This document shows, piece after piece, positions 1 to 64,000 of a DNA stretch of 64,000 bases (its first letter is position 1; the number at the start of each line of letters is the position of its first letter). Under the pieces are notes generated by a model. The model was given only the letters and a program-made list of their open reading frames with translations, did not search any database and was not told the DNA's origin. The stretch is from the IMG/VR virus record IMGVR_UViG_3300035698_018317, positions 124,001 through 188,000 of that record; one strand, written 5' to 3'. This DNA comes from a virus. The position numbers and the translations under genes are program-made.

Positions 1-580
1 TCTTGCCTTTTTTCATGTCTTTGTCAACCTTGTCCATCTTATCCATCTTATCTTCTTTAGAATCGGCCTTCTTGTCGTCCTTCTTATCGTCTTTTTTATC
101 GTCTTTCTTGGCTTTACCCTTTTTAGCGGACTTGCCACCTTTTTTCATGCCTTTTTTCTGCATTTCTAGGGCATCGCCTGAATCGTCATCAGAATCAATT
201 TCTGTTTCAGTTTCTTCTTCCTCGTCACCATCACCATCTTTTTTGATAACAGTTGTTTCTTCTTCTGAATCTTCCGAATCTTTTTCGGCATCTTCATCAG
301 CGTCCGGGTCTGCGTCTTTTACGGCGGTGGGGTCAACGATTTCACCGTCATCTTCGCCATCTTCGCTTTCACCATCTTCTTTTGGGATATCGACATCGCC
401 ATCCATCTTCTTTTTGAGTTTCTTTTTGGCTTCGTCTAATTTTGTTTTTAGCTTATCAAGCATTTCATCTTCGGTTGGCATATTGCTAACTAGCCCAATG
501 TTTTGAGGATTAGAAATACCCAAAGCATGAGTGACACCAACAGATTCGTTCATCAACTTCCAATTTTTATAAGAAAGCAT
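1..580 (-). CDS. Highly charged tagged protein, C-terminus outside window
   Basis: The reading frame is open from an ATG at 580 to the window edge (193 codons seen). A strong ribosome site, GGAGATAA, lies just upstream. The protein starts MLSYKNWKLMNES, a loose match to the short tag shared by many proteins here. After about residue 50 it is almost wholly charged: first an Asp/Glu-rich stretch, then a Lys-rich stretch with KKDD repeats. No enzyme motif is visible. The composition would suit a prohead core or internal head protein, but that is inference. The opposite-strand frame over the same bases is Ser/Phe-rich and looks like a shadow. Confidence 0.7.
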   Translation of the reverse strand, partial: MLSYKNWKLMNESVGVTHALGISNPQNIGLVSNMPTEDEMLDKLKTKLDEAKKKLKKKMDGDVDIPKEDGESEDGEDDGEIVDPTAVKDADPDADEDAEKDSEDSEEETTVIKKDGDGDEEEETETEIDSDDDSGDALEMQKKGMKKGGKSAKKGKAKKDDKKDDKKDDKKADSKEDKMDKMDKVDKDMKKGK

Positions 581-648
581 TTTTATCTCCTATTTTTTTT
601 AACGGTCCATAAAGGCCGACAACTTTTCTAACCTATATAGATTAGTTA

Positions 649-861
649 TTATAATTTTCCGAATTTCTTAAGTATTTGTTCTCTTCTTTTACGTTCTACA
701 TCTCTGCGTTTTCTATTTCGGCTTGAATTATTAATAGGAGTTGACCTGCTAGCACTTAAAATGGTATTACCTCTGCCTCTGCCGCTTCTGCCGCTACTAG
801 CGCTTTTTACGCTTCCGATTCTTTTTCTGGCACCGCCGCCTTTATTACATCCGCAACCCAT
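649..861 (-). CDS. Small basic protein with Cys/Gly N-terminus
   Basis: A 70-residue protein starting MGCGCNKGGG and continuing as an Arg/Lys/Ser-rich, probably disordered chain. The ribosome site GGAGGAAAAT directly precedes the ATG, which is the main reason to accept it. The basic composition suggests nucleic acid binding. The Cys pair could bind metal, but two Cys are not a complete site. Function unknown. Confidence 0.6.
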   Translation of the reverse strand: MGCGCNKGGGARKRIGSVKSASSGRSGRGRGNTILSASRSTPINNSSRNRKRRDVERKRREQILKKFGKL

Positions 862-941
862 ATTTTCCTCCTACGATTTTTAGAAAGTCTAGTTCCAGTT
901 CGTGACTTCCTTTTCTTTTTATTTTTTCTTCCACAGCACAT
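807..941 (-). CDS. Possible 44-residue Lys/Arg-rich peptide
   Basis: The frame starts MCCGRKNKKKRKSR and overlaps the start of the next gene on the same strand in another frame. Its Cys-then-basic layout mirrors the MGCGC protein downstream, which hints at a related pair. There is no clear ribosome site and coding support is weak. Confidence 0.25.
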   Translation of the reverse strand: MCCGRKNKKKRKSRTGTRLSKNRRRKIWVADVIKAAVPEKESEA

Positions 942-963
942 AATATATGTAGTGATGTTAAAT

Positions 964-991
964 AAAAAAAACGCCCTCAAAAGAGGGCGTT
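964..991 (-). terminator. Rho-independent terminator of the gene at 1017-1703
   Basis: A perfect 9-bp stem (AACGCCCTC / GAGGGCGTT) with an AAAA loop. On the minus strand it is followed by a run of seven T. It lies 26 nt past the stop codon of the minus-strand gene at 1017. Confidence 0.85.
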
Positions 992-1016
992 AGTTTGAAG
1001 GCACGACTACGACGAT

Positions 1017-1703
1017 TTAACGATACATATTGTCCGGTATAAATCCTCTACTATCATCGAATGTGAATTTCTTATTACTTTCATAGCCGCCACAATCTTT
1101 CAGTGTGGGGATAAGAAATCTCTTGTTGGTAGGTCTATATCGCTCTTGAGAGAACTTCTCAACGGCTGTTTCAAATTTATGGTAGAATTTTCCCATTTTA
1201 ATAGATGTAATGTGATGAGGAAGATTCAAACACAAAATCTGGTTCTGAATGGTTTTTAATACCTCAGACGCTCTAACCTTTTTACGCCCTTTACCAACTT
1301 TACTAAAGTCAATAAACCACAAGAAAGAATCAGGGTCATACGTAAAAACAGGATTTTGAATTCCTGCGTCCCAATGACTATCAATAATATCCGTTATTTC
1401 AGATAGCCAAAGATTACGTTTTACTACAGAAACGTATTTTGCGTAATAATAATAAGCAAAGACGCTTCTGAAACTCATAATCAAGATATGCTTGTTTGCT
1501 TTCGTGTGCATATTATGACGGAGACAGAATGGACAATAGAAACGTTGGCCTGATAAACGCTCACACCACTTCCTTATCATAGGCAGCATTCCTACTTGTT
1601 TGCCACAAAAGCAACAAGAGTAATGAATGTGTTCTGACAATTCATCGGACTCGTTTTCTATTTCTTGTAATTGTATATTTTGACGGTCTATGGTTGTGCT
1701 CAT
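1017..1703 (-). CDS. Hypothetical protein with zinc-ribbon-like Cys pairs
   Basis: A 228-residue protein. Two Cys pairs, CCFCGK near residue 30 and FYCPFC near residue 56, are spaced like the two knuckles of a zinc ribbon. The rest has aromatic-rich segments and ends PDNMYR. I do not recognise a family. It is a single-gene transcript: a terminator follows at 964-991, and a divergent gene with its own promoter starts at 1784. Confidence 0.75.
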   Translation of the reverse strand: MSTTIDRQNIQLQEIENESDELSEHIHYSCCFCGKQVGMLPMIRKWCERLSGQRFYCPFCLRHNMHTKANKHILIMSFRSVFAYYYYAKYVSVVKRNLWLSEITDIIDSHWDAGIQNPVFTYDPDSFLWFIDFSKVGKGRKKVRASEVLKTIQNQILCLNLPHHITSIKMGKFYHKFETAVEKFSQERYRPTNKRFLIPTLKDCGGYESNKKFTFDDSRGFIPDNMYR

Positions 1704-1743
1704 TTTTTACACCAAAAAAAAATAAGTTTTTGTTCTACGCTCT

Positions 1744-1752
1744 CTATATAAG
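1744..1752 (+). promoter_or_regulatory. Late-promoter-like box CTATATAAG
   Basis: CTATATAAG lies 31 nt before the ATG at 1784 and resembles the T4 late -10 element TATAAATA. Here the spacing leaves room for the ribosome site AGAGGA, so the mRNA would have a normal leader. Confidence 0.45.
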
Positions 1753-1783
1753 TTTGAACTATAGTTAGCAGTAGAGGATAATT

Positions 1784-2005
1784 ATGAAAACATTCTATCA
1801 ATGGGCTGAAGAAAATAAAATAGAGCTTCCCGTAATAACGACTGACGGTGAGGATGCCACGAGCGAAAACAGAGTCAGGACTGGTTATAGTGCAAACTAT
1901 CCACCTGCCTATGTTGCTGCTCAATATCCTCATCATTACTTCAATCCTGCCAAGGCCACAGCAGACCTTGATGCGGAACAAATGAAGAAAAAAGATAAGA
2001 AGTAA
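1784..2005 (+). CDS. Small protein with capsid-targeting-like tag
   Basis: A 73-residue protein starting MKTFYQWAEENK, one of the clearest matches in the window to the T4 internal-protein targeting sequence MKTYQEFIAE. The remainder is Tyr/Pro/Ala-rich and ends in a Lys-rich tail (KKKDKK). No domain is recognised. The ribosome site AGAGGATAATT precedes the ATG and a terminator follows within 30 nt, so it is a single-gene unit. A packaged internal head protein is a reasonable inference from the tag. Confidence 0.75.
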   Translation: MKTFYQWAEENKIELPVITTDGEDATSENRVRTGYSANYPPAYVAAQYPHHYFNPAKATADLDAEQMKKKDKK

Positions 2006-2030
2006 GCTCTAAGAATATAAACTTCTAGAC

Positions 2031-2069
2031 AACAAGCCTGCATTTTGCGGGCTTGTTTTGTTTCTTTTT
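2031..2069 (+). terminator. Rho-independent terminator
   Basis: A 12-bp stem (AACAAGCCTGCA / TGCGGGCTTGTT, one G-T pair) with a TTT loop, then a T-rich tract. It ends transcription of the plus-strand gene at 1784-2005, between two convergent genes. Confidence 0.85.
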
Positions 2070-2445
2070 ACGGGTTACCACCTATAGCGTTACCGCCCAT
2101 AGTTTGGGGGTCAGCTTTATCAATTCTACTCTTTTGGTCTTTCCTTGTAAGGCTTGAGTGCTTCTTTTGAGAGTTTTTAACCCGTTCCCAATATCCCCAG
2201 TTATCAGGGGTCGTGGGGCTATTAACAATCATTCCCGGTGCTCTGCGATGGTATTTTTGAATTATCTGTTCTATTCGCTCGGCAGTTAGCTTACTTTCTT
2301 TCCGAATAGCAGCTAAACTTCGCCATTCATATTTTTTATGTCTAGCTAAGGCTTTGAAAAAGCGTGACTCTTCATCACCTTCTGGCGTCCCTTGAGGGAA
2401 TACATTTGTCCATCGTGGCGGCGAATTTGTGAAATTTCCTAACAT
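2068..2445 (-). CDS. Conserved T4-like phage protein of unknown function
   Basis: A 125-residue protein. The ATG at 2445 is preferred over an upstream frame extension because GGAGTAATA sits directly in front of it. It begins MLGNFTNSPPRWTNVFPQG and contains a basic helical region resembling a winged-helix segment (EWRSLAAIRKES, then LTAERIEQIIQKY). From memory, similar proteins occur in many T4-like phages without a known role. A small DNA-binding or virion role is possible but not shown. Confidence 0.75.
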   Translation of the reverse strand: MLGNFTNSPPRWTNVFPQGTPEGDEESRFFKALARHKKYEWRSLAAIRKESKLTAERIEQIIQKYHRRAPGMIVNSPTTPDNWGYWERVKNSQKKHSSLTRKDQKSRIDKADPQTMGGNAIGGNP

Positions 2446-2553
2446 TATTACTCCATTATTACTACATAAAAGTATCTGGTTTATTTGTGCCATCTGGTAT
2501 ATCTACCAAGGAGAGTATAGCAAACTTGACAAAGAATGTAAAGGGAAGAAAAG

Positions 2554-2997
2554 ATGAGACACAGAAAAAAACTGAATCGCTACGAAAGACTTGAAGAAAA
2601 CAAGAAAAAAGTTGCTCAGGCTTTGAGTGGCAAAGGCTTATATGTATATCGGAATAACACAAAAGGAGAGTTGAATCTTGCTAAACCCGCCGAGGGTGGG
2701 CAAAAATTCGTCCAGCCGGGATGTGAGTTTACAGGTGATGATTACTTTATGTTTATGATAAAAGAAACGCACGAGGCAACATTAGTACGGACGATTGAAC
2801 AACCAAAGGAGATAATTATGGAGCAAAAATTAATAGTTGACCAGCCTGATTGTATTACAACAGAGGGGAAAGTTGAACATGTTATAGTTCAGCCGAAAGA
2901 CAAACCGCTTAATGAAGAAACCCCTGAATCGAATATTGGAGAAGATATTCTTCTTGTTGATGATGCCATGGATGGAATTGAAATTATCCTAGAATAG
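2554..2997 (+). CDS. Hypothetical protein
   Basis: A 147-residue protein with a basic N-terminal 25 residues (MRHRKKLNRYERLEENKKK), a compact middle and an acidic C-terminal third rich in Glu, Asp and Ile. A GGGAAG purine tract precedes the ATG. It stands alone between a divergent minus-strand gene and a terminator at 3047. No family recognised. Confidence 0.65.
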   Translation: MRHRKKLNRYERLEENKKKVAQALSGKGLYVYRNNTKGELNLAKPAEGGQKFVQPGCEFTGDDYFMFMIKETHEATLVRTIEQPKEIIMEQKLIVDQPDCITTEGKVEHVIVQPKDKPLNEETPESNIGEDILLVDDAMDGIEIILE

Positions 2998-3046
2998 AAT
3001 TTTAGGAAACAGGTTTTTCCTGTTGGTATTTAACATTTTAGCACTT

Positions 3047-3080
3047 AGAACCCGAGCATATACGCTTGGGTTCTTTTTTT
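3047..3080 (+). terminator. Rho-independent terminator
   Basis: An 11-bp stem (AGAACCCGAGC / GCTTGGGTTCT) with loop ATATAC, followed by seven T. It isolates the gene at 2554-2997 from the operon that begins at 3215. Confidence 0.88.
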
Positions 3081-3129
3081 AGCTTTACAACTAAGTGAGT
3101 TGACCTACAATAAATTTGTACAAAGTGGA

Positions 3130-3158
3130 TTGACCCTGTGCGAAAGTTTTGTTATTAT
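3130..3158 (+). promoter_or_regulatory. Sigma-70-type promoter of the 3.2-8.1 kb operon
   Basis: TTGACC, a 17-nt spacer and TATTAT form a near-consensus host-type promoter, 57 nt before the first start codon of the operon. This implies early or middle expression by host RNA polymerase, unlike the CTATATTAA boxes in front of structural genes. Confidence 0.7.
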
Positions 3159-3214
3159 ACGAGCCAGTGGAATAATCCACAGCAGAAATAACCAGTAGAG
3201 AAAGGGTAGTAAAA

Positions 3215-3691
3215 ATGAAGGCACTCATTAAAGAAGGCAAACTAATAGGTACGTGTAGTGATGAAGACGCTGTTACGGCACTGGCTGATGGAACGGCAGA
3301 TTCAATACTAACTGTAGACCCCGCAGAAGTCGCCCAATTGTCAGGACGCCCTCTGACTCTCGGCCAAAGACTTCAAAGTAAAATCAACAGTATTGGTCGT
3401 GACTTAGATGAGAGTGCGACAGAACTTGTAAAAAAAGCACCGGGATTATGTGGTGCGGCAAAAGATAAAGTACTATCTTTCGCTGCGACAATTAAAAATA
3501 AAGGCGACGAAGCTTTGGCCCAGTTGCGTGTAGTTGCTCATGAACTGACGGCTCCTGAAGCTGAAGTCGAAGCTCCCGCTGAAGTTGAAGAAGCTCCTGT
3601 TGTTGAAGCTCCTGTTGAAGCACCCGCCGAAGAAGCTCCTGCCGCTGTTGAAGCGGTCGAAGTTGTAGAAGAGGAAATCCCCACAGAATGA
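3215..3691 (+). CDS. Hypothetical protein with Ala/Glu/Pro/Val-rich tail
   Basis: A 158-residue protein. The first 110 residues are mixed helical sequence. The last 45 are low-complexity runs of E, A, P and V (EEAPVVEAPVEAPAEEAP) and are likely extended. GAGAAAGGGTAG lies upstream of the ATG. It is the first gene of the operon and its stop overlaps the RNA ligase start by 4 nt (ATGA), so the two are probably translationally coupled. No function assigned. Confidence 0.7.
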   Translation: MKALIKEGKLIGTCSDEDAVTALADGTADSILTVDPAEVAQLSGRPLTLGQRLQSKINSIGRDLDESATELVKKAPGLCGAAKDKVLSFAATIKNKGDEALAQLRVVAHELTAPEAEVEAPAEVEEAPVVEAPVEAPAEEAPAAVEAVEVVEEEIPTE

Positions 3692-5031
3692 GTACATTAG
3701 TAGTAGAAGTTTGTAAAGTTAAGTCGGTAAGACCGCATCCAAATGCGGACAGATTGGCTATAGCTACGGTGAAAGCTTGGGAAACCTGCATTCAGTATGA
3801 CCCCGATACTAAGACAGCAGCGTTCAAGCCCGGAGAAAAGTGTATCTATTTCCCACCTGATTGCATTCTTCCTCCAGCACTAGCGAATAGTCCACATCAA
3901 GTATGCAAAACCAAAAATTGTAAAAATTACAATGTAGTTAAAAGTAAAGATTACAAAAATGGAATGTGCATATCTTGTGGGTTAACGATTAAGTTTATGG
4001 ATGTAACTCCGGGTAGACTCGGCGTAATGTCCTATTGTGCTGAATTGCCGAAACAAGCTGATGGAATTCGTAGCGAGGGTGGCCGTGTAAAAGCCACACG
4101 TTTGCGTGGTCGCCCTTCCTACGGGTTTATCATGAAGATTGATGAATCTAAGGGAGATGACCCATCTTGGAAAGTGGGTCAGGATGTAAAGGCTCATTTC
4201 AAAGTAAAGAAATGGGAACCACCTGAGAAGTCCACTGATGGAGATACAGCTACTCCTAATCCTCGTTTCCATAAATATACTGACATAGAAAATTACAATA
4301 ACTTTCCTGAAATCCTTACAGAAGGGGAAGAAGTAATTTTCACAGAAAAGATTCATGGAAAAAACTGTCGATTAGGTATGGTCTTAGATACGAATGAAAA
4401 AGGTGAAGCTGTATGGACGCCCATGTGCGGAAGTCATGCAGTAAGACGAAAGAAACATAGTCTCAAAAAAATCAAAAGAACGTTCTTGAAATCTGTGTTG
4501 GATTCTTTGAAATATGGAATAAGATTCAGAAAGCCTCCCAAATACACTATTGGCCCGATTTCAGAATTTTGGGGTTATATGACTCCAAAAATCGAAAAAA
4601 TGCTGGTTTGGTTAAGGGATGATTATGAGTGGGGAGAACCTATTTCCAGTATAATCCTGTTTGGAGAAATCTACGGGAAAGGCGTTCAAGATATGACCTA
4701 TGGCCACGCAAAACGTGGACTTAGATGTTTTGATATTGCTGTAAATAGGAAATACGTTAATTTTGAATTGAAAGAAAAATTCCTTAAGCAGTTTGAAGTA
4801 GAAATGGTTCCGATACTTTATCGTGGGCCGTTTACCAGAGAAATTCTTCAAAAACACGTCGATGGACCAACCACGATGTGTGCAAAGACATTGGCAGGGA
4901 AATTCTCTGGACGTGAAGGTGTGGTAATCACGCCTGTCAAAGAACGCCATAATCCTCAAGTAGGACGTGTTATTTTTAAGGCAATCTCCGCTGATTACCT
5001 TGCAAGAAAAAACCCCACTGACGGTCACTAA
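3688..5031 (+). CDS. RNA ligase (Rnl5/DraRnl-like) with zinc-binding insert
   Basis: A 447-residue ATP-dependent nucleotidyltransferase. Ligase motif I is FTEKIHGKN with the predicted adenylated Lys at 221. Later motifs are LFGEIYG, EGVVI and VIFKAIS. The N-terminal domain begins with PHPNADRL, an OB-like segment also seen in tRNA-binding and DRB0094-type ligases. That domain carries an insert with Cys at about 73, 78, 94 and 97, a likely zinc knuckle. Expected reaction: sealing of nicked or broken RNA through ligase-AMP and RNA-AMP. A kinase-only PNK gene lies at 10355 on the other strand, so the pair could repair tRNAs cut by host anticodon nucleases. Assignment to the Rnl5 branch is from recall. 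Confidence 0.88.
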   Translation: MSTLVVEVCKVKSVRPHPNADRLAIATVKAWETCIQYDPDTKTAAFKPGEKCIYFPPDCILPPALANSPHQVCKTKNCKNYNVVKSKDYKNGMCISCGLTIKFMDVTPGRLGVMSYCAELPKQADGIRSEGGRVKATRLRGRPSYGFIMKIDESKGDDPSWKVGQDVKAHFKVKKWEPPEKSTDGDTATPNPRFHKYTDIENYNNFPEILTEGEEVIFTEKIHGKNCRLGMVLDTNEKGEAVWTPMCGSHAVRRKKHSLKKIKRTFLKSVLDSLKYGIRFRKPPKYTIGPISEFWGYMTPKIEKMLVWLRDDYEWGEPISSIILFGEIYGKGVQDMTYGHAKRGLRCFDIAVNRKYVNFELKEKFLKQFEVEMVPILYRGPFTREILQKHVDGPTTMCAKTLAGKFSGREGVVITPVKERHNPQVGRVIFKAISADYLARKNPTDGH

Positions 5032-5051
5032 GAAAAAAAGGAAAAAAGATT

Positions 5052-5291
5052 ATGTTAAAAACGATTATAGGAATTATTGTTGCTGTTGCCATTGCTCTTG
5101 TTGCGCTGAAAGTTGTGTCGTTTGTTTTCGGAGTAATTGGACTTGGCCTGACAGTTGGAAAGATTCTGGCTGTGGGTCTGTCCCTTAGTAGAAATGGCTC
5201 TATCGGTTGGGGCATTGTCCACTTTTTCTGTGGCTGGCTCTATGTCGGCTATTGGGCCTTCACAGGTGGCACGAATAAGACAACCGCTTAA
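5052..5291 (+). CDS. Small membrane protein
   Basis: A 79-residue protein with two hydrophobic segments (about residues 4-45 and 53-72) and almost no charge. AGGAAAAAAG precedes the ATG. It sits between RNA ligase and a second tiny membrane protein in a tightly packed operon. Role unknown; inner-membrane location is predicted from hydrophobicity only. Confidence 0.65.
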   Translation: MLKTIIGIIVAVAIALVALKVVSFVFGVIGLGLTVGKILAVGLSLSRNGSIGWGIVHFFCGWLYVGYWAFTGGTNKTTA

Positions 5292-5302
5292 GGTAGAGAC
5301 AT

Positions 5303-5434
5303 ATGATACTACTAAAAATATTTGGAACTATAACAGCAGTAATTTTAATACTAGCTGCTGACCGCCATGAACTGTCCGAAGGGACTGCCCTTCTCTGTGC
5401 TGCGGTTTCGATAACAGCTATTTGGTGTAATTAA
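5303..5434 (+). CDS. 43-residue membrane peptide
   Basis: It begins MILLKIFGTITAVILILAA and has a second hydrophobic stretch near the C-terminus. AAGGTAGAG is well placed before the ATG. The stop codon directly abuts the TTG start of the Nudix gene, so it fills the gap in the operon exactly and probably couples translation into the next gene. Confidence 0.6.
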   Translation: MILLKIFGTITAVILILAADRHELSEGTALLCAAVSITAIWCN

Positions 5435-5860
5435 TTGAGCAACAAGAAGCATTCTGCTGGCGTTTTATTGTTTAAACAAAGTTCAGATGGCATTGTAGTT
5501 CTTATTGTGCATCCATCTGGCGACTATAACGCCAAAGCCGCTTGGAGCGTTCCAAAAGGACTGATAGATGATGGGGAAACCCCTATCATAGCAGGACGAA
5601 GGGAATTAAAAGAAGAGACTGGTGCAATAGCCCCAGATATTCTTATTCCTTTGGAAGACGTTCAATACAAGAGTGGAAAAAAAGTTACCTGTTTTGCGGG
5701 GCTGGCCGATTCTGAATATCAGCCAGCCCCAGCTTCATGGGAAGTAGATAAGGTAGAATTTGTTTCTCTTGATGAAGCTGAAAATTTATTACATTCGGCA
5801 CAACAAGAATTCATTCGAAGATTGAAAAAAGCTCTAAAATGGAAAGCATTTCTAGATTGA
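5435..5860 (+). CDS. Nudix hydrolase
   Basis: A 141-residue single-domain protein with a complete Nudix box at about residues 42-64: G, five residues, E, seven residues, then RELKEETG. The catalytic Glu residues are all present. It should hydrolyse a nucleoside diphosphate linked to another group; the substrate cannot be read from sequence. It starts with TTG directly after the previous stop codon. A CoaD-like nucleotidyltransferase follows 10 nt downstream, so dinucleotide cofactors or capped RNA are plausible substrates, as inference. Confidence 0.88.
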   Translation: MSNKKHSAGVLLFKQSSDGIVVLIVHPSGDYNAKAAWSVPKGLIDDGETPIIAGRRELKEETGAIAPDILIPLEDVQYKSGKKVTCFAGLADSEYQPAPASWEVDKVEFVSLDEAENLLHSAQQEFIRRLKKALKWKAFLD

Positions 5861-5870
5861 AGGTTCTAAA

Positions 5871-6596
5871 ATGAAATATGTTGGAATAAAAAATAGAGAT
5901 ATTGTTAAAGGCAACTTGGGTGGGGGCGTGGGCGATGCGGCTGAAGCGTTATCAATAGCTGACAACTTGAAAAAAAATGGGGTAACTCCTGTAATTATTG
6001 AAAAAGATGATTTCATTCACGTTGAACATAGAGTGCCAAAAAGGGCAGTCTATGCGGGAAGTTTTGACCCATTAACTTTTGGGCATCTTTGGGTAATCAG
6101 ATATGGTTTGTCGTTGTTTGATGAGCTAATTGTTGCCATTGCTGATAATCCCGAGAAAACATATACGTTCTCATTAGAAGAACGTATTGAAATGCTAAAC
6201 AAATCTTTGATAGATGAAGATGGTCTGTACCATAGCATATCCTATAGTGATACTGGGTCAATAAGGTGGCTTGGTTCTACTTTAGAAATATGTCATATTG
6301 GGAATAAATTTCTTATTGATTTTACTTCTCAAAAAGATGCTAGATTCATATTAAGAGGTCTTCGAAATGTAAAAGATTTTTCATCTGAATTAGAGATGGC
6401 TCATTTCAACTCAGACCCCGAAATGGGTAGAGCTATGATAAAAACTGTTTGGGCACCATGTCCTAAGAGGTTTACAGGATTAAGTTCTAGCTTCGTTAAA
6501 GGATTATGTGGTCCCGATTGCTGGGAAGAGCGAGTACAACAAATGGTTCCTCCTGTTGTTTTTGATAAATTAGTAGAATGGAAAAGTAAAGGATGA
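5871..6596 (+). CDS. CoaD-like pantetheine-phosphate adenylyltransferase family protein
   Basis: A 241-residue nucleotidyltransferase. Residues 60-72 (VYAGSFDPLTFGH) carry the (T/H)xGH ATP-binding motif. RGLRNVKDF near residue 160 matches the CoaD RGLR segment, and SSSFVK near 205 matches the C-terminal ISS/SSS motif. An extra N-terminal 55 residues precede the catalytic domain, and a loop of about 20 residues enlarges the middle. Known family members transfer AMP to phosphopantetheine; related folds act on NMN or CTP substrates. Its place beside a Nudix hydrolase and RNA ligase suggests cofactor or RNA-end metabolism. The exact substrate is uncertain. Confidence 0.8.
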   Translation: MKYVGIKNRDIVKGNLGGGVGDAAEALSIADNLKKNGVTPVIIEKDDFIHVEHRVPKRAVYAGSFDPLTFGHLWVIRYGLSLFDELIVAIADNPEKTYTFSLEERIEMLNKSLIDEDGLYHSISYSDTGSIRWLGSTLEICHIGNKFLIDFTSQKDARFILRGLRNVKDFSSELEMAHFNSDPEMGRAMIKTVWAPCPKRFTGLSSSFVKGLCGPDCWEERVQQMVPPVVFDKLVEWKSKG

Positions 6597-6608
6597 TGTC
6601 CTTAAGAT

Positions 6609-7412
6609 ATGAAATTTCCAAAAGAATTAACAAAACAATATTGGCCAAAAACCATACCTGTGACAACATTTGCATTTTCTAAAGTTTTTAAAAATAAAGG
6701 CATCCAAAAAGAACTTGATAGTTTTAATTTAGGATTACCAAAACCATATGGTGAACGAATTGTGCTTTCTAAAGAACAAGAATCTGAATTATTTCTCAAA
6801 TTCAATTATGCTAAATATCGAGCATCTTTAATAGTTCATAAGAGTACCATAAAAAAATGGTTAGCTAAAGCGACATATTATGAAGCTGTAATAGTGCATC
6901 ATAATATATCTTTAGCTTATAGTTGGGCTATAAAAAGTCACAAATTTGGAGCAAGAACAGAAATTAGTTTTATGGACGAAGATGAAGTTGAGGCCGAGGC
7001 TATTTTTGGTTTCTACAACGCCATAATAAAATTTGATGTAGACCGTGGTTTCAAATTTTCCACTTTTGCTAAATTTCCCATTCAAACCGCTGTATTTGGC
7101 CAAAGAAGAAAGAATGAAAAACATGACCATGCAGAATTGTTTACACGTAAAAACGAAGTCATCAAAGACAAAACAAATATCCCAAGAATTGATGCGGCAA
7201 TAGATGTTGAACAAATGGTGTTTAGCAATGATGAATTATTGAAAAGTGAACGTAATGTCTTGTCCAAATTATTTGGGCTAAGAGGTGGGGAAGTCAATTT
7301 GTTACGAGAAGTGGCAGATGAATTTGGTGTTACTAAACAAAGAATTCAACAAATTAAAGTACTTACCTTGAAAAAGATTCGTAATAAATTTGAGCAGGCG
7401 GCTATCCTATGA
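6609..7412 (+). CDS. Sigma-70 family RNA polymerase sigma factor
   Basis: A 267-residue protein. Residues about 98-160 match sigma region 2: a helix with NISLAYSWAIKSHKFG, then DRGFKFSTFAKFPIQTAV. The last 60 residues match region 4, with a helix-turn-helix ending EFGVTKQRIQQIK. Region 3 is short and region 1.1 is absent. It is probably a phage sigma for a middle gene class and is distinct from the gp55-type factor at 24150. It lies late in the early-type operon and overlaps the next gene by 4 nt. Its own target promoter is not identifiable here. Confidence 0.88.
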   Translation: MKFPKELTKQYWPKTIPVTTFAFSKVFKNKGIQKELDSFNLGLPKPYGERIVLSKEQESELFLKFNYAKYRASLIVHKSTIKKWLAKATYYEAVIVHHNISLAYSWAIKSHKFGARTEISFMDEDEVEAEAIFGFYNAIIKFDVDRGFKFSTFAKFPIQTAVFGQRRKNEKHDHAELFTRKNEVIKDKTNIPRIDAAIDVEQMVFSNDELLKSERNVLSKLFGLRGGEVNLLREVADEFGVTKQRIQQIKVLTLKKIRNKFEQAAIL

Positions 7413-8125
7413 AAATTTATCATGGAACATCTCATTTAATAGCTCGTAGGGCTGCTTCTTTTGGATTAGTCCCTCAAGGTTTAAAAGGCAAAATGGGGCA
7501 ATTTAGCTCTCATCCAAACATGGCTTACCTTACAACAACATATGCTTTGCATTTTGCTTGTGTACCTTTAAATGGGGTTACACACATATCCCCTGAAGAA
7601 TCTAAAATTGCCGTAATAGAAATAGAAACAGATAAATTAGATAAAGAAAAACTATATCCAGATGAAAATTTCATTTGTGAAATTGTAAGAAGGCAAAACC
7701 CATTGCCTCCAACAGAAAATCACGAAAAAACACTTCATTCATATGTAAGGGCAAATTTGGATAGGTATCAAGGGTTTTGGTCAGAGTCTTTACAAATGTT
7801 GGGAAATATTTGCTATAAAGGCTTAGTTCCTGTTGATGCAATCACTCGATATGTTATGTTTGATTTATCAAAAAATAATGACTTGATGAATTTAGACCCT
7901 ATCACTTGCACAACAAATAATGCAATTGTTGGACAGTTCTATAAACAATTTATAGCTTGGTTATTTGATGAAGTCAGAGAGTTGCCACATGTTAAAGAAG
8001 CAATAGATATTCTTTCTCACATAGAAGATAAACAATCAGACATGGCAATTCATTTTAAAAAACAAATAGAATTATTCAAAAAGTTACAAAGAAAAAGAGA
8101 TGGAATAAAAATCATTAATCTATGA
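7409..8125 (+). CDS. ADP-ribosyltransferase-like protein
   Basis: A 238-residue protein starting MKIYHGTS, the first-strand motif of the H-Y-x branch of the ART fold, followed by GLVPQG and a YLTTTYALHFA segment that fits the second motif. PDENFI after the core strand resembles the acceptor loop seen in ART and 2'-phosphotransferase relatives. The C-terminal 100 residues are helical and Lys-rich. T4 uses ARTs (Alt, ModA) to modify host RNA polymerase, but those are R-S-E enzymes. The start overlaps the sigma gene (ATGA), so co-expression with the sigma factor is likely. Activity is a prediction. Confidence 0.55.
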   Translation: MKIYHGTSHLIARRAASFGLVPQGLKGKMGQFSSHPNMAYLTTTYALHFACVPLNGVTHISPEESKIAVIEIETDKLDKEKLYPDENFICEIVRRQNPLPPTENHEKTLHSYVRANLDRYQGFWSESLQMLGNICYKGLVPVDAITRYVMFDLSKNNDLMNLDPITCTTNNAIVGQFYKQFIAWLFDEVRELPHVKEAIDILSHIEDKQSDMAIHFKKQIELFKKLQRKRDGIKIINL

Positions 8126-9212
8126 TTTTCTTTTTCTTCTTTTTCTTTTTGCCATATTTTTTATCTGTTTTATCGCCTTTGATTTTGACTTTGTGCATAG
8201 AAAAATTTTGAGGTCTATGTGCAGGGTCTTGGTCAGCATATAAGTCAACGCCCCACCCACCGCTTTCTTTTATGTTTGACTCAGACGCAACACGAAATCC
8301 TGCTTCGCTTCCACCTTTATGAGGTCTTTTTGCGTGGGCATCAACATCTATGAAATGTTGATACCTTTTGTTGTAATAATCTTGACCTAATTCGCCAGAA
8401 GAAGACCTTTCCAAAGCCTGTTTAACTTCATCTGGTGTCCATGTGGATTTTGTTTGTGGGTTTATTCTAGAGAATAAAGCATTAACATCAAACCCTTTTT
8501 TTCTCATTGTAGTTAACGTGCGTCTTCCGGCGACACCGTTCTGAATGACTTTTGATATTTCATTACGAATAAAACTTATTCTTCCTTTTTGAGTGTGTAC
8601 TATGGGATTTTTCCAATTCAACAAAATTCTTTCATTTATTTTTTTCCATAATTCACTATATCTACTTGGCTCCGACCACCACAACATGTTTGGATATAAA
8701 ACAGAATTCTTATTTGCATTAGAAAAAGAATATTCCATGATTTTTTGAACTTGTTGTTCTATTTCATTTTTAGATGTTTCGTAATTACTCCTGCCTGTGA
8801 CTGCCTTTTTAGATGTTTCCGTAGGTTCGATATCATCTCTTCTAGACATTTGTTTATTTGGAGAGAAGAACACAACATCCGGCTGCATGTTTTTAGGAAC
8901 TACTGTTTTCCCTCTTCCTGCTGGTCTATATTCTGGGTCTGATTGTTTTAATTTTTTAATAATACTATTAGCGGTAAATTTGGACATGGGTGTAAAATAA
9001 GGAATAGTTTTATTTGAATCATTAATTCCTCTTAAATCATATCCAAGCGATTTAAGCTTTTTAACGACTTCTCTCATTCCAGTATTTACTAGATAAGATT
9101 TAGGACCAACTCTGCCTGAAGATATATTTACTGATTGTATATCATCCCAACCAGCTTTTATCCTGCCATTAGCAGGATTAACTGCTTGGAATAAAAAATC
9201 ATTATATCTCAT
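8115..9212 (-). CDS. Unknown protein with poly-Lys tail, probably frameshifted near its start
   Basis: A 365-residue protein from ATG 9212, ending in KKYGKKKKKKKKIID. No ribosome site precedes ATG 9212. The same frame stays open upstream to 9263, where it meets the frame of an 8-codon start (ATG 9286, MNFKQWLE) with a strong GAGGAG ribosome site. A single missing base would join them into one tagged protein of about 390 residues. No catalytic motif was recognised. The tag and basic tail fit a DNA-associated head protein, by inference. Confidence 0.65.
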   Translation of the reverse strand: MRYNDFLFQAVNPANGRIKAGWDDIQSVNISSGRVGPKSYLVNTGMREVVKKLKSLGYDLRGINDSNKTIPYFTPMSKFTANSIIKKLKQSDPEYRPAGRGKTVVPKNMQPDVVFFSPNKQMSRRDDIEPTETSKKAVTGRSNYETSKNEIEQQVQKIMEYSFSNANKNSVLYPNMLWWSEPSRYSELWKKINERILLNWKNPIVHTQKGRISFIRNEISKVIQNGVAGRRTLTTMRKKGFDVNALFSRINPQTKSTWTPDEVKQALERSSSGELGQDYYNKRYQHFIDVDAHAKRPHKGGSEAGFRVASESNIKESGGWGVDLYADQDPAHRPQNFSMHKVKIKGDKTDKKYGKKKKKKKKIID

Positions 9213-9249
9213 TTTCAAAGCAGTTGCCCAGCTTCTAGGGAGAAACTTC

Positions 9250-9258
9250 TTAATATAG
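9250..9258 (-). promoter_or_regulatory. CTATATTAA box inside or upstream of the 8115 gene
   Basis: CTATATTAA on the minus strand, 38 nt before ATG 9212. It matches the late-box pattern. If the upstream tagged start is genuine, this box lies in coding sequence and the match may be chance. Confidence 0.3.
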
Positions 9259-9259
9259 T

Positions 9260-9286
9260 CTATTCAAGCCATTGTTTAAAATTCAT
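9260..9286 (-). pseudogene. Orphan tagged start MNFKQWLE followed by stop
   Basis: GAGGAGACAGC precedes ATG AAT TTT AAA CAA TGG CTT GAA TAG. The ATG overlaps the stop of the upstream gene as ATGA, the usual arrangement in this phage. The eight residues are exactly the tag seen at the N-terminus of many neighbours. This is most likely the true 5' end of the gene at 8115-9212, separated by a 1-nt deletion, a sequencing error or a -1 shift. Confidence 0.55.
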
Positions 9287-9522
9287 GCTGTCTCCTCACA
9301 ATTAATACTTTTTATACTATCACTGCCATCCCCATCCCATCCAAATGTTTTCATACTTGGAGATTTAGGGTCTACTACAATACTAAAAGAATGTCCACAA
9401 TTTCCATTGGTTTTTATGTAATTTAGCAAATCTTCAAGAGTATTATCTTGGTCATTACATTTTATAACTATGGTTTTGACTTTACTACTGCCTTCATTAA
9501 AATATTGTTCAAATGTTTTCAT
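9283..9522 (-). CDS. Small protein with capsid-targeting-like tag
   Basis: A 79-residue protein starting MKTFEQYFNEGS, nearly the T4 internal-protein tag with a Y-F-N-E cleavage-like site. The remainder is a compact alpha/beta sequence containing two Cys and an acidic DGDGSD loop. AGGGATAACTC precedes the ATG. It belongs to a minus-strand run of overlapping small genes (9801-10313, 9526-9801, this gene, then the tagged start at 9286), three of which carry the tag. Confidence 0.75.
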   Translation of the reverse strand: MKTFEQYFNEGSSKVKTIVIKCNDQDNTLEDLLNYIKTNGNCGHSFSIVVDPKSPSMKTFGWDGDGSDSIKSINCEETA

Positions 9523-9525
9523 GAG

Positions 9526-9801
9526 TTATCCCTGATTCATTTTGGCCACAGGTTCCATACATTTTCTGCAAATATAAACAGCCGTTGCAGTACTGTCATG
9601 GGGCCAAGAGCTATTTTTTTTATTTTTATGTAAATCACACACAAAATCTTTGGAAGATTTATCTTCTTTATTCACAAAGGCAATGTCAGCTTTGCCGCCA
9701 CATTTAGAACATTTAATTGTTTTGTCAAAGGGAGCTTGCCATGTCTTGTCAAGACCTTTTTCTCCAACATAAACAGTTTCTAGCCATTGACGAAAATGCA
9801 T
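9526..9801 (-). CDS. Tagged zinc-ribbon protein
   Basis: A 91-residue protein starting MHFRQWLETVY. Behind the tag are CSKCGG at about 31-36, CDLHK at about 54 and CRKCM near residue 78, giving five Cys and one His for one or two zinc sites. AGAG lies just before the ATG, which overlaps the previous stop by one base. A nucleic-acid-binding cargo protein is plausible; no specific family recognised. Confidence 0.72.
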   Translation of the reverse strand: MHFRQWLETVYVGEKGLDKTWQAPFDKTIKCSKCGGKADIAFVNKEDKSSKDFVCDLHKNKKNSSWPHDSTATAVYICRKCMEPVAKMNQG

Positions 9802-10313
9802 TATCTCTTCGGTCCTCTTTTAAGTGGCACAGGTTTTAATTTTTCTTGGTGTCTGTCTTTCTTATCTTTTAATTGATGCATCATGTTCCTTACATCGGCA
9901 GTTATTTCTGCTGCCGATGTACCATCACATTTTTTGCTAGTCTGAATAGAAACACTTCTTCTGTCTGAGTTGTAGAATCCTTTAGATAAAGTAAACTCTC
10001 CACCGTTCTTAGGCTCAAAGATAACTAATCCGCACCATTCTCCATCATCCCAATTGCGACTTGAAATCAAAATTCTAATTGGTTTGTGGTCAAAGACATG
10101 TTTGACGTGATAATCATTCTGCTTGAGAGCAGCACTAACATAGCCTAAAACTATCTTAGCGAATGAATCTAGACACTCATCCATCTTGCTACGATAGTTT
10201 ATTTCTATACTATAACGTGTTGCAGTAGTTGCTTCGTTAAAACGCTTTTTCCAGTCTTCTAGGCTGGTGTTACCGTCTATATCCAAAATGTCATGCCAAA
10301 TTTTAAATTCCAT
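9801..10313 (-). CDS. Hypothetical protein with weak tag
   Basis: A 170-residue protein starting MEFKIWHDILD, a looser version of the common N-terminal tag. It has an alpha/beta pattern and a strongly basic C-terminus (LKPVPLKRGPKR). The first gene of a minus-strand operon, directly behind a CTAAATATAG box that ends 4 nt before the start codon. No Shine-Dalgarno sequence is present, so translation may be leaderless. Function unknown. Confidence 0.7.
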   Translation of the reverse strand: MEFKIWHDILDIDGNTSLEDWKKRFNEATTATRYSIEINYRSKMDECLDSFAKIVLGYVSAALKQNDYHVKHVFDHKPIRILISSRNWDDGEWCGLVIFEPKNGGEFTLSKGFYNSDRRSVSIQTSKKCDGTSAAEITADVRNMMHQLKDKKDRHQEKLKPVPLKRGPKR

Positions 10314-10317
10314 ACTG

Positions 10318-10327
10318 CTATATTTAG
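10318..10327 (-). promoter_or_regulatory. Late-promoter-like box CTAAATATAG
   Basis: Lies 4 nt before the ATG at 10313 on the minus strand. The palindromic form CTATATTTAG reads on the other strand. Transcription starting about 6 nt downstream of such a box would begin at or inside the start codon. Confidence 0.45.
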
Positions 10328-10354
10328 CAATACAGGCATAGTTTTAAGAGAATA

Positions 10355-10816
10355 TTATGATAAGGGTAAAGATTCCCCTAAGATAAATATGATATCACAT
10401 TCATCAGCTTCCGGCCATTCCATAGACTTAATCATCCCTTGTATAACTGCATCCCATTCTTCTCGTGAATAACCACGAGAATCATTCATACGCCTATCTA
10501 ACGTGTCTGTATTTTTAAAAACTACGTATATGATTTCATAACCGGGGACAAGCTCTTTCAATACATCTCTTTTAGACTTCTTAATATTCACTTCATCTAC
10601 AATGATATCAAGACCATTTTTAACAGCAGAAGTAATAGCAGCAGTCTGTAGGTCATGTACAATAGGTTCATATTTCATATTGTACTCATAATTTATACGT
10701 AACATGCTTCGGAAAGCATCTTTGCAGATAACAACCGTATCTTCATTTATGTTTTCTTTGGACCATGTAGACTTGCCACAACCGGGAACACCAATTAAGA
10801 TATACATTTTATTCAT
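10355..10816 (-). CDS. Polynucleotide kinase-like P-loop kinase
   Basis: A 153-residue protein with Walker A GVPGCGKST at residues 8-16, a D-x-FR motif after the first strand, DEVN where T4 Pnk has DTN, and a lid with paired Arg. It matches the kinase half of T4 PseT in length and motif order, but the 3'-phosphatase half is missing. Expected role: 5'-phosphorylation of RNA or DNA ends, which would supply substrates to the ligase at 3688. The start is MNKM; the second Met is an alternative start. Confidence 0.82.
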   Translation of the reverse strand: MNKMYILIGVPGCGKSTWSKENINEDTVVICKDAFRSMLRINYEYNMKYEPIVHDLQTAAITSAVKNGLDIIVDEVNIKKSKRDVLKELVPGYEIIYVVFKNTDTLDRRMNDSRGYSREEWDAVIQGMIKSMEWPEADECDIIFILGESLPLS

Positions 10817-10861
10817 GCTGGTTATTATATCAGAATTAAAAATTTAATCAATGGAATTATG

Positions 10862-10890
10862 TTTACAAAAACTGTTTGTTTTGTTATATT
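10862..10890 (+). promoter_or_regulatory. Sigma-70-type promoter
   Basis: TTTACA, 17-nt spacer, TATATT. It directs the small genes at 10914 and 11021 and is divergent from the kinase gene. Confidence 0.6.
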
Positions 10891-10913
10891 ATTGTTTTAA
10901 CAAGGAAACAAAA

Positions 10914-11021
10914 ATGAACGATAAAAAAATTCTAAATAATTTAAACCAAACTGTGTCACAAAATTTGATACTTTGCGAAAATGGAGAAATATCAAGAAAT
11001 GATGATACTAGCAAAGCATAG
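10914..11021 (+). CDS. 35-residue peptide
   Basis: Begins MNDKKILNNLNQTVSQN and ends NDDTSKA. AACAAGGAAAC gives a good ribosome site, and a sigma-70-type promoter lies just upstream. The last base of its stop codon is the first base of the GTG start of the next gene. Hydrophilic, function unknown. Confidence 0.5.
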   Translation: MNDKKILNNLNQTVSQNLILCENGEISRNDDTSKA

Positions 11022-11308
11022 TGAAAGATGTTTTAGAAGTCGCTGCTATGCCAATAGGATTAATGATAGTCGGTTCGGTAGCTCAGTGGATTTCAAATGA
11101 AGGGTTTGGCGTTAACATTGATGAATATGAAGTGGCAGAAATTCTTAATGAAAAAAAGATTGATAATAATGAATCACTTAGACTTTTAAATTATATTTTT
11201 CAATTACCAATAATCAAAGAAGATATTATCGGGCATGACGAGTCTTACCCGTTATTTACAGTTGATGATTCGGAATTAGATGATTTAGAATATTATGGGT
11301 TGTTCTAG
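11021..11308 (+). CDS. Hypothetical acidic protein
   Basis: A 95-residue protein starting with GTG. The N-terminal 25 residues are hydrophobic (PIGLMIVGSVAQW) and the rest is strongly acidic, ending DDSELDDLEYYGLF. Overlapped by one base with the peptide gene upstream. No family recognised. Confidence 0.6.
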   Translation: MKDVLEVAAMPIGLMIVGSVAQWISNEGFGVNIDEYEVAEILNEKKIDNNESLRLLNYIFQLPIIKEDIIGHDESYPLFTVDDSELDDLEYYGLF

Positions 11309-11557
11309 GAGGGTAAAAATGAGTTATAAGTCTTAAAGTAAAAGTAGCTCCTTAATTGACGCCATAAATAGTAGAGATGCTAAGTATTTGTAAATTTTTT
11401 CAATTATTCTGATTTTCTTGTCTACGCCGACCCATGTTTTTCATTCTACGATGGTCTGTTACCACAAGTATTGCAGTGGGAGCATTGTTACTATCTTATC
11501 TAGTTTATCAACATACACTCAAAAATTAATCAATAACATATAATATATCGACATATG
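11309..11557. other. Mostly non-coding gap between convergent units
   Basis: About 250 nt with no convincing long gene. A strong ribosome site (AGGAGGG) precedes a five-codon frame at 11319 (MSYKS then stop), which looks like a decayed gene start. A possible membrane peptide lies at 11434. Confidence 0.4.
11434..11529 (+). CDS. Possible 31-residue membrane peptide
   Basis: Starts MFFILRWSVTTSIAVGALLL and is almost entirely one hydrophobic helix. No ribosome site is visible, so support is weak. Confidence 0.25.
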   Translation: MFFILRWSVTTSIAVGALLLSYLVYQHTLKN

Positions 11558-12442
11558 CTAATCCATTGTTATGGCAGGTATATCGCCAAATCTATATATG
11601 AGGTCTTCTTTCCAGGCTGCTCTTTCTTCTTTTGCTTCAGCTAGAAGATTTTGTCCATCAAGTTGCATTCCGCCACCCGGACCCGGAGGGGCTGGATATT
11701 TACTTCTAATTCTGCCGACTATTTCTTTAGCATAACTAAGAGCACCTTCTTGCATAGCCTGAGTCACTTCTTCCCAATCTTTATTTCTTTGCAAGTAGTG
11801 AACTAATATTTTAGATACTCTAGACGGTGTTGGGTAGACTTTAATATGTTTTAATCCGCCAACAAATTCCCATCCACCAAGGTTTGAACTAACTCTTGAG
11901 TACATTTGTTCATATTGTTTATACAAAACCCATTCGCCCATTCTTCCCCAAATAGGTTGGATAGGGTCAATCAAGCCGCCCTGAATGGATGCATAAGCGC
12001 CGCCGGGATAGAAATATTCAACCGGGATAGCTCCATCTAAGTCTGATGCTTGGAAGGCGAACGTTCCTTGTTCTTTGTAGAACACATTTCTTACTATACC
12101 TACATCAGGCGGTAATTCATATACACTTTTACCCGGAGTAGAATTCATTGCGTAATAGTTAAAATATTCTCTTGGTGCATAATCTTCTAAAATCTTCAAA
12201 GATTGGTCTACACAAAAGTTTATATTTTGCTCATCTAATTCCAGTTTTATTGCTGGAGCACCTAACATATGGAGAATATAGTCTCTTATTTGCATTCTGA
12301 CTTTTTCTCTATTTGGTCTCGGTCCTAATTCGTTTTTGTTTAGAGGGTCTACAGGGCCAAGGTCTGAACATGATGAGGGACATTGAACAGATGACATGGT
12401 ATTGTTAGACGGTCTACTTATTGCTAAAGTGTTATTGGCCAT
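11558..12442 (-). CDS. Putative virion structural (neck/adaptor) protein
   Basis: A 294-residue protein. The central region (IRDYILHMLGAP, then LELDEQNINFCVDQSLKILEDYAP) resembles phage head-tail connector or neck proteins in which a helical bundle is followed by a beta-rich part (VYELPPDVGIVRNVFY). A Pro/Gly-rich segment and an acidic helix close the chain. It starts 7 nt after a TATATAAA box and lies divergent to the methyltransferase. The structural call rests on pattern recall. Confidence 0.6.
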   Translation of the reverse strand: MANNTLAISRPSNNTMSSVQCPSSCSDLGPVDPLNKNELGPRPNREKVRMQIRDYILHMLGAPAIKLELDEQNINFCVDQSLKILEDYAPREYFNYYAMNSTPGKSVYELPPDVGIVRNVFYKEQGTFAFQASDLDGAIPVEYFYPGGAYASIQGGLIDPIQPIWGRMGEWVLYKQYEQMYSRVSSNLGGWEFVGGLKHIKVYPTPSRVSKILVHYLQRNKDWEEVTQAMQEGALSYAKEIVGRIRSKYPAPPGPGGGMQLDGQNLLAEAKEERAAWKEDLIYRFGDIPAITMD

Positions 12443-12448
12443 TATAAC

Positions 12449-12457
12449 TTTATATAT
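12449..12457 (-). promoter_or_regulatory. Late-promoter-like box ATATATAAA
   Basis: Minus-strand box ending 6 nt before the ATG at 12442. With the plus-strand box at 12466 it forms a compact divergent promoter pair. Confidence 0.45.
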
Positions 12458-12465
12458 TCACGGGA

Positions 12466-12474
12466 CTATATTAA
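12466..12474 (+). promoter_or_regulatory. Late-promoter-like box CTATATTAA
   Basis: Ends 3 nt before the ATG at 12478, one of the tightest box-to-start spacings in the window. No ribosome site can fit between. Confidence 0.55.
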
Positions 12475-12477
12475 TTC

Positions 12478-13455
12478 ATGGCAGAACAAAAAGTAATCCT
12501 TGGCGATTGTATGCAAATCATGTCTGAAATGGACTCAAAGAGCATAGATGTTGTAGTTTGTAGTCCTCCTTACAATTTAGGAAAAAACTATAAGACATAT
12601 GAAGATAAATTACCTCGGGAAGAATATCTCGAATGGACAAGAAAATGGATGGAACTTGTAAAGAAAGTTTTAAAAGATGATGGGTCTTTTTTTCTAAACA
12701 TAGGATTCACCAACAAAGACCCGTGGTTGGGTATGGATGTGGCATTAGTAGCGAGAGATATATTTGAATTACAGAATAACATAGCTTGGATTAAATCTTT
12801 ATTCGTAGATGGTAAGACATTCGGACATTTCAAGCCAGTTCAGAGTAAAAGGTTTATTAATAATACATTTGAACACATTTTCCATTTTACAAAGGATGGG
12901 AACATTCAGGTAGATAGATTGGGAGTTGGCGTCCCTTATAATGATAAACTAAATGCTGAACGATGGAACAATGAAGGTGGGATAAGATGTCGTGGTAATT
13001 GTTGGTATATTCCTTACGAGACGATAATCAGGGAAGCTGAAACTGGCGTGCCTGAATCTGAAATAGAAAAAAGTTGGTTAACTGTTTCTGAAGCTGCTGA
13101 AAAATCTAAAGTAAATAAAGCCATAATCACAATGGCGGCAAACAAGGGAAAGTTGATAAATAACGGGAAGAAAAGAAGAGAAAGACGGATTGACCCTGTA
13201 GATTTGGCAAGGTGGATGGAGGAAAGATTTGAACCAAAAAACGCTGACCATCCTGCGATATATCCTTGGAAGCTTCCAGAAATGTGCATTAAACTACATG
13301 GTATAAAAGATGATATGGTTATATTGGACCCATTTTTAGGTTGGGGCAATAGTCTTATTGCGTCTAAAAAGTTAGGCGTTAATGGAATTGGCATTGATGT
13401 TGATGAAGAATATGTAAAAGAAGCCAAAAGTCAAATAAATAGCATACATATATAA
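12478..13455 (+). CDS. DNA methyltransferase with inserted helix-turn-helix domain
   Basis: A 325-residue amino-methyltransferase. Motif IV SPPYN is at residues 29-33 and the SAM-binding motif I DPFLGWGNSLIA lies near residue 282, so the motif order is that of the beta class. SPPY is most often seen in N4-cytosine enzymes, but N6-adenine cannot be excluded. Between the motifs, residues about 195-255 form an excisionase-like DNA-binding unit (LTVSEAAEKSKVNK, then RRIDPVDLARWMEERF). That unit may replace the target-recognition domain. It may protect phage DNA from host restriction. No partner endonuclease is adjacent. Confidence 0.88.
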   Translation: MAEQKVILGDCMQIMSEMDSKSIDVVVCSPPYNLGKNYKTYEDKLPREEYLEWTRKWMELVKKVLKDDGSFFLNIGFTNKDPWLGMDVALVARDIFELQNNIAWIKSLFVDGKTFGHFKPVQSKRFINNTFEHIFHFTKDGNIQVDRLGVGVPYNDKLNAERWNNEGGIRCRGNCWYIPYETIIREAETGVPESEIEKSWLTVSEAAEKSKVNKAIITMAANKGKLINNGKKRRERRIDPVDLARWMEERFEPKNADHPAIYPWKLPEMCIKLHGIKDDMVILDPFLGWGNSLIASKKLGVNGIGIDVDEEYVKEAKSQINSIHI

Positions 13456-13482
13456 GAGATAGTTTAAATTGAGGTTATAAAA

Positions 13483-15990
13483 ATGATAAAACATTCATTC
13501 CGTTCTTTTGCTGAGCAAAGGTCATCTGGTAATTCTGTTAGACAGGCTGCTCAAGCTCAGGTAGTCCCTGTTGGTGGTTTTGTACCCGGACAAGGTGCTC
13601 ATTCAATTTTTAAAGAAGCATCGGTAAACACAAACTTAGTTCGTACTCCTAAAATGCCTATTTTGTTTGATGAGAACGATATTAAGTTTCTTTTACAGTT
13701 TCCTCCGGGTAAGTGGCCACCCGCTCTTCAATGGAGATATGGTGAAGGTTTAAGATATGCTGCTTTAGAAAGCAACAAATCAGGTGGTGCAGTACCAGAT
13801 ACAGGAACAATAACTTTGGCAGCAAAGGGTCGGGGCAAACCTATGACCTTCCAAAATGTCAATTTATATATGGGACCGTTATTGGAAAAACTAGGAAAGC
13901 CCGTGGAAGATGGAGGAGATTACGGATTTGATTTAACCCATTGGAAAGAAATTGGCATGGAAGCTAAAACAAGTAAAGGGGAAAAACGTCTTGTAACCCC
14001 GAACTACCTAGGCTTGCTTAAAAATACTGCCGCTGGCACTATAGGAGATTGGAAAATGGCAGTCCCTACTGGATTGTTAGGTAATCCAGAAGAAGGCTCA
14101 GTAATGGGAGTTCTTAAAGCCGCTGGAAAACCGCCAACAGGAGTAGGTTTTTTATATGATGGCACAATCGCAAACTATAAAGCGGCGGGTGGAATTGTCA
14201 AACCAATGTATTCTCAGGAACAAATTTCTGGGATGATAGATGCAAAAGTAGGAGCGGGTGGTGATGGGGCGGCTGTGGTAGATTATACTTACCAAATGGG
14301 TGATGAGACTTTTACTTCGCCAGAACAAGTAAGCACACTTATGCCGGGAAAAATGTTCAACCAAGGTCTGCTGCATAATTTTACATCTAGCAGAAAAATA
14401 TTACAAGCCCTTACTCAAAAAGCATTTGAAGCAAATCCAGAATTGATGTCAGAGCCGTCATTAAAACCAGAACAGATTGCAGAAAGTTTACCTAAAGGAA
14501 AGGTTTTGGAGTTTGGCCCAAAGAGAGTAGAAATACCTTATGATTCATTCATGGATGTATTTGGTCAATCTCGTGAAGAGTTACAAGCAGCAACAAGCAG
14601 CGAAATAAGTTTACAAGATTATAGGGCAGAAGAAAGAGCTACTGGAACGGGACCGTCAGTTAGTTCCGAGGGAAAATATAAGCCTAGTCAGATGACAAAA
14701 GGAGTAGAACCTGTAAGCAACGCTGATTTGGAACGACTTGGATATAGCCGAGCTAAATATGCGGCTCTTATAAATCAATATTTCGTAGCTATAAGTTCTC
14801 AGAACACAAATGTAAGAGGATTAGACGGAGAAGAAATACCCAGTTTAATATTAAAAGCAATAGATTATGGTATTGATACTGCCAAAAAACAGTACTTCTC
14901 ATTACATGCGCAACGACTTGAAGAAAATAAATCAATTATGTATATGAATGTAAGAGGTTTAATTAAGAAGCAAAATGGCAAAGGTCCGTTTTTGGATTTT
15001 GCAGAAGCTATTAAATCGGAAGATAGAAATGCTATTGATAAATCATATCAAGCAGCAAAAAGTCTCGTTACAGGCAGAACATCTAACTACGTAGCAGAAG
15101 TTGCTCAATTAGATTTAGGATATGGCACAAGAAGAAAACAAAGAAGAACAGGTGAGTTAGATGCCACCATGCAAAGTGGTCAAAGTAAATGGGGCATTAC
15201 GCAAGGTGTGGAAAGAAGTAGAGGGACCGAAGAAGAAGAACGTCAGATTAAGAGCGGAATAGATGACGGAGGTAAAATAACTTTTGCTTATCAAGCTGGC
15301 GAAATGTGGGATAAAGCAGGCAAAATCCAAAAAGATAAAGCCAAAGCAGATATAGAAGGTGGTGGCCTTTCGGCTATCGCCAGAGAATCACAATTAAGAC
15401 GAGATTTAGAAAAATTCTTCATGTCTCAATATGTTATCGAAAAGGATTTAGAGGCAAGCGAATACGACATGGGTGCAATTAAAAACTATGCTCGTACTAT
15501 GGCGAATAAAGTTCTGCAAGTAAAAGGTCTGACTTTAATTCAGCCATCCCCAGTTGATTCGTCTTCAGATGCAAAAGAGTGGTTGTCAAAAATAGCCAGT
15601 CTTCCAAAAACTATTGATGCTGTAAGGTTGGCTAAAAATAAACCTATGTTTGCCCCAAACTTTGGAGCAGGTGAAGATGAAGAACAACAACCGGAACGAC
15701 AAGCAACAGCACAACAGCAAATGCAAACTGCCCCAACACCACAAGTTGCTGCTGACGAAGATTTTAATTTACCGTCTGCTGATATGTTTAGACATCCAGA
15801 CGATGTAAAAGATTATATAAATGCCCCTGCGTTTACTCAAGGAGTTTCTTCTCAAGGTTTTATTAAAAAATTGATGACTAATCCTCAAGAAATACAAAAA
15901 GCTAAACAGCTTAACGCTGTATTGCAATCTAAAGCATTGGCAGCAGCAGTTGCTAAAGCTGAAGAGATGGGGCAAGCAGGAGCAGCATAA
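13483..15990 (+). CDS. Very large tagged protein of unknown function
   Basis: An 835-residue protein, the longest unknown gene in the window, starting MIKHSFRSFAEQRSS, a variant of the common tag. It is mostly mixed alpha/beta sequence without transmembrane segments, with a Gln-rich linker near residue 745 (EEQQPERQATAQQQMQ) and an Ala-rich helical C-terminus. I see no nucleotide-binding, protease or polymerase motif. Its size and tag make it a candidate internal head or ejected protein. The stop overlaps the next tagged gene (TAATG). Confidence 0.8.
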   Translation: MIKHSFRSFAEQRSSGNSVRQAAQAQVVPVGGFVPGQGAHSIFKEASVNTNLVRTPKMPILFDENDIKFLLQFPPGKWPPALQWRYGEGLRYAALESNKSGGAVPDTGTITLAAKGRGKPMTFQNVNLYMGPLLEKLGKPVEDGGDYGFDLTHWKEIGMEAKTSKGEKRLVTPNYLGLLKNTAAGTIGDWKMAVPTGLLGNPEEGSVMGVLKAAGKPPTGVGFLYDGTIANYKAAGGIVKPMYSQEQISGMIDAKVGAGGDGAAVVDYTYQMGDETFTSPEQVSTLMPGKMFNQGLLHNFTSSRKILQALTQKAFEANPELMSEPSLKPEQIAESLPKGKVLEFGPKRVEIPYDSFMDVFGQSREELQAATSSEISLQDYRAEERATGTGPSVSSEGKYKPSQMTKGVEPVSNADLERLGYSRAKYAALINQYFVAISSQNTNVRGLDGEEIPSLILKAIDYGIDTAKKQYFSLHAQRLEENKSIMYMNVRGLIKKQNGKGPFLDFAEAIKSEDRNAIDKSYQAAKSLVTGRTSNYVAEVAQLDLGYGTRRKQRRTGELDATMQSGQSKWGITQGVERSRGTEEEERQIKSGIDDGGKITFAYQAGEMWDKAGKIQKDKAKADIEGGGLSAIARESQLRRDLEKFFMSQYVIEKDLEASEYDMGAIKNYARTMANKVLQVKGLTLIQPSPVDSSSDAKEWLSKIASLPKTIDAVRLAKNKPMFAPNFGAGEDEEQQPERQATAQQQMQTAPTPQVAADEDFNLPSADMFRHPDDVKDYINAPAFTQGVSSQGFIKKLMTNPQEIQKAKQLNAVLQSKALAAAVAKAEEMGQAGAA

Positions 15991-16139
15991 TGATAAGTTT
16001 CAAACAATGGTTAAACGAGATGGCAGGAGCGGGTGCTATTTATGATGGCACCAGTTCTCCTGACTTTAATTGGTGGGGTAGTCCTGAAATATATCATAAA
16101 AAAAAGAAAAAGAAGAAAAGTAAAAAGAAGAAAAAATGA
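15990..16139 (+). CDS. 49-residue tagged peptide with poly-Lys tail
   Basis: Begins MISFKQWLNEMAG, an excellent match to the shared tag with a W-L-N-E end, and finishes with 13 residues that are all Lys except one Ser. The start overlaps the previous stop by one base, and its own stop overlaps the next start by 4 nt. A basic peptide delivered into the head could neutralise packaged DNA; this is inference from composition and tag. Confidence 0.65.
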   Translation: MISFKQWLNEMAGAGAIYDGTSSPDFNWWGSPEIYHKKKKKKKSKKKKK

Positions 16140-16414
16140 ACCCTTTTGAAAATCAATATCCTAATGCCGCAAAAAAATTCTTTCTACAATTGTTACCAGA
16201 GAATATAGCCCAAACTCATTGGAACATTATAGAAAGAATTTGTGATGATGTTCGTCATGAGAAAGATTACAAACAACTTGCTGCGATGTTAGTGGCAATG
16301 TATGAAGTCGGATTTATTCGTTCTATAGAGGAGCATAAAAAAGGGTTAGAAAATGCTGGGATAGAAGTAGAAATAACAGCCCCTACGCCCGCATTACCAA
16401 ATATTTTTAAGTAA
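16136..16414 (+). CDS. Hypothetical helical protein
   Basis: A 92-residue, mainly helical protein (AAKKFFLQLLPENIAQTHW, then KDYKQLAAMLVAMYEVGF) ending in a Pro-rich tail. It starts inside the poly-Lys end of the preceding gene (ATGA overlap), forming a three-gene unit with the 835-residue protein. No family recognised. Confidence 0.65.
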   Translation: MNPFENQYPNAAKKFFLQLLPENIAQTHWNIIERICDDVRHEKDYKQLAAMLVAMYEVGFIRSIEEHKKGLENAGIEVEITAPTPALPNIFK

Positions 16415-17030
16415 AATCTGGTTGATAATCTGAAACAACTGCTTGTACAATAAAGCCGCCAGATTTTTCTCTCATCTCATTTACTTTCCACCAACGATAA
16501 TCCCCAAATTTTACTCCACTTCTATATTTGCTAGGATAGAGTATAGAATCCTTTGTCAATTTCACATTAGTCCAGAAGAGAATCATAACATCTTCTCTTT
16601 GTATTATGATTCCTTCAAAAGTAAACTTTTCTCCATATTGAATTTTTTTATAAGATTCGTCATATAAGTCGTCTTTATGTTCTTGGACGATAGCTGGTTG
16701 GCAATGGATAACAACAACATTCTTCAGATATACAGGCTCTTTTGCTTCTTCTTCAGGTTCAGTTGCTTCAGGCTCAACTACTTCAGGTTCGACTACTTCA
16801 GGTTCGACCACTTTGGGTTCAACTACTTCAGGTTCGACCACTTTGGGTTCAACTACTTCAGGTTTTTTAAGTGGGAATGTCGGTAAAAAATCCCCCAACT
16901 CTGTCATGGCTTTATCCCAATCAAAGTTGTGAACTATAAATTTATCTTTTTCTGCCCAAAATTGTTGTTCTGAAACTTTGGGGTTGGGAGAATTAAGACG
17001 ATACACTGTTCCATCTTTCTTTTTAATCAT
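16407..17030 (-). CDS. Conserved phage protein with VVEPE/K repeats
   Basis: A 207-residue protein with two folded parts around a linker. The N-terminus begins MIKKKDGTVYRLNSPNP and contains FIVHNFDWD. Residues about 58-92 are tandem VVEPK/VVEPE pentapeptides. The C-terminal part (YGEKFTFEGIIIQRED, ILFWTNVKL, RWWKVN) is beta-rich. From memory the two ends are conserved in T4-like phages while the linker varies. Function unknown. The ATG follows a GATATA tract with no clear ribosome site. Confidence 0.72.
   Translation of the reverse strand: MIKKKDGTVYRLNSPNPKVSEQQFWAEKDKFIVHNFDWDKAMTELGDFLPTFPLKKPEVVEPKVVEPEVVEPKVVEPEVVEPEVVEPEATEPEEEAKEPVYLKNVVVIHCQPAIVQEHKDDLYDESYKKIQYGEKFTFEGIIIQREDVMILFWTNVKLTKDSILYPSKYRSGVKFGDYRWWKVNEMREKSGGFIVQAVVSDYQPDFT
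16755..16863 (-). repeat. Tandem 15-bp repeats encoding VVEPK/E
   Basis: About seven imperfect copies of a 15-bp unit inside the gene at 16407-17030. They alternate between GAA and AAA at the last codon. The unit number may vary between relatives. Confidence 0.75.
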
Positions 17031-17074
17031 TATATCTACATTTCAAAAGTTTAGCCATAAGACTGATATATATT

Positions 17075-17083
17075 CTATATTAA
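17075..17083 (+). promoter_or_regulatory. Late-promoter-like box CTATATTAA
   Basis: Lies 40 nt before the ATG at 17124. A second AT box (GTATATAAAA) lies closer. This unit keeps a normal ribosome site, GAAAGGAAAAAAAG. Confidence 0.45.
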
Positions 17084-17123
17084 AGTAGTTAAGAACGGTA
17101 TATAAAAACGAAAGGAAAAAAAG

Positions 17124-17546
17124 ATGTCTTTAATTGCACCAGTTGAGGGAGAGGCTAATCTACTAGGATATATGTTGGGAGAAACATCTGTTCCTGCTGG
17201 AGGTTTTTATTATCGTTTATATACCGACCCAACAACAGCCCCTACAGAAAATATTGTATTAGCAGATTTAACGGAAGTTACAGATTATTTGTATGCTCAA
17301 GTCCAGCTTACGCCTGCTAATTGGGATATTACTGAGGCTGCGGATATAACAACTGCTGAATATAACGCTACAATATCATTTAATTTTGGTGCGGCTGCAT
17401 CGGTTTACGGATATTATGTGACAAATAATGTTTTGGATGACCCAACTACCACGATATTATGGATTGAAAGATTCAATAACGCACCGTTCGAAATACCTTC
17501 AGGGGGCGGAACGATAGAAATTACGCCAAAAATTACGTTAGAATAG
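17124..17546 (+). CDS. Putative virion protein, beta-rich
   Basis: A 140-residue acidic protein with alternating hydrophobic pattern typical of a beta sandwich (FYYRLYTDP, YGYYVTNNV, TTILWIERF, GGTIEITPKITLE). It is the first gene of the plus-strand neck and tail module and has a good ribosome site. Probably a minor structural or tail-associated protein. No specific family recognised. Confidence 0.6.
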   Translation: MSLIAPVEGEANLLGYMLGETSVPAGGFYYRLYTDPTTAPTENIVLADLTEVTDYLYAQVQLTPANWDITEAADITTAEYNATISFNFGAAASVYGYYVTNNVLDDPTTTILWIERFNNAPFEIPSGGGTIEITPKITLE

Positions 17547-17557
17547 GGGATAAAAAA

Positions 17558-18091
17558 ATGTTGCTTAACAATAATGGCACTCCATACGAATCTGCTGGAA
17601 GCATTCAGCAGTTCGACCCTGATAATACTGAGCATTGTTTATTTAATCTTTGGGACCAAGAATTAATAGAAATGGGTGGCTCACCTATTTTCTATTATGA
17701 AGTTTTTATCCAAGAAGGAAGTGTAGACCCAATTTATTGGGAAGACCGTGGTAAAATTTTCTCAAATAATCCAGTTGAACTTTATTGTCTTTATGAGCCA
17801 ATTTCTTCTACGAATGACCAAGGGGCATTTGGAATAGATTCTCCAGATGAGATGATATTTGAATTTAATTACCAAGCCGTATTAGACAATATAGGACATG
17901 CCCCAAAAATAGGCTCTCGCCTTTACACCCCACATCTACGAGAAAATTGGGTTATTGTTCAAAGAAATCTTGGTGAATTCAAATTATGGGGCACACTGCG
18001 ATTGACGATTATTGCTCAAAGATTCCAAGAGAGTACTACAACAGGAGAAGGAAACGTTACTCAGAAAGCACCCGATTTCAAAATCATCTAG
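17558..18091 (+). CDS. Putative neck or head-completion structural protein
   Basis: A 177-residue protein starting MLLNNNGTPYESAGSIQQFD. It contains FYYEVFIQE, RGKIFSNNPVELYCLYEPI and RLYTPHLRENW, a beta-rich layout I associate with T4-like virion proteins encoded ahead of gp15. Good spacing after the previous gene (GGGGATAAAAAA). Position between the first tail-module gene and the sheath stabiliser supports a neck role. Exact T4 counterpart not established. Confidence 0.6.
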   Translation: MLLNNNGTPYESAGSIQQFDPDNTEHCLFNLWDQELIEMGGSPIFYYEVFIQEGSVDPIYWEDRGKIFSNNPVELYCLYEPISSTNDQGAFGIDSPDEMIFEFNYQAVLDNIGHAPKIGSRLYTPHLRENWVIVQRNLGEFKLWGTLRLTIIAQRFQESTTTGEGNVTQKAPDFKII

Positions 18092-18357
18092 TGTTCGCCT
18101 TCTATTTTCTTTAACTTAGTATAATATTTGGGATGTTCTCTTAAATGAGCAACGGCAATTTTCAATACTTTTATTGGGTCACCATCGACCACATCTGTAT
18201 CTTTTCCCATTTTGCCATCGTGTTCTTTTTCGACTTTCATGCCCATGGTTAACTCTTCGATAGAAAGTTTAGAAATATCTACATTTCCATCTTTGGCCAA
18301 CCGTTGCAACTTCTCTTTCTGTTGGTTTCCTTCTAACCAGATATTATATTCAAGCAT
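18088..18357 (-). CDS. DUF5661-like protein with tag
   Basis: An 89-residue protein. The segment ELTMGMKVEKEHDG followed by GDPIKVLKIAVAHLREHPKYY is typical of DUF5661, a small helical phage-associated family of unknown role. The N-terminus MLEYNIWLEGNQ fits the window-wide tag. AGGAG precedes the ATG. It is encoded against the tail module and overlaps the end of the preceding gene by 4 nt. Confidence 0.72.
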   Translation of the reverse strand: MLEYNIWLEGNQQKEKLQRLAKDGNVDISKLSIEELTMGMKVEKEHDGKMGKDTDVVDGDPIKVLKIAVAHLREHPKYYTKLKKIEGEH

Positions 18358-18404
18358 AATTAACTCCTAACTTATATACATAAGATTTTTTCATTCTACT
18401 AAAT

Positions 18405-18413
18405 CTATATAAT
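18405..18413 (+). promoter_or_regulatory. Late-promoter-like box CTATATAAT
   Basis: Ends 4 nt before the ATG of the sheath-stabiliser gene at 18418. No ribosome site lies between. It drives the sheath and tube operon. Confidence 0.55.
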
Positions 18414-18417
18414 TCGT

Positions 18418-19404
18418 ATGGCAAAAAATCGACTCGTCAATTTAGGAGCACAAAATCAAACATCATTGTCCGATGCATGTGCTCAAGATAAGGGAATGCC
18501 AGCTTCTATAATGGATAACCCACCTGATGTTTTTTGTGACGATAACGGCACAAGAGATGATGGATGGCTTACAGATATTAGTGACAAAAAAGTTGGTATT
18601 GGAGAACAACGTTTATGTGACCCAATGCAAACAGGTCAAATAGTTAATGATGTAGAACATCCAAACAGAAATGTAGTTTATAGATATTCAAAAGCCATAA
18701 GAGGTTGTGATGAAGCGGTTATGGATTTGTTTAGAAATGTTATTGTTTTAGATGAAGATGGCAAAGCCCATCCAGTACCAATTATTTGGGCGACACAAGA
18801 AAAAGCAGTAGCCGCAGTTTTACAACAAAACGTAAGAAAAGATAATAGTTTGGTAGTAGACAGAATTAAATTGCCGATGCTGGCAATTCATTCCAATTCT
18901 TTTGATTTTAATCAAGACAGATATATTTACCATCGTGCCACAGATTACTTAAGAGGTTTAAGGTCCGATGGAAAACCGGGATTTACTATCAATGAAAAAT
19001 ATGAAAGAGACACAGTGTTTGGTGTTTCAAGGGGTATACCAGTTGATGTGGGATACACATTATACGGATGGACTCTTTATATTGAAGATATGAACCAACT
19101 TTTAGAACAAATAATAACAAAATTTTCGCCTATAGCATACATAAAAGTTAGAGGAGTTGCATGGGAAACAGGCGTAAAAATAGATTCCATAGCAAACAAT
19201 GCTGAGACAGAACCGGGTGACGAAAATATTAGAGTCATTAAGTTTGAAATTAATATGACAGCAGAGACGTATATACCACAGCCAATAAGAAGAAATAAAG
19301 CCGTCTTAAAAACTAAGATTGATGTTTATGACAAATTGAATGTTGATGAAATATCAGAATCTATAGACAGATTAGAGATAGCAGTAGATGATTGGGAAAC
19401 ATGA
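18418..19404 (+). CDS. Tail sheath stabiliser, gp15-like
   Basis: A 328-residue protein that follows the T4 gp15 pattern: VMDLFRNVIVLDEDG, HPVPIIWATQEKA, RIKLPMLAIHSNSFDFN, then IPVDVGYTLYGWTLYIEDMN and a helix ending LEQIITKFSPI. T4 gp15 caps the tail and joins it to the neck. This copy has a longer N-terminus (about 95 residues before the gp15 core) containing three Cys. It heads the operon that includes sheath and tube genes, as expected. Confidence 0.8.
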   Translation: MAKNRLVNLGAQNQTSLSDACAQDKGMPASIMDNPPDVFCDDNGTRDDGWLTDISDKKVGIGEQRLCDPMQTGQIVNDVEHPNRNVVYRYSKAIRGCDEAVMDLFRNVIVLDEDGKAHPVPIIWATQEKAVAAVLQQNVRKDNSLVVDRIKLPMLAIHSNSFDFNQDRYIYHRATDYLRGLRSDGKPGFTINEKYERDTVFGVSRGIPVDVGYTLYGWTLYIEDMNQLLEQIITKFSPIAYIKVRGVAWETGVKIDSIANNAETEPGDENIRVIKFEINMTAETYIPQPIRRNKAVLKTKIDVYDKLNVDEISESIDRLEIAVDDWET

Positions 19405-19610
19405 TAGAAATTACAAATAAATTAAAAAGCCCCGTGCAAGTAGTAGTGCGTTCGAAGAAAGCTCCTCGTGCGTTTACGACGTTGAATATTCCGGGTGTGG
19501 GCAAGGGGCATAATGTTCGTGTAATTGAAGATGAAAGTTACACACCATATATTGACAGAGTTGAGAGTATGGGCCTTATTTCGACTAAAAAAATACAAGA
19601 AAGCTTATAG
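19401..19610 (+). CDS. Small virion-module protein
   Basis: A 69-residue protein. I take ATG 19401 (MIEITNKLKSPVQVVVRSKK), which overlaps the gp15 stop as ATGA, over a TTG nine bases earlier. It is beta-rich and basic, sandwiched between gp15 and sheath. Similar small genes often lie here in T4-like phages. Function unknown. Confidence 0.65.
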   Translation: MIEITNKLKSPVQVVVRSKKAPRAFTTLNIPGVGKGHNVRVIEDESYTPYIDRVESMGLISTKKIQESL

Positions 19611-19622
19611 GGAGAAAAACAT

Positions 19623-22007
19623 ATGGCAATTTTAAGAGGATTTCCGCCATCGAACACAATCAGTCCTTCTGTTCGAATCACTGAAAAAGATTTGAGCTTT
19701 GTAGCAGCAGAAGATTCGTTCCATCGTGCTGGTTTGGTGGGTTTCGCAAGTAAGGGACCAATCAATATTCCAACAGCGGTGCGAACTTCGAGAGAATTAC
19801 ATACCGTATTCGGTTGGCCGCATCCTGAAGTAGGCGACCCCTACATGATTTATGCAGCAGAGCAATATCTTCTTATTGCCAACGAACTGTGGATAGTAAG
19901 AGTAGCTGAGACTGATTTGGTTAATGATGAAGTGGCACAGGTCGCAGAAGTGTCAGTCCCAATTTCGGGCACTGCTGTAATTATACAGTCTGAAGATGTT
20001 GGACCGTATAGTTTCACGGCACCGGGATTCTTCAGATGGAGAATTAACGGTACATTATCAACTAAGACATTAGTAGTAGCCGAAGCTGCAACAGTAGCTT
20101 CTCCAGTTACCTTAACTGTTGCTGAATTGGTAGAAGATTTAAACGACCAACTTGATACACCTGAAGATGAGAACCTTGAAATGAATTTCGATGGAATTTA
20201 TTTCGTGGAAGACGCAACTACTAGTAAGTTACAGATTTATAGCACGTATACTTATGGACCAAATGCTTCAATAGAGTTGGTCTCAGTTTTGGCTTCGATT
20301 TATGGTGGTGCAGCAGCCTCAGTAGGCTTGGGAACAGGAATGACTCAGGCAACCACTACTGGTGCGGCTCAAAGATATCCGGTTGATTCCGCTACCGCCC
20401 TTGGAATCTATGATTTCACAGGTTTAACGGACATGTCGCTGCAAGTAGTAGTAGATGGAACTGATAATGTATTAATTGACAATACGATACAAATAATCGA
20501 CCTTGAAAACTTAGAAGGTCTCAGTAATACAATTGGCGAAGTTGTTATCGAAATTAATGATTATATCGACAACAACCTTCCGGGCGGCTTCGATGCCGTA
20601 GCAATTGGAAACAACTTGGCATTCCGTACCGAACACTATGGTCGTGATGCACAAATATTAGTTAAAACAGTAGCATCATATTCCGTATTTGGATTTACTG
20701 GAGTTACGGCAGCGGGAACAAGCCCAGAAAGTACAACGGGCGTTGCAAATGACCATGCTGGAATTATAACGGGTGCGGCTGCTACAGGAACATGCTTCAC
20801 TTTAATGGCTGATAGTGCAGGAATCGAAGGTAATAACACTCAGGTGATAATTGCCAATGATGACTCCTCGAATACTTTCACTATGGAAGTATATACGGCA
20901 GGCGTCCAAGTTGAATCATGGGGACAACTAACCAAGAATCAAGCCAGCAGATATTATGTGGAAACATTCTTGGCCTTAGTTTCAGATTACATCCGTGTAG
21001 ACGACAATACAGCAACAACGGCATCGCCTGCCGATAGTGCTCTTGGAAGTGCTTACGTGTTGACTGGTGGTTCAGACGGTATTCCGTCAGACCCGGATGA
21101 CCAAGATGATTTGCTTATTGGTAATGAAGTTGGGTTCACAGGGCTATATGCTTTGTCGGAGCCAGAACAAATTGATATTGACCTTATTGCCGTTCCGGGG
21201 CACTCATCGACATCGGTTATTATAGCCATGCTGTTTGTTTGCCAGAGTTTAAGAATGGACTGTTTGGCCATTGTTGACCCGCCATTTGGCCTCACTGTGA
21301 ATGAAATAATCCAATGGCAGAACGGTACTCACCCACTGAATACAACAAGATTTGATTCAGATTTCGGTGCTTTGTACTGGCCTTGGGTTAAAATCGCTGA
21401 TACCTATAATGGTGTCAACGTTTGGGTGCCGCCGTCTGGTTCAGTTATGGCAGTATATGCCAGAAGTGATAACTTCGCCGCTCCTTGGTATGCCCCTGCT
21501 GGCACCACGAGAGGCGTTGTACCAGCCATTACAGACGTGTTTAGCCGTCCTACGTTAGAAGAGAGAGATGCGATGTATGGGAATCGTAATGCGATTAACC
21601 CAATCGTTCAATTCTCGGATGCAGAAGGCTTCTTAGTTTGGGGTCAAAAGACACTCCAAAGAACACCTACAGCATTGGACAGAGTAAATGTCAGAAGATT
21701 GATGTTTGTGGTTGAGAAAAGAATTCGTCAAGCGTCACGCAGGTTGCTGTTTGACCCGCATGATGATGAGTTCCGTCAACAGTTCTCAAGAATAGCAGAT
21801 ACGATTCTTAGAGAAATCCAAGTAGGACGAGGAATCAGCGCATACATAATTAAGGCAGACGAAGAATTGAACACGCCTGATGTTATCGACAGAAATGAAT
21901 TCCGTGCAAGAATTGGTATTCAGCCACTCAGAGCAGTTGAATTTATCTTTATAGAATTCAGCATCCATAGAACTGGAAGCTTTGATGAAGGTGTAGATAA
22001 TTTCTAA
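19623..22007 (+). CDS. Tail sheath protein, gp18-like
   Basis: A 794-residue contractile sheath subunit. The N-terminus SPSVRITEKDLS with GLVGFASKGPINIP and PYMIYAAEQYLL is typical, as is the C-terminal half: SLRMDCLAIVDPP, GALYWPWVKIAD, VPPSGSVMAVYARSD, APWYAPAGTTRG, GFLVWGQKTLQ and a final DEGVDNF. The middle 250 residues (AATTTGAAQR region) are Ala/Thr/Val-rich and probably surface domains. AGGGAGAAAAAC gives a strong ribosome site, consistent with high expression. It polymerises around the tail tube and contracts on infection. Confidence 0.93.
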   Translation: MAILRGFPPSNTISPSVRITEKDLSFVAAEDSFHRAGLVGFASKGPINIPTAVRTSRELHTVFGWPHPEVGDPYMIYAAEQYLLIANELWIVRVAETDLVNDEVAQVAEVSVPISGTAVIIQSEDVGPYSFTAPGFFRWRINGTLSTKTLVVAEAATVASPVTLTVAELVEDLNDQLDTPEDENLEMNFDGIYFVEDATTSKLQIYSTYTYGPNASIELVSVLASIYGGAAASVGLGTGMTQATTTGAAQRYPVDSATALGIYDFTGLTDMSLQVVVDGTDNVLIDNTIQIIDLENLEGLSNTIGEVVIEINDYIDNNLPGGFDAVAIGNNLAFRTEHYGRDAQILVKTVASYSVFGFTGVTAAGTSPESTTGVANDHAGIITGAAATGTCFTLMADSAGIEGNNTQVIIANDDSSNTFTMEVYTAGVQVESWGQLTKNQASRYYVETFLALVSDYIRVDDNTATTASPADSALGSAYVLTGGSDGIPSDPDDQDDLLIGNEVGFTGLYALSEPEQIDIDLIAVPGHSSTSVIIAMLFVCQSLRMDCLAIVDPPFGLTVNEIIQWQNGTHPLNTTRFDSDFGALYWPWVKIADTYNGVNVWVPPSGSVMAVYARSDNFAAPWYAPAGTTRGVVPAITDVFSRPTLEERDAMYGNRNAINPIVQFSDAEGFLVWGQKTLQRTPTALDRVNVRRLMFVVEKRIRQASRRLLFDPHDDEFRQQFSRIADTILREIQVGRGISAYIIKADEELNTPDVIDRNEFRARIGIQPLRAVEFIFIEFSIHRTGSFDEGVDNF

Positions 22008-22028
22008 AAACACTGGAGGACAACAATA

Positions 22029-22598
22029 GTGGTAGATATGGCTCTTGGAAAACTTGGTAGTCAAGACTTGATATTCAAACGCAAGTTTCGATGGACGTTT
22101 AAGATTGAAGAAACATGCAAAGGAAATATCCCAGAGCACTACGTGAAAGTTGCGGCTAGGCCCAATTTGACAGTTGAAGAAACCGAAGTCAACTTCCTTA
22201 ACGCAAAAGGATGGATTCCGGGTAAGGCATCTTGGGAAACTATTACGGTAACTTACTACGATGTAGGTGGAAAAGGCGATGTTGACAGTGAGGGGATTTC
22301 CAGTTTATGGGGATGGCTTGCTACAATATATAACTTTTCAAAAGGCGGAAAGTCTGAACAGGGAGCCAATAGAAGCAACTACGCAGGTAAGGGGGTTTTA
22401 ACCTTATATGATGGTTGTGGAAAAGGCATCGAAGAATGGACGTTAGAAGATATGTGGCCGCAGGCTGTTAATTTCGGAGAATTAGATTACTCTAGTTCGG
22501 AGGAATGTACTATAGAATTGACTTTAAGATATTCAATAGTTCAATACACTAACCAATGTGGTAACAAAGTTGACCCGTGCGAATGCTCGGGATGTTAA
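22029..22598 (+). CDS. Tail tube protein, gp19-like, copy 1
   Basis: A 189-residue tube subunit with KRKFRWTFKIEETC, ARPNLTVEETEVN, GWIPGKASWETITVTYYDV and NFGELDYSSSE. The GTG at 22029 is spaced 9 nt from GGAGG, better than the ATG nine bases on. The C-terminus has a Cys cluster (CGNKVDPCECSGC) not expected in T4 gp19. It directly follows the sheath gene, as in T4, and is the first of three tandem paralogues. Confidence 0.9.
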   Translation: MVDMALGKLGSQDLIFKRKFRWTFKIEETCKGNIPEHYVKVAARPNLTVEETEVNFLNAKGWIPGKASWETITVTYYDVGGKGDVDSEGISSLWGWLATIYNFSKGGKSEQGANRSNYAGKGVLTLYDGCGKGIEEWTLEDMWPQAVNFGELDYSSSEECTIELTLRYSIVQYTNQCGNKVDPCECSGC

Positions 22599-22622
22599 AA
22601 ATAGACTCAAGGAGATATAAAT

Positions 22623-23273
22623 ATGGCACTACAACAAATGGGATTGGGTAAACTAGGGGATAGAAGCCTTGTTTTTAAAAGAAAATTTCGTTGGACATTT
22701 AAAGTCGAAGACGTATGTTCATCGGATGAAAGGCAAACATCTGTTCCAGATAGTTTTGTAAAGCTAGCCGCTAGGCCCAACTTAACAATTGAAGAAACAG
22801 AGATAAATAGACTTAACGCAAAGGGTTGGATTCCCGGTAAGGCAGCTTGGGAAACTATTACGGTAACGTACTACGATGTAGCAGATAGAGATAATCTCGC
22901 TTTGTGGACATGGTTAGCTTCCGTATATGACTTTACAGACCCAATTAATTTAAAAATGGGGTCTAGAAGAAATGACTATGCTGCTAAGGGTGTTTTGAAG
23001 TTATATGATGGCTGTGGTGCTGTTATAGAACAATGGATACTTGAGGACTTATGGCCACAAGCAATTAATTTTGGCGAGTTAGATTATTCTAGCTCAGAGG
23101 AATCTAATATCGAATTGACTCTTAGATACTCACAAGTCAAATACAAGAGCTTCTGCCCCGGTGCTGAAATTACTGGCTGCTGCACTGAGTGCGATTCTGG
23201 TGCTTCTTCCACTGGTAGTGGAACAGGCGGAACGAATACCGGCAATGTTTCAAGTGGCGTAGTAATTGTTTAA
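22623..23273 (+). CDS. Tail tube protein, gp19-like, copy 2
   Basis: A 216-residue paralogue sharing with copy 1 FKRKFRWTFK, ARPNLT-EETE-N, NAKGWIPGKA-WETITVTYYDV and INFGELDYSSSE. It adds a C-terminal tail with CCTEC and a Gly/Ser/Thr-rich stretch that may project from the tube. AAGGAGATATAAAT precedes the ATG. A terminator follows, separating it from copy 3. Which copy forms the main tube cannot be told from sequence. Confidence 0.9.
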   Translation: MALQQMGLGKLGDRSLVFKRKFRWTFKVEDVCSSDERQTSVPDSFVKLAARPNLTIEETEINRLNAKGWIPGKAAWETITVTYYDVADRDNLALWTWLASVYDFTDPINLKMGSRRNDYAAKGVLKLYDGCGAVIEQWILEDLWPQAINFGELDYSSSEESNIELTLRYSQVKYKSFCPGAEITGCCTECDSGASSTGSGTGGTNTGNVSSGVVIV

Positions 23274-23295
23274 TAATCCCTTTGTTAAATTACTT

Positions 23296-23327
23296 AAAAA
23301 GTCCCTCTATTCTTAGGGGGACTTTTT
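23296..23327. terminator. Bidirectional-type terminator between tube paralogues 2 and 3
   Basis: A stem of AAAAAGTCCC / GGGACTTTTT with a 12-nt loop. The A and T runs are within the stem, so it can act in both directions. It would set copy 3 apart from the sheath and tube operon. Confidence 0.8.
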
Positions 23328-23347
23328 CGGTAATTAAGGAGTAAATT

Positions 23348-23863
23348 ATGGCTAGACAAATGGGATTTGATTTCGGTCTTGAGAGTAAAGAGACTTGTTT
23401 CAAAAGAAAATTTCGTTGGCTTCTGGTGATAGAAGGTATATCCGCTGATAAAAATAGTGTAAATTCATTACCCCCTCTGAAAAGTGCAAGACCAAATATT
23501 TCTTTCAAAGAAATGGAAGTTAAGCATTTAGTTGAAAATATTTATTATCCAGCAAGACCTGATTGGAAACCAATAACATTAGTTCTATATGATATCAAGA
23601 GAGATGACCACCCTGTATTTGATTGGATTCAAAAAATTTATGATGTGAGCAGAGAAGGTGATTGGTTCCCTTCTGGCGATAATGAATTCAAAAAAGAAGC
23701 TAGATTAGAGCTATATGATGGGTGTGGTAACATTATAGAAACTTGGAAATACGAAAACGCATGGCCACAAACCGTTGAATTCGGAGAGTTGGCCATGGGC
23801 GATTCCGCATATGTCACCGCTGATATAACTTTAAGGTATGATAGAGCCTTTATAGAAGCCTAA
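23348..23863 (+). CDS. Tail tube-like protein, copy 3
   Basis: A 171-residue diverged paralogue: CFKRKFRWLLVIEG, SARPNISFKEMEV, YYPARPDWKPITLVLYDI, ELYDGCGNI and WPQTVEFGELAMG line up with copies 1 and 2. It lacks their Cys-rich tail and has a shorter C-terminus. It has its own ribosome site (AAGGAGTAAATT) downstream of a terminator. It may be a tube-end or initiator subunit rather than the bulk tube. Confidence 0.82.
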   Translation: MARQMGFDFGLESKETCFKRKFRWLLVIEGISADKNSVNSLPPLKSARPNISFKEMEVKHLVENIYYPARPDWKPITLVLYDIKRDDHPVFDWIQKIYDVSREGDWFPSGDNEFKKEARLELYDGCGNIIETWKYENAWPQTVEFGELAMGDSAYVTADITLRYDRAFIEA

Positions 23864-24087
23864 TCCTCAAATTCTTTATGGAGTATTTCTCTACATGCAG
23901 CCAAGGCATCTTCTAATTGCTTTGTTTTGCATCCTAAAGCTCTACACGCCGCACTCTTATTGAGGCGACCCTTTTTAGTATAAACTTTATTGTTGCATAA
24001 TAAAGTTTCCACTAACTTATAATGACCAGCATCTTTTAATTTATCGACCAACTCTCGTTGCTCTATAGATTCGATTAATATATTCAT
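23860..24087 (-). CDS. Small conserved phage protein
   Basis: A 75-residue helical protein containing GRLNKSAACRALGCKTKQLEDAL, which reads as a helix-turn-helix-like segment, after a first helical half (ELVDKLKDAGHYKLVETLL). From memory, near-identical small proteins occur in many T4-like phages. Its role is not known; DNA binding is possible. It overlaps the stop of tube copy 3 by 4 nt in convergent orientation. Confidence 0.7.
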   Translation of the reverse strand: MNILIESIEQRELVDKLKDAGHYKLVETLLCNNKVYTKKGRLNKSAACRALGCKTKQLEDALAACREILHKEFED

Positions 24088-24149
24088 AAGTAAATTATAT
24101 ATAAAACAATTAACAAGTACAAGAAAAAAATAAATATAAATTTATAAAT

Positions 24150-24671
24150 TTACTCAATAAACCTTGCTTTTTTCATAGGTTTATTTTCAGATTGGAAATT
24201 CATGAAGTTTTGATATCTTTTCTTCAATTCATTGTAGTTTCTGGCTGACCTGTAAAGCTGTCTATAATGATTCAATATACAGGTAGTCATATAGTTGAAG
24301 GCTTTTCCTTTAGAGGGGTCAAATCTGTCTATCTTCTCAAAACAAATTAATACTCCCTCTTGAATAGCATCATCGGGGTCAATAAAGCTAAATTTAGCAT
24401 ATCTTGCTATATTCTCAGATAAAGTATAAAATGCTGTAGCCAATGAGTCCTGAGATTCTTCGAAAGAAAGAATGGAATCCCTCAAAACACGATTTTTTGC
24501 CTTTAATTTTTTAGCGTCTTCAGGCTTATTTGCGTCTCTTTTGGATTTACGTTTATACGCACCATCCAAGTCTTCCACAATAAGTTCATATTTGCTTTTT
24601 GTTTTTTTAGAATTTTGAAAAGTATTAATTATATTTTCAAAGGTTTTATTATTAAGGTACTCTGTAGCCAT
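24150..24671 (-). CDS. Late transcription sigma factor, gp55-like
   Basis: A 173-residue protein. Its core DDAIQEGVLICFEKIDRF, DPSKGKAFNYMTTCILNHY and QLYRSARNYNELKKRY matches sigma region 2 in gp55-type factors, and it lacks region 4, as gp55 does. T4 gp55 directs RNA polymerase to TATAAATA late promoters. The many CTATATTAA-type boxes in this window are the likely targets. gp33 and gp45 partners are not in the window. Confidence 0.82.
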   Translation of the reverse strand: MATEYLNNKTFENIINTFQNSKKTKSKYELIVEDLDGAYKRKSKRDANKPEDAKKLKAKNRVLRDSILSFEESQDSLATAFYTLSENIARYAKFSFIDPDDAIQEGVLICFEKIDRFDPSKGKAFNYMTTCILNHYRQLYRSARNYNELKKRYQNFMNFQSENKPMKKARFIE

Positions 24672-24750
24672 GTAATCCTATCATATGGGTAATTTAACAT
24701 TCTCATTCTTCCTTTTCATAGGATTATCTATTCTTTCTTTCTCAAACGCT

Positions 24751-24760
24751 CTATAATAAT
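24751..24760 (+). promoter_or_regulatory. Late-promoter-like box CTATAATAAT
   Basis: Ends 2 nt before the GTG start at 24763. Confidence 0.4.
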
Positions 24761-24762
24761 AT

Positions 24763-24939
24763 GTGCAAAGAATTATAGAACATCTTCTCAAGGTATTAGA
24801 GCATGAAAGTGCAGAAAAAGTTTATACCAATTTAAAAAAATATTATGAAGAATGTGGAAAACAGGAAGAAGCAGAAATTATAAGCCATATTATTTCAAAA
24901 AGATTTCATGAAAATAACAACAATCATCCTGACGTGTGA
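24763..24939 (+). CDS. 58-residue helical peptide overlapping a glycosyltransferase
   Basis: GTG start directly behind a CTATAATAAT box. The sequence is amphipathic and charged (RIIEHLLKVLEHESAEKVY, then EECGKQEEAEIIS), as expected of a real protein. It overlaps the start of the next gene by 32 nt in a different frame. No function known. Confidence 0.45.
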   Translation: MQRIIEHLLKVLEHESAEKVYTNLKKYYEECGKQEEAEIISHIISKRFHENNNNHPDV

Positions 24940-25834
24940 TAATGAATTAACTATAGAAAAGACATTGCAATCTATATCTGGAGATATCCTTATTGGAGAT
25001 ATGGGTTCAAAAGATTCTACGTTATCTATATGTGAAAAATATAATACATCAATAATTAAAATACCATTTGAAAATGACTATAGCAAAGCAAAAAATCAAC
25101 TAATATCCCACGTAAAATCCGATTGGATTTTATCTATTGAGCCGGGGGAATCATTAGTTCAAGCAAATTTTGAAGAAGCTGATATTGCTAATTCTTATCA
25201 TTTGCAAATTATATCAAATGGAGTCATATCAAAAAGTGTAAGATTTTGGCATAAAAGTAAATCATTATCTTTCGTTAATCCTGTATTTGAAATAATTGAT
25301 GAAGATTCCAAATATCTCCCATCTATTATTTATTCTTCTCCAGTAAGCGTAATGAATCAAATGGATATAATAAACAAATGGAAGAAGGATAAACCAACCG
25401 ACCCTTCTCCTTATTATTATGAGGCATGTATATTATTACAAGAAAAAAGATATGATAAGTTTTTATCAGTAGCACAAAAATATTTGTTCTTAGAAAATGC
25501 AGGCATTCCTGCTGTTATGATAAAATATTATTTAGCAGCTACCCAACTTTATATCAAGAAAAACGCATCTGATTCTCTCAGAAACATTCTCCCATGTATA
25601 GCTGCAAAACCAAATATGGCAGAATTTTGGTGTTTGTTGGGCGATGTCTATTACTATAAGAAAATATATAAAAAAGCTAAGGCTTTTTATCAAAATGCAA
25701 TTTTCGCTGGTGAGAGAAGATTAAAGGAAGATATGTGGCCGCTTGAGATAGAAAAATATCGTAACCACCCTAAAGAGATGATAAAAAGCTGTAAGGGTAT
25801 ATTAGAAGAATCTGATTATATAGCTGCCATATAG
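24908..25834 (+). CDS. Family 2-like glycosyltransferase with TPR-like C-terminus
   Basis: A 308-residue protein. The N-terminal 100 residues follow GT-A transferases: MKITTIILTCDNELTIEKTL, then ILIGDMGSKDST and YSKAKNQL, with an acidic metal-binding region near WILSIEPGE. The C-terminal 140 residues contain helix pairs typical of tetratricopeptide repeats (PSPYYYEACILLQEKRYDKF, FWCLLGDVYYYKKIYKKA). This layout is common in glycan-modifying enzymes. It may decorate phage DNA, virion or host glycans. It sits alone in the tail module. Confidence 0.72.
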   Translation: MKITTIILTCDNELTIEKTLQSISGDILIGDMGSKDSTLSICEKYNTSIIKIPFENDYSKAKNQLISHVKSDWILSIEPGESLVQANFEEADIANSYHLQIISNGVISKSVRFWHKSKSLSFVNPVFEIIDEDSKYLPSIIYSSPVSVMNQMDIINKWKKDKPTDPSPYYYEACILLQEKRYDKFLSVAQKYLFLENAGIPAVMIKYYLAATQLYIKKNASDSLRNILPCIAAKPNMAEFWCLLGDVYYYKKIYKKAKAFYQNAIFAGERRLKEDMWPLEIEKYRNHPKEMIKSCKGILEESDYIAAI

Positions 25835-26280
25835 TTGCCGCAACACTTAGCTGCTTCACTAATGTCTTTCAACAATTTAATTTGGTCTTCTACAGATTGC
25901 GGAATAATTTTATAAAAATCTGTAACGTCTTCTATCGCAGACGTAAGAATCCTAGGCAATGTGTGATTTTTAGGCATATAACTTATGCTGCCATTCTTCA
26001 CAGTAAATACTACAAATTTATTTTTGTATTCAGAAATAATTATAATCGGAGTAGAGATACCTTGCCACCGCAATTCATTTACTAAAGAAAAACTTTCATA
26101 ATCTGGAAGGCAATAACTTATTATAATACAGGAAAAATTATTTTCCGTAGTATGCTTTATTATCTCTTCCCCTGTTTTTGCCTCTATAACATCAGCATTT
26201 AAGCTAGAGATACTTTTGTTAATAGCTCTGCGTCTTTCTTCTTCTTCGTGCCCCAATAATATGAGCAATCTTTCTTTCAC
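25816..26280 (-). CDS. Degenerate response-regulator receiver domain
   Basis: A 154-residue protein starting with GTG. The alternating strand and helix pattern is CheY-like: ERLLILLGHEEEERRRAI, FSCIIISYCLPDYESFSLV, TPIIIISEY and YMPKN. The usual phosphoacceptor Asp appears as Ser (IIISYCLPD), and the acidic pocket pair is altered (GHE). The Lys after the fifth strand is kept. It is likely a pseudo-receiver that binds a partner without phosphorylation. AGGGGGCGAC lies before the GTG. No kinase is nearby. Confidence 0.6.
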   Translation of the reverse strand: MKERLLILLGHEEEERRRAINKSISSLNADVIEAKTGEEIIKHTTENNFSCIIISYCLPDYESFSLVNELRWQGISTPIIIISEYKNKFVVFTVKNGSISYMPKNHTLPRILTSAIEDVTDFYKIIPQSVEDQIKLLKDISEAAKCCGNYMAAI

Positions 26281-26323
26281 GTCGCCCCCTAAAAATTATT
26301 TGACTAACGGTATATATGAGCCA

Positions 26324-26704
26324 TTACCACAATATGTCAATCTCATTAACAATAATGGTTACATCATCTTCATATCGACTAATCGCCAATTGTTTTCTTC
26401 CGGGGACTAATTGTTTTAATCTACTTTCAAGTTCGAATATTTTGCAATTTATAACAGTCCAATTATTTTCGGCGAGTTTTTTTATTTCATCTTTCTCATC
26501 CATCATAACTTCACGACCCGGATAATATTTTTGAAGATACTTAGAATGTTTTTTTATTAATTTTCTATAAAATGGTACGTTACACGCACACCCCGGATTA
26601 TGAAGATATGAGGCAACGTCTTCTTGAAGCTCTATTGGTAGCGAATCTCTAAATCTTGAGTCTTTAAGAGCCGCTTTTACGTCCATCAAACCTATCTTTT
26701 TCAT
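26324..26704 (-). CDS. Conserved T4-like phage protein
   Basis: A 126-residue protein starting MKKIGLMDVKAALKDSRFRD with NPGCACNVPFYRKL near residue 37 and PGRKQLAISRYEDDVTIIVN near the end. From memory this is a widely conserved small protein of T4-like phages with no assigned role. It overlaps the upstream zinc-ribbon gene by 41 nt. A partial resemblance at the C-terminus to the gene at 27250 suggests a related fold. Confidence 0.7.
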   Translation of the reverse strand: MKKIGLMDVKAALKDSRFRDSLPIELQEDVASYLHNPGCACNVPFYRKLIKKHSKYLQKYYPGREVMMDEKDEIKKLAENNWTVINCKIFELESRLKQLVPGRKQLAISRYEDDVTIIVNEIDILW

Positions 26705-26957
26705 TCGGTTTCTCCGGTTGAAGTTTTTTTGGAATTACTACTCGACCACATTGGGGACACTTAAACCTTCTTGATTGTTTTATGTTCTTAGGAACAATCA
26801 CTTTTTTAGTAATAGGGTCAAGAGTTGGTGGCCCACCGGGAATACTGGACATTTTGATTTCGGTCATTTCTTTTATATCAGACCCATCTGTTATTTTTTT
26901 CCAATTACAGATTTCACAGTATAACATGTAAAGCGGGATGTTTTTTTTATTTTTCAT
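26664..26957 (-). CDS. Zinc-ribbon protein
   Basis: A 97-residue protein from ATG 26957 (MKNKKNIPLYMLYCEICNWK). CEIC near residue 15 and CPQCG near residue 71 form a split zinc ribbon around a Pro-rich loop (SSIPGGPPTLDPITKK). Upstream TTG is a less likely start because it lies inside the membrane-protein gene without a ribosome site. Conserved in T4-like phages from memory; function unknown. Confidence 0.72.
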   Translation of the reverse strand: MKNKKNIPLYMLYCEICNWKKITDGSDIKEMTEIKMSSIPGGPPTLDPITKKVIVPKNIKQSRRFKCPQCGRVVIPKKLQPEKPNEKDRFDGRKSGS

Positions 26958-27243
26958 CGAATTCAATAATCGTTCTAGCTTCTAAATAGTTCATAAATAA
27001 TTCTGAGAATCCACAGATAAAGCTACCTGCGAACCCGCACATTAATATATAAAGAGGGGCATTGCTAAGTAATGCAAATCCGCATAATAATCCCGAAAAG
27101 AATCCTGTACATTTAGAACATATGGATATTGAATAAAATGGAGTCCCTAATAGGAGATTTCTCCACTTATCCAAAAATGTTTGATTTACAATAATATCTG
27201 TAAGTCCTACAACCGCACAGCAAAAAAGTATTAAGTTTATCAT
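26947..27243 (-). CDS. Membrane protein with CSKC motif
   Basis: A 98-residue protein with three hydrophobic segments (about residues 1-18, 45-62 and 65-82) and CSKCTGFFSG before the second. This resembles small DUF1360-like membrane proteins in which a Cys pair precedes a helix. It overlaps the zinc-ribbon gene by 11 nt and is preceded by the gene at 27250. Role unknown. Confidence 0.68.
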   Translation of the reverse strand: MINLILFCCAVVGLTDIIVNQTFLDKWRNLLLGTPFYSISICSKCTGFFSGLLCGFALLSNAPLYILMCGFAGSFICGFSELFMNYLEARTIIEFDEK

Positions 27244-27249
27244 TTTTTC

Positions 27250-27621
27250 CTACTTCCAAAAACATATATAAAGTTGGCCACCTTTTCGATACATCGAGGG
27301 ATATCCTTTGGGGTCCATTTTGTTAAGTTCTGATTCCGCATCGTCAATGTTGCAACTTAGCAATCTTATATTACGATGGTCTATTGATTTATCAATAGTA
27401 ATTTTATCGTCTAAGTGATGTTCAATCACTTTAATCTGCTCATTATTCAAATGGTTCAAAATGTATAATAAAGATTTGTTTTTAAGAGACCTAGCACCTG
27501 TCATAGTGGCTAACTTCCACTGGTCAAAGTATCCTTTAAATTCAGGCAGCTTTTGTCTGAGGCTGGAATCTAAAAAAACTAAATCTTCTATATTGTTAAA
27601 ATCTAGCTTTATCACACTCAT
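27250..27621 (-). CDS. Hypothetical protein
   Basis: A 123-residue alpha/beta protein (MSVIKLDFNNIEDLVFLDS; SLLYILNHLNNEQIKVIEHH; SMYRKGGQLYICFWK). It heads the four-gene minus-strand run down to 26324, with gaps or overlaps of at most 41 nt. Ribosome site is weak. No family recognised. Confidence 0.65.
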   Translation of the reverse strand: MSVIKLDFNNIEDLVFLDSSLRQKLPEFKGYFDQWKLATMTGARSLKNKSLLYILNHLNNEQIKVIEHHLDDKITIDKSIDHRNIRLLSCNIDDAESELNKMDPKGYPSMYRKGGQLYICFWK

Positions 27622-27644
27622 ATAAGAATAACTAGGAAATAAAA

Positions 27645-28130
27645 ATGGAAGAAATTAAAACAAAAGAAAAATGGACTTTCGAGATTGTAGACGTAAGCCC
27701 TGAACTTAAAGTAACTGTATTGGAATTGCCTAGCATAGAATATGAAGAAGAGGAATTATATTTCCAAGGCAAAAAGGTCTATAAGCCAATATTTTCAACT
27801 ACTCGTTGGATACCCTTTACAGTATCATTTGCTGAGTATTATGATATGGACATAAATGGTCTTTTTGAATGGATAAGTACATTCAACATGGGAATCGGCG
27901 ACGGAACAACTACTGGGGCAATAACCAGAACAGGCATCTTAAAATGCTCTAATGGCCAAGTTTGGGAAATAGAAAATATATGGCCTCAGTCAATCAATAC
28001 TTTAGCTGACTATTCTAACTCAGAGCCTTTAAAAATTGAATTAACATTTAGTTATTCACGGGCGAGAGTTGATTATTCTAATACCGAACCACAAAACAAT
28101 AAAATATCACTTAATTGGGATAACAAATAG
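27645..28130 (+). CDS. Tail tube-like protein, copy 4 (diverged)
   Basis: A 161-residue protein that keeps the tube-fold pattern at low identity: KWTFEIVDV, RWIPFTVSFAEYYDM, LFEWISTFNM, TGILKCSNGQVWEIENIWPQSIN and PLKIELTFSYSRA match in order the corresponding segments of copies 1-3. It is separated from them by 3.8 kb and sits directly upstream of the gp26 homologue. A baseplate-proximal tube initiator such as T4 gp48 or gp54 is an alternative reading. Confidence 0.7.
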   Translation: MEEIKTKEKWTFEIVDVSPELKVTVLELPSIEYEEEELYFQGKKVYKPIFSTTRWIPFTVSFAEYYDMDINGLFEWISTFNMGIGDGTTTGAITRTGILKCSNGQVWEIENIWPQSINTLADYSNSEPLKIELTFSYSRARVDYSNTEPQNNKISLNWDNK

Positions 28131-28139
28131 GAGAAAAAA

Positions 28140-29300
28140 ATGACAGAAGAAGTATATCAACCAAAGAGAGTGCCTATCAATCCAGACATTGTAGATACAC
28201 CAGAAATCCCTCAGAGCGAAGCCCTTGAGCCTACTGTAGAAACAATACGTCCTCCTCAAGCAGATGTAGAGCAGCCAGTGATACGTCCAGCAATGGCAGA
28301 AACAGGTATGGAGCTTAAAGGAAATATCCCTGTACAGTTCCAGAACGCCTTGTCAAATGCAAAAAAGGCAAAAAAAGAACAAGAGATTGTTGCCCCTGTC
28401 CCTGCACCTGACGCTGCTCCTGCTCCAGCGGTGGCACCACCAGCGGTATCGCAAGAAGTTCAGCCAAGTGTTCCGCCCGGAACTGTTAGGACTCTTGAAC
28501 AATTAATTCAAGGAATCCAAACTCGTTCTACTCTTTATGAAGAAATTACCCTTCCATCAAAAGGAAGGTTTTATGACGGCGATGATGGGCCACAAGATGG
28601 TGTAATCCGCATTCGACCGATGACAGGTGAAGAAGAACAGATTTTGGCTACCCCTAGATTTGTCAAAAAGGGTCAGGCAATTAATATGATATTTGACAGA
28701 TGTATGCAAGATGGTTTTCAGTCAGAAAGATTTATCACACCAGATAGAACATATATGTTGATTTATCTACGTGGTATTTCTTATACACCATCATATGACG
28801 TAGAAGTTAAATGCCCACAGTGTGACAGGAAATTTGCGACAGTCATAGATTTAAATGATTTATATGTTGAATCTTGCCCAGAAAATTTCTCAGCCACTAG
28901 TTTGAAGGATTCTCTTCCAACGACTGGTTATAACTTCACCTATCGTCTTTCGACTGGAACTGATGAACAAAGAGTTCAAGAGCATAGAGATAGAAAACTT
29001 AGAGGTGGATTTGAAACAAGCGGGCAAGCTGATGATACCCTGCTATTCCGCACAGCAATTATGGTAGAAGAAATAGAAGGGCTTACAGACAAAGACGAAC
29101 TACAAGCCCTGTTAAGAAAATTACCTATTAATGATGTGGCTTATTTAAGAACGGCTGTCAATGAGCCTCCATTTGGTGTAGACACCAAGGTTGAGATTCC
29201 TTGTCCGGGTTGTTTAGCAGATTTTGAAATAGAACTTCCCCTTGAATCAAATTTTTTCTTCCCAAAGGGCCGCAGGAAGACGCCGAACATGCGAGCGTAG
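28140..29300 (+). CDS. Baseplate hub assembly protein, gp26-like (T4_baseplate family)
   Basis: A 386-residue protein. The first 125 residues are Pro/Ala-rich and probably disordered. The conserved part begins at LPSKGRFYDGDDG and includes IRIRPMTGEEEQILATPRF, INMIFDRCM, MLIYLRGISYTPSYDVEV, then CPQC near residue 225 and CPGC near 357, a likely zinc site. This matches T4 gp26-type baseplate proteins. The last codons contain a C CCA AAG slippery site that can shift ribosomes into the gp51-like frame. AGGAGAAAAAA precedes the ATG. Confidence 0.85.
   Translation: MTEEVYQPKRVPINPDIVDTPEIPQSEALEPTVETIRPPQADVEQPVIRPAMAETGMELKGNIPVQFQNALSNAKKAKKEQEIVAPVPAPDAAPAPAVAPPAVSQEVQPSVPPGTVRTLEQLIQGIQTRSTLYEEITLPSKGRFYDGDDGPQDGVIRIRPMTGEEEQILATPRFVKKGQAINMIFDRCMQDGFQSERFITPDRTYMLIYLRGISYTPSYDVEVKCPQCDRKFATVIDLNDLYVESCPENFSATSLKDSLPTTGYNFTYRLSTGTDEQRVQEHRDRKLRGGFETSGQADDTLLFRTAIMVEEIEGLTDKDELQALLRKLPINDVAYLRTAVNEPPFGVDTKVEIPCPGCLADFEIELPLESNFFFPKGRRKTPNMRA
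29261..29267 (+). promoter_or_regulatory. Candidate -1 ribosomal frameshift site CCCAAAG
   Basis: The heptamer is in phase as C CCA AAG in the gp26 frame, the canonical X XXY YYZ form. A -1 slip gives CCC AAA GGG and continues as GPQEDAEHASVELWKNMMEE into the gp51-like frame with no stop. The shifted product would be about 448 residues. Confidence 0.65.
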
Positions 29301-29314
29301 AACTTTGGAAAAAT

Positions 29315-29485
29315 ATGATGGAAGAAATATTTTTCTTCCAATATCATTTGCATATGAGCAGAGCGGAAGCCTTCCATATGCCTGTGCATGAAAGAAAATG
29401 GTTGATTGATAGATTTATCGAACAAAAGCAAAAAGAAAATTCAGCCATGGAAGATTCAAGAAGAAGAGCAAAAAGAAAAACTTAA
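29315..29485 (+). CDS. Baseplate hub assembly protein, gp51-like
   Basis: From ATG 29315 this is a 56-residue protein: MMEEIFFFQYHLHMSRAEA, then ERKWLIDRFIEQKQ. This matches the short gp51-type proteins of T4-like phages. Its frame is open upstream to the CCCAAAG site inside gp26, and the intervening codons read as natural protein, so it may be made mainly as a gp26-gp51 fusion. No clear ribosome site precedes the ATG, which supports frameshifting. In T4, gp51 catalyses hub assembly. Confidence 0.7.
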   Translation: MMEEIFFFQYHLHMSRAEAFHMPVHERKWLIDRFIEQKQKENSAMEDSRRRAKRKT

Positions 29486-29518
29486 TGATAAATACTAGTG
29501 AAAGTTTAAGGTAATTAA

Positions 29519-30256
29519 GTGGCTACAAAAGAAAGATATCAAAATCCAGTTGTTGGAGATAGTGTAAGATTAAAGCTATTTTCATTTAGGTCAAATAACA
29601 GAACGAATTTTAATTCTGTAGACAAAGTAGAAATATACTTCTTAGACCCTGTGGAAGTAACTGAAGAAAATCCAGAGGGTAGAAGATTAGTAGACACTCT
29701 AACAGGTGCTTCTATTGTTAATGTTGAAACAGGTCTATATGAAGTTACGGTAGCTCTGGAAGATACGAAATATACAATAGGAGATTATGTAGATGTGTGG
29801 TACGCCTACATAGAAGCAAATGATGACCTTTCTACTGTAGAGAATACATGGAAGATTTATCCTGATTTATTCTATACAAGTCCTCTTCCGATTGTATATG
29901 ATTTTTCGTTTGCATTTAGACCTAATAAGCTAAGACTTGGTTCCAAACAATATCTTATCATAGACATAGTTCCTAATGTAAGAAATGCTTCGGATTTAGC
30001 AAGATACTATGAAAATCTAGCTATTGTTTCTCCTTTGAAAATATCTATAACACAAGTCTGCGGTGAGTGTTTGCCAGCAGAGGAAGATTTAAGAGTAATT
30101 GCTGAAGAAGAGAATGTAGAATTCCGAGAAAAAGGAAGAGGATATTATTTCTTGGATACAGAAGACTGGACAGAAGGATTGTATGATGTCTGGTTTACTA
30201 TGGAGTTTGGTGGAAACACATATATTTCTAGTAAACAACAACTTCAAATATATTAA
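29519..30256 (+). CDS. Putative virion structural protein
   Basis: A 245-residue beta-rich protein (GTG start, AAGG eight bases upstream). Segments such as DKVEIYFLDPVEV, GLYEVTVALEDTKYTIGDYVDVWY and GLYDVWFTMEFGGNTYIS look like repeated Ig-like or baseplate beta domains. It is the last gene of the plus-strand hub unit, ended by a strong terminator. No T4 counterpart recognised. Confidence 0.65.
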   Translation: MATKERYQNPVVGDSVRLKLFSFRSNNRTNFNSVDKVEIYFLDPVEVTEENPEGRRLVDTLTGASIVNVETGLYEVTVALEDTKYTIGDYVDVWYAYIEANDDLSTVENTWKIYPDLFYTSPLPIVYDFSFAFRPNKLRLGSKQYLIIDIVPNVRNASDLARYYENLAIVSPLKISITQVCGECLPAEEDLRVIAEEENVEFREKGRGYYFLDTEDWTEGLYDVWFTMEFGGNTYISSKQQLQIY

Positions 30257-30272
30257 ACGCAATACAATTGGT

Positions 30273-30308
30273 AAAAAAGACAACATTTTAAATGTTGTCT
30301 TTTTTTTC
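30273..30308 (+). terminator. Rho-independent terminator
   Basis: A near-perfect palindrome (AAAGACAACATTT / AAATGTTGTCTTT) flanked by A and T runs, ending the hub operon and separating it from the fibre-like gene at 30329. Confidence 0.85.
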
Positions 30309-30328
30309 CCAAAACCATATATATCTTT

Positions 30329-31141
30329 ATGGGAGCAACAACAACAGAGGGGTCCGGCGCTGGTTCAGCGGCAGGTGCATTAAGAGGTCTTACTTTAGAT
30401 AATTTACATAGAGTACTTGCCTCTGATGGTAAAAGTCCCTCTACTACAAATGACGGTTTACAATTCGTAAAAGAAATATTAAAAACAAGGACTGTTTCTG
30501 GTACTTCAATAACAGCCGGAAGTGATGATGAACTTATTATTATAACGGCTACTAGCGATGTAACCATTTCGCTTCCTGACCCAACAACCTTTACTGGTCA
30601 GGGATTTATTATAAAAAGAGCCAATAGTGCTACTAGTTCACTTACTTTATTACCAGTCGCCGGAAATATAGAGGGTGCTTCTAGTTGGCAAACTATACAT
30701 TCTAGAATTGGGATTCAAGTAATATCCACAGGAACAGAATGGGCAATTACTTCATGGTATCATCCTGATGAAAGTAGTGAATCGTCCGCTTATAAAGCGA
30801 TTATGTCTTCTGAGCTAAATTTCAAAACTATCGCAGATTATACACTGTATGTTGTTCCATCCGATAAAATATTTTTAATTGATTCGATGGAAATAATTAC
30901 TACCGCCATCACGGGTGCCGCCACTGCACCTACTATAAGATTCGGAAATAGTGTAGATAGAGATAAGAATTGGGGACCAACAATAACCACATCTAATACT
31001 TTTAATTTTAGACATGTTGTTAGCAATCCGCAACATGGTGCTGTAGCTGGAACGTCTATCTCGGGGGGGATAACTATTGGTAGTACAGCAACTACTCATT
31101 CTGGATACTTTGTAATCAGAGGCACTTTGCTTGATGTTTAA
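30329..31141 (+). CDS. Fibre-like protein sharing an N-terminal anchor
   Basis: A 270-residue protein starting MGATTTEGSGAGSAAGALRG. The same pattern opens the long fibre at 50350 (MGAQTTEGTGFGSAEGPIRG), so this is probably a shared virion-attachment segment. The rest is Thr/Ser/Ile-rich beta sequence as in fibre shafts and small receptor-binding domains. An AT box (CATATATAT) lies 4 nt before the ATG, with no ribosome site. It overlaps the end of the convergent gene at 31138 by 4 nt. Confidence 0.68.
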   Translation: MGATTTEGSGAGSAAGALRGLTLDNLHRVLASDGKSPSTTNDGLQFVKEILKTRTVSGTSITAGSDDELIIITATSDVTISLPDPTTFTGQGFIIKRANSATSSLTLLPVAGNIEGASSWQTIHSRIGIQVISTGTEWAITSWYHPDESSESSAYKAIMSSELNFKTIADYTLYVVPSDKIFLIDSMEIITTAITGAATAPTIRFGNSVDRDKNWGPTITTSNTFNFRHVVSNPQHGAVAGTSISGGITIGSTATTHSGYFVIRGTLLDV

Positions 31142-31680
31142 TCTTGAGGTTGGACTGGGTTAGTCGGCGTTTGGGACAATTGTTGTTGTGGAGTAGCTTG
31201 AGGTTGTTCAACGCTCTGGACTCGTTGCATCATTTTTTCTAATTCGCCACTAAAGCTCATTATCGTGCCATCAAATTCATTTCCTAATCCAGCAGCCTGC
31301 AATTCTCTTCTTAATGTTTGTAGCCCTTGATTTATATTAGTTGCAGCCGTAAGAACTTGCTGTACAGATTGTTGCTGTTTTTGAGCGTTCTGTTGAGCCT
31401 GTGCTGTCTCGACGCCACCAGCGGTTTGTGTTTGCGCTACTGGTTGCGATGGTACTTCATTCCCTGTGGGTTCTGGCTGTGTTGCCACATCTTCTTGTTC
31501 TAAACTCAGTTGATTCATATTAATTCGTATATTTCGCTCACGACGAATAAGGTCATTAATTTTTTTTGAATTAGGGCCAGATTGCTTTTGTAATTGTTTT
31601 AGCTCTTTCCTAAGCTCTTCTAATTCTTGAGCAAGAGATTCTTTATTTCGTTGTTCAATATATTTATTAAATGTTCTCAT
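31138..31680 (-). CDS. Tagged coiled-coil, Gln-rich protein
   Basis: A 180-residue protein starting MRTFNKYIEQRNKES. Residues about 12-65 form a charged heptad-like coiled coil (LAQELEELRKELKQLQKQ). Residues 66-115 are a Gln/Pro/Thr linker, followed by a second helix and a Gln/Pro tail. Its start overlaps the stop of another MRTF protein (TAATG). The two look like a duplicated tag attached to unrelated bodies. Function unknown; virion cargo or scaffold suspected. Confidence 0.75.
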   Translation of the reverse strand: MRTFNKYIEQRNKESLAQELEELRKELKQLQKQSGPNSKKINDLIRRERNIRINMNQLSLEQEDVATQPEPTGNEVPSQPVAQTQTAGGVETAQAQQNAQKQQQSVQQVLTAATNINQGLQTLRRELQAAGLGNEFDGTIMSFSGELEKMMQRVQSVEQPQATPQQQLSQTPTNPVQPQD

Positions 31681-31985
31681 TATTTATTTCCTAACAATAT
31701 CAATCCATCCCTCACTGGATGCCCAGCACGATTCCACAAGCTGAAAGCTTGCTCTGCTGACATATTCTGAGGATTTGTAGCTAATACTCTCTTTTTTATT
31801 TTAGAATAACGAATCCCATTTAGCACATCTTTAAAAAATAATAACATTGAACTACGATTATTCTTTTCCCCAAATAAATCAGAGTCAACATCAGTATCAG
31901 GTAAAGACCTCACATCGTCAATAAACCCTTGCACGACGGACTCGATTGATTCATCTTGTTCAGCATATTCACTAAATGTTCTCAT
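31680..31985 (-). CDS. Tagged small protein
   Basis: A 101-residue protein starting MRTFSEYAEQDES. The body is helical (IESVVQGFIDDVRSL) with a basic stretch (RYSKIKKRV) and the segment MSAEQAFSLWNRAGHP. It is expressed from a CTAAATAATC box 3 nt before the start codon, divergent from the HhH-GPD gene at 32035. No recognised family. Confidence 0.72.
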   Translation of the reverse strand: MRTFSEYAEQDESIESVVQGFIDDVRSLPDTDVDSDLFGEKNNRSSMLLFFKDVLNGIRYSKIKKRVLATNPQNMSAEQAFSLWNRAGHPVRDGLILLGNK

Positions 31986-31988
31986 TAT

Positions 31989-31998
31989 GATTATTTAG
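31989..31998 (-). promoter_or_regulatory. Late-promoter-like box CTAAATAATC
   Basis: Minus-strand box ending 3 nt before the ATG at 31985, paired back-to-back with a plus-strand box at 32023. Confidence 0.45.
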
Positions 31999-32022
31999 GT
32001 GATTAGTTATTTATTTAGCTTA

Positions 32023-32030
32023 CTAAATAC
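32023..32030 (+). promoter_or_regulatory. Late-promoter-like box CTAAATAC
   Basis: Ends 4 nt before the ATG at 32035. An upstream frame extension exists, but the box position and the tag both point to 32035 as the true start. Confidence 0.45.
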
Positions 32031-32034
32031 TTGT

Positions 32035-33321
32035 ATGGAATTTAAAAAGTGGATAAATTTATCCGAAGGTATTTTGGGGTATGTCATTGCAGCCTGTATC
32101 ACAGAAGGACGGAAAGCCCCAGAATCTCTTAGAGGTAGTGATTTTTCATCAACTTTATTTGACACAACTCCTAAATCCAAACAGATTTTAGGAGCGGATG
32201 CATGTCCAGTAAATCCTCTTAGTGGTTATGATACACACATTAAATCCATACAAAAATTTGCATTTTCAGGACCAGACCAGTTTGCCCAGACAATGCTTTT
32301 TTCTCCATTATCAGCAAATGTTCCATTTACAAAGCACTGGGATAATTTCCAAGTGCTTATGATGATATTGAAACATTATTTCCCAAACAAAGTAAACCCA
32401 CAAAAATTAGAATTTATAGTTGATGCATTTAATGATAAGTATCATGCAATGGCTCATACTATAGCTGGATTTAAATATAACACAATTGCTGACATATGGA
32501 ATAATAGAGAAAAATTATTCAACGAACTTCCCAAATTATCTAAAGAGGGAGATGATGAAAAGTTGATAAGAAGATTGTCTGAAATCCCCGGTGTCCAGTC
32601 TGTCAAAGCTGGATTTATTGCTCAATTGTTATTTGGTAAAGCAGGCTGTATAGACACTCACAATATAGATATTTATAGCAAAGTATTCCCAGATATGGCT
32701 GATGAGTTTGACGAAAAGAAGTGGAAGGGAAAAGATGGAGCTAAGAATTATGTTGCTTTGTTAAGAAAGTTGGAAAAAGAAAAGAAAGTAGGCAGCAAAC
32801 AATTGTGGGATATTTGGGTAGATTTTGTAGAGCATTTCTATCGTCTTGTATCAACGCATGGCGAGGGTATCTATGCTGATATGGGGTCTTCGTTGAATCC
32901 AGATGACCCAGTTTATCAAGCAATAAAAGAAAAAGAAATAAAAATCCCTAAAATAAAAATAGGTCAATCCACAAAAAGACAAGCTATGGTTCCGGTTGTT
33001 TCTGGTAAGCATGGTATGGGTGCTAGTGCAACTCATTTACAAGATGACCCTGATGAAATGCTAAGACAGTTCCAACGAATACAAAGAGGTGAGGAAGGCA
33101 GCATTGCTTCTAAAGCAGTTCCGTTCAGAGCGGGTTTACATGACCCATCAATTGGAATGGCAACACAACCATCTTCGCTACACTATTTTGGAAAAGCTCT
33201 TAGTGACAAGGGAGAAGTAGACCCAGATAGGATTAGAGACATCATAAATAGACGACAAAAGCGGGGCGGTAAAAAAGCGTGGGCCGCACGAAATGCAAAA
33301 CAACAAGGAAATCTTTTTTAA
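32035..33321 (+). CDS. Tagged HhH-GPD superfamily DNA repair-like protein
   Basis: A 428-residue protein from ATG 32035 (MEFKKWINLSEG, the shared tag). Around residue 183, LSEIPGVQSVKAGF and KAGCIDTHNIDIY align with the endonuclease III helix-hairpin-helix LPGVGRKTA and its VDTH strand. The Lys and the catalytic-type Asp are both kept. No 4Fe-4S Cys cluster follows. The C-terminal 150 residues are basic and end RGGKKAWAARNAKQQ. It probably acts as a glycosylase or AP lyase, or binds DNA. The tag suggests it is packaged. Its neighbour is a PD-(D/E)XK nuclease. Confidence 0.62.
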   Translation: MEFKKWINLSEGILGYVIAACITEGRKAPESLRGSDFSSTLFDTTPKSKQILGADACPVNPLSGYDTHIKSIQKFAFSGPDQFAQTMLFSPLSANVPFTKHWDNFQVLMMILKHYFPNKVNPQKLEFIVDAFNDKYHAMAHTIAGFKYNTIADIWNNREKLFNELPKLSKEGDDEKLIRRLSEIPGVQSVKAGFIAQLLFGKAGCIDTHNIDIYSKVFPDMADEFDEKKWKGKDGAKNYVALLRKLEKEKKVGSKQLWDIWVDFVEHFYRLVSTHGEGIYADMGSSLNPDDPVYQAIKEKEIKIPKIKIGQSTKRQAMVPVVSGKHGMGASATHLQDDPDEMLRQFQRIQRGEEGSIASKAVPFRAGLHDPSIGMATQPSSLHYFGKALSDKGEVDPDRIRDIINRRQKRGGKKAWAARNAKQQGNLF

Positions 33322-33325
33322 TAAA

Positions 33326-33334
33326 CTATATTAA
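33326..33334 (+). promoter_or_regulatory. Late-promoter-like box CTATATTAA
   Basis: Ends 3 nt before the ATG at 33338, only 5 nt past the stop of the previous gene. The spacing is identical to the box at 12466. Confidence 0.55.
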
Positions 33335-33337
33335 AGC

Positions 33338-33886
33338 ATGGATGAAGAAGATTTTATAGTAGACAATATTGTTTCTCACAAACCCAAAAGAATTAAATCA
33401 GGCAAAAAGGGCAAGCGTGTAGAGTTAAATCTCGTAAAGGCTCTTAATGAAAGATTTAGTAAGTTATTCTTGTTAAACCCAGATTGGGGCCAGTTTTCAA
33501 GAACCATTGGTTCTGGAAATAGATGGGGCCAGCAAGTGGTATTACCAAAACATGCAAAAGACACCTTCACAGGCGACCTTGTTTGTCCTGAAAATTTTGA
33601 ATTCGTAATTGAATCAAAGGGCGGATATAACGATATAGATTTGTGTTCTGCGTTTGGTGGAAAGTGCAAAGGCTTAGATAATTTTTTAGACCAAGTAACT
33701 AGCGATAGTAAAAGGTCAGGAAAGAAGCCTTTGTTGGTTTGGAAAAAAGACCGAAAACCCAGTTTAGCATTTATTACTAAAGAACTTCCGCATCCATTCA
33801 AGTGTTCAATGAAATATAATGAATGGACCGCAGTATCCTTAAAGGATTTGCTTGAGTTAGACGATGAGTTCTTTTTTTCTAGCTAA
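33338..33886 (+). CDS. PD-(D/E)XK nuclease, Holliday-junction-resolvase-like
   Basis: A 182-residue protein. GKRVELNLVKALNERF near residue 26 supplies the first acidic helix. FTGDLVCPENFEFVIESKGG (about 84-103) is the GD...ExK catalytic core, and a helix with LDNFLDQVTSDSKR and PLLVWKKDRKP completes the fold. This layout is typical of archaeal Hjc-like and phage resolvases. It may resolve branched DNA before packaging, a role held by gp49 in T4. It overlaps a convergent membrane peptide gene by 4 nt. Confidence 0.78.
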   Translation: MDEEDFIVDNIVSHKPKRIKSGKKGKRVELNLVKALNERFSKLFLLNPDWGQFSRTIGSGNRWGQQVVLPKHAKDTFTGDLVCPENFEFVIESKGGYNDIDLCSAFGGKCKGLDNFLDQVTSDSKRSGKKPLLVWKKDRKPSLAFITKELPHPFKCSMKYNEWTAVSLKDLLELDDEFFFSS

Positions 33887-33972
33887 ACCTGAGATGATAT
33901 CGCAAAAACAGCAGCAAGAAGAGCAAGAACTGCCGCTACAATGGCTATTTCTATTAATGAAAATTTTCCCAT
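33883..33972 (-). CDS. 29-residue membrane peptide
   Basis: Begins MGKFSLIEIAIVAAVLALLA and is a single transmembrane helix. AGGAAGG gives a very strong ribosome site, and the ATG overlaps the previous stop (TAATG). It is the last gene of the run that starts at 36054. Confidence 0.65.
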   Translation of the reverse strand: MGKFSLIEIAIVAAVLALLAAVFAISSQV

Positions 33973-34142
33973 TACCTTCCTAACAACACCAAAGTTCCTT
34001 GCATATCTAATTTGCATTGTTCTAAAGCATCACAAACCAAGATGCCATCTGTGTGGCTAAGTGGTGGTGATGTGGTAAGAAGGATTTCATCAAGCAGACC
34101 CCGTATATCAGTTATATTTGTTCTTATTTCTTTTGTTTTCAT
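33972..34142 (-). CDS. Small paralogue of the DALEQ module, copy A
   Basis: A 56-residue protein from ATG 34142 (MKTKEIRTNITDIRGLLDEI), ending DALEQCKLDMQGTLVLLGR. The C-terminal 25 residues match those of the protein at 34336 and of the amidotransferase at 34732. It shares its first five residues with the preceding gene. Probably a short helical adaptor; function unknown. Confidence 0.68.
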   Translation of the reverse strand: MKTKEIRTNITDIRGLLDEILLTTSPPLSHTDGILVCDALEQCKLDMQGTLVLLGR

Positions 34143-34144
34143 CT

Positions 34145-34339
34145 TTATACTTTCTCTTTGGCATCCTCGCATGGATACGGTCGTGCTTTTGCTGCGGCTA
34201 AACTCTCATAAGGGCACTTGAATGTTCTTCCCTCGTTCAAGTGAGCGGTACACGCTGTTCCGGGTTTGCCTTTATCTATGTCACTGCACCTATGATGCCA
34301 ATAACACCAAGTTTTATATTCTACTTCTTTTGTTTTCAT
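34145..34339 (-). CDS. Small Cys/His-rich protein
   Basis: A 64-residue protein (MKTKEVEYKTWCYWHHRCSD) with Cys at about 12, 18, 30, 42 and 57 and two adjacent His, a pattern that could hold zinc. AGGAAG directly precedes the ATG. It sits between two copies of the DALEQ module, overlapping the upstream one by 4 nt. No family recognised. Confidence 0.65.
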   Translation of the reverse strand: MKTKEVEYKTWCYWHHRCSDIDKGKPGTACTAHLNEGRTFKCPYESLAAAKARPYPCEDAKEKV

Positions 34340-34533
34340 CTTCCTAACAAATCTAAAGACCCTTCCATGTCTAATTTAGATTGCTCTAAAGCATCGTCCA
34401 ACATAACACCATTAGCAACGGTCAATTGTCTGCCTTCTACGTTAAGTAAAGAAAGAGGCAAGTATGACTCAATTTTATCAAGTTGGTCCCGAAGGACAGA
34501 TATCTTTGTTCCAATTAATTCTTTGATTACCAT
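34336..34533 (-). CDS. Small paralogue of the DALEQ module, copy B
   Basis: A 65-residue protein. Its C-terminus NGVMLDDALEQSKLDMEGSL is almost identical to the end of the amidotransferase (DGVMLADALEQSSLDMEGSL). The N-terminal half is a helix (KISVLRDQLDKIESY). The start ATG follows a TAAATATAT box with no ribosome site. The same fold as a stand-alone gene suggests gene duplication from the amidotransferase tail or the reverse. Confidence 0.7.
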   Translation of the reverse strand: MVIKELIGTKISVLRDQLDKIESYLPLSLLNVEGRQLTVANGVMLDDALEQSKLDMEGSLDLLGR

Positions 34534-34548
34534 ATATATTTATCAGCC

Positions 34549-34728
34549 TTAGAATTTTGTCCATTGAAGCATTACGTGTGTATTCAAGCATACTTGCCCT
34601 AATACATCGACTAACATATTGCCATCTCCTACTGTTATTCCAGAGACTTGTGCAATTTTCTCGATTTTACCAAGCATCTCACGCATGGCCGTAATGCTTG
34701 CCTCAACTTTTTTTGGAGTCTCAGCCAT
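34549..34728 (-). CDS. Diverged paralogue of the DALEQ module, copy C
   Basis: A 59-residue protein starting MAETPKKVEASITAMREMLG. The order helix, T-x-GDGNMLVDVLGQ, then a final helix follows copies A and B, although identity is low. It starts 3 nt after the amidotransferase stop and so is likely co-translated with it. Confidence 0.6.
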   Translation of the reverse strand: MAETPKKVEASITAMREMLGKIEKIAQVSGITVGDGNMLVDVLGQVCLNTHVMLQWTKF

Positions 34729-34731
34729 TAC

Positions 34732-36054
34732 TTATTTACCAAGCAACTTCAAAGACCCTTCCATGTCCAGACTAGATTGCTCTAAAGCATCTGCTAACAT
34801 AACGCCATCTTCTGCTGTCATGTCTTCACCGCTTTTCACAACCGTCTCGATTTCATCAAGTTTTTCACGAATAGTGGCAATGGTTGTTTCAACTTTTTTA
34901 ATCAATTCTTTATCCGCCAGTGCGTTGTTATCTTCGTTGTCATCATCATCAATCGTGACATTATTTAATTCTTCGTCCCACTCTTTATCTTCCGCTTTTT
35001 TTTTGGCGGCGGCAGTGTTGTTTTTGGCCCATTTGCCGTTTTTATATATACCATCTTTCCTGTTGTTGTGCTGATTGTATGAGTTATAATTGGTGCTGCA
35101 ATAAGATTTTTTACCAATAACATCTTCGTCATCATCTAATTTGGTAATGACTTCAGCAACAGGTTTATTTTGGGGGATTTTGATTTCATCGCCTTCATGT
35201 TCGAATGACGTAAAGCCAGTAGCTCTGACATCAAACTTACGAAGAGTTTTATTCTCTAGAATAGGATGAGCAGGGTTCGTACTGAGAACCCAAATTTCCT
35301 CTGTAGGAAGCTCAATAAGCTTTGTCTTTGTTTTTACAATTTCAGAAGCTTCTGGACAAGACAGAATAGCACGATGCCAGATTTCTGGTGTACTACAGAA
35401 GAATACTAATCCCAGAGTTTTTCGAAGGTCCATCAGCCAAAGAGGACGATGCCTATTTCTGAAGAGCCAAAGTCGGCGATGACCTTTTTCTAATCTTTCA
35501 CCGATAGCAACTGCCATTTGGCCTTTAACAACTTGAGACCAAATATTACGCAGTCCACTTATACGATGGATAATATTATCATCTAGATTCATACCATCAA
35601 GGTCATCATCTAATATTTCCCCAGCTTCAAATATACGAAGCAAAATTTCTGAATCGCAAGACGAATTAACTTCATACTTTTGTTTCAGAGCTTTATATTC
35701 GATATCAGGGATTCGTCCATTATGTGCAAGACCAATCGTTCGGTCTGTACTTGCGAATGGATGATTATTTTTGTTGACGTGTGCTGTCCCAACACCTGTA
35801 CTCGATGCTCTTGCATGTATAATAAGAAGGTCTGGATTTGCCGCACAAACACTCTTCCATGTTGGGGTGTTAATGAAGTCGGAGGACTTTTCAGGCTCTT
35901 TGTGATAAATGATTTTACCATCACCACTTTGAGTTCCCCACATGCCAGAGGCATCAGTTCCACGAACTTCCAGTTGGTCAAAAACAGAGTTCATTATTTG
36001 AAATGAAACTTCTGGTTTTTTACTTTTGCCAATAAATCCTGCAATACCGCACAT
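34732..36054 (-). CDS. Class II glutamine amidotransferase-domain protein
   Basis: A 440-residue protein. MCGIAGFIGK gives the N-terminal nucleophile Cys2, followed by QLEVRGTDASGMWG, LLIIHARASSTG and GLAHNGRIPDIEYK, the Ntn-hydrolase glutaminase motifs of the GlmS/PurF type. No synthase domain (SIS or PRTase) follows. Instead there is a linker with acidic repeats (DDDDNEDN) and a C-terminal DALEQ module shared with three small genes downstream. It would release ammonia from glutamine for an unknown acceptor. The ATG lies 3 nt after a TTTATATG tract. Confidence 0.8.
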   Translation of the reverse strand: MCGIAGFIGKSKKPEVSFQIMNSVFDQLEVRGTDASGMWGTQSGDGKIIYHKEPEKSSDFINTPTWKSVCAANPDLLIIHARASSTGVGTAHVNKNNHPFASTDRTIGLAHNGRIPDIEYKALKQKYEVNSSCDSEILLRIFEAGEILDDDLDGMNLDDNIIHRISGLRNIWSQVVKGQMAVAIGERLEKGHRRLWLFRNRHRPLWLMDLRKTLGLVFFCSTPEIWHRAILSCPEASEIVKTKTKLIELPTEEIWVLSTNPAHPILENKTLRKFDVRATGFTSFEHEGDEIKIPQNKPVAEVITKLDDDEDVIGKKSYCSTNYNSYNQHNNRKDGIYKNGKWAKNNTAAAKKKAEDKEWDEELNNVTIDDDDNEDNNALADKELIKKVETTIATIREKLDEIETVVKSGEDMTAEDGVMLADALEQSSLDMEGSLKLLGK

Positions 36055-36146
36055 ACATATAAACCTTTTTGTAGTCTGCGAAAAATAAATAGGTTTTCGA
36101 CAAGGGGCAGTATATCACAATCCTACGTCAAATCAACTCAAATCAA

Positions 36147-36689
36147 CTAAAATTGAGGAAATTGTTGAGGCGGTTGTGGTGCCTGTTGTTGATTTGGGTC
36201 CATCTGGGGCTGTTGTGGGGGCATTTGTGCCCCTTCTGGCGGTGGAGGCTGTTGTTGAGGCGGTTGTTGCTGTTGCGGCTGTTCTGGAGGAGATTCCCCT
36301 TGTGACGGGGGTAAAGCTTCATTTTCAGGAGGTGCTTCTTCTGGCGAGGCTAATGCATTTACAGGTGCCCCTACACTATCTGCTAATTTCTGTAATTCTT
36401 CTACTGATGCGGTCATAACCTCGCTCAAATCATCTTTTTCATCAATAGCCTTAGAAATGGCAACCCCTACTGTTTGTAGCGGGGCAAGATACTGAGTATC
36501 CTTCTTCGGCCAGTGCGTGTGAAGAATAGTACGTATTTGATTCACTATTTTTTCAGAAGCAGTGACTACTTGACGCTTACCCATTCCTTCACTGTTATCA
36601 AGTAAATTCTGCATAGCGTTAGTTAGGTCGCCTATCTTTTCATTTAAAAAAGATGCGTCTTCATTTAGTAAGTAGTCTCTGAATCTCAT
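36147..36689 (-). CDS. Tagged protein with Pro/Gln-rich tail
   Basis: A 180-residue protein starting MRFRDYLLNEDAS, a strong tag match with an L-L-N-E end. A helical body (about 20-110) precedes a tail of almost pure Pro, Gln, Glu and Met (QQQQPPQQQPPPPEG). The protein at 45074 has the same order of tag and Pro/Gln tail. Probably a virion-internal or scaffold-like protein by analogy; no known fold. Confidence 0.75.
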   Translation of the reverse strand: MRFRDYLLNEDASFLNEKIGDLTNAMQNLLDNSEGMGKRQVVTASEKIVNQIRTILHTHWPKKDTQYLAPLQTVGVAISKAIDEKDDLSEVMTASVEELQKLADSVGAPVNALASPEEAPPENEALPPSQGESPPEQPQQQQPPQQQPPPPEGAQMPPQQPQMDPNQQQAPQPPQQFPQF

Positions 36690-36728
36690 GTTAGTATCTA
36701 TTCTAGAAAAAGTGGTTTTTGCGGCTGA

Positions 36729-36866
36729 TTACAAAAATGCTTGAAACATAAGGGCAATCAAAATAGTGCTTGACATAAATATGAGTTCCCAAATATCAAC
36801 TAATCGCCAAAACCGCTTAAATGATTCTGCTTCTGCCAGCCATATTTTTTCTTGTTTTATATTCAC
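36729..36866 (-). CDS. 45-residue membrane peptide overlapping an upstream gene
   Basis: GTG start with AAGG 6 nt upstream, inside the last codons of the gene at 36817 in another frame. The sequence runs from a charged N-terminus (NIKQEKIWLAEAESFKRF) into a hydrophobic segment (IFMSSTILIALMFQAFL). This is the arrangement expected of a small membrane-anchored peptide. Confidence 0.45.
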   Translation of the reverse strand: MNIKQEKIWLAEAESFKRFWRLVDIWELIFMSSTILIALMFQAFL

Positions 36867-37455
36867 TTAAACCTTGTCTTATCGGCGACGGCGCATGACC
36901 ATCTTCCCGTCTCAATCGTTCATGTGTGGTAAGCGGTTTATAGTAGCAGCCAAAGGCGTGTTCTCGTAACGCATAAAGACCCTTTTTTCCTGTATAGTTA
37001 GAACGGAGAACCTTACCTTCTATAAGGTCTAATCTTTCGATACATTTATCATATATGTTCTTCCACCACCGAGGGGGTTCTTTAATGCCTGTTTTGTGAC
37101 ACCAATACTCAGGATGCTCTATTTCAAAATTCTCTAAAATATATCCCTTTATTTGCTTCGAAGAAACCATGGGAGACCGTATAGAAGAAAGCTCTTTAAA
37201 TACATATTCTATTTGTGCTGATTGATAGTCTATGTGGTTATTACATTTTGCATCTACATCACTATGGTCAGGAAGAAGTTTGGGAAGGACTAATTTGGGT
37301 CGATTCACAATTTCTTTTTTTAACTTGTAATGTTCGTGTGCTGTTGTTACAATTCTCTCAATGTTAGCAAGAGCTACATCTTCAAGGCGTAATTGCTCTA
37401 TTTGAGCAGCAATTTCTACTCGCTTATTTTGAATGTATTTTATATCATCAATCAT
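36817..37455 (-). CDS. Hypothetical protein
   Basis: A 212-residue protein. The first 55 residues form a charged helix (NKRVEIAAQIEQLRLEDVAL). The rest is basic and rich in Tyr, His and Arg. PPRWWKNIYDKCIERL resembles a DNA-binding helix, but no family is recognised. First gene of a short unit upstream of the 45-residue membrane peptide. Confidence 0.65.
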   Translation of the reverse strand: MIDDIKYIQNKRVEIAAQIEQLRLEDVALANIERIVTTAHEHYKLKKEIVNRPKLVLPKLLPDHSDVDAKCNNHIDYQSAQIEYVFKELSSIRSPMVSSKQIKGYILENFEIEHPEYWCHKTGIKEPPRWWKNIYDKCIERLDLIEGKVLRSNYTGKKGLYALREHAFGCYYKPLTTHERLRREDGHAPSPIRQGLSEYKTRKNMAGRSRII

Positions 37456-37490
37456 AAAAGCATTATAAGATAAATCGGGGAAAAAATCAA

Positions 37491-37979
37491 CTACTTTCCT
37501 GTGCTACCAAAACCACCTAAACCACGGTCGGTATCTGATAGTTCTCCAACTTCTTCGATTTCGCCATAAATGGTCTGTTCGATTTTGAGTTGTCCTATTC
37601 TATCGCCTTTTTTGTAAATCTTAAGAGCTGGTACGAAACCGCTAGCGGAGAATGTTGCCCCATGTGCTCTTTTAATATATGAATATATACACTTAAATCT
37701 AAATCTTATTGAATTTCTGTAAGAATTATCTATAAGTCCTTCGCCATTACAAAGAACTAAATCATATTTGCTCACACTAGACCGAGCAGATATTTTGAGA
37801 TGATACCCAATTGGCAATTCAACGGCAATGCCAGTATCATATTCTATATATCTTTTATCTTTAGACCATACGCCATCATCTATGGCTACAACATCATAAC
37901 CTGAATCGGTTGGAGTCCCTTGAGTGGGTATCTGTGCATCATCATGCGTTCTTTTTACTTTCATACTAATTTTATTCAT
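37491..37979 (-). CDS. dut: dUTP diphosphatase
   Basis: A 162-residue trimeric-type dUTPase with all five motifs: TDSGYD (26-31), ARSS (66-69), GEGLIDNSYRNSI (80-92), GDRIGQL (near 126) and C-terminal RGLGGFGSTGK. The last Gly-rich motif, which closes over the substrate, is intact. It converts dUTP to dUMP, keeping uracil out of phage DNA and feeding dTMP synthesis. The stop of the preceding gene overlaps its start by 4 nt. It groups with the ribonucleotide reductase at 38814. Confidence 0.95.
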   Translation of the reverse strand: MNKISMKVKRTHDDAQIPTQGTPTDSGYDVVAIDDGVWSKDKRYIEYDTGIAVELPIGYHLKISARSSVSKYDLVLCNGEGLIDNSYRNSIRFRFKCIYSYIKRAHGATFSASGFVPALKIYKKGDRIGQLKIEQTIYGEIEEVGELSDTDRGLGGFGSTGK

Positions 37980-38176
37980 ATTTCTTTTCCTGCTGAAAAT
38001 GTAGCAATAACTCTATATGTTTCCAAATTAACGACTCTCATCATGCCATAAAAAATAGAATCTTTTGATAATATTTTAGCTTCTATCCTAGCAGATTCTT
38101 CGTCGTCAAAATCTGTGTGCCTTACATCTTCCCATTGACTGTCTTGATATCTATTTTGTAATGTAAATCTATTCAT
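37976..38176 (-). CDS. Hypothetical small protein
   Basis: A 66-residue protein from ATG 38176 (MNRFTLQNRYQDSQWEDV). The body, DDEESARIEAKILSK followed by GMMRVVNLETYRVIATF, looks like a small alpha/beta domain. Several in-frame ATGs lie upstream, but they are inside the preceding gene. Located between a nuclease-like gene and dut in a compact operon. Confidence 0.6.
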   Translation of the reverse strand: MNRFTLQNRYQDSQWEDVRHTDFDDEESARIEAKILSKDSIFYGMMRVVNLETYRVIATFSAGKEI

Positions 38177-38180
38177 TATT

Positions 38181-38801
38181 TTATGCTTCATATAGCATTT
38201 CATATGTGACTAATTCTTTAGGGGGAACATATAAATTAAATTTACCATACTTTTCATTCCAATTCTTTTTCCACCATATATCACATTTTCCATCGGAGTA
38301 CACCTTTTGGTTTCGTTTGTTTTTTATCCACTTTTTAGTAGTGAGTTCATCAAACTTTTCTGGCTTATCCCATTTTTCTTTTGTCCTATTCCAATTTGCT
38401 ATAAGTCTGGTGCAAATACGACAAAGTTCTTTGCTCTCACATCTAGAAACAGATTGTAATTTATGATTCTTCGTGACTCCGACATAGTAATATTCAGACA
38501 TATGATTAAATAATGCCTTTATATCTCTTCCTTTTTTTGTCTTTTCGTGATTCCACCCATAAAACGGCTGGGCTATCACCACTGGGTAGTCGGGCCAGTT
38601 ATATCTAATTTTAAACTGGATGGGGACATTCTTTTTATCGGCAAAATCTGCCCACAAATCTATCCCTGTTTTATCTTCGTCTAACGTAACAGGTCTTACA
38701 TCTTTAAAGTGTTTAATGTTAGTTAGAATTTCAATACATTCGTTCGTGTTTTTATCAGAAACATTCTTTCTGTTTACAAATGACGTTTCGTTTACTGGCA
38801 T
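38181..38801 (-). CDS. Possible PD-(D/E)XK-like protein
   Basis: A 206-residue basic protein. GIDLWADFADKKNVPIQFKI near residue 46 could be the D...QxK core of a restriction-like fold, after a helix containing ECIEILTNI. Trp- and Lys-rich segments follow (KKWIKNKRNQKVY; WWKKNWNEKYGKF). The nuclease call is tentative. It lies between the RNR and dUTPase genes and probably shares their transcript. Confidence 0.5.
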   Translation of the reverse strand: MPVNETSFVNRKNVSDKNTNECIEILTNIKHFKDVRPVTLDEDKTGIDLWADFADKKNVPIQFKIRYNWPDYPVVIAQPFYGWNHEKTKKGRDIKALFNHMSEYYYVGVTKNHKLQSVSRCESKELCRICTRLIANWNRTKEKWDKPEKFDELTTKKWIKNKRNQKVYSDGKCDIWWKKNWNEKYGKFNLYVPPKELVTYEMLYEA

Positions 38802-38813
38802 AATTTCCTTTCA

Positions 38814-41462
38814 TTAGCCGCATTTACTCCACCCACATGAGCAGCCTATGCAACCTTCATTTCTCATTAAATCATTTCCGCCACATTCTGGGCATTTTCC
38901 ATTTACTTTTGTACCATTCTTGATATACTTCTTCAAAGCACGAGATATCGCCTTTGAAAGACAGCATAAATCACCTTCTGATTTTTCCAACTGTTCTACA
39001 ACATAGAGGATGTCTGCTCCATGACGAAGGGATGTAGAGATAAGACGGGTAAAGATGTCTTCTTCTGGCGTTGCATCTTTTGTCACATCATCAATTGTGA
39101 AACCATCTTCTTCAAATCGTAATGAATAAACACCGCTTTTTGTTTTTGTAATAGTTCCAACTACGTTTTTCTTGGGGACAAAACCGTTTTCCATTACAAA
39201 TATTTCATATGGGTCTCCACCCAACAGCCCAACCATAACCAGATAATCAAAAGTTCTTACTTTATCCAACTTCTTAGTTACTTTGATATGGTGAATATCA
39301 CACTGAAGTACATTAGGTCTTATCGGTGCTTTCGTTTTAGAAATTTGCCCTATATCAGCGGCATGAGGGCTAATTCCAAAATATTGCTCAAGCTCCCCAT
39401 GCTCCTTCTTGGTAAAGTTTTGGTCATGAATATTCAAACCTTCCGATATCAACTTGGTTGCAAGAGATTTAAAAGGAACATAAGAAATAATTCCATACAT
39501 CTTCTTGTCAGGGAAGGCAGCTATACTTTTAACTTCTTTTTTATGTGCAGCGAGAATAAAATTATAAATATCACGCCACTTAGCACTTTCTGGGAGCATG
39601 TATGTAACAGAGATAGAAGAGTCTATATGTTTCATTACTTGCTCCATCAAGTCTAATTTATCCATTGGTTTTACAACAGTAGAGCGATGGAACTTGATTC
39701 CTAATTTTTTCAAATTATTATCTATGAATTCAGCTACAGGCTTCCCATGTTTACCGTCCCATGTGTCCTTAATAGTATCGCTTGCGATGGGGATTTCTAA
39801 ACCATGTTCTTTAAAGGCTTGTCTAACAACAGCAGGCACACAGAAATAGTATTCATAATGACCAGCAATACGTGTTCTCTTCCAGAAATAAATACCAAAA
39901 GCAGGTTCAATTCCATAAGACAAAACTAAATCTCTAAACATAAGAGATAATGTACCTGTTGGTGCAATGCTGGAACAATTGCAATTTCGCATGGTTTTGA
40001 AATCCAAACCAAGCTTCATCATTCTTTTTACAAATGGTGAAGCTTCAAATTTTTCTTTCTTGAACAAACCGAAGCTTCCTTTTTCCTTGCCTAATTCTAT
40101 TGAATACTTATAAAGATGATAATTATATCTCTTTGTGAATTCTGCAATGGCTTTATTACCTTCAGGTGTACCGTATTCAAGACCTTGTTTGAATAACCAT
40201 CCTGCGATGTTGGTATATCCAGCCCCAATACGTCTCAATTTTTCTATAGCCATTTTCTGGAATGGGGTAGCATAAGTTCCAATACGGGCTTCCATGGTGT
40301 TTACGTTATCAAGGAACCTCACTAGGGATTCGCCTACCTTTTGAAGTTGTGCCTCGTATTCTTCTGGAATAACAGAAAACGTTCCTACATTAGCTGATGA
40401 TAGAACACAAAGTGCATCTCTAGAAAGATATTGCTCTGAGCAAGCATTTGTAGAAATTATCCTGCTGTCGTATTCGTCCTTGGGGTCATAAACATAATCT
40501 GAATTAGAATATTTTCTAGCAATGTCTATATTTTGTATCCCCGGTTCGGCGAATTTAGACATATTTTTCGCTATAAGCTCAAGAAGTTGTCTAGCTTTAA
40601 CTGTCTTGATAATTTTTTCTTCTTTTCGATTTTTCCTAGCAAGATAGTAGTGCTTTTTCTTTTTCTCATCATATAAAGAATCTTTGTCCGTACTATGGAC
40701 ATCTAAGAAAACTTTTTGTCCCTTTCTAATTTCTGGGATGGTAAAGGTGAGATTCCAATCTTTGTCCTTTTCTACCGCCTTATAAAATGCTTCTGTACAA
40801 TGAACAGATATATTAGCATTTTGCATATGCGTAGTGTCTTCCTTCATCTTGATGAATTCTTCAACATCAGGATGGTCGCAAGAAAGAGAGAAAAGCATAG
40901 CAGGCACACGACCGAATTGACCAACATAATAACCAATTGAATCTATAAATTTCATCCAATGAGTAGCACCAGAAGATGTGCTTGCGGAATTTTTCACAGA
41001 TGTCCCTACAGGGCGTAGTCGAGAAAAATCAACACCTATTCCTTGACGGAATGCGGCGGCTTTAGCAACTGTATAAGCTGTATTTTTGATAATGCTTTCT
41101 AAATTGTCCCATTCTTCATCATCTCTACCGTTTCCTAAAGAGATAGTGGTGCAATTACATAAAGAAACATTTTTACCTGATGCTGCACCTTGCATAATAC
41201 TTCCTGCTGGGTGCCACCAATCTTTGTAAATTTCATCAAACCATCGCTTAGACCAATATTTTTTAAGTGCTGCTGTTTCTTCAGCAGAGGCAACAAAATC
41301 ACATACTCTTTTTATTGCTTGGACATAAGTTTCGCCTTCAAATAGAATGTATTTTTTATTAAACGCATCTATGGCGAATTGGTTACTTTTGAAATATTCG
41401 TCGGTGGTTTGGTCTTTGACAGACTCATAAGTTATAACGGTATCAACGCTCTTTTCCATCAT
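38814..41462 (-). CDS. nrdJ: Adenosylcobalamin-dependent (class II) ribonucleotide reductase
   Basis: An 882-residue protein. SLCNCTT near residue 103, NACSEQYLSRDALCVLSS near 345 and SIAPTGTLSLMF near 507 are the active-site loop Cys, the Cys/Glu pair and the phosphate-binding loop of RNRs. The C-terminus CPECGG...GCSCGWSKCG is the zinc-binding Cys-rich end of NrdJ-type enzymes. No NrdB, NrdD or NrdG gene is nearby, which supports the class II call. It makes deoxynucleotides and depends on cobalamin from the host or medium. T4 itself uses class I and III enzymes. Confidence 0.9.
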   Translation of the reverse strand: MMEKSVDTVITYESVKDQTTDEYFKSNQFAIDAFNKKYILFEGETYVQAIKRVCDFVASAEETAALKKYWSKRWFDEIYKDWWHPAGSIMQGAASGKNVSLCNCTTISLGNGRDDEEWDNLESIIKNTAYTVAKAAAFRQGIGVDFSRLRPVGTSVKNSASTSSGATHWMKFIDSIGYYVGQFGRVPAMLFSLSCDHPDVEEFIKMKEDTTHMQNANISVHCTEAFYKAVEKDKDWNLTFTIPEIRKGQKVFLDVHSTDKDSLYDEKKKKHYYLARKNRKEEKIIKTVKARQLLELIAKNMSKFAEPGIQNIDIARKYSNSDYVYDPKDEYDSRIISTNACSEQYLSRDALCVLSSANVGTFSVIPEEYEAQLQKVGESLVRFLDNVNTMEARIGTYATPFQKMAIEKLRRIGAGYTNIAGWLFKQGLEYGTPEGNKAIAEFTKRYNYHLYKYSIELGKEKGSFGLFKKEKFEASPFVKRMMKLGLDFKTMRNCNCSSIAPTGTLSLMFRDLVLSYGIEPAFGIYFWKRTRIAGHYEYYFCVPAVVRQAFKEHGLEIPIASDTIKDTWDGKHGKPVAEFIDNNLKKLGIKFHRSTVVKPMDKLDLMEQVMKHIDSSISVTYMLPESAKWRDIYNFILAAHKKEVKSIAAFPDKKMYGIISYVPFKSLATKLISEGLNIHDQNFTKKEHGELEQYFGISPHAADIGQISKTKAPIRPNVLQCDIHHIKVTKKLDKVRTFDYLVMVGLLGGDPYEIFVMENGFVPKKNVVGTITKTKSGVYSLRFEEDGFTIDDVTKDATPEEDIFTRLISTSLRHGADILYVVEQLEKSEGDLCCLSKAISRALKKYIKNGTKVNGKCPECGGNDLMRNEGCIGCSCGWSKCG

Positions 41463-41570
41463 TGTGTTTTCTTTCTTTTCTACGCTCAGGTCTTGAACTA
41501 CTTTTCAAATCAAATTATCTAACAATATTATTCCTAAAAATAATATCTAATTTAATATTAAGTTTGTTCA

Positions 41571-43559
41571 TCAAACTAAAGTTGTAAATTCGTTTTTTCT
41601 TTCCAAGTTAATAGAATCACAATCGCCTAACGCCTCTAATAAATCACGGTCATGTGTAGTCACAAACACCTTTTTGTTCTTCGATAACTGCATAATCATG
41701 TTGTATACGTTCTCTACACCTAGTGGGTCTATGTTCGTTGTAACTTCATCTAAAAACAAAATAGATGAAGCTGCTCCAGAATCTATTGTCATTATGTGAG
41801 CAAATGCTTGAGACACAGCAAGGTTAAGTCGCCTTCGTTCGCCACCTGATAAATTATGGTAAACAAATGATTCGCTTTTACTCGGAACTCTGCTAATTAT
41901 CTCATTAAATTCATTATCAAATTCTAATTTGATTTTTCCATCAATAAGGAATTGAAGCCAATAAGTAATACGAGAATTTAATGCTGGAATTATTCCATCA
42001 ATAATAAATTTTCTTATTCCGTTATCTCCGAAAGCATTGACCCAAAAATTATAATAAGGCAAGTCTTGTTCGGTTTTTTCTAGTTCAGTTTTCTTATCTT
42101 TACATTCATTTTCCTTGTCCTCTTTTTCTTTAATAGATAATAATTTTATCTCTTTGTAAGGAGAAAGTCCATCAATTTCTTTTTTCTTTACTATTGCTTG
42201 TTTCTTAAGGCTTTCAATGTCGTTATTAAGAATCTTATCGTCTGCATCTGCATCTGGTTTATTAACTTTAGACAAACGAGACATGTTAAAAGTGATACTG
42301 GTAATTATCTTAGAGTTATTTAAAGATTTCTTTGAGGCTAATTCAACAGCCTCATTTAATTTTTTTGTTTTTAAATTTATTGTTTCTAGAAGGGCTGATT
42401 TTTCTTTGGCAATTAATTTTTGAGCTTCTAGTTTTTCTTTCTCTTTGTCAATGATTTTTTCAGATTCTATTGTGAGATGTTCATAATTTTCTTTTTTAAC
42501 AATTCCAAGACACGTTGGGCATTTCTTACCTTTTTTATTTTCATAATCAGATATGGTCTTCTCATTTTTTCTAATTGTAGATGAGAAATCTGCCATGTTA
42601 GATTGTGCCTTATTTAAAGCAGAATCCAATTCATATTTCTTGGCAAGCTCTTCATCTAATTGCCCTTGAACCGTTTCTTTTATCTTGTTTATTTGCTCAA
42701 TCTCAGATTGACGCAGAGACATCTTTTCTTCTAATTCTTTCAACTCTTCTTGTGCTTCGTTGTACTTAATAAGAGCAGCCCCAGAATTACTATTTCTGAG
42801 AGATATAGTTTTAGTTTTAATAAGATTGATTAATTCAGCAAGTTCTTCTTCTTTATTGTTTTTCCATTCTTCTTCTTGTTGTTTTATTTTCTCAATACGA
42901 GTTTCGCATGAATTTAATTGGGAAAGAAAACTGGAATATTGTTCAGAAATTAGTTTTATTTTTTCTTTGTATTTGCTCTTTATTTTCTTGGCTTTATCTG
43001 AATACTCCCGATAAGAACCTAAAGATAACAAGTTATCAATAATTTGTCTTTTCGTTGGGGTATCGCTCTCTAGGAAACACCCACTGTTGTTATCCCTGAA
43101 TATAACAGTATTTACAAACGTTTCATACGAGAGGCCGATAATGTCTTGAATCGCTTTCTGGGTATCGGTCATGCTCCCACGAGTCTTTTCATTATTTTCA
43201 TCCCATATATGGTCTTTACTTTCCCACAACTTAAGCTTGTTGGGCTTTCTACTTCGAACTATTCGATAGTTATCCCATATAATTTCTACTTCTAAATCCT
43301 TACATATTGTAAGATTTATTATCTTATCATTTGTAAGTTTTTTAATAGTTTTTCCATACAAAGCATAAACAAGTATTTCAGGTATGCTTGACTTTCCAAC
43401 TCCATTTGAAGATGCGTGTCCTTCATCATCTAAAATATCTTTATTCTTACCACGAACAAGAATTATATTCCCGTATGATTTTAAATCAATTTCGATTCCC
43501 TCTGGGCCGAAACATAAGAAATTCTTTGCCCGAATATATTGAAAGTCTAAATTCTTCAT
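41571..43559 (-). CDS. Recombination nuclease ATPase subunit, gp46/SbcC-like
   Basis: A 662-residue SMC-like protein. Walker A is NGVGKSSIPE near residue 52, preceded by an insert. A long coiled coil carries the zinc hook CPTC near residue 345. LSGGERRRLNLAVSQA is the ABC signature and SSILFLDEVTTNIDPLG is Walker B, with a final switch His (TTHDRD). It pairs with the gp47-like nuclease at 43962 to process DNA ends for recombination-dependent replication. A MazG-like gene lies between the two. Confidence 0.92.
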   Translation of the reverse strand: MKNLDFQYIRAKNFLCFGPEGIEIDLKSYGNIILVRGKNKDILDDEGHASSNGVGKSSIPEILVYALYGKTIKKLTNDKIINLTICKDLEVEIIWDNYRIVRSRKPNKLKLWESKDHIWDENNEKTRGSMTDTQKAIQDIIGLSYETFVNTVIFRDNNSGCFLESDTPTKRQIIDNLLSLGSYREYSDKAKKIKSKYKEKIKLISEQYSSFLSQLNSCETRIEKIKQQEEEWKNNKEEELAELINLIKTKTISLRNSNSGAALIKYNEAQEELKELEEKMSLRQSEIEQINKIKETVQGQLDEELAKKYELDSALNKAQSNMADFSSTIRKNEKTISDYENKKGKKCPTCLGIVKKENYEHLTIESEKIIDKEKEKLEAQKLIAKEKSALLETINLKTKKLNEAVELASKKSLNNSKIITSITFNMSRLSKVNKPDADADDKILNNDIESLKKQAIVKKKEIDGLSPYKEIKLLSIKEKEDKENECKDKKTELEKTEQDLPYYNFWVNAFGDNGIRKFIIDGIIPALNSRITYWLQFLIDGKIKLEFDNEFNEIISRVPSKSESFVYHNLSGGERRRLNLAVSQAFAHIMTIDSGAASSILFLDEVTTNIDPLGVENVYNMIMQLSKNKKVFVTTHDRDLLEALGDCDSINLERKNEFTTLV

Positions 43560-43972
43560 TAAAAAGCCTTATCGTGTTTATAGGGTCTGGTTTTATTGTA
43601 ATTATGTTTGGCTAATATCGCCTCTGGAAGATTTAATTTCTTTTGAATTGAAAAATCCATAATTCGAATAACAGCATCAGCTAGTTCTGCTTCTAAGTTG
43701 GTAAATTCTGGAATCTTATCATCTGGGGGATTGCCATGTCTTATGGCCTCTAATGCTTCGCTTAATTCTGAATGCATAAGAGCTATTTTTGTCCCGTCAT
43801 CTGGGTCATCTTCCCAAAATCCATGGTCTATTGCGGTTTCATTAGTCAACTTGGCAACGTGGGAAAAACCCTGCATGAAGAATTGCAGTTGGCTTTTTTC
43901 CCGAATATCTGCGAGTTTCATTTCATCTTCAGGAGTATTGTGATGACCACAGCTACATTTTTTATTTTTCAT
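43559..43972 (-). CDS. MazG-like nucleotide pyrophosphohydrolase
   Basis: A 137-residue protein. HSELSEALEAIRHG and LEAELADAVIRIMDFS carry the ExxE and ExxD motifs of the all-alpha NTP pyrophosphatase fold, and KHNYNKTRPYKH closes the domain. The N-terminus has CSCGHH, a possible metal site. ATG 43972 is chosen because GAGGATAAAA precedes it. Phage MazG proteins hydrolyse nucleotides or (p)ppGpp-like compounds. It overlaps gp47 by 11 nt and gp46 by one base. Confidence 0.85.
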   Translation of the reverse strand: MKNKKCSCGHHNTPEDEMKLADIREKSQLQFFMQGFSHVAKLTNETAIDHGFWEDDPDDGTKIALMHSELSEALEAIRHGNPPDDKIPEFTNLEAELADAVIRIMDFSIQKKLNLPEAILAKHNYNKTRPYKHDKAF

Positions 43973-45032
43973 TTTTATCCTCGCATATATTATGCCCAAT
44001 TTTTAACAATTTTTCTTTATCGAGGCCATCAAGAGAGTCTGCCTCGTTTTTAACTTCGATATATTTTTCTAACATTTCTGATTCTTTGTAGAGAATAGCT
44101 TTAGCATTTATTACGAGGTCTTCTTCCTCTTCTTTGTCGGCTTGTTTAAACTCTAAAGTCCCTACACTATTTTTATTTAATATTTCACTTCTCAATTCAA
44201 CGATATCAGAAGATGTTAAATCATCCATAATGACTTGAACAAAATTGCCATTTAAATCATATTTGTCTATGTCTTTCTGAGGAATGATAAAGTGTTGGGG
44301 GCTAAAATCGTTTCTTACGTATTCTCTTTCTTGTGTTTCCAAGTCATATACAAGTAGCTCTTTATGAGTAAAAGCTTCTCCAAAACTTAACTGAAGTGGG
44401 GAGCCAATATATTCAATATTTGGCTTGATAGTTTGTTTGGCATGATAATGACCAAGAAATACTTGGTCCCAATTTTTGAATATATCCGGGGTCATTTTGT
44501 CCATGTATCCATCATGTTCGACAGAAACATTAGAATGAACGCCAGCCCTAACATTAAGTAATGCTCCATCTATAGCACAATGGCCACATAATATCTTATG
44601 TTTAGAGTCATTTTTAATTTCAGTGATATCTTCACCGGGATTAGATGTATAGGGAAGGAAGCTAATTGGATATTCACCTACTTGTAAGGTACAGGGACGG
44701 TTTATAACGACCGCATTAGGAAGGCTTTTAAGGGGATAGACACTACTCACATCCCATTTATTTAAATGCCATATATCATGATTGCCCAATAAAAAATAGA
44801 CATGCACAGACCCATCCATATATTTTTCAAATATTTCGAAAGACTTTTGATAGGTGTATACGTCTATTTTTTGTTTTTCGTGAAATAAATCACCAAGAAG
44901 CAAAATGTGTTTAATTTTCTTTTCTTTTGCTGTTTCAAATATCCAAGTAAGTGCATCTAAACAATTTTGAAGACGACTATAACTCTTTTTGTGTGGATAT
45001 AGATGTAAGTCAGCAGATAACAATACTTTCAT
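43962..45032 (-). CDS. Recombination nuclease subunit, gp47/SbcD-like
   Basis: A 356-residue Mre11-type metallophosphoesterase with SADLHL (6-11), LLGDLFHEK, LLGNHDIWH, GHCAIDG and LGHYHAKQ, the full set of metal-binding motifs. The C-terminal 120 residues form the cap and the gp46-contact helices. GAGG lies 6 nt before the ATG within a possible RNA hairpin. It forms the end-resection complex with gp46. Confidence 0.92.
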   Translation of the reverse strand: MKVLLSADLHLYPHKKSYSRLQNCLDALTWIFETAKEKKIKHILLLGDLFHEKQKIDVYTYQKSFEIFEKYMDGSVHVYFLLGNHDIWHLNKWDVSSVYPLKSLPNAVVINRPCTLQVGEYPISFLPYTSNPGEDITEIKNDSKHKILCGHCAIDGALLNVRAGVHSNVSVEHDGYMDKMTPDIFKNWDQVFLGHYHAKQTIKPNIEYIGSPLQLSFGEAFTHKELLVYDLETQEREYVRNDFSPQHFIIPQKDIDKYDLNGNFVQVIMDDLTSSDIVELRSEILNKNSVGTLEFKQADKEEEEDLVINAKAILYKESEMLEKYIEVKNEADSLDGLDKEKLLKIGHNICEDKNEK

Positions 45033-45038
45033 AACAAC

Positions 45039-45065
45039 CTCTATTGAGCGGATAACTCAATAGAG
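45039..45065 (-). promoter_or_regulatory. Hairpin overlapping the gp47 ribosome site
   Basis: A perfect 10-bp inverted repeat (CTCTATTGAG / CTCAATAGAG, 7-nt loop) directly upstream of gp47. The AGAG of the Shine-Dalgarno sequence lies in the 3' arm. No T-run follows, so it is not a typical terminator. Translational control is possible. Confidence 0.5.
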
Positions 45066-45073
45066 CCATCCGA

Positions 45074-45538
45074 CTACATCATTGGTGGGGGAGGGGCCGC
45101 AGCGGGGGGCATTCCCGGCTGTTGAGGCGGCTGTTGTTGTGGTTGAATTGGTGGTGGAGGTTGTTGTGGTTGTGGGGGTTGTTGTTGCTGTTGCATAGAA
45201 TCTACCATATTTGGGTCGGCTTCGCCAGCTTTTTCTTCTGGATTTACAGGTTTCCCTGAAAGTATTTTTTCTATTACTTCCCAAACGTTAGTAGCTTTGA
45301 ATTCTGCGGCTGGTTCTGGTTGTCCCGGTTGTGGTTGACCACCCATCGGGTCCATGCCGCCCATTGGAGGAGCACCGCCACCCATCGGGGGAGCACCACC
45401 ACCCATTGGAGGAGCACCACCCATTGGAGGGGCACCACCCATTGGGTCCATTCCACCGCCGCCCATTGGAGGAGCACCGCCGCCCATTGGAGGAGCTTGC
45501 GGGTCTTGTTCTATGATAAAATCTTCGAAAGTTTTCAT
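45074..45538 (-). CDS. Tagged protein with APPMGG repeats and Pro/Gln tail
   Basis: A 154-residue protein starting MKTFEDFIIEQDPQ, the closest match in the window to the T4 tag MKTYQEFIAE. Residues 16-67 are repeats of GGAPPMGG and MDPMGG. A short helical domain (EFKATNVWEVIEKILSGK) follows, then a tail of Pro, Gln, Ala and Met. It is expressed from a TATATATA box 4 nt before the ATG. It is likely disordered except for the helix, and a packaged head protein is inferred. Confidence 0.75.
   Translation of the reverse strand: MKTFEDFIIEQDPQAPPMGGGAPPMGGGGMDPMGGAPPMGGAPPMGGGAPPMGGGAPPMGGMDPMGGQPQPGQPEPAAEFKATNVWEVIEKILSGKPVNPEEKAGEADPNMVDSMQQQQQPPQPQQPPPPIQPQQQPPQQPGMPPAAAPPPPMM
45340..45500 (-). 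repeat. Tandem repeats encoding GGAPPMGG
   Basis: About nine imperfect copies of a short GC-rich unit, much richer in G+C than its surroundings. Long open frames on the opposite strand here are by-products of this composition. Confidence 0.8.
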
Positions 45539-45542
45539 TACA

Positions 45543-45552
45543 ATATATATAG
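45543..45552 (-). promoter_or_regulatory. Late-promoter-like box CTATATATAT
   Basis: Ends 4 nt before the ATG at 45538 on the minus strand. Confidence 0.5.
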
Positions 45553-45608
45553 TGATTCTAGTTCACAAAGAAAAACAAGTTTTTTCTTGTTTTTTCATTA
45601 AAAATATT

Positions 45609-45617
45609 CTATATTAC
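45609..45617 (+). promoter_or_regulatory. Late-promoter-like box CTATATTAC
   Basis: Ends 5 nt before the GTG at 45623, the start of the vWA operon. No ribosome site between. Confidence 0.5.
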
Positions 45618-45622
45618 TTACA

Positions 45623-46612
45623 GTGGTAGATACGCTACCGAAGATTGCAGCAAAAGGCTGCGTAGAAGAAGGAAAACAAAATATGTACGAAGAAAAAATT
45701 GCTAGTGCTATTGCGCTCATAGCGGAACACAACGAAGCCATTGGAAAAGATGACGATGGCAATCCAAATCCGGGGTATATAGACCCCACAGATTTCACAA
45801 CATGCTTAAAGGCATCAGGTGGAACTTCCGAAGAAAGACTTAAAGGGTTCTCTTATGAGGATATTTTAACCTGTCTTCCAAAAGTCAAAACACCATCTGG
45901 TATAGAGGCATTTCCTCGTGTTGTGGCTAAAGAAATTGCAAAAATATTTCGAGGTGGCGAAAAAGTTGAAAATCGTCCTATTAGTCGCAGAAGAACAGAA
46001 CGTATGACTTTAAGGGAATTAGTCGAGAGTTTCGACCCAGAAGAACACACATCTGCAATTGCCAAAAGACTTTATGAAATTTCCAACGGGCAAGCTTTTA
46101 TTGTATTTGAAAATGGTCGTGTTGTAGATGTAGACACCACCATGAAGCTACTGTTGGAAATTAAACAAGGTCATAAAGGAAGGGCAAACATAAAGGTAAA
46201 TGACAAAATAAAAAGAGTCCATAAAATAGGACAATTACCTGATAATTATGCTGTTGAAAACCCATTATACCCACGCCGTCCATTGCGACCCGACGGAACT
46301 TGTGACCAAACAGGACGCTCATGGGAAGGAGTTACTTTAGAAATAATGCAACTTGTTAGACTTGCAATAACAACAGGAGAATTAAAAGTAAACTTAGAAA
46401 TGGCCCATAATACATTGGATATGGCTATGGGTGAAGGTGCCGAAGAAAAGCTTAGAGATAGATATAGAGATGCTTCTGTTCTGTTCGATGAAAAACCAGA
46501 TGATAGACCTAAATTGAAAATTTCATTAAACGGAAACTCTAAAGGAAATCCTTTAAAAGAAGGTCGCCCCGTAAGATGGAAAAAAGAAGGCAATGCGTAT
46601 CGTTCACTATAA
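45623..46612 (+). CDS. Unknown protein paired with a vWA protein
   Basis: A 329-residue protein with a GTG start directly behind a late-type box. The N-terminal part (AKGCVEEGKQNMYEEKIASA) and FTTCLKASGGTSEERLKGF suggest a helical domain. The central part is basic and the C-terminus ends RPVRWKKEGNAYRSL. No family recognised. It is followed after 18 nt by a von Willebrand A protein; the pair probably works together. Confidence 0.65.
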   Translation: MVDTLPKIAAKGCVEEGKQNMYEEKIASAIALIAEHNEAIGKDDDGNPNPGYIDPTDFTTCLKASGGTSEERLKGFSYEDILTCLPKVKTPSGIEAFPRVVAKEIAKIFRGGEKVENRPISRRRTERMTLRELVESFDPEEHTSAIAKRLYEISNGQAFIVFENGRVVDVDTTMKLLLEIKQGHKGRANIKVNDKIKRVHKIGQLPDNYAVENPLYPRRPLRPDGTCDQTGRSWEGVTLEIMQLVRLAITTGELKVNLEMAHNTLDMAMGEGAEEKLRDRYRDASVLFDEKPDDRPKLKISLNGNSKGNPLKEGRPVRWKKEGNAYRSL

Positions 46613-46630
46613 AACAATAAAGGATAAAAA

Positions 46631-47425
46631 ATGTCAAAAGAAAAAAAGAAATTATATGTAGCAATTGTGTTGGATAAGTCTGGTTCTATGTGGAAAACAA
46701 GAGAAGCTGCCATTATAGGATACAATGAACAAGTTCAACAGTTAAAAATAAATGAAGATGATTTAGAAACAGAAGTTTGTTTGGTAACGTTTAATGGACA
46801 AGTTTTTGAACATCTATGGTGCGTCCCTACTGATGACTTGACAGAAATAGGTGATGATGATTATAAACCATTGGGTGCCACGGCTCTGCGAGATGCCATG
46901 GGATATACAATCAAAAAACTCATGGACACTACAGACTACGAAGATGAAAATAATGCCTATCTCGTTATTGCCATTTCCGATGGTGATACCATGAGTGATA
47001 AACATTACAGTGTTGGTGCTTTAAAAGAATTAATCGAAGGCTGTCAAGCAACGAAACAATGGACGTTCACCCACATGGGATGTAATGAGAATTATCTGAA
47101 AGAAATGGCAAAAGAAACCGGAATTCCAGTGGCTAATTATGCTGCATGGGATAATACATCTCTTGATTCTACGAGGGGTGGAATGAAGAGAGCGACCGCA
47201 AGAACACAACTATATCGTAAAAGCATCGCTGGAGGGCAATGTTGTTCATCAAACTTTATGTCAGATGTGGACAACCAAGTTGCTGATTTCACGAAAGTAG
47301 ATGATATAGATTTAATCGCAAAGAATGTTGATGTTGCATCAATCCCAAAACCCTCAACGACAACTAAAGCTAGAACAGTTTTCTGCGAAGCTAAAGCTGT
47401 TGAGTGGCCCCAAGAAGATAATTAA
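46631..47425 (+). CDS. von Willebrand factor A-domain protein
   Basis: A 264-residue protein. VAIVLDKSGSMWKTRE gives the D-x-S-x-S metal-binding MIDAS site, with the required Thr in LGATALRDAMG and the Asp in AISDGDTM, so all MIDAS residues are present. The C-terminal 90 residues are basic, then acidic, with a CC pair. vWA domains mediate metal-dependent protein contacts, so it is probably a partner-binding or virion component. AAAGGATAAAAA is the ribosome site. Confidence 0.85.
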   Translation: MSKEKKKLYVAIVLDKSGSMWKTREAAIIGYNEQVQQLKINEDDLETEVCLVTFNGQVFEHLWCVPTDDLTEIGDDDYKPLGATALRDAMGYTIKKLMDTTDYEDENNAYLVIAISDGDTMSDKHYSVGALKELIEGCQATKQWTFTHMGCNENYLKEMAKETGIPVANYAAWDNTSLDSTRGGMKRATARTQLYRKSIAGGQCCSSNFMSDVDNQVADFTKVDDIDLIAKNVDVASIPKPSTTTKARTVFCEAKAVEWPQEDN

Positions 47426-47441
47426 GATGTATAGATAAAGA

Positions 47442-47645
47442 GTGGGTTACAATAATTACAAACAGACTGACCGCAGTAAGTGCGAAGGTTGTATGGTTCC
47501 GTGGGAAACTTATACGGGATTTGGGATGTGCGGAAATAGAAATGGCCAATGCCCTTCGGGGCTAAGCTATCTATCGAAAGAAGATGAGGAATTGCGGCAA
47601 AAAGCCCTGTTTGAAAGTTACGCATATAAAAAAAATCCACTGTAA
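47442..47645 (+). CDS. Small Cys-rich protein
   Basis: A 67-residue protein with a GTG start: MGYNNYKQTDRSKCEGC, then GMCGNRNGQCPSGL. Four Cys (CxxC, C, C) could bind zinc or iron. The ribosome site is weak. Last gene before the tRNA operon promoter. Confidence 0.5.
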   Translation: MGYNNYKQTDRSKCEGCMVPWETYTGFGMCGNRNGQCPSGLSYLSKEDEELRQKALFESYAYKKNPL

Positions 47646-47658
47646 TCCGATTTTTATG

Positions 47659-47687
47659 TTTACAAACTAGAACGGATGCACTATTAT
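47659..47687 (+). promoter_or_regulatory. Sigma-70-type promoter of the tRNA operon
   Basis: TTTACA, 17-nt spacer, TATTAT. Transcription would start near 47694, about 17 nt before the leader peptide ATG. The element closely matches the promoters at 3130 and 10862. Confidence 0.7.
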
Positions 47688-47710
47688 ACGTTAGAAGTAG
47701 GAAAAGAAAC

Positions 47711-47797
47711 ATGAACACGAATACGTTTTATTTTAGTCTAAGCTTATTATCCTCATCGCTGCTCTTGAGCAACGATAAAGGAACTGCTGTGGACTAA
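47711..47797 (+). CDS. Candidate regulatory leader peptide of the tRNA operon
   Basis: A 28-residue frame with a good ribosome site (AGGAAAAG, 4 nt spacing). Residues 6-20 are FYFSLSLLSSSLLLS, that is only Phe, Tyr, Ser and Leu, exactly the amino acids of the tRNAs downstream. The Leu codons are CTA, TTA, TTA, CTG, CTC, TTG and the Ser codons AGT, AGC, TCC, TCA, TCG, AGC, so five of six codons of each are sampled. A hairpin covers the stop codon (CTA-A-GGT / ACCTAG, 47794-47813) and a terminator follows. This is the layout of an attenuation leader. A hydrophobic mini-protein is the alternative. Confidence 0.6.
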   Translation: MNTNTFYFSLSLLSSSLLLSNDKGTAVD

Positions 47798-47817
47798 GGT
47801 ACAAAACACCTAGAGAC

Positions 47818-47829
47818 GGGCAAAAGCCC
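47818..47829 (+). promoter_or_regulatory. Hairpin competing with the terminator
   Basis: GGGC-AAAA-GCCC. Its 3' arm is part of the 5' arm of the terminator at 47822, so the two cannot form together. With four pairs it is weak and may only be an intermediate. Confidence 0.35.
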
Positions 47830-47857
47830 CGAACCACAACGGTTCGGGGCTTTTTTT
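47822..47857 (+). terminator. Attenuator-type terminator before the tRNA array
   Basis: A 14-bp stem (AAAAGCCCCGAACC / GGTTCGGGGCTTTT) with loop ACAAC and a run of seven T. It lies between the leader peptide and the first tRNA, which starts 12 nt later. A terminator here would shut off the array unless it is bypassed. Confidence 0.85.
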
Positions 47858-47868
47858 GTTGTATTTTT

Positions 47869-47957
47869 GGAAAATAGGCAGATATTGGCTTGCTGCGCTG
47901 GTTTGCTAAACCAGTTGGCCTGAAAGGGTCATGAGGGTTCGAATCCCTTGTTTTCCG
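47869..47957 (+). tRNA. tRNA-Ser (GCU)
   Basis: GGAAAAT / GTTTTCC acceptor stem, anticodon stem CTGGT / ACCAG with loop TTGCTAA, long variable arm, and T-loop TTCGAAT. Reads AGU and AGC. Confidence 0.88.
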
Positions 47958-47960
47958 TTT

Positions 47961-48048
47961 GGAAAGTAGCCGAATATTGGTTTGTCGGGCTAGTTTCGAA
48001 AACTAGTTGGCCTTCGGGTCATAAGGGTTCGATTCCTCTTACTTTCCG
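47961..48048 (+). tRNA. tRNA-Ser (CGA)
   Basis: GGAAAGT / ACTTTCC acceptor, anticodon stem CTAGT / ACTAG with loop TTCGAAA, long variable arm. Only 3 nt after the previous tRNA. Reads UCG. Confidence 0.9.
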
Positions 48049-48062
48049 TGGTGACGATTGCC

Positions 48063-48083
48063 AATGCAACGCTAGGTTGCATT
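48063..48083 (+). other. Hairpin between tRNAs
   Basis: AATGCAAC / GTTGCATT with a 5-nt loop in an otherwise empty 69-nt spacer. Possibly a processing signal or a remnant of a tRNA arm. Confidence 0.35.
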
Positions 48084-48117
48084 AGTTTAAATAAATTTAA
48101 AAGTGAATATTGCCATC

Positions 48118-48189
48118 GGGCGGTTAACACTGTGGTCAGTGTGCTGGATTGAAGTCCCAGAAAAGTTGGTTCGATACCATCACCGCCCA
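48118..48189 (+). tRNA. tRNA, probably Phe (GAA)
   Basis: GGGCGGT / ACCGCCC acceptor, D-arm ACAC / GTGT, anticodon stem CTGGA / CCCAG (one mismatch) with loop TTGAAGT, four-base variable region, imperfect T-stem. G37 instead of the usual A is atypical for Phe. Confidence 0.6.
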
Positions 48190-48207
48190 TTTTATGTACA
48201 CTCCAAC

Positions 48208-48281
48208 GGTGGTTAGAGTGTGACGGTAGCACGGGTGAGCCTGAAACTCATCAAGAATGGGTTCGATTCCCATAACCACCA
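48208..48281 (+). tRNA. tRNA with atypical anticodon loop CCTGAAA
   Basis: GGTGGTT / AACCACC acceptor and a perfect T-arm (ATGGG / CCCAT). The best anticodon stem GTGAG / CTCAT gives loop CCTGAAA, formally anticodon UGA with C33 instead of U33, but the variable region is short, unlike Ser. A one-base register shift would read GAA (Phe). Identity uncertain. Confidence 0.5.
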
Positions 48282-48287
48282 TTAGTC

Positions 48288-48362
48288 GGAGCTTTGGTAC
48301 TGGTCTGGTGACAGTGTGCGCCTGAAGAGCGTAAAAGTTCGGTTCGATTCCGAAAGGCTCCA
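48288..48362 (+). tRNA. tRNA, probably Phe (GAA)
   Basis: GGAGCTT / AGGCTCC acceptor (T-G pair), anticodon stem TGCGC / GCGTA with loop CTGAAGA, T-arm TTCGG / CCGAA. The D-arm is irregular (ACTG / CAGT with two extra bases before it). G37 again. Confidence 0.55.
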
Positions 48363-48377
48363 TTTAGTTGTAAAAAC

Positions 48378-48450
48378 GCTGCGGTAGCTCAGTTGGTAGA
48401 GCACTAGACTGAAAATCTAGGTGTCGCTGGTTCGATTCCAGTCCGTAGCA
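48378..48450 (+). tRNA. tRNA-Phe (GAA)
   Basis: Canonical cloverleaf: GCTGCGG / CCGTAGC, D-arm GCTC / GAGC, anticodon stem CTAGA / TCTAG with loop CTGAAAA, T-loop TTCGATT. Confidence 0.92.
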
Positions 48451-48452
48451 TT

Positions 48453-48600
48453 GGATATTCACATGGCGGAATATATTGTTTCATTGACCCTTGTTCTTTA
48501 TAGAAATGCAAATGGAACTACAAGGCACACGCAGCTTTCTTCGGGAAGTGTGACCTCCCAGCCGAGGTCTTGTCCGTTCAATTCGGACTGTGAATATCCT
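48453..48600 (+). ncRNA. 148-nt RNA with tRNA-like ends
   Basis: A perfect 10-bp terminal stem (GGATATTCAC / GTGAATATCC) with a following T, and a T-arm next to the 3' strand (GTCCG TTCAATT CGGAC). Between them lie three hairpins: CCTTG...CAAGG with TTC / GAA inside, CACAC-CTTTC-TTCG-GGAAG-TGTG with a UUCG loop, and GACCTC / GAGGTC. No anticodon arm of normal size is seen. It starts 2 nt after tRNA-Phe and ends 4 nt before tRNA-Tyr, so it is probably processed like its neighbours. It may be a tRNA with an insertion or a tRNA-mimic RNA. Confidence 0.6.
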
Positions 48601-48604
48601 AAAC

Positions 48605-48686
48605 GGCAGTATTGAGCAATTGGCTGCTCCCCAGATTGTAAATCTGGCGTCGAAAGGCATTGAAGGTTCGAGTCCTTCTGCTGCCA
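48605..48686 (+). tRNA. tRNA-Tyr (GUA), copy 1
   Basis: GGCAGTA / TGCTGCC acceptor, anticodon stem CCAGA / TCTGG with loop TTGTAAA, class II variable arm. Confidence 0.92.
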
Positions 48687-48689
48687 GTT

Positions 48690-48920
48690 ATGAGTAAGAA
48701 AGATGAAAATAAGCGTAGAGAATACCAAATGCAGAATTATTCCGTGTATTATTTTCCTATAACAGGAGAAGTAATGTGTTGCCCAAAAAAAAGAAGTGTA
48801 TTTGGCGAGTTGCACGACCACCACTATTACATAAATTATTGTACTGATTGTGGGCAGCGAGTAAAACTTTTTGTTGCTAAAAGAAAACGTGTAGTTTGTG
48901 AACGTTGTAAAAAAGATTAG
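48690..48920 (+). CDS. Zinc-finger-like protein encoded inside the tRNA array
   Basis: A 76-residue protein (MSKKDENKRREYQMQNYSVY) with CC, CTDCG and CERC Cys groups and two HH pairs, so probably a small zinc protein. Its ATG lies only 4 nt after the 3' end of tRNA-Tyr and has no ribosome site. Cleavage at the tRNA 3' end would leave a nearly leaderless mRNA. A second tRNA-Tyr follows 8 nt after the stop. Function unknown. Confidence 0.6.
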   Translation: MSKKDENKRREYQMQNYSVYYFPITGEVMCCPKKRSVFGELHDHHYYINYCTDCGQRVKLFVAKRKRVVCERCKKD

Positions 48921-48928
48921 TCTATTTC

Positions 48929-49010
48929 GGCAGTATTGAGCAATTGGCCGCTCAGCGGACTGTAAATCCGCCGCCTTCGGGCATTGAAGGTTCGAGTCCT
49001 TCTGCTGCCA
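48929..49010 (+). tRNA. tRNA-Tyr (GUA), copy 2
   Basis: Same acceptor and T-arm as copy 1. Anticodon stem GCGGA / TCCGC with loop CTGTAAA differs, so this is a diverged duplicate. Class II variable arm. Confidence 0.92.
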
Positions 49011-49016
49011 TTATTA

Positions 49017-49122
49017 GCCCCCGTGACGGAATTGGCAGACGTGCGAGTTTTAAGGGTTTAAGAACCCACTAAAAGAAACTCGTGTCCATACGGGCGTACA
49101 GGTTCGAGTCCTGTCGGGGGCA
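49017..49122 (+). tRNA. Leu-type tRNA with 22-nt anticodon-loop insertion, copy 1
   Basis: GCCCCCG / CGGGGGC acceptor, Leu-type D-arm (GACGGAATTGGCAGACG) and class II variable arm. The anticodon stem CGAGT / ACTCG encloses a 29-nt loop instead of 7. The extra bases fold as GGGTT / AACCC with TTTTA / TAAAA below. Removing 22 nt gives loop TTTAAAA, anticodon UAA. See the copy at 55586. Confidence 0.75.
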
Positions 49123-49344
49123 TTAAGATTCAAATTCTTTTTGAATCATCTCCATTACTTTGTTAAAATCTTTTTCACTAGTTGTTTTGGTTTGAACGTA
49201 TTCGGCAGCTTTATCTATAGTGAGACCGCCTGTGCGAATGCTATTTACCATCTTACTAGCTAATTTATTTAAATTTAATTCACCATAACCCCCAACAAGT
49301 GGTGGCATTAATCTTGATTCTAACCATGTGTTAAAAGTTTTCAT
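49123..49344 (-). CDS. Tagged small helical protein, antisense within the tRNA array
   Basis: A 73-residue protein from ATG 49344: MKTFNTWLESRLMPPL, a strong tag match. The body is helical (LNLNKLASKMVNSIR, then IDKAAEYVQTKTTSEKDF and VMEMIQKEFES). It is encoded on the strand opposite to the tRNAs and fits exactly between two Leu tRNAs, ending one base from the first. No ribosome site; an ATAGATAC tract lies just upstream. Virion cargo inferred from the tag. Confidence 0.68.
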   Translation of the reverse strand: MKTFNTWLESRLMPPLVGGYGELNLNKLASKMVNSIRTGGLTIDKAAEYVQTKTTSEKDFNKVMEMIQKEFES

Positions 49345-49357
49345 AATGTATCTATTC

Positions 49358-49442
49358 GCCCTAGTGACGGAATTGGCAGACGTGCTGGCCTTAAAAGCCG
49401 GTGTCAATATATGGCGTGCAGGTTCGAGTCCTGTCTAGGGTA
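49358..49442 (+). tRNA. tRNA-Leu (UAA)
   Basis: GCCCTAG / CTAGGGT acceptor (first pair G-T), anticodon stem CTGGC / GCCGG with loop CTTAAAA, class II variable arm with an AT-rich loop. Confidence 0.88.
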
Positions 49443-49445
49443 TTT

Positions 49446-49518
49446 TCTGGGGACGTGGTGTGCAGAATGAAGTTAGGACTACACAAGGCTTATAGGTTCG
49501 AGTCCTATCACGGAACAT
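49446..49518 (+). pseudogene. Degenerate tRNA-like sequence
   Basis: A good T-arm (ATAGG TTCGAGT CCTAT) and a total length near 72 nt, but the acceptor strands pair only partly (TTCTGGG / CACGGAA) and no anticodon stem can be drawn. Probably a decayed tRNA. Confidence 0.4.
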
Positions 49519-49522
49519 CTCT

Positions 49523-49610
49523 GGAAAGCAGCCGAATATTGGTTTGTCGGGCTAGTTTTGAAAACTAGTTGGCCTCCGGGTCATAAGGGTTCGATTCCTC
49601 TTGCTTTCCT
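49523..49610 (+). tRNA. tRNA-Ser (UGA)
   Basis: GGAAAGC / GCTTTCC acceptor, anticodon stem CTAGT / ACTAG with loop TTTGAAA, long variable arm. Nearly identical to the Ser (CGA) gene except for the anticodon. Confidence 0.92.
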
Positions 49611-49613
49611 TTT

Positions 49614-49702
49614 GGATGGGAGCCGAATATTGGTTTGTCGGGCTAGTTTGGAAAACTAGTTGGCCTGAAAGGGTCATTAGGGTCCAATTCCCTACTCATC
49701 CG
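49614..49702 (+). tRNA. tRNA-Ser (GGA)
   Basis: GGATGGG / CTCATCC acceptor (one G-T), anticodon stem CTAGT / ACTAG with loop TTGGAAA, long variable arm. The T-loop is TCCAATT instead of TTCAATT. Confidence 0.88.
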
Positions 49703-49732
49703 TTCGAATAAAAATATAAAAATTATTCGAAC
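49702..49732 (+). terminator. Perfect 10-bp inverted repeat after the tRNA array
   Basis: GTTCGAATAA / TTATTCGAAC with an 11-nt AT loop, directly after the last Ser tRNA. Without a T-run it may be a processing or stabilising hairpin rather than a terminator. Confidence 0.4.
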
Positions 49733-49760
49733 CTTTACTATTATATAGTGGAGGTAAAAA

Positions 49761-50321
49761 ATGAAAGAAAATATTCTTAGATTAAGAAAAGAAGGAAAAT
49801 CATATGGAGAAATACAAAAAGAGCTAGGTTGTTCTAAAAGCACAATCTCATATCACTGTGGAGAAGGGCAGAGGGAAAAACAGGTTGAGAGGCAAAGGCA
49901 ATTCAGAAAAAACAATGTAATTACTAGAAGAATTGGTTCGTTTACACAAAACAGACCTAAAAAAAAGAACAAACAACCTAAATTTGAAAGAAGCGTAACT
50001 CAAAAAACACAAGAAAAAAGTTATGATTTCCAACGCAAACAAAAATGTTCTAAATTTAATTTCAAAGATGTATTAGAGCATTATGGAGAACAAACAACAT
50101 GTTACTTATCTGGAAGACTTATTGATTTATCAGAACCTAGAACTTATCATTTTGACCATATAATTCCGGTTTCAAAAGGAGGAGATTGTAGTTTTGAAAA
50201 CTTAGGAATTGTTCGTAAAGAAGCAAATAGGGCTAAAAGTGACCTATTAGTAGAAGAATTTATTGAGCTTTGTAAAGACATTCTCGAATACAATGGTTAT
50301 ACAGTAATTAAAAACGATTAA
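49761..50321 (+). CDS. HNH homing-type endonuclease
   Basis: A 186-residue protein. The N-terminal 40 residues are a helix-turn-helix (LRKEGKSYGEIQKELGCSKSTISYHC). The C-terminal third is an HNH domain: CYLSGRLID, YHFDHIIPVSKGG and SFENLGIVRKEANRAKSD, with the DH pair and the final N/K present. Placed right after the tRNA array with its own ribosome site (GGAGGTAAAAA), as free-standing phage homing endonucleases often are. It could drive spread of the linked tRNA segment. Confidence 0.85.
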   Translation: MKENILRLRKEGKSYGEIQKELGCSKSTISYHCGEGQREKQVERQRQFRKNNVITRRIGSFTQNRPKKKNKQPKFERSVTQKTQEKSYDFQRKQKCSKFNFKDVLEHYGEQTTCYLSGRLIDLSEPRTYHFDHIIPVSKGGDCSFENLGIVRKEANRAKSDLLVEEFIELCKDILEYNGYTVIKND

Positions 50322-50349
50322 TTATCAAACTAAAACAATATATAATGTT

Positions 50350-51336
50350 ATGGGTGCTCAAACTACAGAGGGAACAGGATTTGGTTCTGCTGAAGGTCCA
50401 ATTAGAGGACTAGGCGATGTAACCAAGATTCTAAAAAAGAATGCTGATGGGTCAGCATTCTCAAGTGAAGATAGCGTCATTAGAGAAACTAGTGGCGGTG
50501 ATGCTGTAGATATACCTATAGACCCAATAGATGGCTTAGATGCTGAAAATGTTCAAGAAGCTTTAGAAGAACTCCAAGAAGAAGTTGAGGCTGGTGGGAT
50601 TCCACCATTAGCGGAAAACATCACTGTTATACCAGTTGGAGATTTAACATCAACAAATGTACAAGATGCGTTAGAAGAACATCAGGATGACATAGATAAT
50701 ATCGAATCAGATGTTGCTATAAATGCATTTGATATTTTTACTAATGCCACAAATATTGATGGAAAAATAGATAAGATTTCTGCTCCGGTTACTGGGAATT
50801 TCCCATTAATTACGGCGACTGGTGAGGTGTCTAATTCTACGGTGGGTCCAGATGATTATTATACTCAGGGAGAAATAGACGCTTTAGAATACAGTCACTC
50901 TAGCTTATTAGACCTTCAAGGTGGAAGTGCTTCAGAAAGATACCATTTAACAAATGCACAACATACCAATTTAACTGATGGCGACCCCACATTTGATACG
51001 ATTGTTTTAAATGATATTATCCTTAATGACAGCCAAGCCACAACAAAAGAATATGTAGATTCTATAGTAGCTGGTTCTGGTGCTTGGTTAGACCCTGTAA
51101 TTGACTTCAGTACAGAAGCAGCAGCCACAGAAACTACTGGCTTTCGCTATATTGCCTCTGCGGATGGTTCGACTTGGACAAAAGATAATATTTATGAATA
51201 TAATGGTGCATCGTGGGATGAAACAGTAATAGCTTCAGGAAATACTACTTTTGTAGAAGATTTAGGATTAGTCTACTTATTCACTGGAACTAGTTGGGTT
51301 GATACTGGTGGAGTGTTCCAAATCATAATGACTTAG
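50350..51336 (+). CDS. Tail fibre, N-terminal part of a probably frameshifted gene
   Basis: A 328-residue protein starting MGAQTTEGTGFGSAEGPIRG, the same anchor as the protein at 30329. The shaft includes NVQEALEELQEEVEAG and NVQDALEEHQDDIDN repeats and a LLDLQGGSASERYHLT motif typical of fibres. The frame stops at 51334. In the -1 frame the sequence continues as NHNDLDGLQGGSGDDTEQYH, a second copy of the same shaft motif, and then runs open to 53795. One missing A in the run near 51319-51322 would explain this. Confidence 0.75.
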   Translation: MGAQTTEGTGFGSAEGPIRGLGDVTKILKKNADGSAFSSEDSVIRETSGGDAVDIPIDPIDGLDAENVQEALEELQEEVEAGGIPPLAENITVIPVGDLTSTNVQDALEEHQDDIDNIESDVAINAFDIFTNATNIDGKIDKISAPVTGNFPLITATGEVSNSTVGPDDYYTQGEIDALEYSHSSLLDLQGGSASERYHLTNAQHTNLTDGDPTFDTIVLNDIILNDSQATTKEYVDSIVAGSGAWLDPVIDFSTEAAATETTGFRYIASADGSTWTKDNIYEYNGASWDETVIASGNTTFVEDLGLVYLFTGTSWVDTGGVFQIIMT

Positions 51337-51476
51337 ATGGTCTTCAAGGAGGTTCTGGAGACGATACAGAACAGTATCACTTAACACAAGCAGCACATGA
51401 CATAGCAGAAACATTCAATGTAAGTACTCCATCTAATTTTGATAAATTAGTATACGATAGCGGGTCAAGCGAATGG

Positions 51477-53795
51477 GTGAATGATAATCCAGACGAAATT
51501 TATCATAAATCTTCTGATGAAATATTGACAGAAACTCATGGTATTTTCTTTGTAAATGCCTCTGGAGGGGATGTCACACTGACTATAGCTGACAGTGCTC
51601 TAAATAATAACAATTCTGGAATAATGAGATTTTATAAGTCATCGAATGATGAATTTGAAGTCATTATTGTAACTTCTGGTGGGCAAAACATTGGCACTGA
51701 TACATCCCAAACCATTTGGAAAATTGATGAAGGATTTTCTTGCATTAGTGATTATAATGGAGGTGTAAATTCTGGATGGAGGATTGTTCAAGATAGCAGA
51801 ACATTCACAGGTCAAGTTTCTAAAATTTTCCAAGTAGCTACTCAAGGAGCCGAATACACATCTGTAGTCGATGCTATTGCTGATATTAACCTTATTGGGG
51901 ATGCATCTGCTACTATTAAGTATGTTATTGATGTGGCACCCGGAATCTATACAGAAGACCCATTTGTTGTGCCTGATTATGTTTCTATAATGGGTAAAAA
52001 CGATGAAGCTACATTTATAAAAACAAATGATAATACTGTAACGTTTATTGAATTAGGTCATAATTCTGTTCTTTACAACCTTAGAGTAGATGGTGACTCA
52101 CCTGTTACAAATGCGGTAGTTAGCGTATATTGTACTGATGAATCTGAATTGGTTAGAGTTGTTTTTCAAAACTCAGGAACATGTGTAAAAACAGTAAGTG
52201 GATTTACAACTGTTGAGTCTTGTAAGTTTAAGGATAGTTGTAATATAGGAATTGAGGTCACTGGTGGTATTGTAGGGTCAACGAGCCTATTTTCAGAAGT
52301 TTCAGATATATTCCTCTATGCAAATGGCGGCCTTCTTGTTGCCAACAACATGTTTAGTTCCAATGCCACAACCCATTTATACGCAAATAATGGTGGAACT
52401 TTACAACCAAATTTAATTAATTGTGAATTTGGAACAAATGTGTTGAGAACTGGAACAACTGGTGTAAACACAATTACAGGCTCTAATATTCATGGCGAAA
52501 GCTCTCAAACATGGCATGTTTTGCAAGAAGCCGCATCTGGAGAGATGCATCTAACTGCAAATTTATTGTTAGCGACGAAAATTTCTATGGTAAGTCCTGA
52601 AAATATCACTATTGATTTCAATAGTGAGTTAGAAGGAGATGAAGGCCATGTGTTTTATGAAGAGCTTCAAGTAGGGGCACCAGAAAAAGGCAGAGAATCT
52701 GTATTTGGTGAGGGAGATAGTTACACTCGTGGAATGTTGGTATATACCGAAACGGCAGGCGGTGTATTTGTCGATGAATCTGAAGCCGCAGCGAGTGCTT
52801 CTGGCTCAACTTTTGAATTCACGGGTGTTGCTGCCGACAACGCAATCTATGTTTCTTCAGATTTGCAAGACGTAACAGACTACAAACAATTTTTAGGAAT
52901 TAAAGCTAGTATTATTGTTGCAGCAACAGGAACGGGAGAAATAGTAACCGAATATTGGGATGGTTCAAGTTGGACGGAATTTAATAATATGTCAGCGGAA
53001 GCTGATGTCCCTTACACTCAACATGCAAATAACATATTTGAGCGTACAGGTTCAGAGCAAATTAGATTTCAAGATATATCTTTATCTTCGGCAACATGGA
53101 CAAAAAATGACCCATTAACACTTGGCGACCCCAATCAGGGAACTAATAGATTTTGGGTTAGGTTCAGAATAGATTCACTGCTAATTACAGCTCCAATATT
53201 TCAGCAATTCAAAGTCCATAGCAATAGAACCGAAATTAATGCTGATGGATTTGTTGAATATATGGGAGGGGCAAGAAAAAGAATCAGCATTGAAGGAATT
53301 AATTTAGGAAACACATTTGAAATTGATGGGTTTGCTCCTAAAGACAATACTGTTGATTTCGGTCCCACAATCAATCTTAAAGTTAAGAAAAATAAATTTG
53401 AAGATACCAAACTAGACGGTTTTGGACAAGCGATTGCAGTGCCAGATGGTTTGGATACTTCTATGCCATTAAGATATGTAGTTCGATGGTCGCTAAATTC
53501 CGATGAACCGTCTGGTGATGTTGCATTGGATTTTGTATACGGACAAGCACAAGTAGGCACGATATTAGATGGCACTAATACAGAAGTTATAATCACCGAC
53601 ATTACCACTACTGTAGCAAATACAGCCGATGAAATTTATGAGACTGTATACTCATTCTCTATCACAAGCTCGCTGCCTGAAGACGGATTATTTATAGTTC
53701 TTAAAAGAGATGCAGATGGAGGTGCTACTGGAGATACTTATGGTGGTGATGTATATATTGTAAATACTGAGTTGCTTGGGTATTTTTGGCATTAA
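51477..53795 (+). CDS. Tail fibre/tailspike, C-terminal part
   Basis: A 772-residue frame from GTG 51477; it is open upstream to at least 51318 and is probably the continuation of the fibre that starts at 50350. Residues about 120-380 show the repeating short-strand pattern of a right-handed beta helix (ATIKYVIDVAPGIYTED, YVSIMGKNDEATFIK, FTTVESCKFKDSCNIGIEV). The C-terminal 300 residues form beta-sandwich receptor or glycan-binding domains. It likely binds or degrades host surface polysaccharide. No catalytic residues identified. Confidence 0.75.
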   Translation: MNDNPDEIYHKSSDEILTETHGIFFVNASGGDVTLTIADSALNNNNSGIMRFYKSSNDEFEVIIVTSGGQNIGTDTSQTIWKIDEGFSCISDYNGGVNSGWRIVQDSRTFTGQVSKIFQVATQGAEYTSVVDAIADINLIGDASATIKYVIDVAPGIYTEDPFVVPDYVSIMGKNDEATFIKTNDNTVTFIELGHNSVLYNLRVDGDSPVTNAVVSVYCTDESELVRVVFQNSGTCVKTVSGFTTVESCKFKDSCNIGIEVTGGIVGSTSLFSEVSDIFLYANGGLLVANNMFSSNATTHLYANNGGTLQPNLINCEFGTNVLRTGTTGVNTITGSNIHGESSQTWHVLQEAASGEMHLTANLLLATKISMVSPENITIDFNSELEGDEGHVFYEELQVGAPEKGRESVFGEGDSYTRGMLVYTETAGGVFVDESEAAASASGSTFEFTGVAADNAIYVSSDLQDVTDYKQFLGIKASIIVAATGTGEIVTEYWDGSSWTEFNNMSAEADVPYTQHANNIFERTGSEQIRFQDISLSSATWTKNDPLTLGDPNQGTNRFWVRFRIDSLLITAPIFQQFKVHSNRTEINADGFVEYMGGARKRISIEGINLGNTFEIDGFAPKDNTVDFGPTINLKVKKNKFEDTKLDGFGQAIAVPDGLDTSMPLRYVVRWSLNSDEPSGDVALDFVYGQAQVGTILDGTNTEVIITDITTTVANTADEIYETVYSFSITSSLPEDGLFIVLKRDADGGATGDTYGGDVYIVNTELLGYFWH

Positions 53796-53805
53796 AATTA
53801 TTTTA

Positions 53806-53814
53806 CTATATTAA
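53806..53814 (+). promoter_or_regulatory. Late-promoter-like box CTATATTAA
   Basis: Ends 4 nt before the ATG at 53819, with the same core as the boxes at 12466 and 33326. Confidence 0.55.
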
Positions 53815-53818
53815 ATAC

Positions 53819-54364
53819 ATGAAATACAAGTGTTCAATATATAAAGAAGAGCCGGAACACTGCCGAGATTACCCATGGAACGAGGCAAATGACCTTTTTC
53901 CTAGTTGTATTTTCTACAATGCAGAAACAGACACAATAATTACAGAAGAAACAGTCTTGGAAACAAAAACAAAAGAAGAGCTTCAAGAATACTGCATTAG
54001 TTGTGGAAAATGTTGTTTTTATTGGGAAGATGGTAAACCAGTAATTCCTTGTTCGGCATTAGAAATCACAGAAGATGTAATAAGTGAGGAAGTGATAAGA
54101 GCCGAAATAAAGTCACAAAACTTGTCAGATGGGTCATTTATACAATGGAAATATGCAGATACAAAAATGTTAGTCGGTTATTTTGATGGCTTGCATTCTT
54201 TTCGTGCGACGTTTAACCCAGCCACTTTAGAGTGGGATGCGATGCGACGAATTACGGCTGACTTTGCAAAAATGAGTGGACATAAGATTCTTGCAGAAGC
54301 GATGGTTGCATGTGAGGTTGAAGCTTATCATAGGCAAAAAAGACGCTGTTTTATAATGAGCTAG
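53819..54364 (+). CDS. YkgJ-like Cys-cluster protein, apparently permuted
   Basis: A 181-residue protein from ATG 53819. CSIYKEEPEHCRDYPW at residues 5-20 matches the C-terminal motif of YkgJ/UPF0153 metal-binding proteins, and CISCGKCCFYW near residue 60 matches their N-terminal CxxCxxCC motif. The order is reversed relative to the usual family. The cluster probably binds zinc or iron-sulfur. The promoter box 4 nt upstream fixes this start over an earlier in-frame ATG. It overlaps the end of the convergent tagged gene by 14 nt. Confidence 0.6.
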   Translation: MKYKCSIYKEEPEHCRDYPWNEANDLFPSCIFYNAETDTIITEETVLETKTKEELQEYCISCGKCCFYWEDGKPVIPCSALEITEDVISEEVIRAEIKSQNLSDGSFIQWKYADTKMLVGYFDGLHSFRATFNPATLEWDAMRRITADFAKMSGHKILAEAMVACEVEAYHRQKRRCFIMS

Positions 54365-54908
54365 TTATCTCATCGACCATATGGCCTAGTTTTTCAACTG
54401 ACATTTTAAGTGATTCATTTCGGAAAGCATTTGTCATGTTTGGGAAATCTTGGACACTTTCTTCCATGGCAAGTGTCAACATAATTACAGCATCATAAGT
54501 GGCAATCGCAATGCTTCGAATTGGCTCTTCTTTTGTTTCTATGTTAGATTTTTTTTGTATTGCCGTGTCTCTTAGCTTCTTGGATGTCTGCCTGATACTT
54601 TCAACAGATTTTTCTTTATAAGGATGGTTTTCCCAAACTCGTGTTGTGTATAGTTCTTTAGAGTATTCTCGGATTACCTTTCGAATAATACCCATCTCTT
54701 CAGATATGTGCCCTAATTCGTATCGCAAACCATTATCACCTAATGCTTTTCCAAGAGACCCTAAAATACAATGAGCAGCTTCAGCAAAACTCTGAGCACC
54801 TATTTCGTATTCTGTATTTGACTCATAACCACCTGCGTCGGGTAAGCCGCCATATGCTTGCGTGGCGATAGGACATGCTTCTTGAATTAACCAATTTTTG
54901 AAGTTCAT
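54351..54908 (-). CDS. Tagged helical protein
   Basis: A 185-residue protein from ATG 54908: MNFKNWLIQEACPIATQ, the tag with a W-L-I-Q-E end. An upstream in-frame ATG exists but lies before the TATATATA box. The body is mainly helical with repeated Glu/Lys residues (EEMGIIRKVIREYSKELY, SIAIATYDAVIMLTLAMEE). No domain recognised. Expressed from a box ending 5 nt before the start codon. Confidence 0.7.
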   Translation of the reverse strand: MNFKNWLIQEACPIATQAYGGLPDAGGYESNTEYEIGAQSFAEAAHCILGSLGKALGDNGLRYELGHISEEMGIIRKVIREYSKELYTTRVWENHPYKEKSVESIRQTSKKLRDTAIQKKSNIETKEEPIRSIAIATYDAVIMLTLAMEESVQDFPNMTNAFRNESLKMSVEKLGHMVDEITSSL

Positions 54909-54913
54909 AAAAT

Positions 54914-54921
54914 TATATATA
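54914..54921 (-). promoter_or_regulatory. Late-promoter-like box TATATATA
   Basis: Minus-strand AT box 5 nt before the ATG at 54908. Confidence 0.45.
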
Positions 54922-54941
54922 CAGTTTGTGCTCAAAAACAA

Positions 54942-54966
54942 GCGAGAGTGGTGGAATTGGCAGACA
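54942..54966 (+). pseudogene. Truncated 5' end of a tRNA-Leu
   Basis: GCGAGAGTGGTGGAATTGGC reproduces the acceptor and D-arm start of a Leu tRNA, then the sequence runs into AT-rich bases with no anticodon or T-arm. An HNH gene starts 44 nt later, suggesting that its insertion or exit removed the rest. Confidence 0.6.
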
Positions 54967-55009
54967 ATATTTTATAAAAAAAATTACACCACGCTAACTA
55001 TTATATTAT

Positions 55010-55519
55010 ATGCCAATATGTAAAAAATGTAATAAAGAATTTCCAAGTAGGATAGGTAATAAAACTTATCATAAAAGAAGTTATTGTTTAAAATGTTCTC
55101 CTCCGGGTTCCGGTATGGGGTATGAAATAAGAAAGGCCACTAGAAAAAAAGAAAAAGTAAAAGGAAAAAAAGAATGCCCTATTTGCGGGAAATTTTCGAC
55201 TTGGACTAAAAATAATGTTTGTTCAACATGTCGGATGATGTGGCAGAGATGGAAAACAAAAAAAAGAGCGGTAGATATGAAAGGCGGCAAATGCTGCAAG
55301 TGTGGAGAAACAGATATGCGGGTTTTAACCTTCCACCATCTTAATGTGGAGGACAAAGAATATAATATTTCCAATTTCTACTCAAGAATTTGTTGGGAGA
55401 AAATAGTTTTAGAAATAGAAAAATGTGATTTAATGTGTTTTAATTGTCATGTGAGATTACATTCCGAAATCAATAGAGCCAAGTATTCTTGCATAGAACA
55501 ATACTATGCTATGACCTAA
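55010..55519 (+). CDS. HNH-type endonuclease with zinc fingers
   Basis: A 169-residue protein. N-terminal Cys pairs (CKKC, CLKC, CPICG, CSTC) form one or two zinc ribbons. The C-terminal half is an HNH domain of the type seen in small phage homing enzymes: CCKCGETDMRVLTFHHLN, then EIEKCDLMCFNCHVRLHSE. It lies between a truncated tRNA-Leu and an intact Leu-type tRNA, the usual setting of a homing endonuclease. No ribosome site; an ATTATATTAT box directly abuts the ATG. Confidence 0.8.
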   Translation: MPICKKCNKEFPSRIGNKTYHKRSYCLKCSPPGSGMGYEIRKATRKKEKVKGKKECPICGKFSTWTKNNVCSTCRMMWQRWKTKKRAVDMKGGKCCKCGETDMRVLTFHHLNVEDKEYNISNFYSRICWEKIVLEIEKCDLMCFNCHVRLHSEINRAKYSCIEQYYAMT

Positions 55520-55585
55520 TCTATCTTCACTTTCTCTCAGAAAAAGACTTTCATTTTTGGGTTTATGCCCTATAATGACAGTTCA

Positions 55586-55691
55586 GGCTGAATGACGGAA
55601 TTGGCAGACGTGCGAGCTTTTAGGGTTTGAAAACCCATTAAAAGGTGCTCGTGTCCTTCGGGGCGTGTGGGTTCGAATCCCTCTTTGGCCA
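55586..55691 (+). tRNA. Leu-type tRNA with 22-nt anticodon-loop insertion, copy 2
   Basis: GGCTGAA / TTTGGCC acceptor and the same Leu-type D-arm and class II arm. Anticodon stem CGAGC / GCTCG with a 29-nt loop containing GGGTT / AACCC and TTTTA / TAAAA. Compared with the copy at 49017, the last stem pair changes from T-A to C-G, keeping pairing. Removing 22 nt leaves TTTTAGT, formally anticodon UUA, so identity is uncertain. Confidence 0.7.
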
Positions 55692-55705
55692 GTAAGGAAA
55701 TTGTT

Positions 55706-56164
55706 ATGTGGCGTGAAGAATACGACGAATACGATGATGATGGCTATCCTTATTATTATCATGATGGCCTTGGTTGTCGTTGTTATAAATATGACAGACC
55801 TCCTTATAATAAAAATTATAACGTGCCGTCTCATATTCATATAATGAACAAGAATGAGGCGAAAGTAATGCGTCGTCTCAAAAATGAAACTGGTTTATCT
55901 GAAGAGGGTATTCGAAAGATTAAGAAATATCGAATTATGCTTTCTGAAGCTCAAAAAGAAGGGCAAAAAGCCAAACGGACAAGGGTGCAAAAAGCTAGAG
56001 ATGAAGTAATGAAATGCGTTTGTCGTAAGCTTAAATTAGCCAAAGAACATCCTGTTACACAGAAAGCATATCGTGAAGAATGGGAACGGCGGCGAAAGGA
56101 ATATGATAATCGTCCTTGTTGTAATAGTAGTATTTATCTAGAATCACCAAAGGATGATAGATAA
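55706..56164 (+). CDS. Basic protein with Tyr/Asp-rich N-terminus
   Basis: A 152-residue protein from ATG 55706 (MWREEYDEYDDDGYPYYYHD), preceded by AAGGAAATTGTT. The N-terminal 50 residues are Tyr/Asp-rich with a CRC pair. The C-terminal 100 are Lys/Arg-rich helices (RRLKNETGLSEEGIRKIKKY). It lies between Leu tRNAs and is probably read from the same transcript. Function unknown; nucleic acid binding is plausible. Confidence 0.65.
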   Translation: MWREEYDEYDDDGYPYYYHDGLGCRCYKYDRPPYNKNYNVPSHIHIMNKNEAKVMRRLKNETGLSEEGIRKIKKYRIMLSEAQKEGQKAKRTRVQKARDEVMKCVCRKLKLAKEHPVTQKAYREEWERRRKEYDNRPCCNSSIYLESPKDDR

Positions 56165-56170
56165 AATCCA

Positions 56171-56252
56171 GCCTCGTGACGGAATTGGCAGACGTTCGGG
56201 ACTTAAAATCCCGTGCCCTTCGGGGCGTGTGGGTTCGAGTCCCACCGAGGCT
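56171..56252 (+). tRNA. tRNA-Leu (UAA)
   Basis: GCCTCGT / CCGAGGC acceptor (last pair mismatched), anticodon stem CGGGA / TCCCG with loop CTTAAAA, class II variable arm. Confidence 0.9.
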
Positions 56253-56267
56253 ATTTAGAAATAATCA

Positions 56268-56351
56268 GGCCGAGTGACGGAACTGGCAGACGTGCGGGGT
56301 TCAAATTCCCGTGTCCGAAAGGGCGTGTGGGTTCGAGTCCCACCTCGGCCA
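56268..56351 (+). tRNA. tRNA-Leu (CAA)
   Basis: GGCCGAG / CTCGGCC acceptor, anticodon stem CGGGG / TCCCG with loop TTCAAAT, class II variable arm. Confidence 0.9.
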
Positions 56352-56368
56352 GTATAAAGGTGATTAAA

Positions 56369-56647
56369 ATGACCTTACGAAGTGGAATAAAAATTATACA
56401 TCCTTCTATAAACGCTCCTGAGTTAGAAGAGACAACTTGTATCAAGTGTGGGGAAAATTTTCTTTCAGAAGACCGACGAAGAATTAGATATTGTTCAAAA
56501 TGCAGAAAGATTGTTAATTCTCCGTCACACAAATTAGGTATAGCATCAGAACATATAGATTATCGTAAAATTTTTAACCATCTGGAACCTCGCCAGATAC
56601 GACAAATGAAAATAAAAAGTCGTACAATTAGGCAATATCACTCATAG
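56369..56647 (+). CDS. Zinc-ribbon protein
   Basis: A 92-residue protein from ATG 56369 (MTLRSGIKIIHPSINAPELE) with AAGGTGATTAAA upstream. CIKCG near residue 24 and CSKC near residue 43 form a zinc ribbon. The C-terminal 40 residues are basic (RQIRQMKIKSRTIRQ). It starts 18 nt after the last Leu tRNA. Unknown role, probably nucleic acid binding. It overlaps the end of the convergent gene at 56628. Confidence 0.68.
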   Translation: MTLRSGIKIIHPSINAPELEETTCIKCGENFLSEDRRRIRYCSKCRKIVNSPSHKLGIASEHIDYRKIFNHLEPRQIRQMKIKSRTIRQYHS

Positions 56648-57041
56648 ACTTATGTTTGAAAAGGAATCTATGCACATGTCTCATGAACTCTGGAAGTGTT
56701 GCTACTTTATCTACACGCAATGCTTCTGGAGTGAATGGTTGTGGTTTTCCCGGCATATCAGAAGAACGTCTGATAAACCCTGTAATCACAGAAGGAACTC
56801 CCTTATTGTTAGGTCTAATTACTACCACAACAATATTACCATTAGACCCATCTAAAGGGTCTGTTTGAGCATATTCTGGTAATTCTGCCACTTGGAGTGC
56901 CCATGAATTTTTATCATCATAAACATCTTTTGCGACATCTGCTAGTTGTTCAACTTGTTTGAGAATATCGGGCCAACGGGCTAATCGACTTCTTAATTGT
57001 TCAAGTGCGTGTTGTTTGACGTAACCTTTAAAAGTCTCCAT
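56628..57041 (-). CDS. Hypothetical protein with tag-like N-terminus
   Basis: A 137-residue protein starting METFKGYVKQHAL, a weaker form of the shared tag. The helix HALEQLRSRLARW is followed by a beta-rich core (SNGNIVVVVIRPNNKG, then VITGFIRRSSDM), a layout reminiscent of small RelE/BrnT-like folds but without clear catalytic residues. GGAGG directly precedes the ATG, giving one of the strongest ribosome sites here. Confidence 0.68.
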   Translation of the reverse strand: METFKGYVKQHALEQLRSRLARWPDILKQVEQLADVAKDVYDDKNSWALQVAELPEYAQTDPLDGSNGNIVVVVIRPNNKGVPSVITGFIRRSSDMPGKPQPFTPEALRVDKVATLPEFMRHVHRFLFKHKSMSDIA

Positions 57042-57160
57042 GGTCCTCCTTTAATTTATTTATTCATTATAACTAATTATTTTATAAAAGCAAGTATGGT
57101 TTTTGTTAGGCGAATATACAGTTCTTGGGATTAAACTAATGGAATTTTCTAGTAAACCCC

Positions 57161-57188
57161 TTGAATTGTTGGTGGAGTAAAGTAGAAT
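57161..57188 (+). promoter_or_regulatory. Possible sigma-70-type promoter
   Basis: TTGAAT, 16-nt spacer, TAGAAT, about 50 nt before the ATG at 57238. Weaker than the promoters at 3130 and 47659. The rest of the 57042-57237 gap shows nothing else. Confidence 0.4.
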
Positions 57189-57237
57189 AGGTGCAGAGAA
57201 ACCAGTATTTTGAAAAGACACACCAAGGAAATTAGTA

Positions 57238-59219
57238 TGATTACGTGGAGAGATTTGCTTAAATTTTCAGAGACTCTTGATGAGACAGAGAAGAAAAAAG
57301 AGATTTTGATTTCAAATCCATCAAGAAAGCTGCATTATGTTTCGTACACTTGTGATGTCCAGACAGAGACAGGTGCGTTCTCAGTAGGCACTAAATACAT
57401 TAGGGCTGGGGCGAAACCAGCAGCTAGAATAAACTCTTTGTATCCCACTTGGGAAAAAATGGACGTGTTTATAGGTGAGCTTAAAGAGGAAGATTTAGAC
57501 GAGCCAGTTCTTATTTCTAGTCCTAAGTCGGAACTACATGAGGCCACCTTGTGTAAGAAATCCACCAAAGGAACTGTTTTCATACAGGCAGGTAAGAAGA
57601 TATACACATATTGGTCTTCACACTTCGAAGAACATAAAATATGTTTGTGTCGTGGTTTTAAGAATATATTTGAATACAAATTCTTAGAATTCAAGTCTCC
57701 AGTAGGGTTGATTACAAAAGACAAGAAATGGGTTCTTGAAAAGATTTGGCATGAATGGGAGAGTACCACCGCTGGCCCTTACACAGAATTAATGAAACAG
57801 AAGATAAAAAATCATCTTCAAAAAGCTACAGAGAGCGAAATACAGAAGTTAATGGAAGCAGACGGGACTACTGAAGAGTTTGAGAAGAAGTTTGAAGAGC
57901 CAAAAGAAGATGAATATTCATATTGGTATGAATTACATAGAAAATCTAGCCCTGTATCTTTTAGTTCAAAAGTACATTTGTATCGAGGTATAAACTGTAT
58001 AGAAGAAGAATGTCTTTTAGATATGTCAACAGGCATATGGACAATTGAGGCAAATTGGTTGCCAAAGAAAAAGGTGCTTCCTCTTCCTAAGACTATTTTC
58101 CAAATTTCTTCCGGTGACGTTGATGGCCTTTTCGCCTTGATAGGAACCAAAAACTTGTTTGATTGGGATATAACCCCTAAAACAAGTAAAAAATATTGGT
58201 ACATACATATTTGTCATCCTAAAGCTGAAGAAATATATTTGTGCCGAGGTGAAAAAAGTCCAGAAGAATTTATCGTAATGAAAAAGTGGTCATTGAATGC
58301 GAGTATGTGGTATAAGCTAGAAGATTGGTCAAAATGGCCAACCGACTCAAAAAGACCGTTCTGGGGCAAAGTAGAAAAAAACCTCATAGAAGTTTCTCAA
58401 GAGCAGATGTGTGAGATTTTGTTTTGCGTAGGCAAAACTGTATTAGTGGGCACTGATAAAATCAAAATAGAAGACATGTTAAGCGATAAAAAATTAGTGC
58501 CGCCCGAATACAAATATTGGTATCTTCATATTAAGAATGAAGATAAAAAAACAGAGGCAATATATGTGTATCGTGGTTTAAAAAAGCTAGAAACATTTAA
58601 GAAGATTAGTTTACTAGGTGATACATGGAAACTACAAAACTTCAATTGGACTCATGTAATGCCATGGGGTTCAAAAAGGCCAATGGACCCCTCAGACGTG
58701 ACTAAAAATGTTATAGAAATTGACAAAATAGAAGCAGAAAAATTGTTGTCTATTGATAGCAAACCAAAAACGTTTGACTGCAATACACATGTTACTCGTT
58801 ATCAGGTATGGAATAAAAAAAAAGATGACCTGAATGGTAAAGGATACAAGTATCAAAATGCGAAAGGCGACGATACAAAGGACGATGATAAAAATTACAA
58901 GTATTGTTGTTGGGCAGAACAAACCACCAATGGGTTGATGATTGATAGGCGTATATGTTTGAAGCGTAGTTTTGGTGACGAAAGCTCTTACAAAATAATG
59001 ACGATAAATCAGAGGGGTGTTTTATCAACATGGAAATGCAGTGGAGCTTGGAGAGATTGCATGGGGTTTAGTTTGGCTCACCTTGTTGGCAAAGATGTAA
59101 TATCTAAGCAAATCTCTAAATATTACGCAAACCAAATTTTGAATTTGGTTGGCAAAACAAACTTGTATTGTGTTAGGAATGTAGTTAATTGGGAAAAAGA
59201 TGCTGAAATAATATGCTGA
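57238..59219 (+). CDS. Large protein built of tandem repeats of about 85 residues
   Basis: A 660-residue protein from ATG 57238 (MITWRDLLKFSETLDET), preceded by AAGGAAATTAGT. At least four units share an aromatic YWY-x-H strand, a C/Y-RG turn and a W-rich end: KKYWYIHICH with EIYLCRG, YKYWYLHIKN with AIYVYRG, YSYWYELHRK with VHLYRG, and IYTYWSSHFE with ICLCRG. Between units are W-containing strands and helices. No known family. A repeated binding module for carbohydrate or protein is plausible. The start is also weakly tag-like. Confidence 0.75.
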
Positions 59220-59273
59220 AATAATACTGGCAATATTCTCTCTTTTTAGTTAGTATGTACATGAGGAAGAGAT

Positions 59274-59927
59274 ATGTATTTTATAGGTGACATTCACGGT
59301 GCTTTTAATTGGTACTTAGCTAAAGGAATCAAAGCTGCTAGTAGCTCTATTCAGCTTGGCGACTTTGGTTGGGGATTTCCTCCAGAAAAAAATAAGCGAG
59401 GGAAAGTTCTAGCCGAATCTTTAATGAGTAAAGATTTAGAGTCTATCCCCGCTATGCCGCAACATAAATTTTTATGTGGTAATCACGATGATAGGAAGTT
59501 TGTCGCAAATCATCCCAACTACATAGGAGATTGTGGGTATGATAAAAATTCAGAAATATTCTATATTAGTGGTGCTTTTTCAATTGATTTTGAGTGGAGA
59601 ACGATTGGTATAGATATGTGGGAGTATGAAGAGCTTGATTATAAAGTCCTTCTTGAAATGATTGAAATGTTTGCAGACATCAAGCCCCGAATTGTGGTCT
59701 CTCATAGTTGTCCTGCTGCTGCTCAATTTGCTATGTTCCCACATACCACAAAAAGGCACTGGCATCCTCGAACTCAATTTGCCATGGATGAAGCTTTTGA
59801 TAAATGGCAACCAGAGCGATGGTATTTCGGACATTACCACTTCAGTAAACATGTCGATATTGGTAAAACGAGGTTTCAGTGTGTTGGAATCAATCAAAGA
59901 GTAGAGTTAAAAGGTGTAGATTGGTAA
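59274..59927 (+). CDS. Calcineurin-like metallophosphoesterase
   Basis: A 217-residue protein with GDIHG (5-9), LGDFGWG, CGNHDDRK, VVSHSCP and FGHYHF, the complete five-motif dinuclear metal site. It is a compact single-domain enzyme, distinct from the SbcD-like protein at 43962. Substrates of such phage enzymes include phosphoproteins, cyclic nucleotides and RNA 2',3'-phosphates; none can be chosen here. GAGGAAGAG precedes the ATG and a strong terminator follows. Confidence 0.88.
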   Translation: MYFIGDIHGAFNWYLAKGIKAASSSIQLGDFGWGFPPEKNKRGKVLAESLMSKDLESIPAMPQHKFLCGNHDDRKFVANHPNYIGDCGYDKNSEIFYISGAFSIDFEWRTIGIDMWEYEELDYKVLLEMIEMFADIKPRIVVSHSCPAAAQFAMFPHTTKRHWHPRTQFAMDEAFDKWQPERWYFGHYHFSKHVDIGKTRFQCVGINQRVELKGVDW

Positions 59928-59943
59928 TAAATTAATTGCTTAG

Positions 59944-59975
59944 AAAAAGGTGTCACAATTTGTGGCACCTTTTTC
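59944..59975 (+). terminator. Rho-independent terminator
   Basis: AAAAAGGTGTCACA / TGTGGCACCTTTTT with a 3-nt loop. The next promoter box begins at its last base, so termination and re-initiation are packed together. Confidence 0.85.
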
Positions 59976-59983
59976 TATATTAT
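59975..59983 (+). promoter_or_regulatory. Late-promoter-like box CTATATTAT
   Basis: Ends 6 nt before the ATG at 59990. Confidence 0.5.
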
Positions 59984-59989
59984 AGTAAC

Positions 59990-61324
59990 ATGTTTATTCC
60001 AGATAAATTTCACTTCATATACCTTAATGAAGGAGCGGGAGCAAAACCGTTTAGTCTAGTTCATTATGTTTCTATTAAATCAGCAATAGAGGTCAACAAT
60101 CCTGATTCTGTAACCTTATATTATTCTAAAGAGCCTGATTCTTTCTGGTGGGATAAAATCAAAGGTCAAGTAAATTTAGAAAAAGTAGTACCGCCTAATA
60201 GTGTTTTTGGTAGACCAATAACTCATGTGGCTCACAAAGCTGATGTATTAAGACTTGAAAAACTAATTAAGCATGGGGGGATTTATTTAGATATAGATAT
60301 AGTTTGTTTAAAACCATTTAAAGATTTATTGAATAACAAAGTAGTTCTTGGTAGAGAAAAAAAGCAACAGATTTGTAATGGCGTCATTATGGCCAAAAAA
60401 AACTCCGCATTTCTTAAGGAATGGTATCAACTTTACAGGAGTTTTGATGACACACAATGGTCAACACATTCAGGTTATCTTTCAACTCGATTAGCTCAAT
60501 TCAACCCCTCAGTACGGTTAGAACCACCAGAGTCATTCTTTATTCCAAGTTATCGTAGACTTCCTGCCTTATTCAAAAGAAATCAAAACTTTCCACAAGC
60601 ATACTGTTATCATCTATGGGAAAAATTGTCTTGGAATTTCATAAAACAATTAACAGTCTCAAAGATTAGAAAAGAAGATACAACATTTAATGTGGTGGCA
60701 AGAAAATATTTATCTGATATAGTAATTCCACCATCGGAGGATAAGTCTAAGCATAAACATAAAGTAATATGGAGAAAATATCCTATATTTATACATACGC
60801 CGAAAACAGCAGGCACTTCTATGGCGAAGATTTTGAAGAATAATAAGATTCGTCATTTCTGGCACAAGCCTGCTAAAGAATTATTAAGAGGCAATCCTTT
60901 TTCTTTCGCATTCGTAAGAAATCCTTACGATAGATTTGTAAGTGCTTATCAATTTGTAAAAGATGGAATAGTTGACCCTGTACAGAATAAAAGTGTTTTT
61001 AAAATCATAAAGAAATGTGGTGATTTTGAAACGTTCTGTATGGATTTTAAAAATTATCCAGTTTGTACAAACCATGTAATTTTTGAACCACAATACAAAT
61101 TCCTATGTGATAAAGAAAAAATTATAGTTGATTTTATAGGCCGATATGAGAATCTACATGAAGATTGGTTTAAGTTGCTTAAAAAGCTTAAAATAAAAGA
61201 TACTCCACTTCCTATGTTAAGAAAGAGTAAAAGAACCTCAGATTATATGTCGTACTATACAGAAGATGCCAAACAAGCTATAGGTGAATATTATAAAAAG
61301 GATTTCGAAATATTTGGATATTAA
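59990..61324 (+). CDS. Glycosyltransferase-sulfotransferase fusion
   Basis: A 444-residue two-domain protein. Residues 1-230 are a GT32-like transferase: IPDKFHFIYLNEG, AHKADVLRLEKLIKHGG and YLDIDIVCLKPF, with the DXD metal site at 101-103. Residues 265-444 are a PAPS-dependent sulfotransferase: YPIFIHTPKTAGTS is the 5'-phosphosulfate loop and FVRNPYDRFVSAYQF the 3'-phosphate site. It may add a sugar and then sulfate to a glycan. ATG 59990 is chosen from the promoter box. It overlaps the next gene by 41 nt or 11 nt, depending on that gene's start. Confidence 0.82.
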   Translation: MFIPDKFHFIYLNEGAGAKPFSLVHYVSIKSAIEVNNPDSVTLYYSKEPDSFWWDKIKGQVNLEKVVPPNSVFGRPITHVAHKADVLRLEKLIKHGGIYLDIDIVCLKPFKDLLNNKVVLGREKKQQICNGVIMAKKNSAFLKEWYQLYRSFDDTQWSTHSGYLSTRLAQFNPSVRLEPPESFFIPSYRRLPALFKRNQNFPQAYCYHLWEKLSWNFIKQLTVSKIRKEDTTFNVVARKYLSDIVIPPSEDKSKHKHKVIWRKYPIFIHTPKTAGTSMAKILKNNKIRHFWHKPAKELLRGNPFSFAFVRNPYDRFVSAYQFVKDGIVDPVQNKSVFKIIKKCGDFETFCMDFKNYPVCTNHVIFEPQYKFLCDKEKIIVDFIGRYENLHEDWFKLLKKLKIKDTPLPMLRKSKRTSDYMSYYTEDAKQAIGEYYKKDFEIFGY

Positions 61325-61985
61325 AATAATACATCTTCTTTCGTATCCTAAAGAGGAAAGAGAAATTAATTCTATTTCCTCAATAAGTAAATTGGATATT
61401 CCTTATACTCAACACGTAAACACTGTGTTCACAGGTAAACCTCCTGAGAGTAAATGGCCGTGTGAAAATTCCATAAGGGAGACATCATACGGATGTTACG
61501 ATTCTCATAAAAAAGCTCTTGGTGAATTTAATACAGATTATCTTTTAGTCTGTGAGTGTGATTGTATTATCTCAATTCCTCCTAGCCAATTTCTTGAAAT
61601 ATTACCATTTTATATCAAAGATATGGAAGAGAATAATATTGCTTGTTTAGGGATTGGCTCTTTTTGTAATACGATAAAAAAAGAAACTAAAGAATTGTAT
61701 ATTTGTGAGAAAATGGCCTGTACTCAATGTTTGCTATACTCGTCTGAATATAAAGAAATGATAAACCAAGATGAAGATTGGCAACCATATGACAGTTGGT
61801 TGAGTCGAATTTTAGGAGAAAAAGGAAAATTAGCTGTTGTAAAACAACGTACAACGCATCAACATATTGGTCGTTCATTGATAGATGGATTAGATAAAAG
61901 AATGGCGAAAAGAGTAGATTCTAATGGCACAGAAGATATATTTACCATATGGTCAGATGGCATGATATACAATGCTACTTTTTAA
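61284..61985 (+). CDS. Glycosyltransferase-like protein
   Basis: A 233-residue protein from GTG 61284. A TTG at 61314 with AAAGG upstream is an equally possible start, giving 223 residues (LDIKIIHLLSYPKEEREIN). The pattern KIIHLLSYP, CYDSHKKALGEF, DYLLVCECDCIISI (acidic metal site) and QPYDSWLSRILGEKG resembles GT25 or related GT-A enzymes. Directly downstream of the fusion enzyme, so probably in the same glycan pathway. Confidence 0.6.
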   Translation: MNIIKRISKYLDIKIIHLLSYPKEEREINSISSISKLDIPYTQHVNTVFTGKPPESKWPCENSIRETSYGCYDSHKKALGEFNTDYLLVCECDCIISIPPSQFLEILPFYIKDMEENNIACLGIGSFCNTIKKETKELYICEKMACTQCLLYSSEYKEMINQDEDWQPYDSWLSRILGEKGKLAVVKQRTTHQHIGRSLIDGLDKRMAKRVDSNGTEDIFTIWSDGMIYNATF

Positions 61986-61992
61986 GTTTCAT

Positions 61993-63138
61993 TTATTGTA
62001 TTGTAATGGGCAGTTTTTTTGATTGGTAAAAAGGAATGGGAGGTGTTCTACGGTATTCAAACCTATTCTGTTGGCTTTTTCTTACACACATATCAAATAA
62101 CTCCAAGTCGATATCTTGTAAGACAGCACAATATTTTTTTGTTCCCTTTGGGCATTTATCTAAAGGAAGTGGAGAAACGATACCACATGGCTTATGTTGA
62201 CAAAATCCACTACCAAACATGAAGGTGGGAATTTTATATTTATGAGCGATATATTTAGGAGGAAGAGTGGACATAATACCTACAGAAGGAATTCTAAATG
62301 CTTCTCCAAGATGTACTCCAGCAGAATCAGGAGACACAATAAATTCTGCATTAAACGCTAAAGAGAATACGTCTATTGCTTCTGTTTTTCCAGAAAGATT
62401 TTTTACCCCTTCTATTTCTTCCAGTCTATCTAAACAATTATAACGTCCGTAAACATAAACCTTTACACCATATTGTTTTAATATATGTTTAATTAATTTT
62501 ATGTTTGTTTTAGGAGGAAGATTTTTGCAATTCCCACTTGAATGCCACTGTAGTAGGACATATTTATCGTTTTTATCTATACCAAGTCTTTCGTAATAAT
62601 CTTTATTTGGATATAATATTTCTTCATTTGTGAAAGCCCCAAAATCAGGAAGACCTTCATATTCCATACCCACAGTATTATACAGACGTTGTATAATACT
62701 TTGATTATCTACCCATGACCTATCCGCTCTGTCTTTTTCCGTCCAAAAAAACATAGCAGGTATTTTGTGTGTAAATGTGTCAAATTCTTCTTTTGTGATA
62801 TATGGTTCTCTAAGATTTATACTTGAAGGAAGAAAATTAGAATAGAATTTATTTATAGGAGGAGTAGAACACACATCTAATCTACATCTCATTCTACTTT
62901 TAATCCTATATATATCTCTTAAATAAGTGATAAGCCAGATTGAATCACCCATGCCAAGAGTGGCATCGCCTTGCATCATATACACAGCCGATTCTTCTGG
63001 GCTTATACGGTTTCCGCTGTATACTTCGATATCATAATCAGGAGCTACTTCACTAACTGCGTTTTGGGGTAATGAGCGAGGCTTACCCCAAGTTACGTAT
63101 TTTTTTTTGTCTTGTTTTCTTGTCCATGTCCAAAACAT
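61993..63138 (-). CDS. Glycosyltransferase family 9-like (heptosyltransferase-like) protein
   Basis: A 381-residue GT-B protein. MGDSIWLITYLRDIYRI in the first domain and NLSGKTEAIDVFSLAFNAEF with SPDSAGVHLGEAF in the second match GT9 motifs (glycine loop and D-S-G-x-x-H donor site). Four Cys near residues 320-345 may bind metal. It transfers a sugar from a nucleotide donor. It starts 3 nt after the stop of the sulfotransferase gene upstream, so the two are coupled. Confidence 0.75.
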   Translation of the reverse strand: MFWTWTRKQDKKKYVTWGKPRSLPQNAVSEVAPDYDIEVYSGNRISPEESAVYMMQGDATLGMGDSIWLITYLRDIYRIKSRMRCRLDVCSTPPINKFYSNFLPSSINLREPYITKEEFDTFTHKIPAMFFWTEKDRADRSWVDNQSIIQRLYNTVGMEYEGLPDFGAFTNEEILYPNKDYYERLGIDKNDKYVLLQWHSSGNCKNLPPKTNIKLIKHILKQYGVKVYVYGRYNCLDRLEEIEGVKNLSGKTEAIDVFSLAFNAEFIVSPDSAGVHLGEAFRIPSVGIMSTLPPKYIAHKYKIPTFMFGSGFCQHKPCGIVSPLPLDKCPKGTKKYCAVLQDIDLELFDMCVRKSQQNRFEYRRTPPIPFYQSKKLPITIQ

Positions 63139-63141
63139 AAA

Positions 63142-64000
63142 TTACTTTGCTTTCTTTTTAGAAGTTTTCTTTTTGGGAGTTTTCTTTTTATTTTCTAAGA
63201 CATTATCGCTTATACACTTCTCTTTTGCAACAGATTCCTCTATACTATTAGAAAGTTCATCAATAATTTCGTTCTCAATTTCATTTTCATCAGGTCGTGT
63301 TGGTGCATCCGCTGTGAAAGAACGTGCAGTAAATGAAATTTCTGGATAGTAAGCTTCGTAATACCATTTATTTCGATTCACAATGGAGGTTATAATGCGT
63401 GGAGAAAGTTTTCTGAGTTCTGGCTTCTCCAATTTAGATTTGATTTTATGCATGTACTTCATACGATAGAATGAGTCGGCTTCTGGAATCGTTGTTTGTT
63501 CAATGTTATCAAAGTCTATCTTTTGAGTTTTAACTCCTATCCATGTGAACAACTCATCCATAGTTTTTTGCGGGTCGCTTAGGAAATCTTCATATCTCCA
63601 AAAATATATGTTTCGCATTATATCAGGAATATCACCAAGATTATAAATGGCCTTTAATGGACCACCTATAACTCCATTATCATCAAACATTGCCCCAGCC
63701 CTCTTATCTACTATATGCTGTTCACAATGGTCTGGGAAATCTAGAAGAAGTGTTTCTTTATGTCTTTTTTCTATACTAGAAAATACACCTCTTAAATCTC
63801 TGAGACATACTATCATTTTAAAATTAGGATAAAGGTGTTGTAATGTGGGAGCACTATGACACCATCCTCTATTTTTATCTATAGTAATAGGAGTATTTGT
63901 ATCTGAAGACCATTCTCCCATAAACGCTTTAAGAGACCGCTTTAGACGTTTGTAGACAACTTCAAAATTAGAATCTAATTGGGTTAAAAGAAAAGGGTCA
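63142..64000 (-). CDS. Sulfotransferase, N-terminus outside window
   Basis: The frame is open to the window edge, so the gene is 5'-truncated here. MIVCLRDLRGVFSSIEKRH is the 3'-phosphate-binding site of PAPS-dependent sulfotransferases, and IYFWRYEDFLSDPQKTMDEL is the conserved segment that follows it. The 5'-phosphosulfate loop must lie upstream of the window. The last 50 residues are acidic and then Lys-rich (KKKTPKKKTSKKKAK). With the fusion enzyme at 59990 this gives two sulfotransferases in 4 kb. Confidence 0.72.
   Translation of the reverse strand, partial: DPFLLTQLDSNFEVVYKRLKRSLKAFMGEWSSDTNTPITIDKNRGWCHSAPTLQHLYPNFKMIVCLRDLRGVFSSIEKRHKETLLLDFPDHCEQHIVDKRAGAMFDDNGVIGGPLKAIYNLGDIPDIMRNIYFWRYEDFLSDPQKTMDELFTWIGVKTQKIDFDNIEQTTIPEADSFYRMKYMHKIKSKLEKPELRKLSPRIITSIVNRNKWYYEAYYPEISFTARSFTADAPTRPDENEIENEIIDELSNSIEESVAKEKCISDNVLENKKKTPKKKTSKKKAK

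Follow-up and report, generated by a model that had tools for sequence, protein, structure and literature searches.

A conserved T TTT TTC heptamer and a proposed −1 frameshift joining a gp26-like protein to a gp51-like tail in an IMG/VR virus

Genes and features of the locus

The window, by which we mean the whole stretch of DNA analysed, comprises 64,000 nt of the IMG/VR virus record IMGVR_UViG_3300035698_018317 (record positions 124,001 to 188,000). At the locus described here, a tail tube-like gene is followed by a gp26-like gene, the end of which (stop codon TAG, 29298-29300) is overlapped by an open −1 reading frame. Coordinates are given in Table 1. The gp26-like protein matched PF12322 with 60.6 bits, against a gathering cutoff of 24.5, and the baseplate hub family phrog_150 with an E-value of 8e-20, and is 45-81% identical to seven relatives. 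Two CPxC pairs (zinc-ribbon-like; window 28800-29230) are present in this protein and lost in loci L004 and L005, which carry DPDSD and NPYTL. A 245-aa protein without family match (window 29519-30256) lies 3′ of the tail ORF and is conserved there in several relatives (e.g. L004, L006, L008).

The tail genes are ordered sheath, tube, gp26-like and tape measure in LIS04, and sheath, tube, gp26-like and, in last place, a long putative tail gene in SP-15. In the genome studied here, we recognised no tape measure gene: the long ORFs of the window matched no tape-measure family, and the long tail gene of SP-15 (tape measure candidate), searched against this genome, remained unmatched. No nucleotide relatives were found among named phages.

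Table 1. Coordinates of the features discussed; positions are those of the window unless prefixed with a locus handle.
Feature	Position	Strand	Evidence or remark
Tail tube-like gene	27645..28130	+	phrog_4542 tail tube, E 1.1e-5; 9 nt upstream of the putative chaperone gene
gp26-like gene, 386 aa, proposed short form (TAC-N), 0-frame	28140..29300	+	PF12322 T4_baseplate, E 2.4e-16
T TTT TTC slippery heptamer, in phase, proposed −1 site	29252..29258	+	49/49 relatives and lowest codon entropy
C CCA AAG heptamer, in phase, possible accessory site	29261..29267	+	3/49 relatives
−1 reading frame, open	29246..29485	+	After TGA 29243-29245, to stop 29483-29485
C-terminal tail of the proposed fused long form, 75 aa, gp51-tail-like	29258..29482	+	phrog_20255 in 26/26 members
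+1-frame tail loci	L088:4769, L090:4706, L089:4727, L010:4757, L093:4754, L092:4745		

Conservation of the proposed slip site

Related loci were collected by IMG/VR scans and from one named huge-phage record, resulting in 84 usable loci, window included. For conservation counts, a non-redundant set of 49 loci with less than 90% identity to one another was used; the codon alignment of these 49 genes contained 98 columns conserved in amino acid.

Since 80 in-phase X XXY YYZ heptamers occur in the last 40 codons of the 178 window ORFs of at least 60 aa, a heptamer by itself carries little weight. The combination of a heptamer with an extension of at least 40 codons past the stop was found for the gp26-like gene and otherwise, among the ORFs listed, only for two small ones (66 and 104 aa) overlapping the gene at 30329-31141. 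The end of the gp26-like gene holds T TTT TTC, with C CCA AAG 9 nt further downstream, and two more in-phase canonical heptamers, A AAT TTT (29249) upstream and A AAG GGC (29264) overlapping C CCA AAG.

T TTT TTC is present in phase in every one of the 49 non-redundant relatives, two of which carry it one codon downstream in a longer run, and it is found even in genes where TTT is hardly used elsewhere. From the per-gene Phe codon use, the probability of this occurring by chance is about 1e-34 if the sequences are taken as independent, which they are not fully. The codons AAT TTT TTC TTC have the four lowest entropies among the 98 conserved columns, with AAT used for Asn371 in 44/46, TTT for Phe372 in 49/49, TTC for Phe373 in 47/49 and TTC for Phe374 in 48/49 sequences; eight other conserved Phe columns are mixtures of TTT and TTC, ranging from 33:13 to 25:24. 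Phe374 is also under constraint from the −1 frame, which reads through it, but for the invariant TTT of Phe372 slipperiness is the best explanation.

The sequence-only reading had placed the shift on C CCA AAG and had made no mention of T TTT TTC. The C CCA AAG heptamer is in phase as claimed, with ten sense codons between it and the stop. Even unaided by a stimulator, U_UUU_UUC and C_CCA_AAG each exceed 0.10% frameshifting in E. coli, and with one C_CCA_AAG is the most efficient heptamer in that host (PMC4066793). Its phase and its efficiency with a stimulator would speak for C CCA AAG as the main source of the fusion, which we nevertheless regard as very unlikely: the heptamer is kept in only three of the 49 relatives (the window, L004 and L006) and replaced by CCCAAGG, CCCACGG, CCCTCGG etc. 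elsewhere, Pro375 (the CCA of the heptamer) is encoded by all four codons (CCA, CCT, CCC, CCG) with its third base unconstrained, and a stimulator was not seen. C CCA AAG cannot be the general mechanism, and its loss in relatives, which the sequence-only reading had itself named as a refuting outcome, argues against it as the site in use; it may provide a second chance to slip in this phage and a few relatives. Products of the two sites would both have 448 residues and differ solely at residue 374, which would be Leu for the U site and Phe for the C site.

When 12 relatives were folded as single sequences, no conserved downstream stem-loop emerged, with z-scores scattered around 0. U UUU UUC seems not to rely on a conserved RNA structure.

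The conserved element being a T run, which is extended to T8 in two relatives, the fusion might alternatively be made from mRNA with an extra base, following slippage of RNA polymerase on the T6 run. With six T's and a terminal C, the run is short for transcriptional slippage, and the heptamer keeps its phase with respect to the codons, something that such slippage does not require; of the explanations considered, this one seems to us the least likely.

Evidence for translation of the −1 frame

The sequence-only reading had described the −1 frame at this junction as open and as encoding GPQEDAEHASVELWKNMMEE..., which proved correct for the window. The frame is open in the relatives as well: it continues past the 0-frame stop in 49/49 loci, by 155-206 nt. 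An origin of the frame change in sequencing errors was considered and rejected, as it is present in 49 non-redundant loci.

The tail might be a separate small protein, started by reinitiation at the ATG codons at 29315 or 29318 and never fused. ATG codons precede the conserved FFFQYH core in 26 of the 49 loci, window included, and cyanophage gp51 is annotated as a gene of its own, both of which would be in keeping with such a protein. However, a start codon (ATG, GTG or TTG) is missing before the core in 14/49 loci, a Shine-Dalgarno sequence of at least 4 nt precedes it in only 4/49, and the two window ATGs have no Shine-Dalgarno match longer than GGA, in line with the earlier remark that a stand-alone gp51 start has no ribosome site. 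In 19/49 loci, only 7 nt of open −1 frame precede the FFF codons, too few for an upstream start, so that this frame can be entered only by a shift or at a start further down. The latter is opposed by a protein-type conservation upstream of the ATG: across the LWxxL stretch, which lies past the 0-frame stop but ahead of the first ATG, the entropies of the three −1 frame positions are 1.25/0.48/1.51, a periodicity which implies translation in the −1 frame and hence entry upstream of the ATG. Separate translation also leaves the synonymous freeze of TTT TTC TTC unexplained, and we consider it slightly less probable than a main role of C CCA AAG. The fused frame is under purifying selection.

Relation of the two parts to T4 gp26 and gp51

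The family PF12322/phrog_150 includes T4 gp26 as well as the first 201 residues of T4 gp51, so the short form is homologous to both. T4 gp51 consists of a gp26-like domain followed by a C-terminal tail of about 50 residues. At the level of whole-protein profiles, the gp26-like family and gp51 gave a probability of only 4, though both match PF12322. A predicted structure (pLDDT 67) retrieved no significant fold from the PDB, the HK97 tail assembly chaperone (TAC; 2ob9) appearing only at an E-value of 2.8.

For the tail, direct profile comparison between the window and T4 gp51 gave no match. The HMM of the window-clade tail matches the tails of SP-15, Mel-JY01, L010 and LIS04 (E-values of 3e-11 to 7e-8, with SP-15 at 3e-11); a profile of nine intermediate tails matches the cyanophage tail with a probability of 94 and the T4 tail with a probability of 88; and hhalign aligns the −1 tails of gp26 genes from cyanophages and Aeromonas phages with the C-terminus of T4 gp51 at a probability of 98 and an E-value of 5.5e-14. 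As the window-clade tail has no direct T4 match, its designation as gp51-like, made in the sequence-only reading, is supported only through intermediates: the link to the C-terminal ~50 residues of T4 gp51 exists by way of the tails of other phages and fails in the direct comparison.

Distribution among other phages

T TTT TTY with a −1 tail ends gp26 in cyanophages, in T4-like phages of Aeromonas, Vibrio, Cronobacter and Rhizobium, and in jumbo phages. T TTT TTC stands 10 nt before the gp26 stop and is followed by a −1 tail in 29/29 non-redundant cyanophage and Aeromonas loci; two of these 29 tails are short, at least one because the contig ends. Individually, T TTT TTC with a −1 tail ends gp26 in P-SSM5, S13, phiAS5 and LG08, as does TTTTTTT in VmeM-32, again 10 nt ahead of the stop; XacN1, RAS14 and Atu_ph07 likewise combine T TTT TTC/T and a −1 tail. 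In a cyanophage locus (L105:2693-2866), the annotated gp51 has an ATG that closely follows the gp26 stop (TAAGTATG), so that both reinitiation and frameshifting may occur there.

SP-15, LIS04, GXN1, Mel-JY01 and the metagenomic loci L092 and L010 are arranged differently, the tail being encoded in the +1 (= −2) frame instead; a −2 or a +1 frameshift is possible in these phages. A CC CGA TTY motif near the stop is common to SP-15, LIS04 and GXN1.

Genes 26 and 51 are divergent in T4 and 44RR, and T4 is unable to use this frameshift because the two genes lie on opposite strands. The T4 gene 26 ends in GAG TTC TTT GAG, with neither a slippery run nor a −1 tail. The T4 locus (L097:3803-5229) has, in place of a frameshift, what looks like a duplication and fusion, with gp51 made of a 26-like domain plus the tail.

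Discussion

We propose, with a probability of about 0.88, that the locus encodes a TAC pair of the lambda G/GT type, whose short and long forms are produced by −1 frameshifting on U UUU UUC. In the proposed mechanism, most ribosomes would read the gp26-like gene to its stop and yield the short form of 386 residues, whereas a minority would shift back by one base at U UUU UUC and go on in the −1 frame. The resulting long form would have 448 residues (373+75), the last 75 being a gp51-type tail, and its junction would read ...ESNFF/LPKGPQED... If the analogy with lambda gpG/gpGT holds, one would expect the short form to cover the tape measure protein and the long form to bring in tail tube subunits by means of its tail. 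Slippage and its rate, the use of T TTT TTC and the chaperone function are inferred. The placement of the gp26-like gene directly behind the tail tube gene, and in LIS04 between tube and tape measure, speaks for this reading. Against it speak the negative folding result, the ATG codons before the core in 26/49 loci, the unrecognised tape measure gene, the non-significant fold search and the +1-frame tails of several wider relatives. The sequence-only reading had already proposed a −1 frameshift fusion of the gp26-like protein to the tail in the lambda manner; that proposal is supported, with the slip site moved to T TTT TTC.

Lambda gpG/gpGT, the subject of work by Levin in 1993 and by Xu, Hendrix and Duda in 2004, reportedly exemplifies a conserved tail-assembly-chaperone frameshift. 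The present locus resembles it in its proposed short and long forms with a common N-domain, in a proposed −1 heptamer slip near the end of the first ORF, and in lying among the tail genes, behind that for the tail tube; it differs in the protein family, here PF12322 (T4 gp26/gp51), and in the heptamer, here U UUU UUC. With T4 gp26/gp51 it shares the PF12322 N-domain, and T4 gp51 combines this domain with a C-terminal tail that is linked through intermediates to the −1 tail described here; unlike the two divergent genes of T4, of which gp51 is a fused paralogue, it would use one gene and a frameshift. A parallel in layout is found in the cyanophage and Aeromonas/Vibrio T4-like phages with gp26 and a short gp51, which likewise have T TTT TTC and the tail in the −1 frame, but their tail sequences are only remotely related to that of the window, and the P-SSM5 annotation gives the tail a gene and an ATG of its own. 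Cyanophage and vibriophage gp51 lack the first ~200 residues (PMC3037559), which fits a frameshift tail. The TAC of Vandenendeviridae/Andersonviridae (phage Adele, PMC12846349) also shows a −1 shift on a T run at the TAC-N end and an open −1 frame in all genomes; there the run is GTTTTT and the phage lineage a different one.

The sequence-only reading knew of no described case of T4 type. Such cases are not wholly undescribed: according to the accounts in PMC10885494 and PMC12846349, Vladimirov, Gautam and Davidson (2022) named T4-like TAC genes. The former, drawing on that work, mentions a short copy together with a fused long copy in some T4-like phages, and the latter, citing it, slippery poly-T stretches within the TAC-N genes that T4-like phages carry.

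In public annotations, the gp26-like gene and the gp51-like piece are listed as separate genes, or the second is missed. The conserved heptamer supplies a simple annotation rule, and NFFLPK versus NFFFPK a precise test peptide.

According to PMC5009743, conservation of the lambda-type frameshift extends across long-tailed phages "except T4". On balance, we lean towards the view that U UUU UUY frameshifting at the end of gp26 is ancestral to the T4-like superfamily, from cyanophages to huge phages, and that in T4 and its near relatives its place was taken by a duplication of gene 26, in which one copy (gp51) acquired the tail by fusion and the slip site was lost. If this is true, T4 is a derived exception to tail-chaperone frameshifting; the finding would offer an explanation for why T4 seemed exceptional, and place it within a superfamily in which frameshifting otherwise seems to be the rule.
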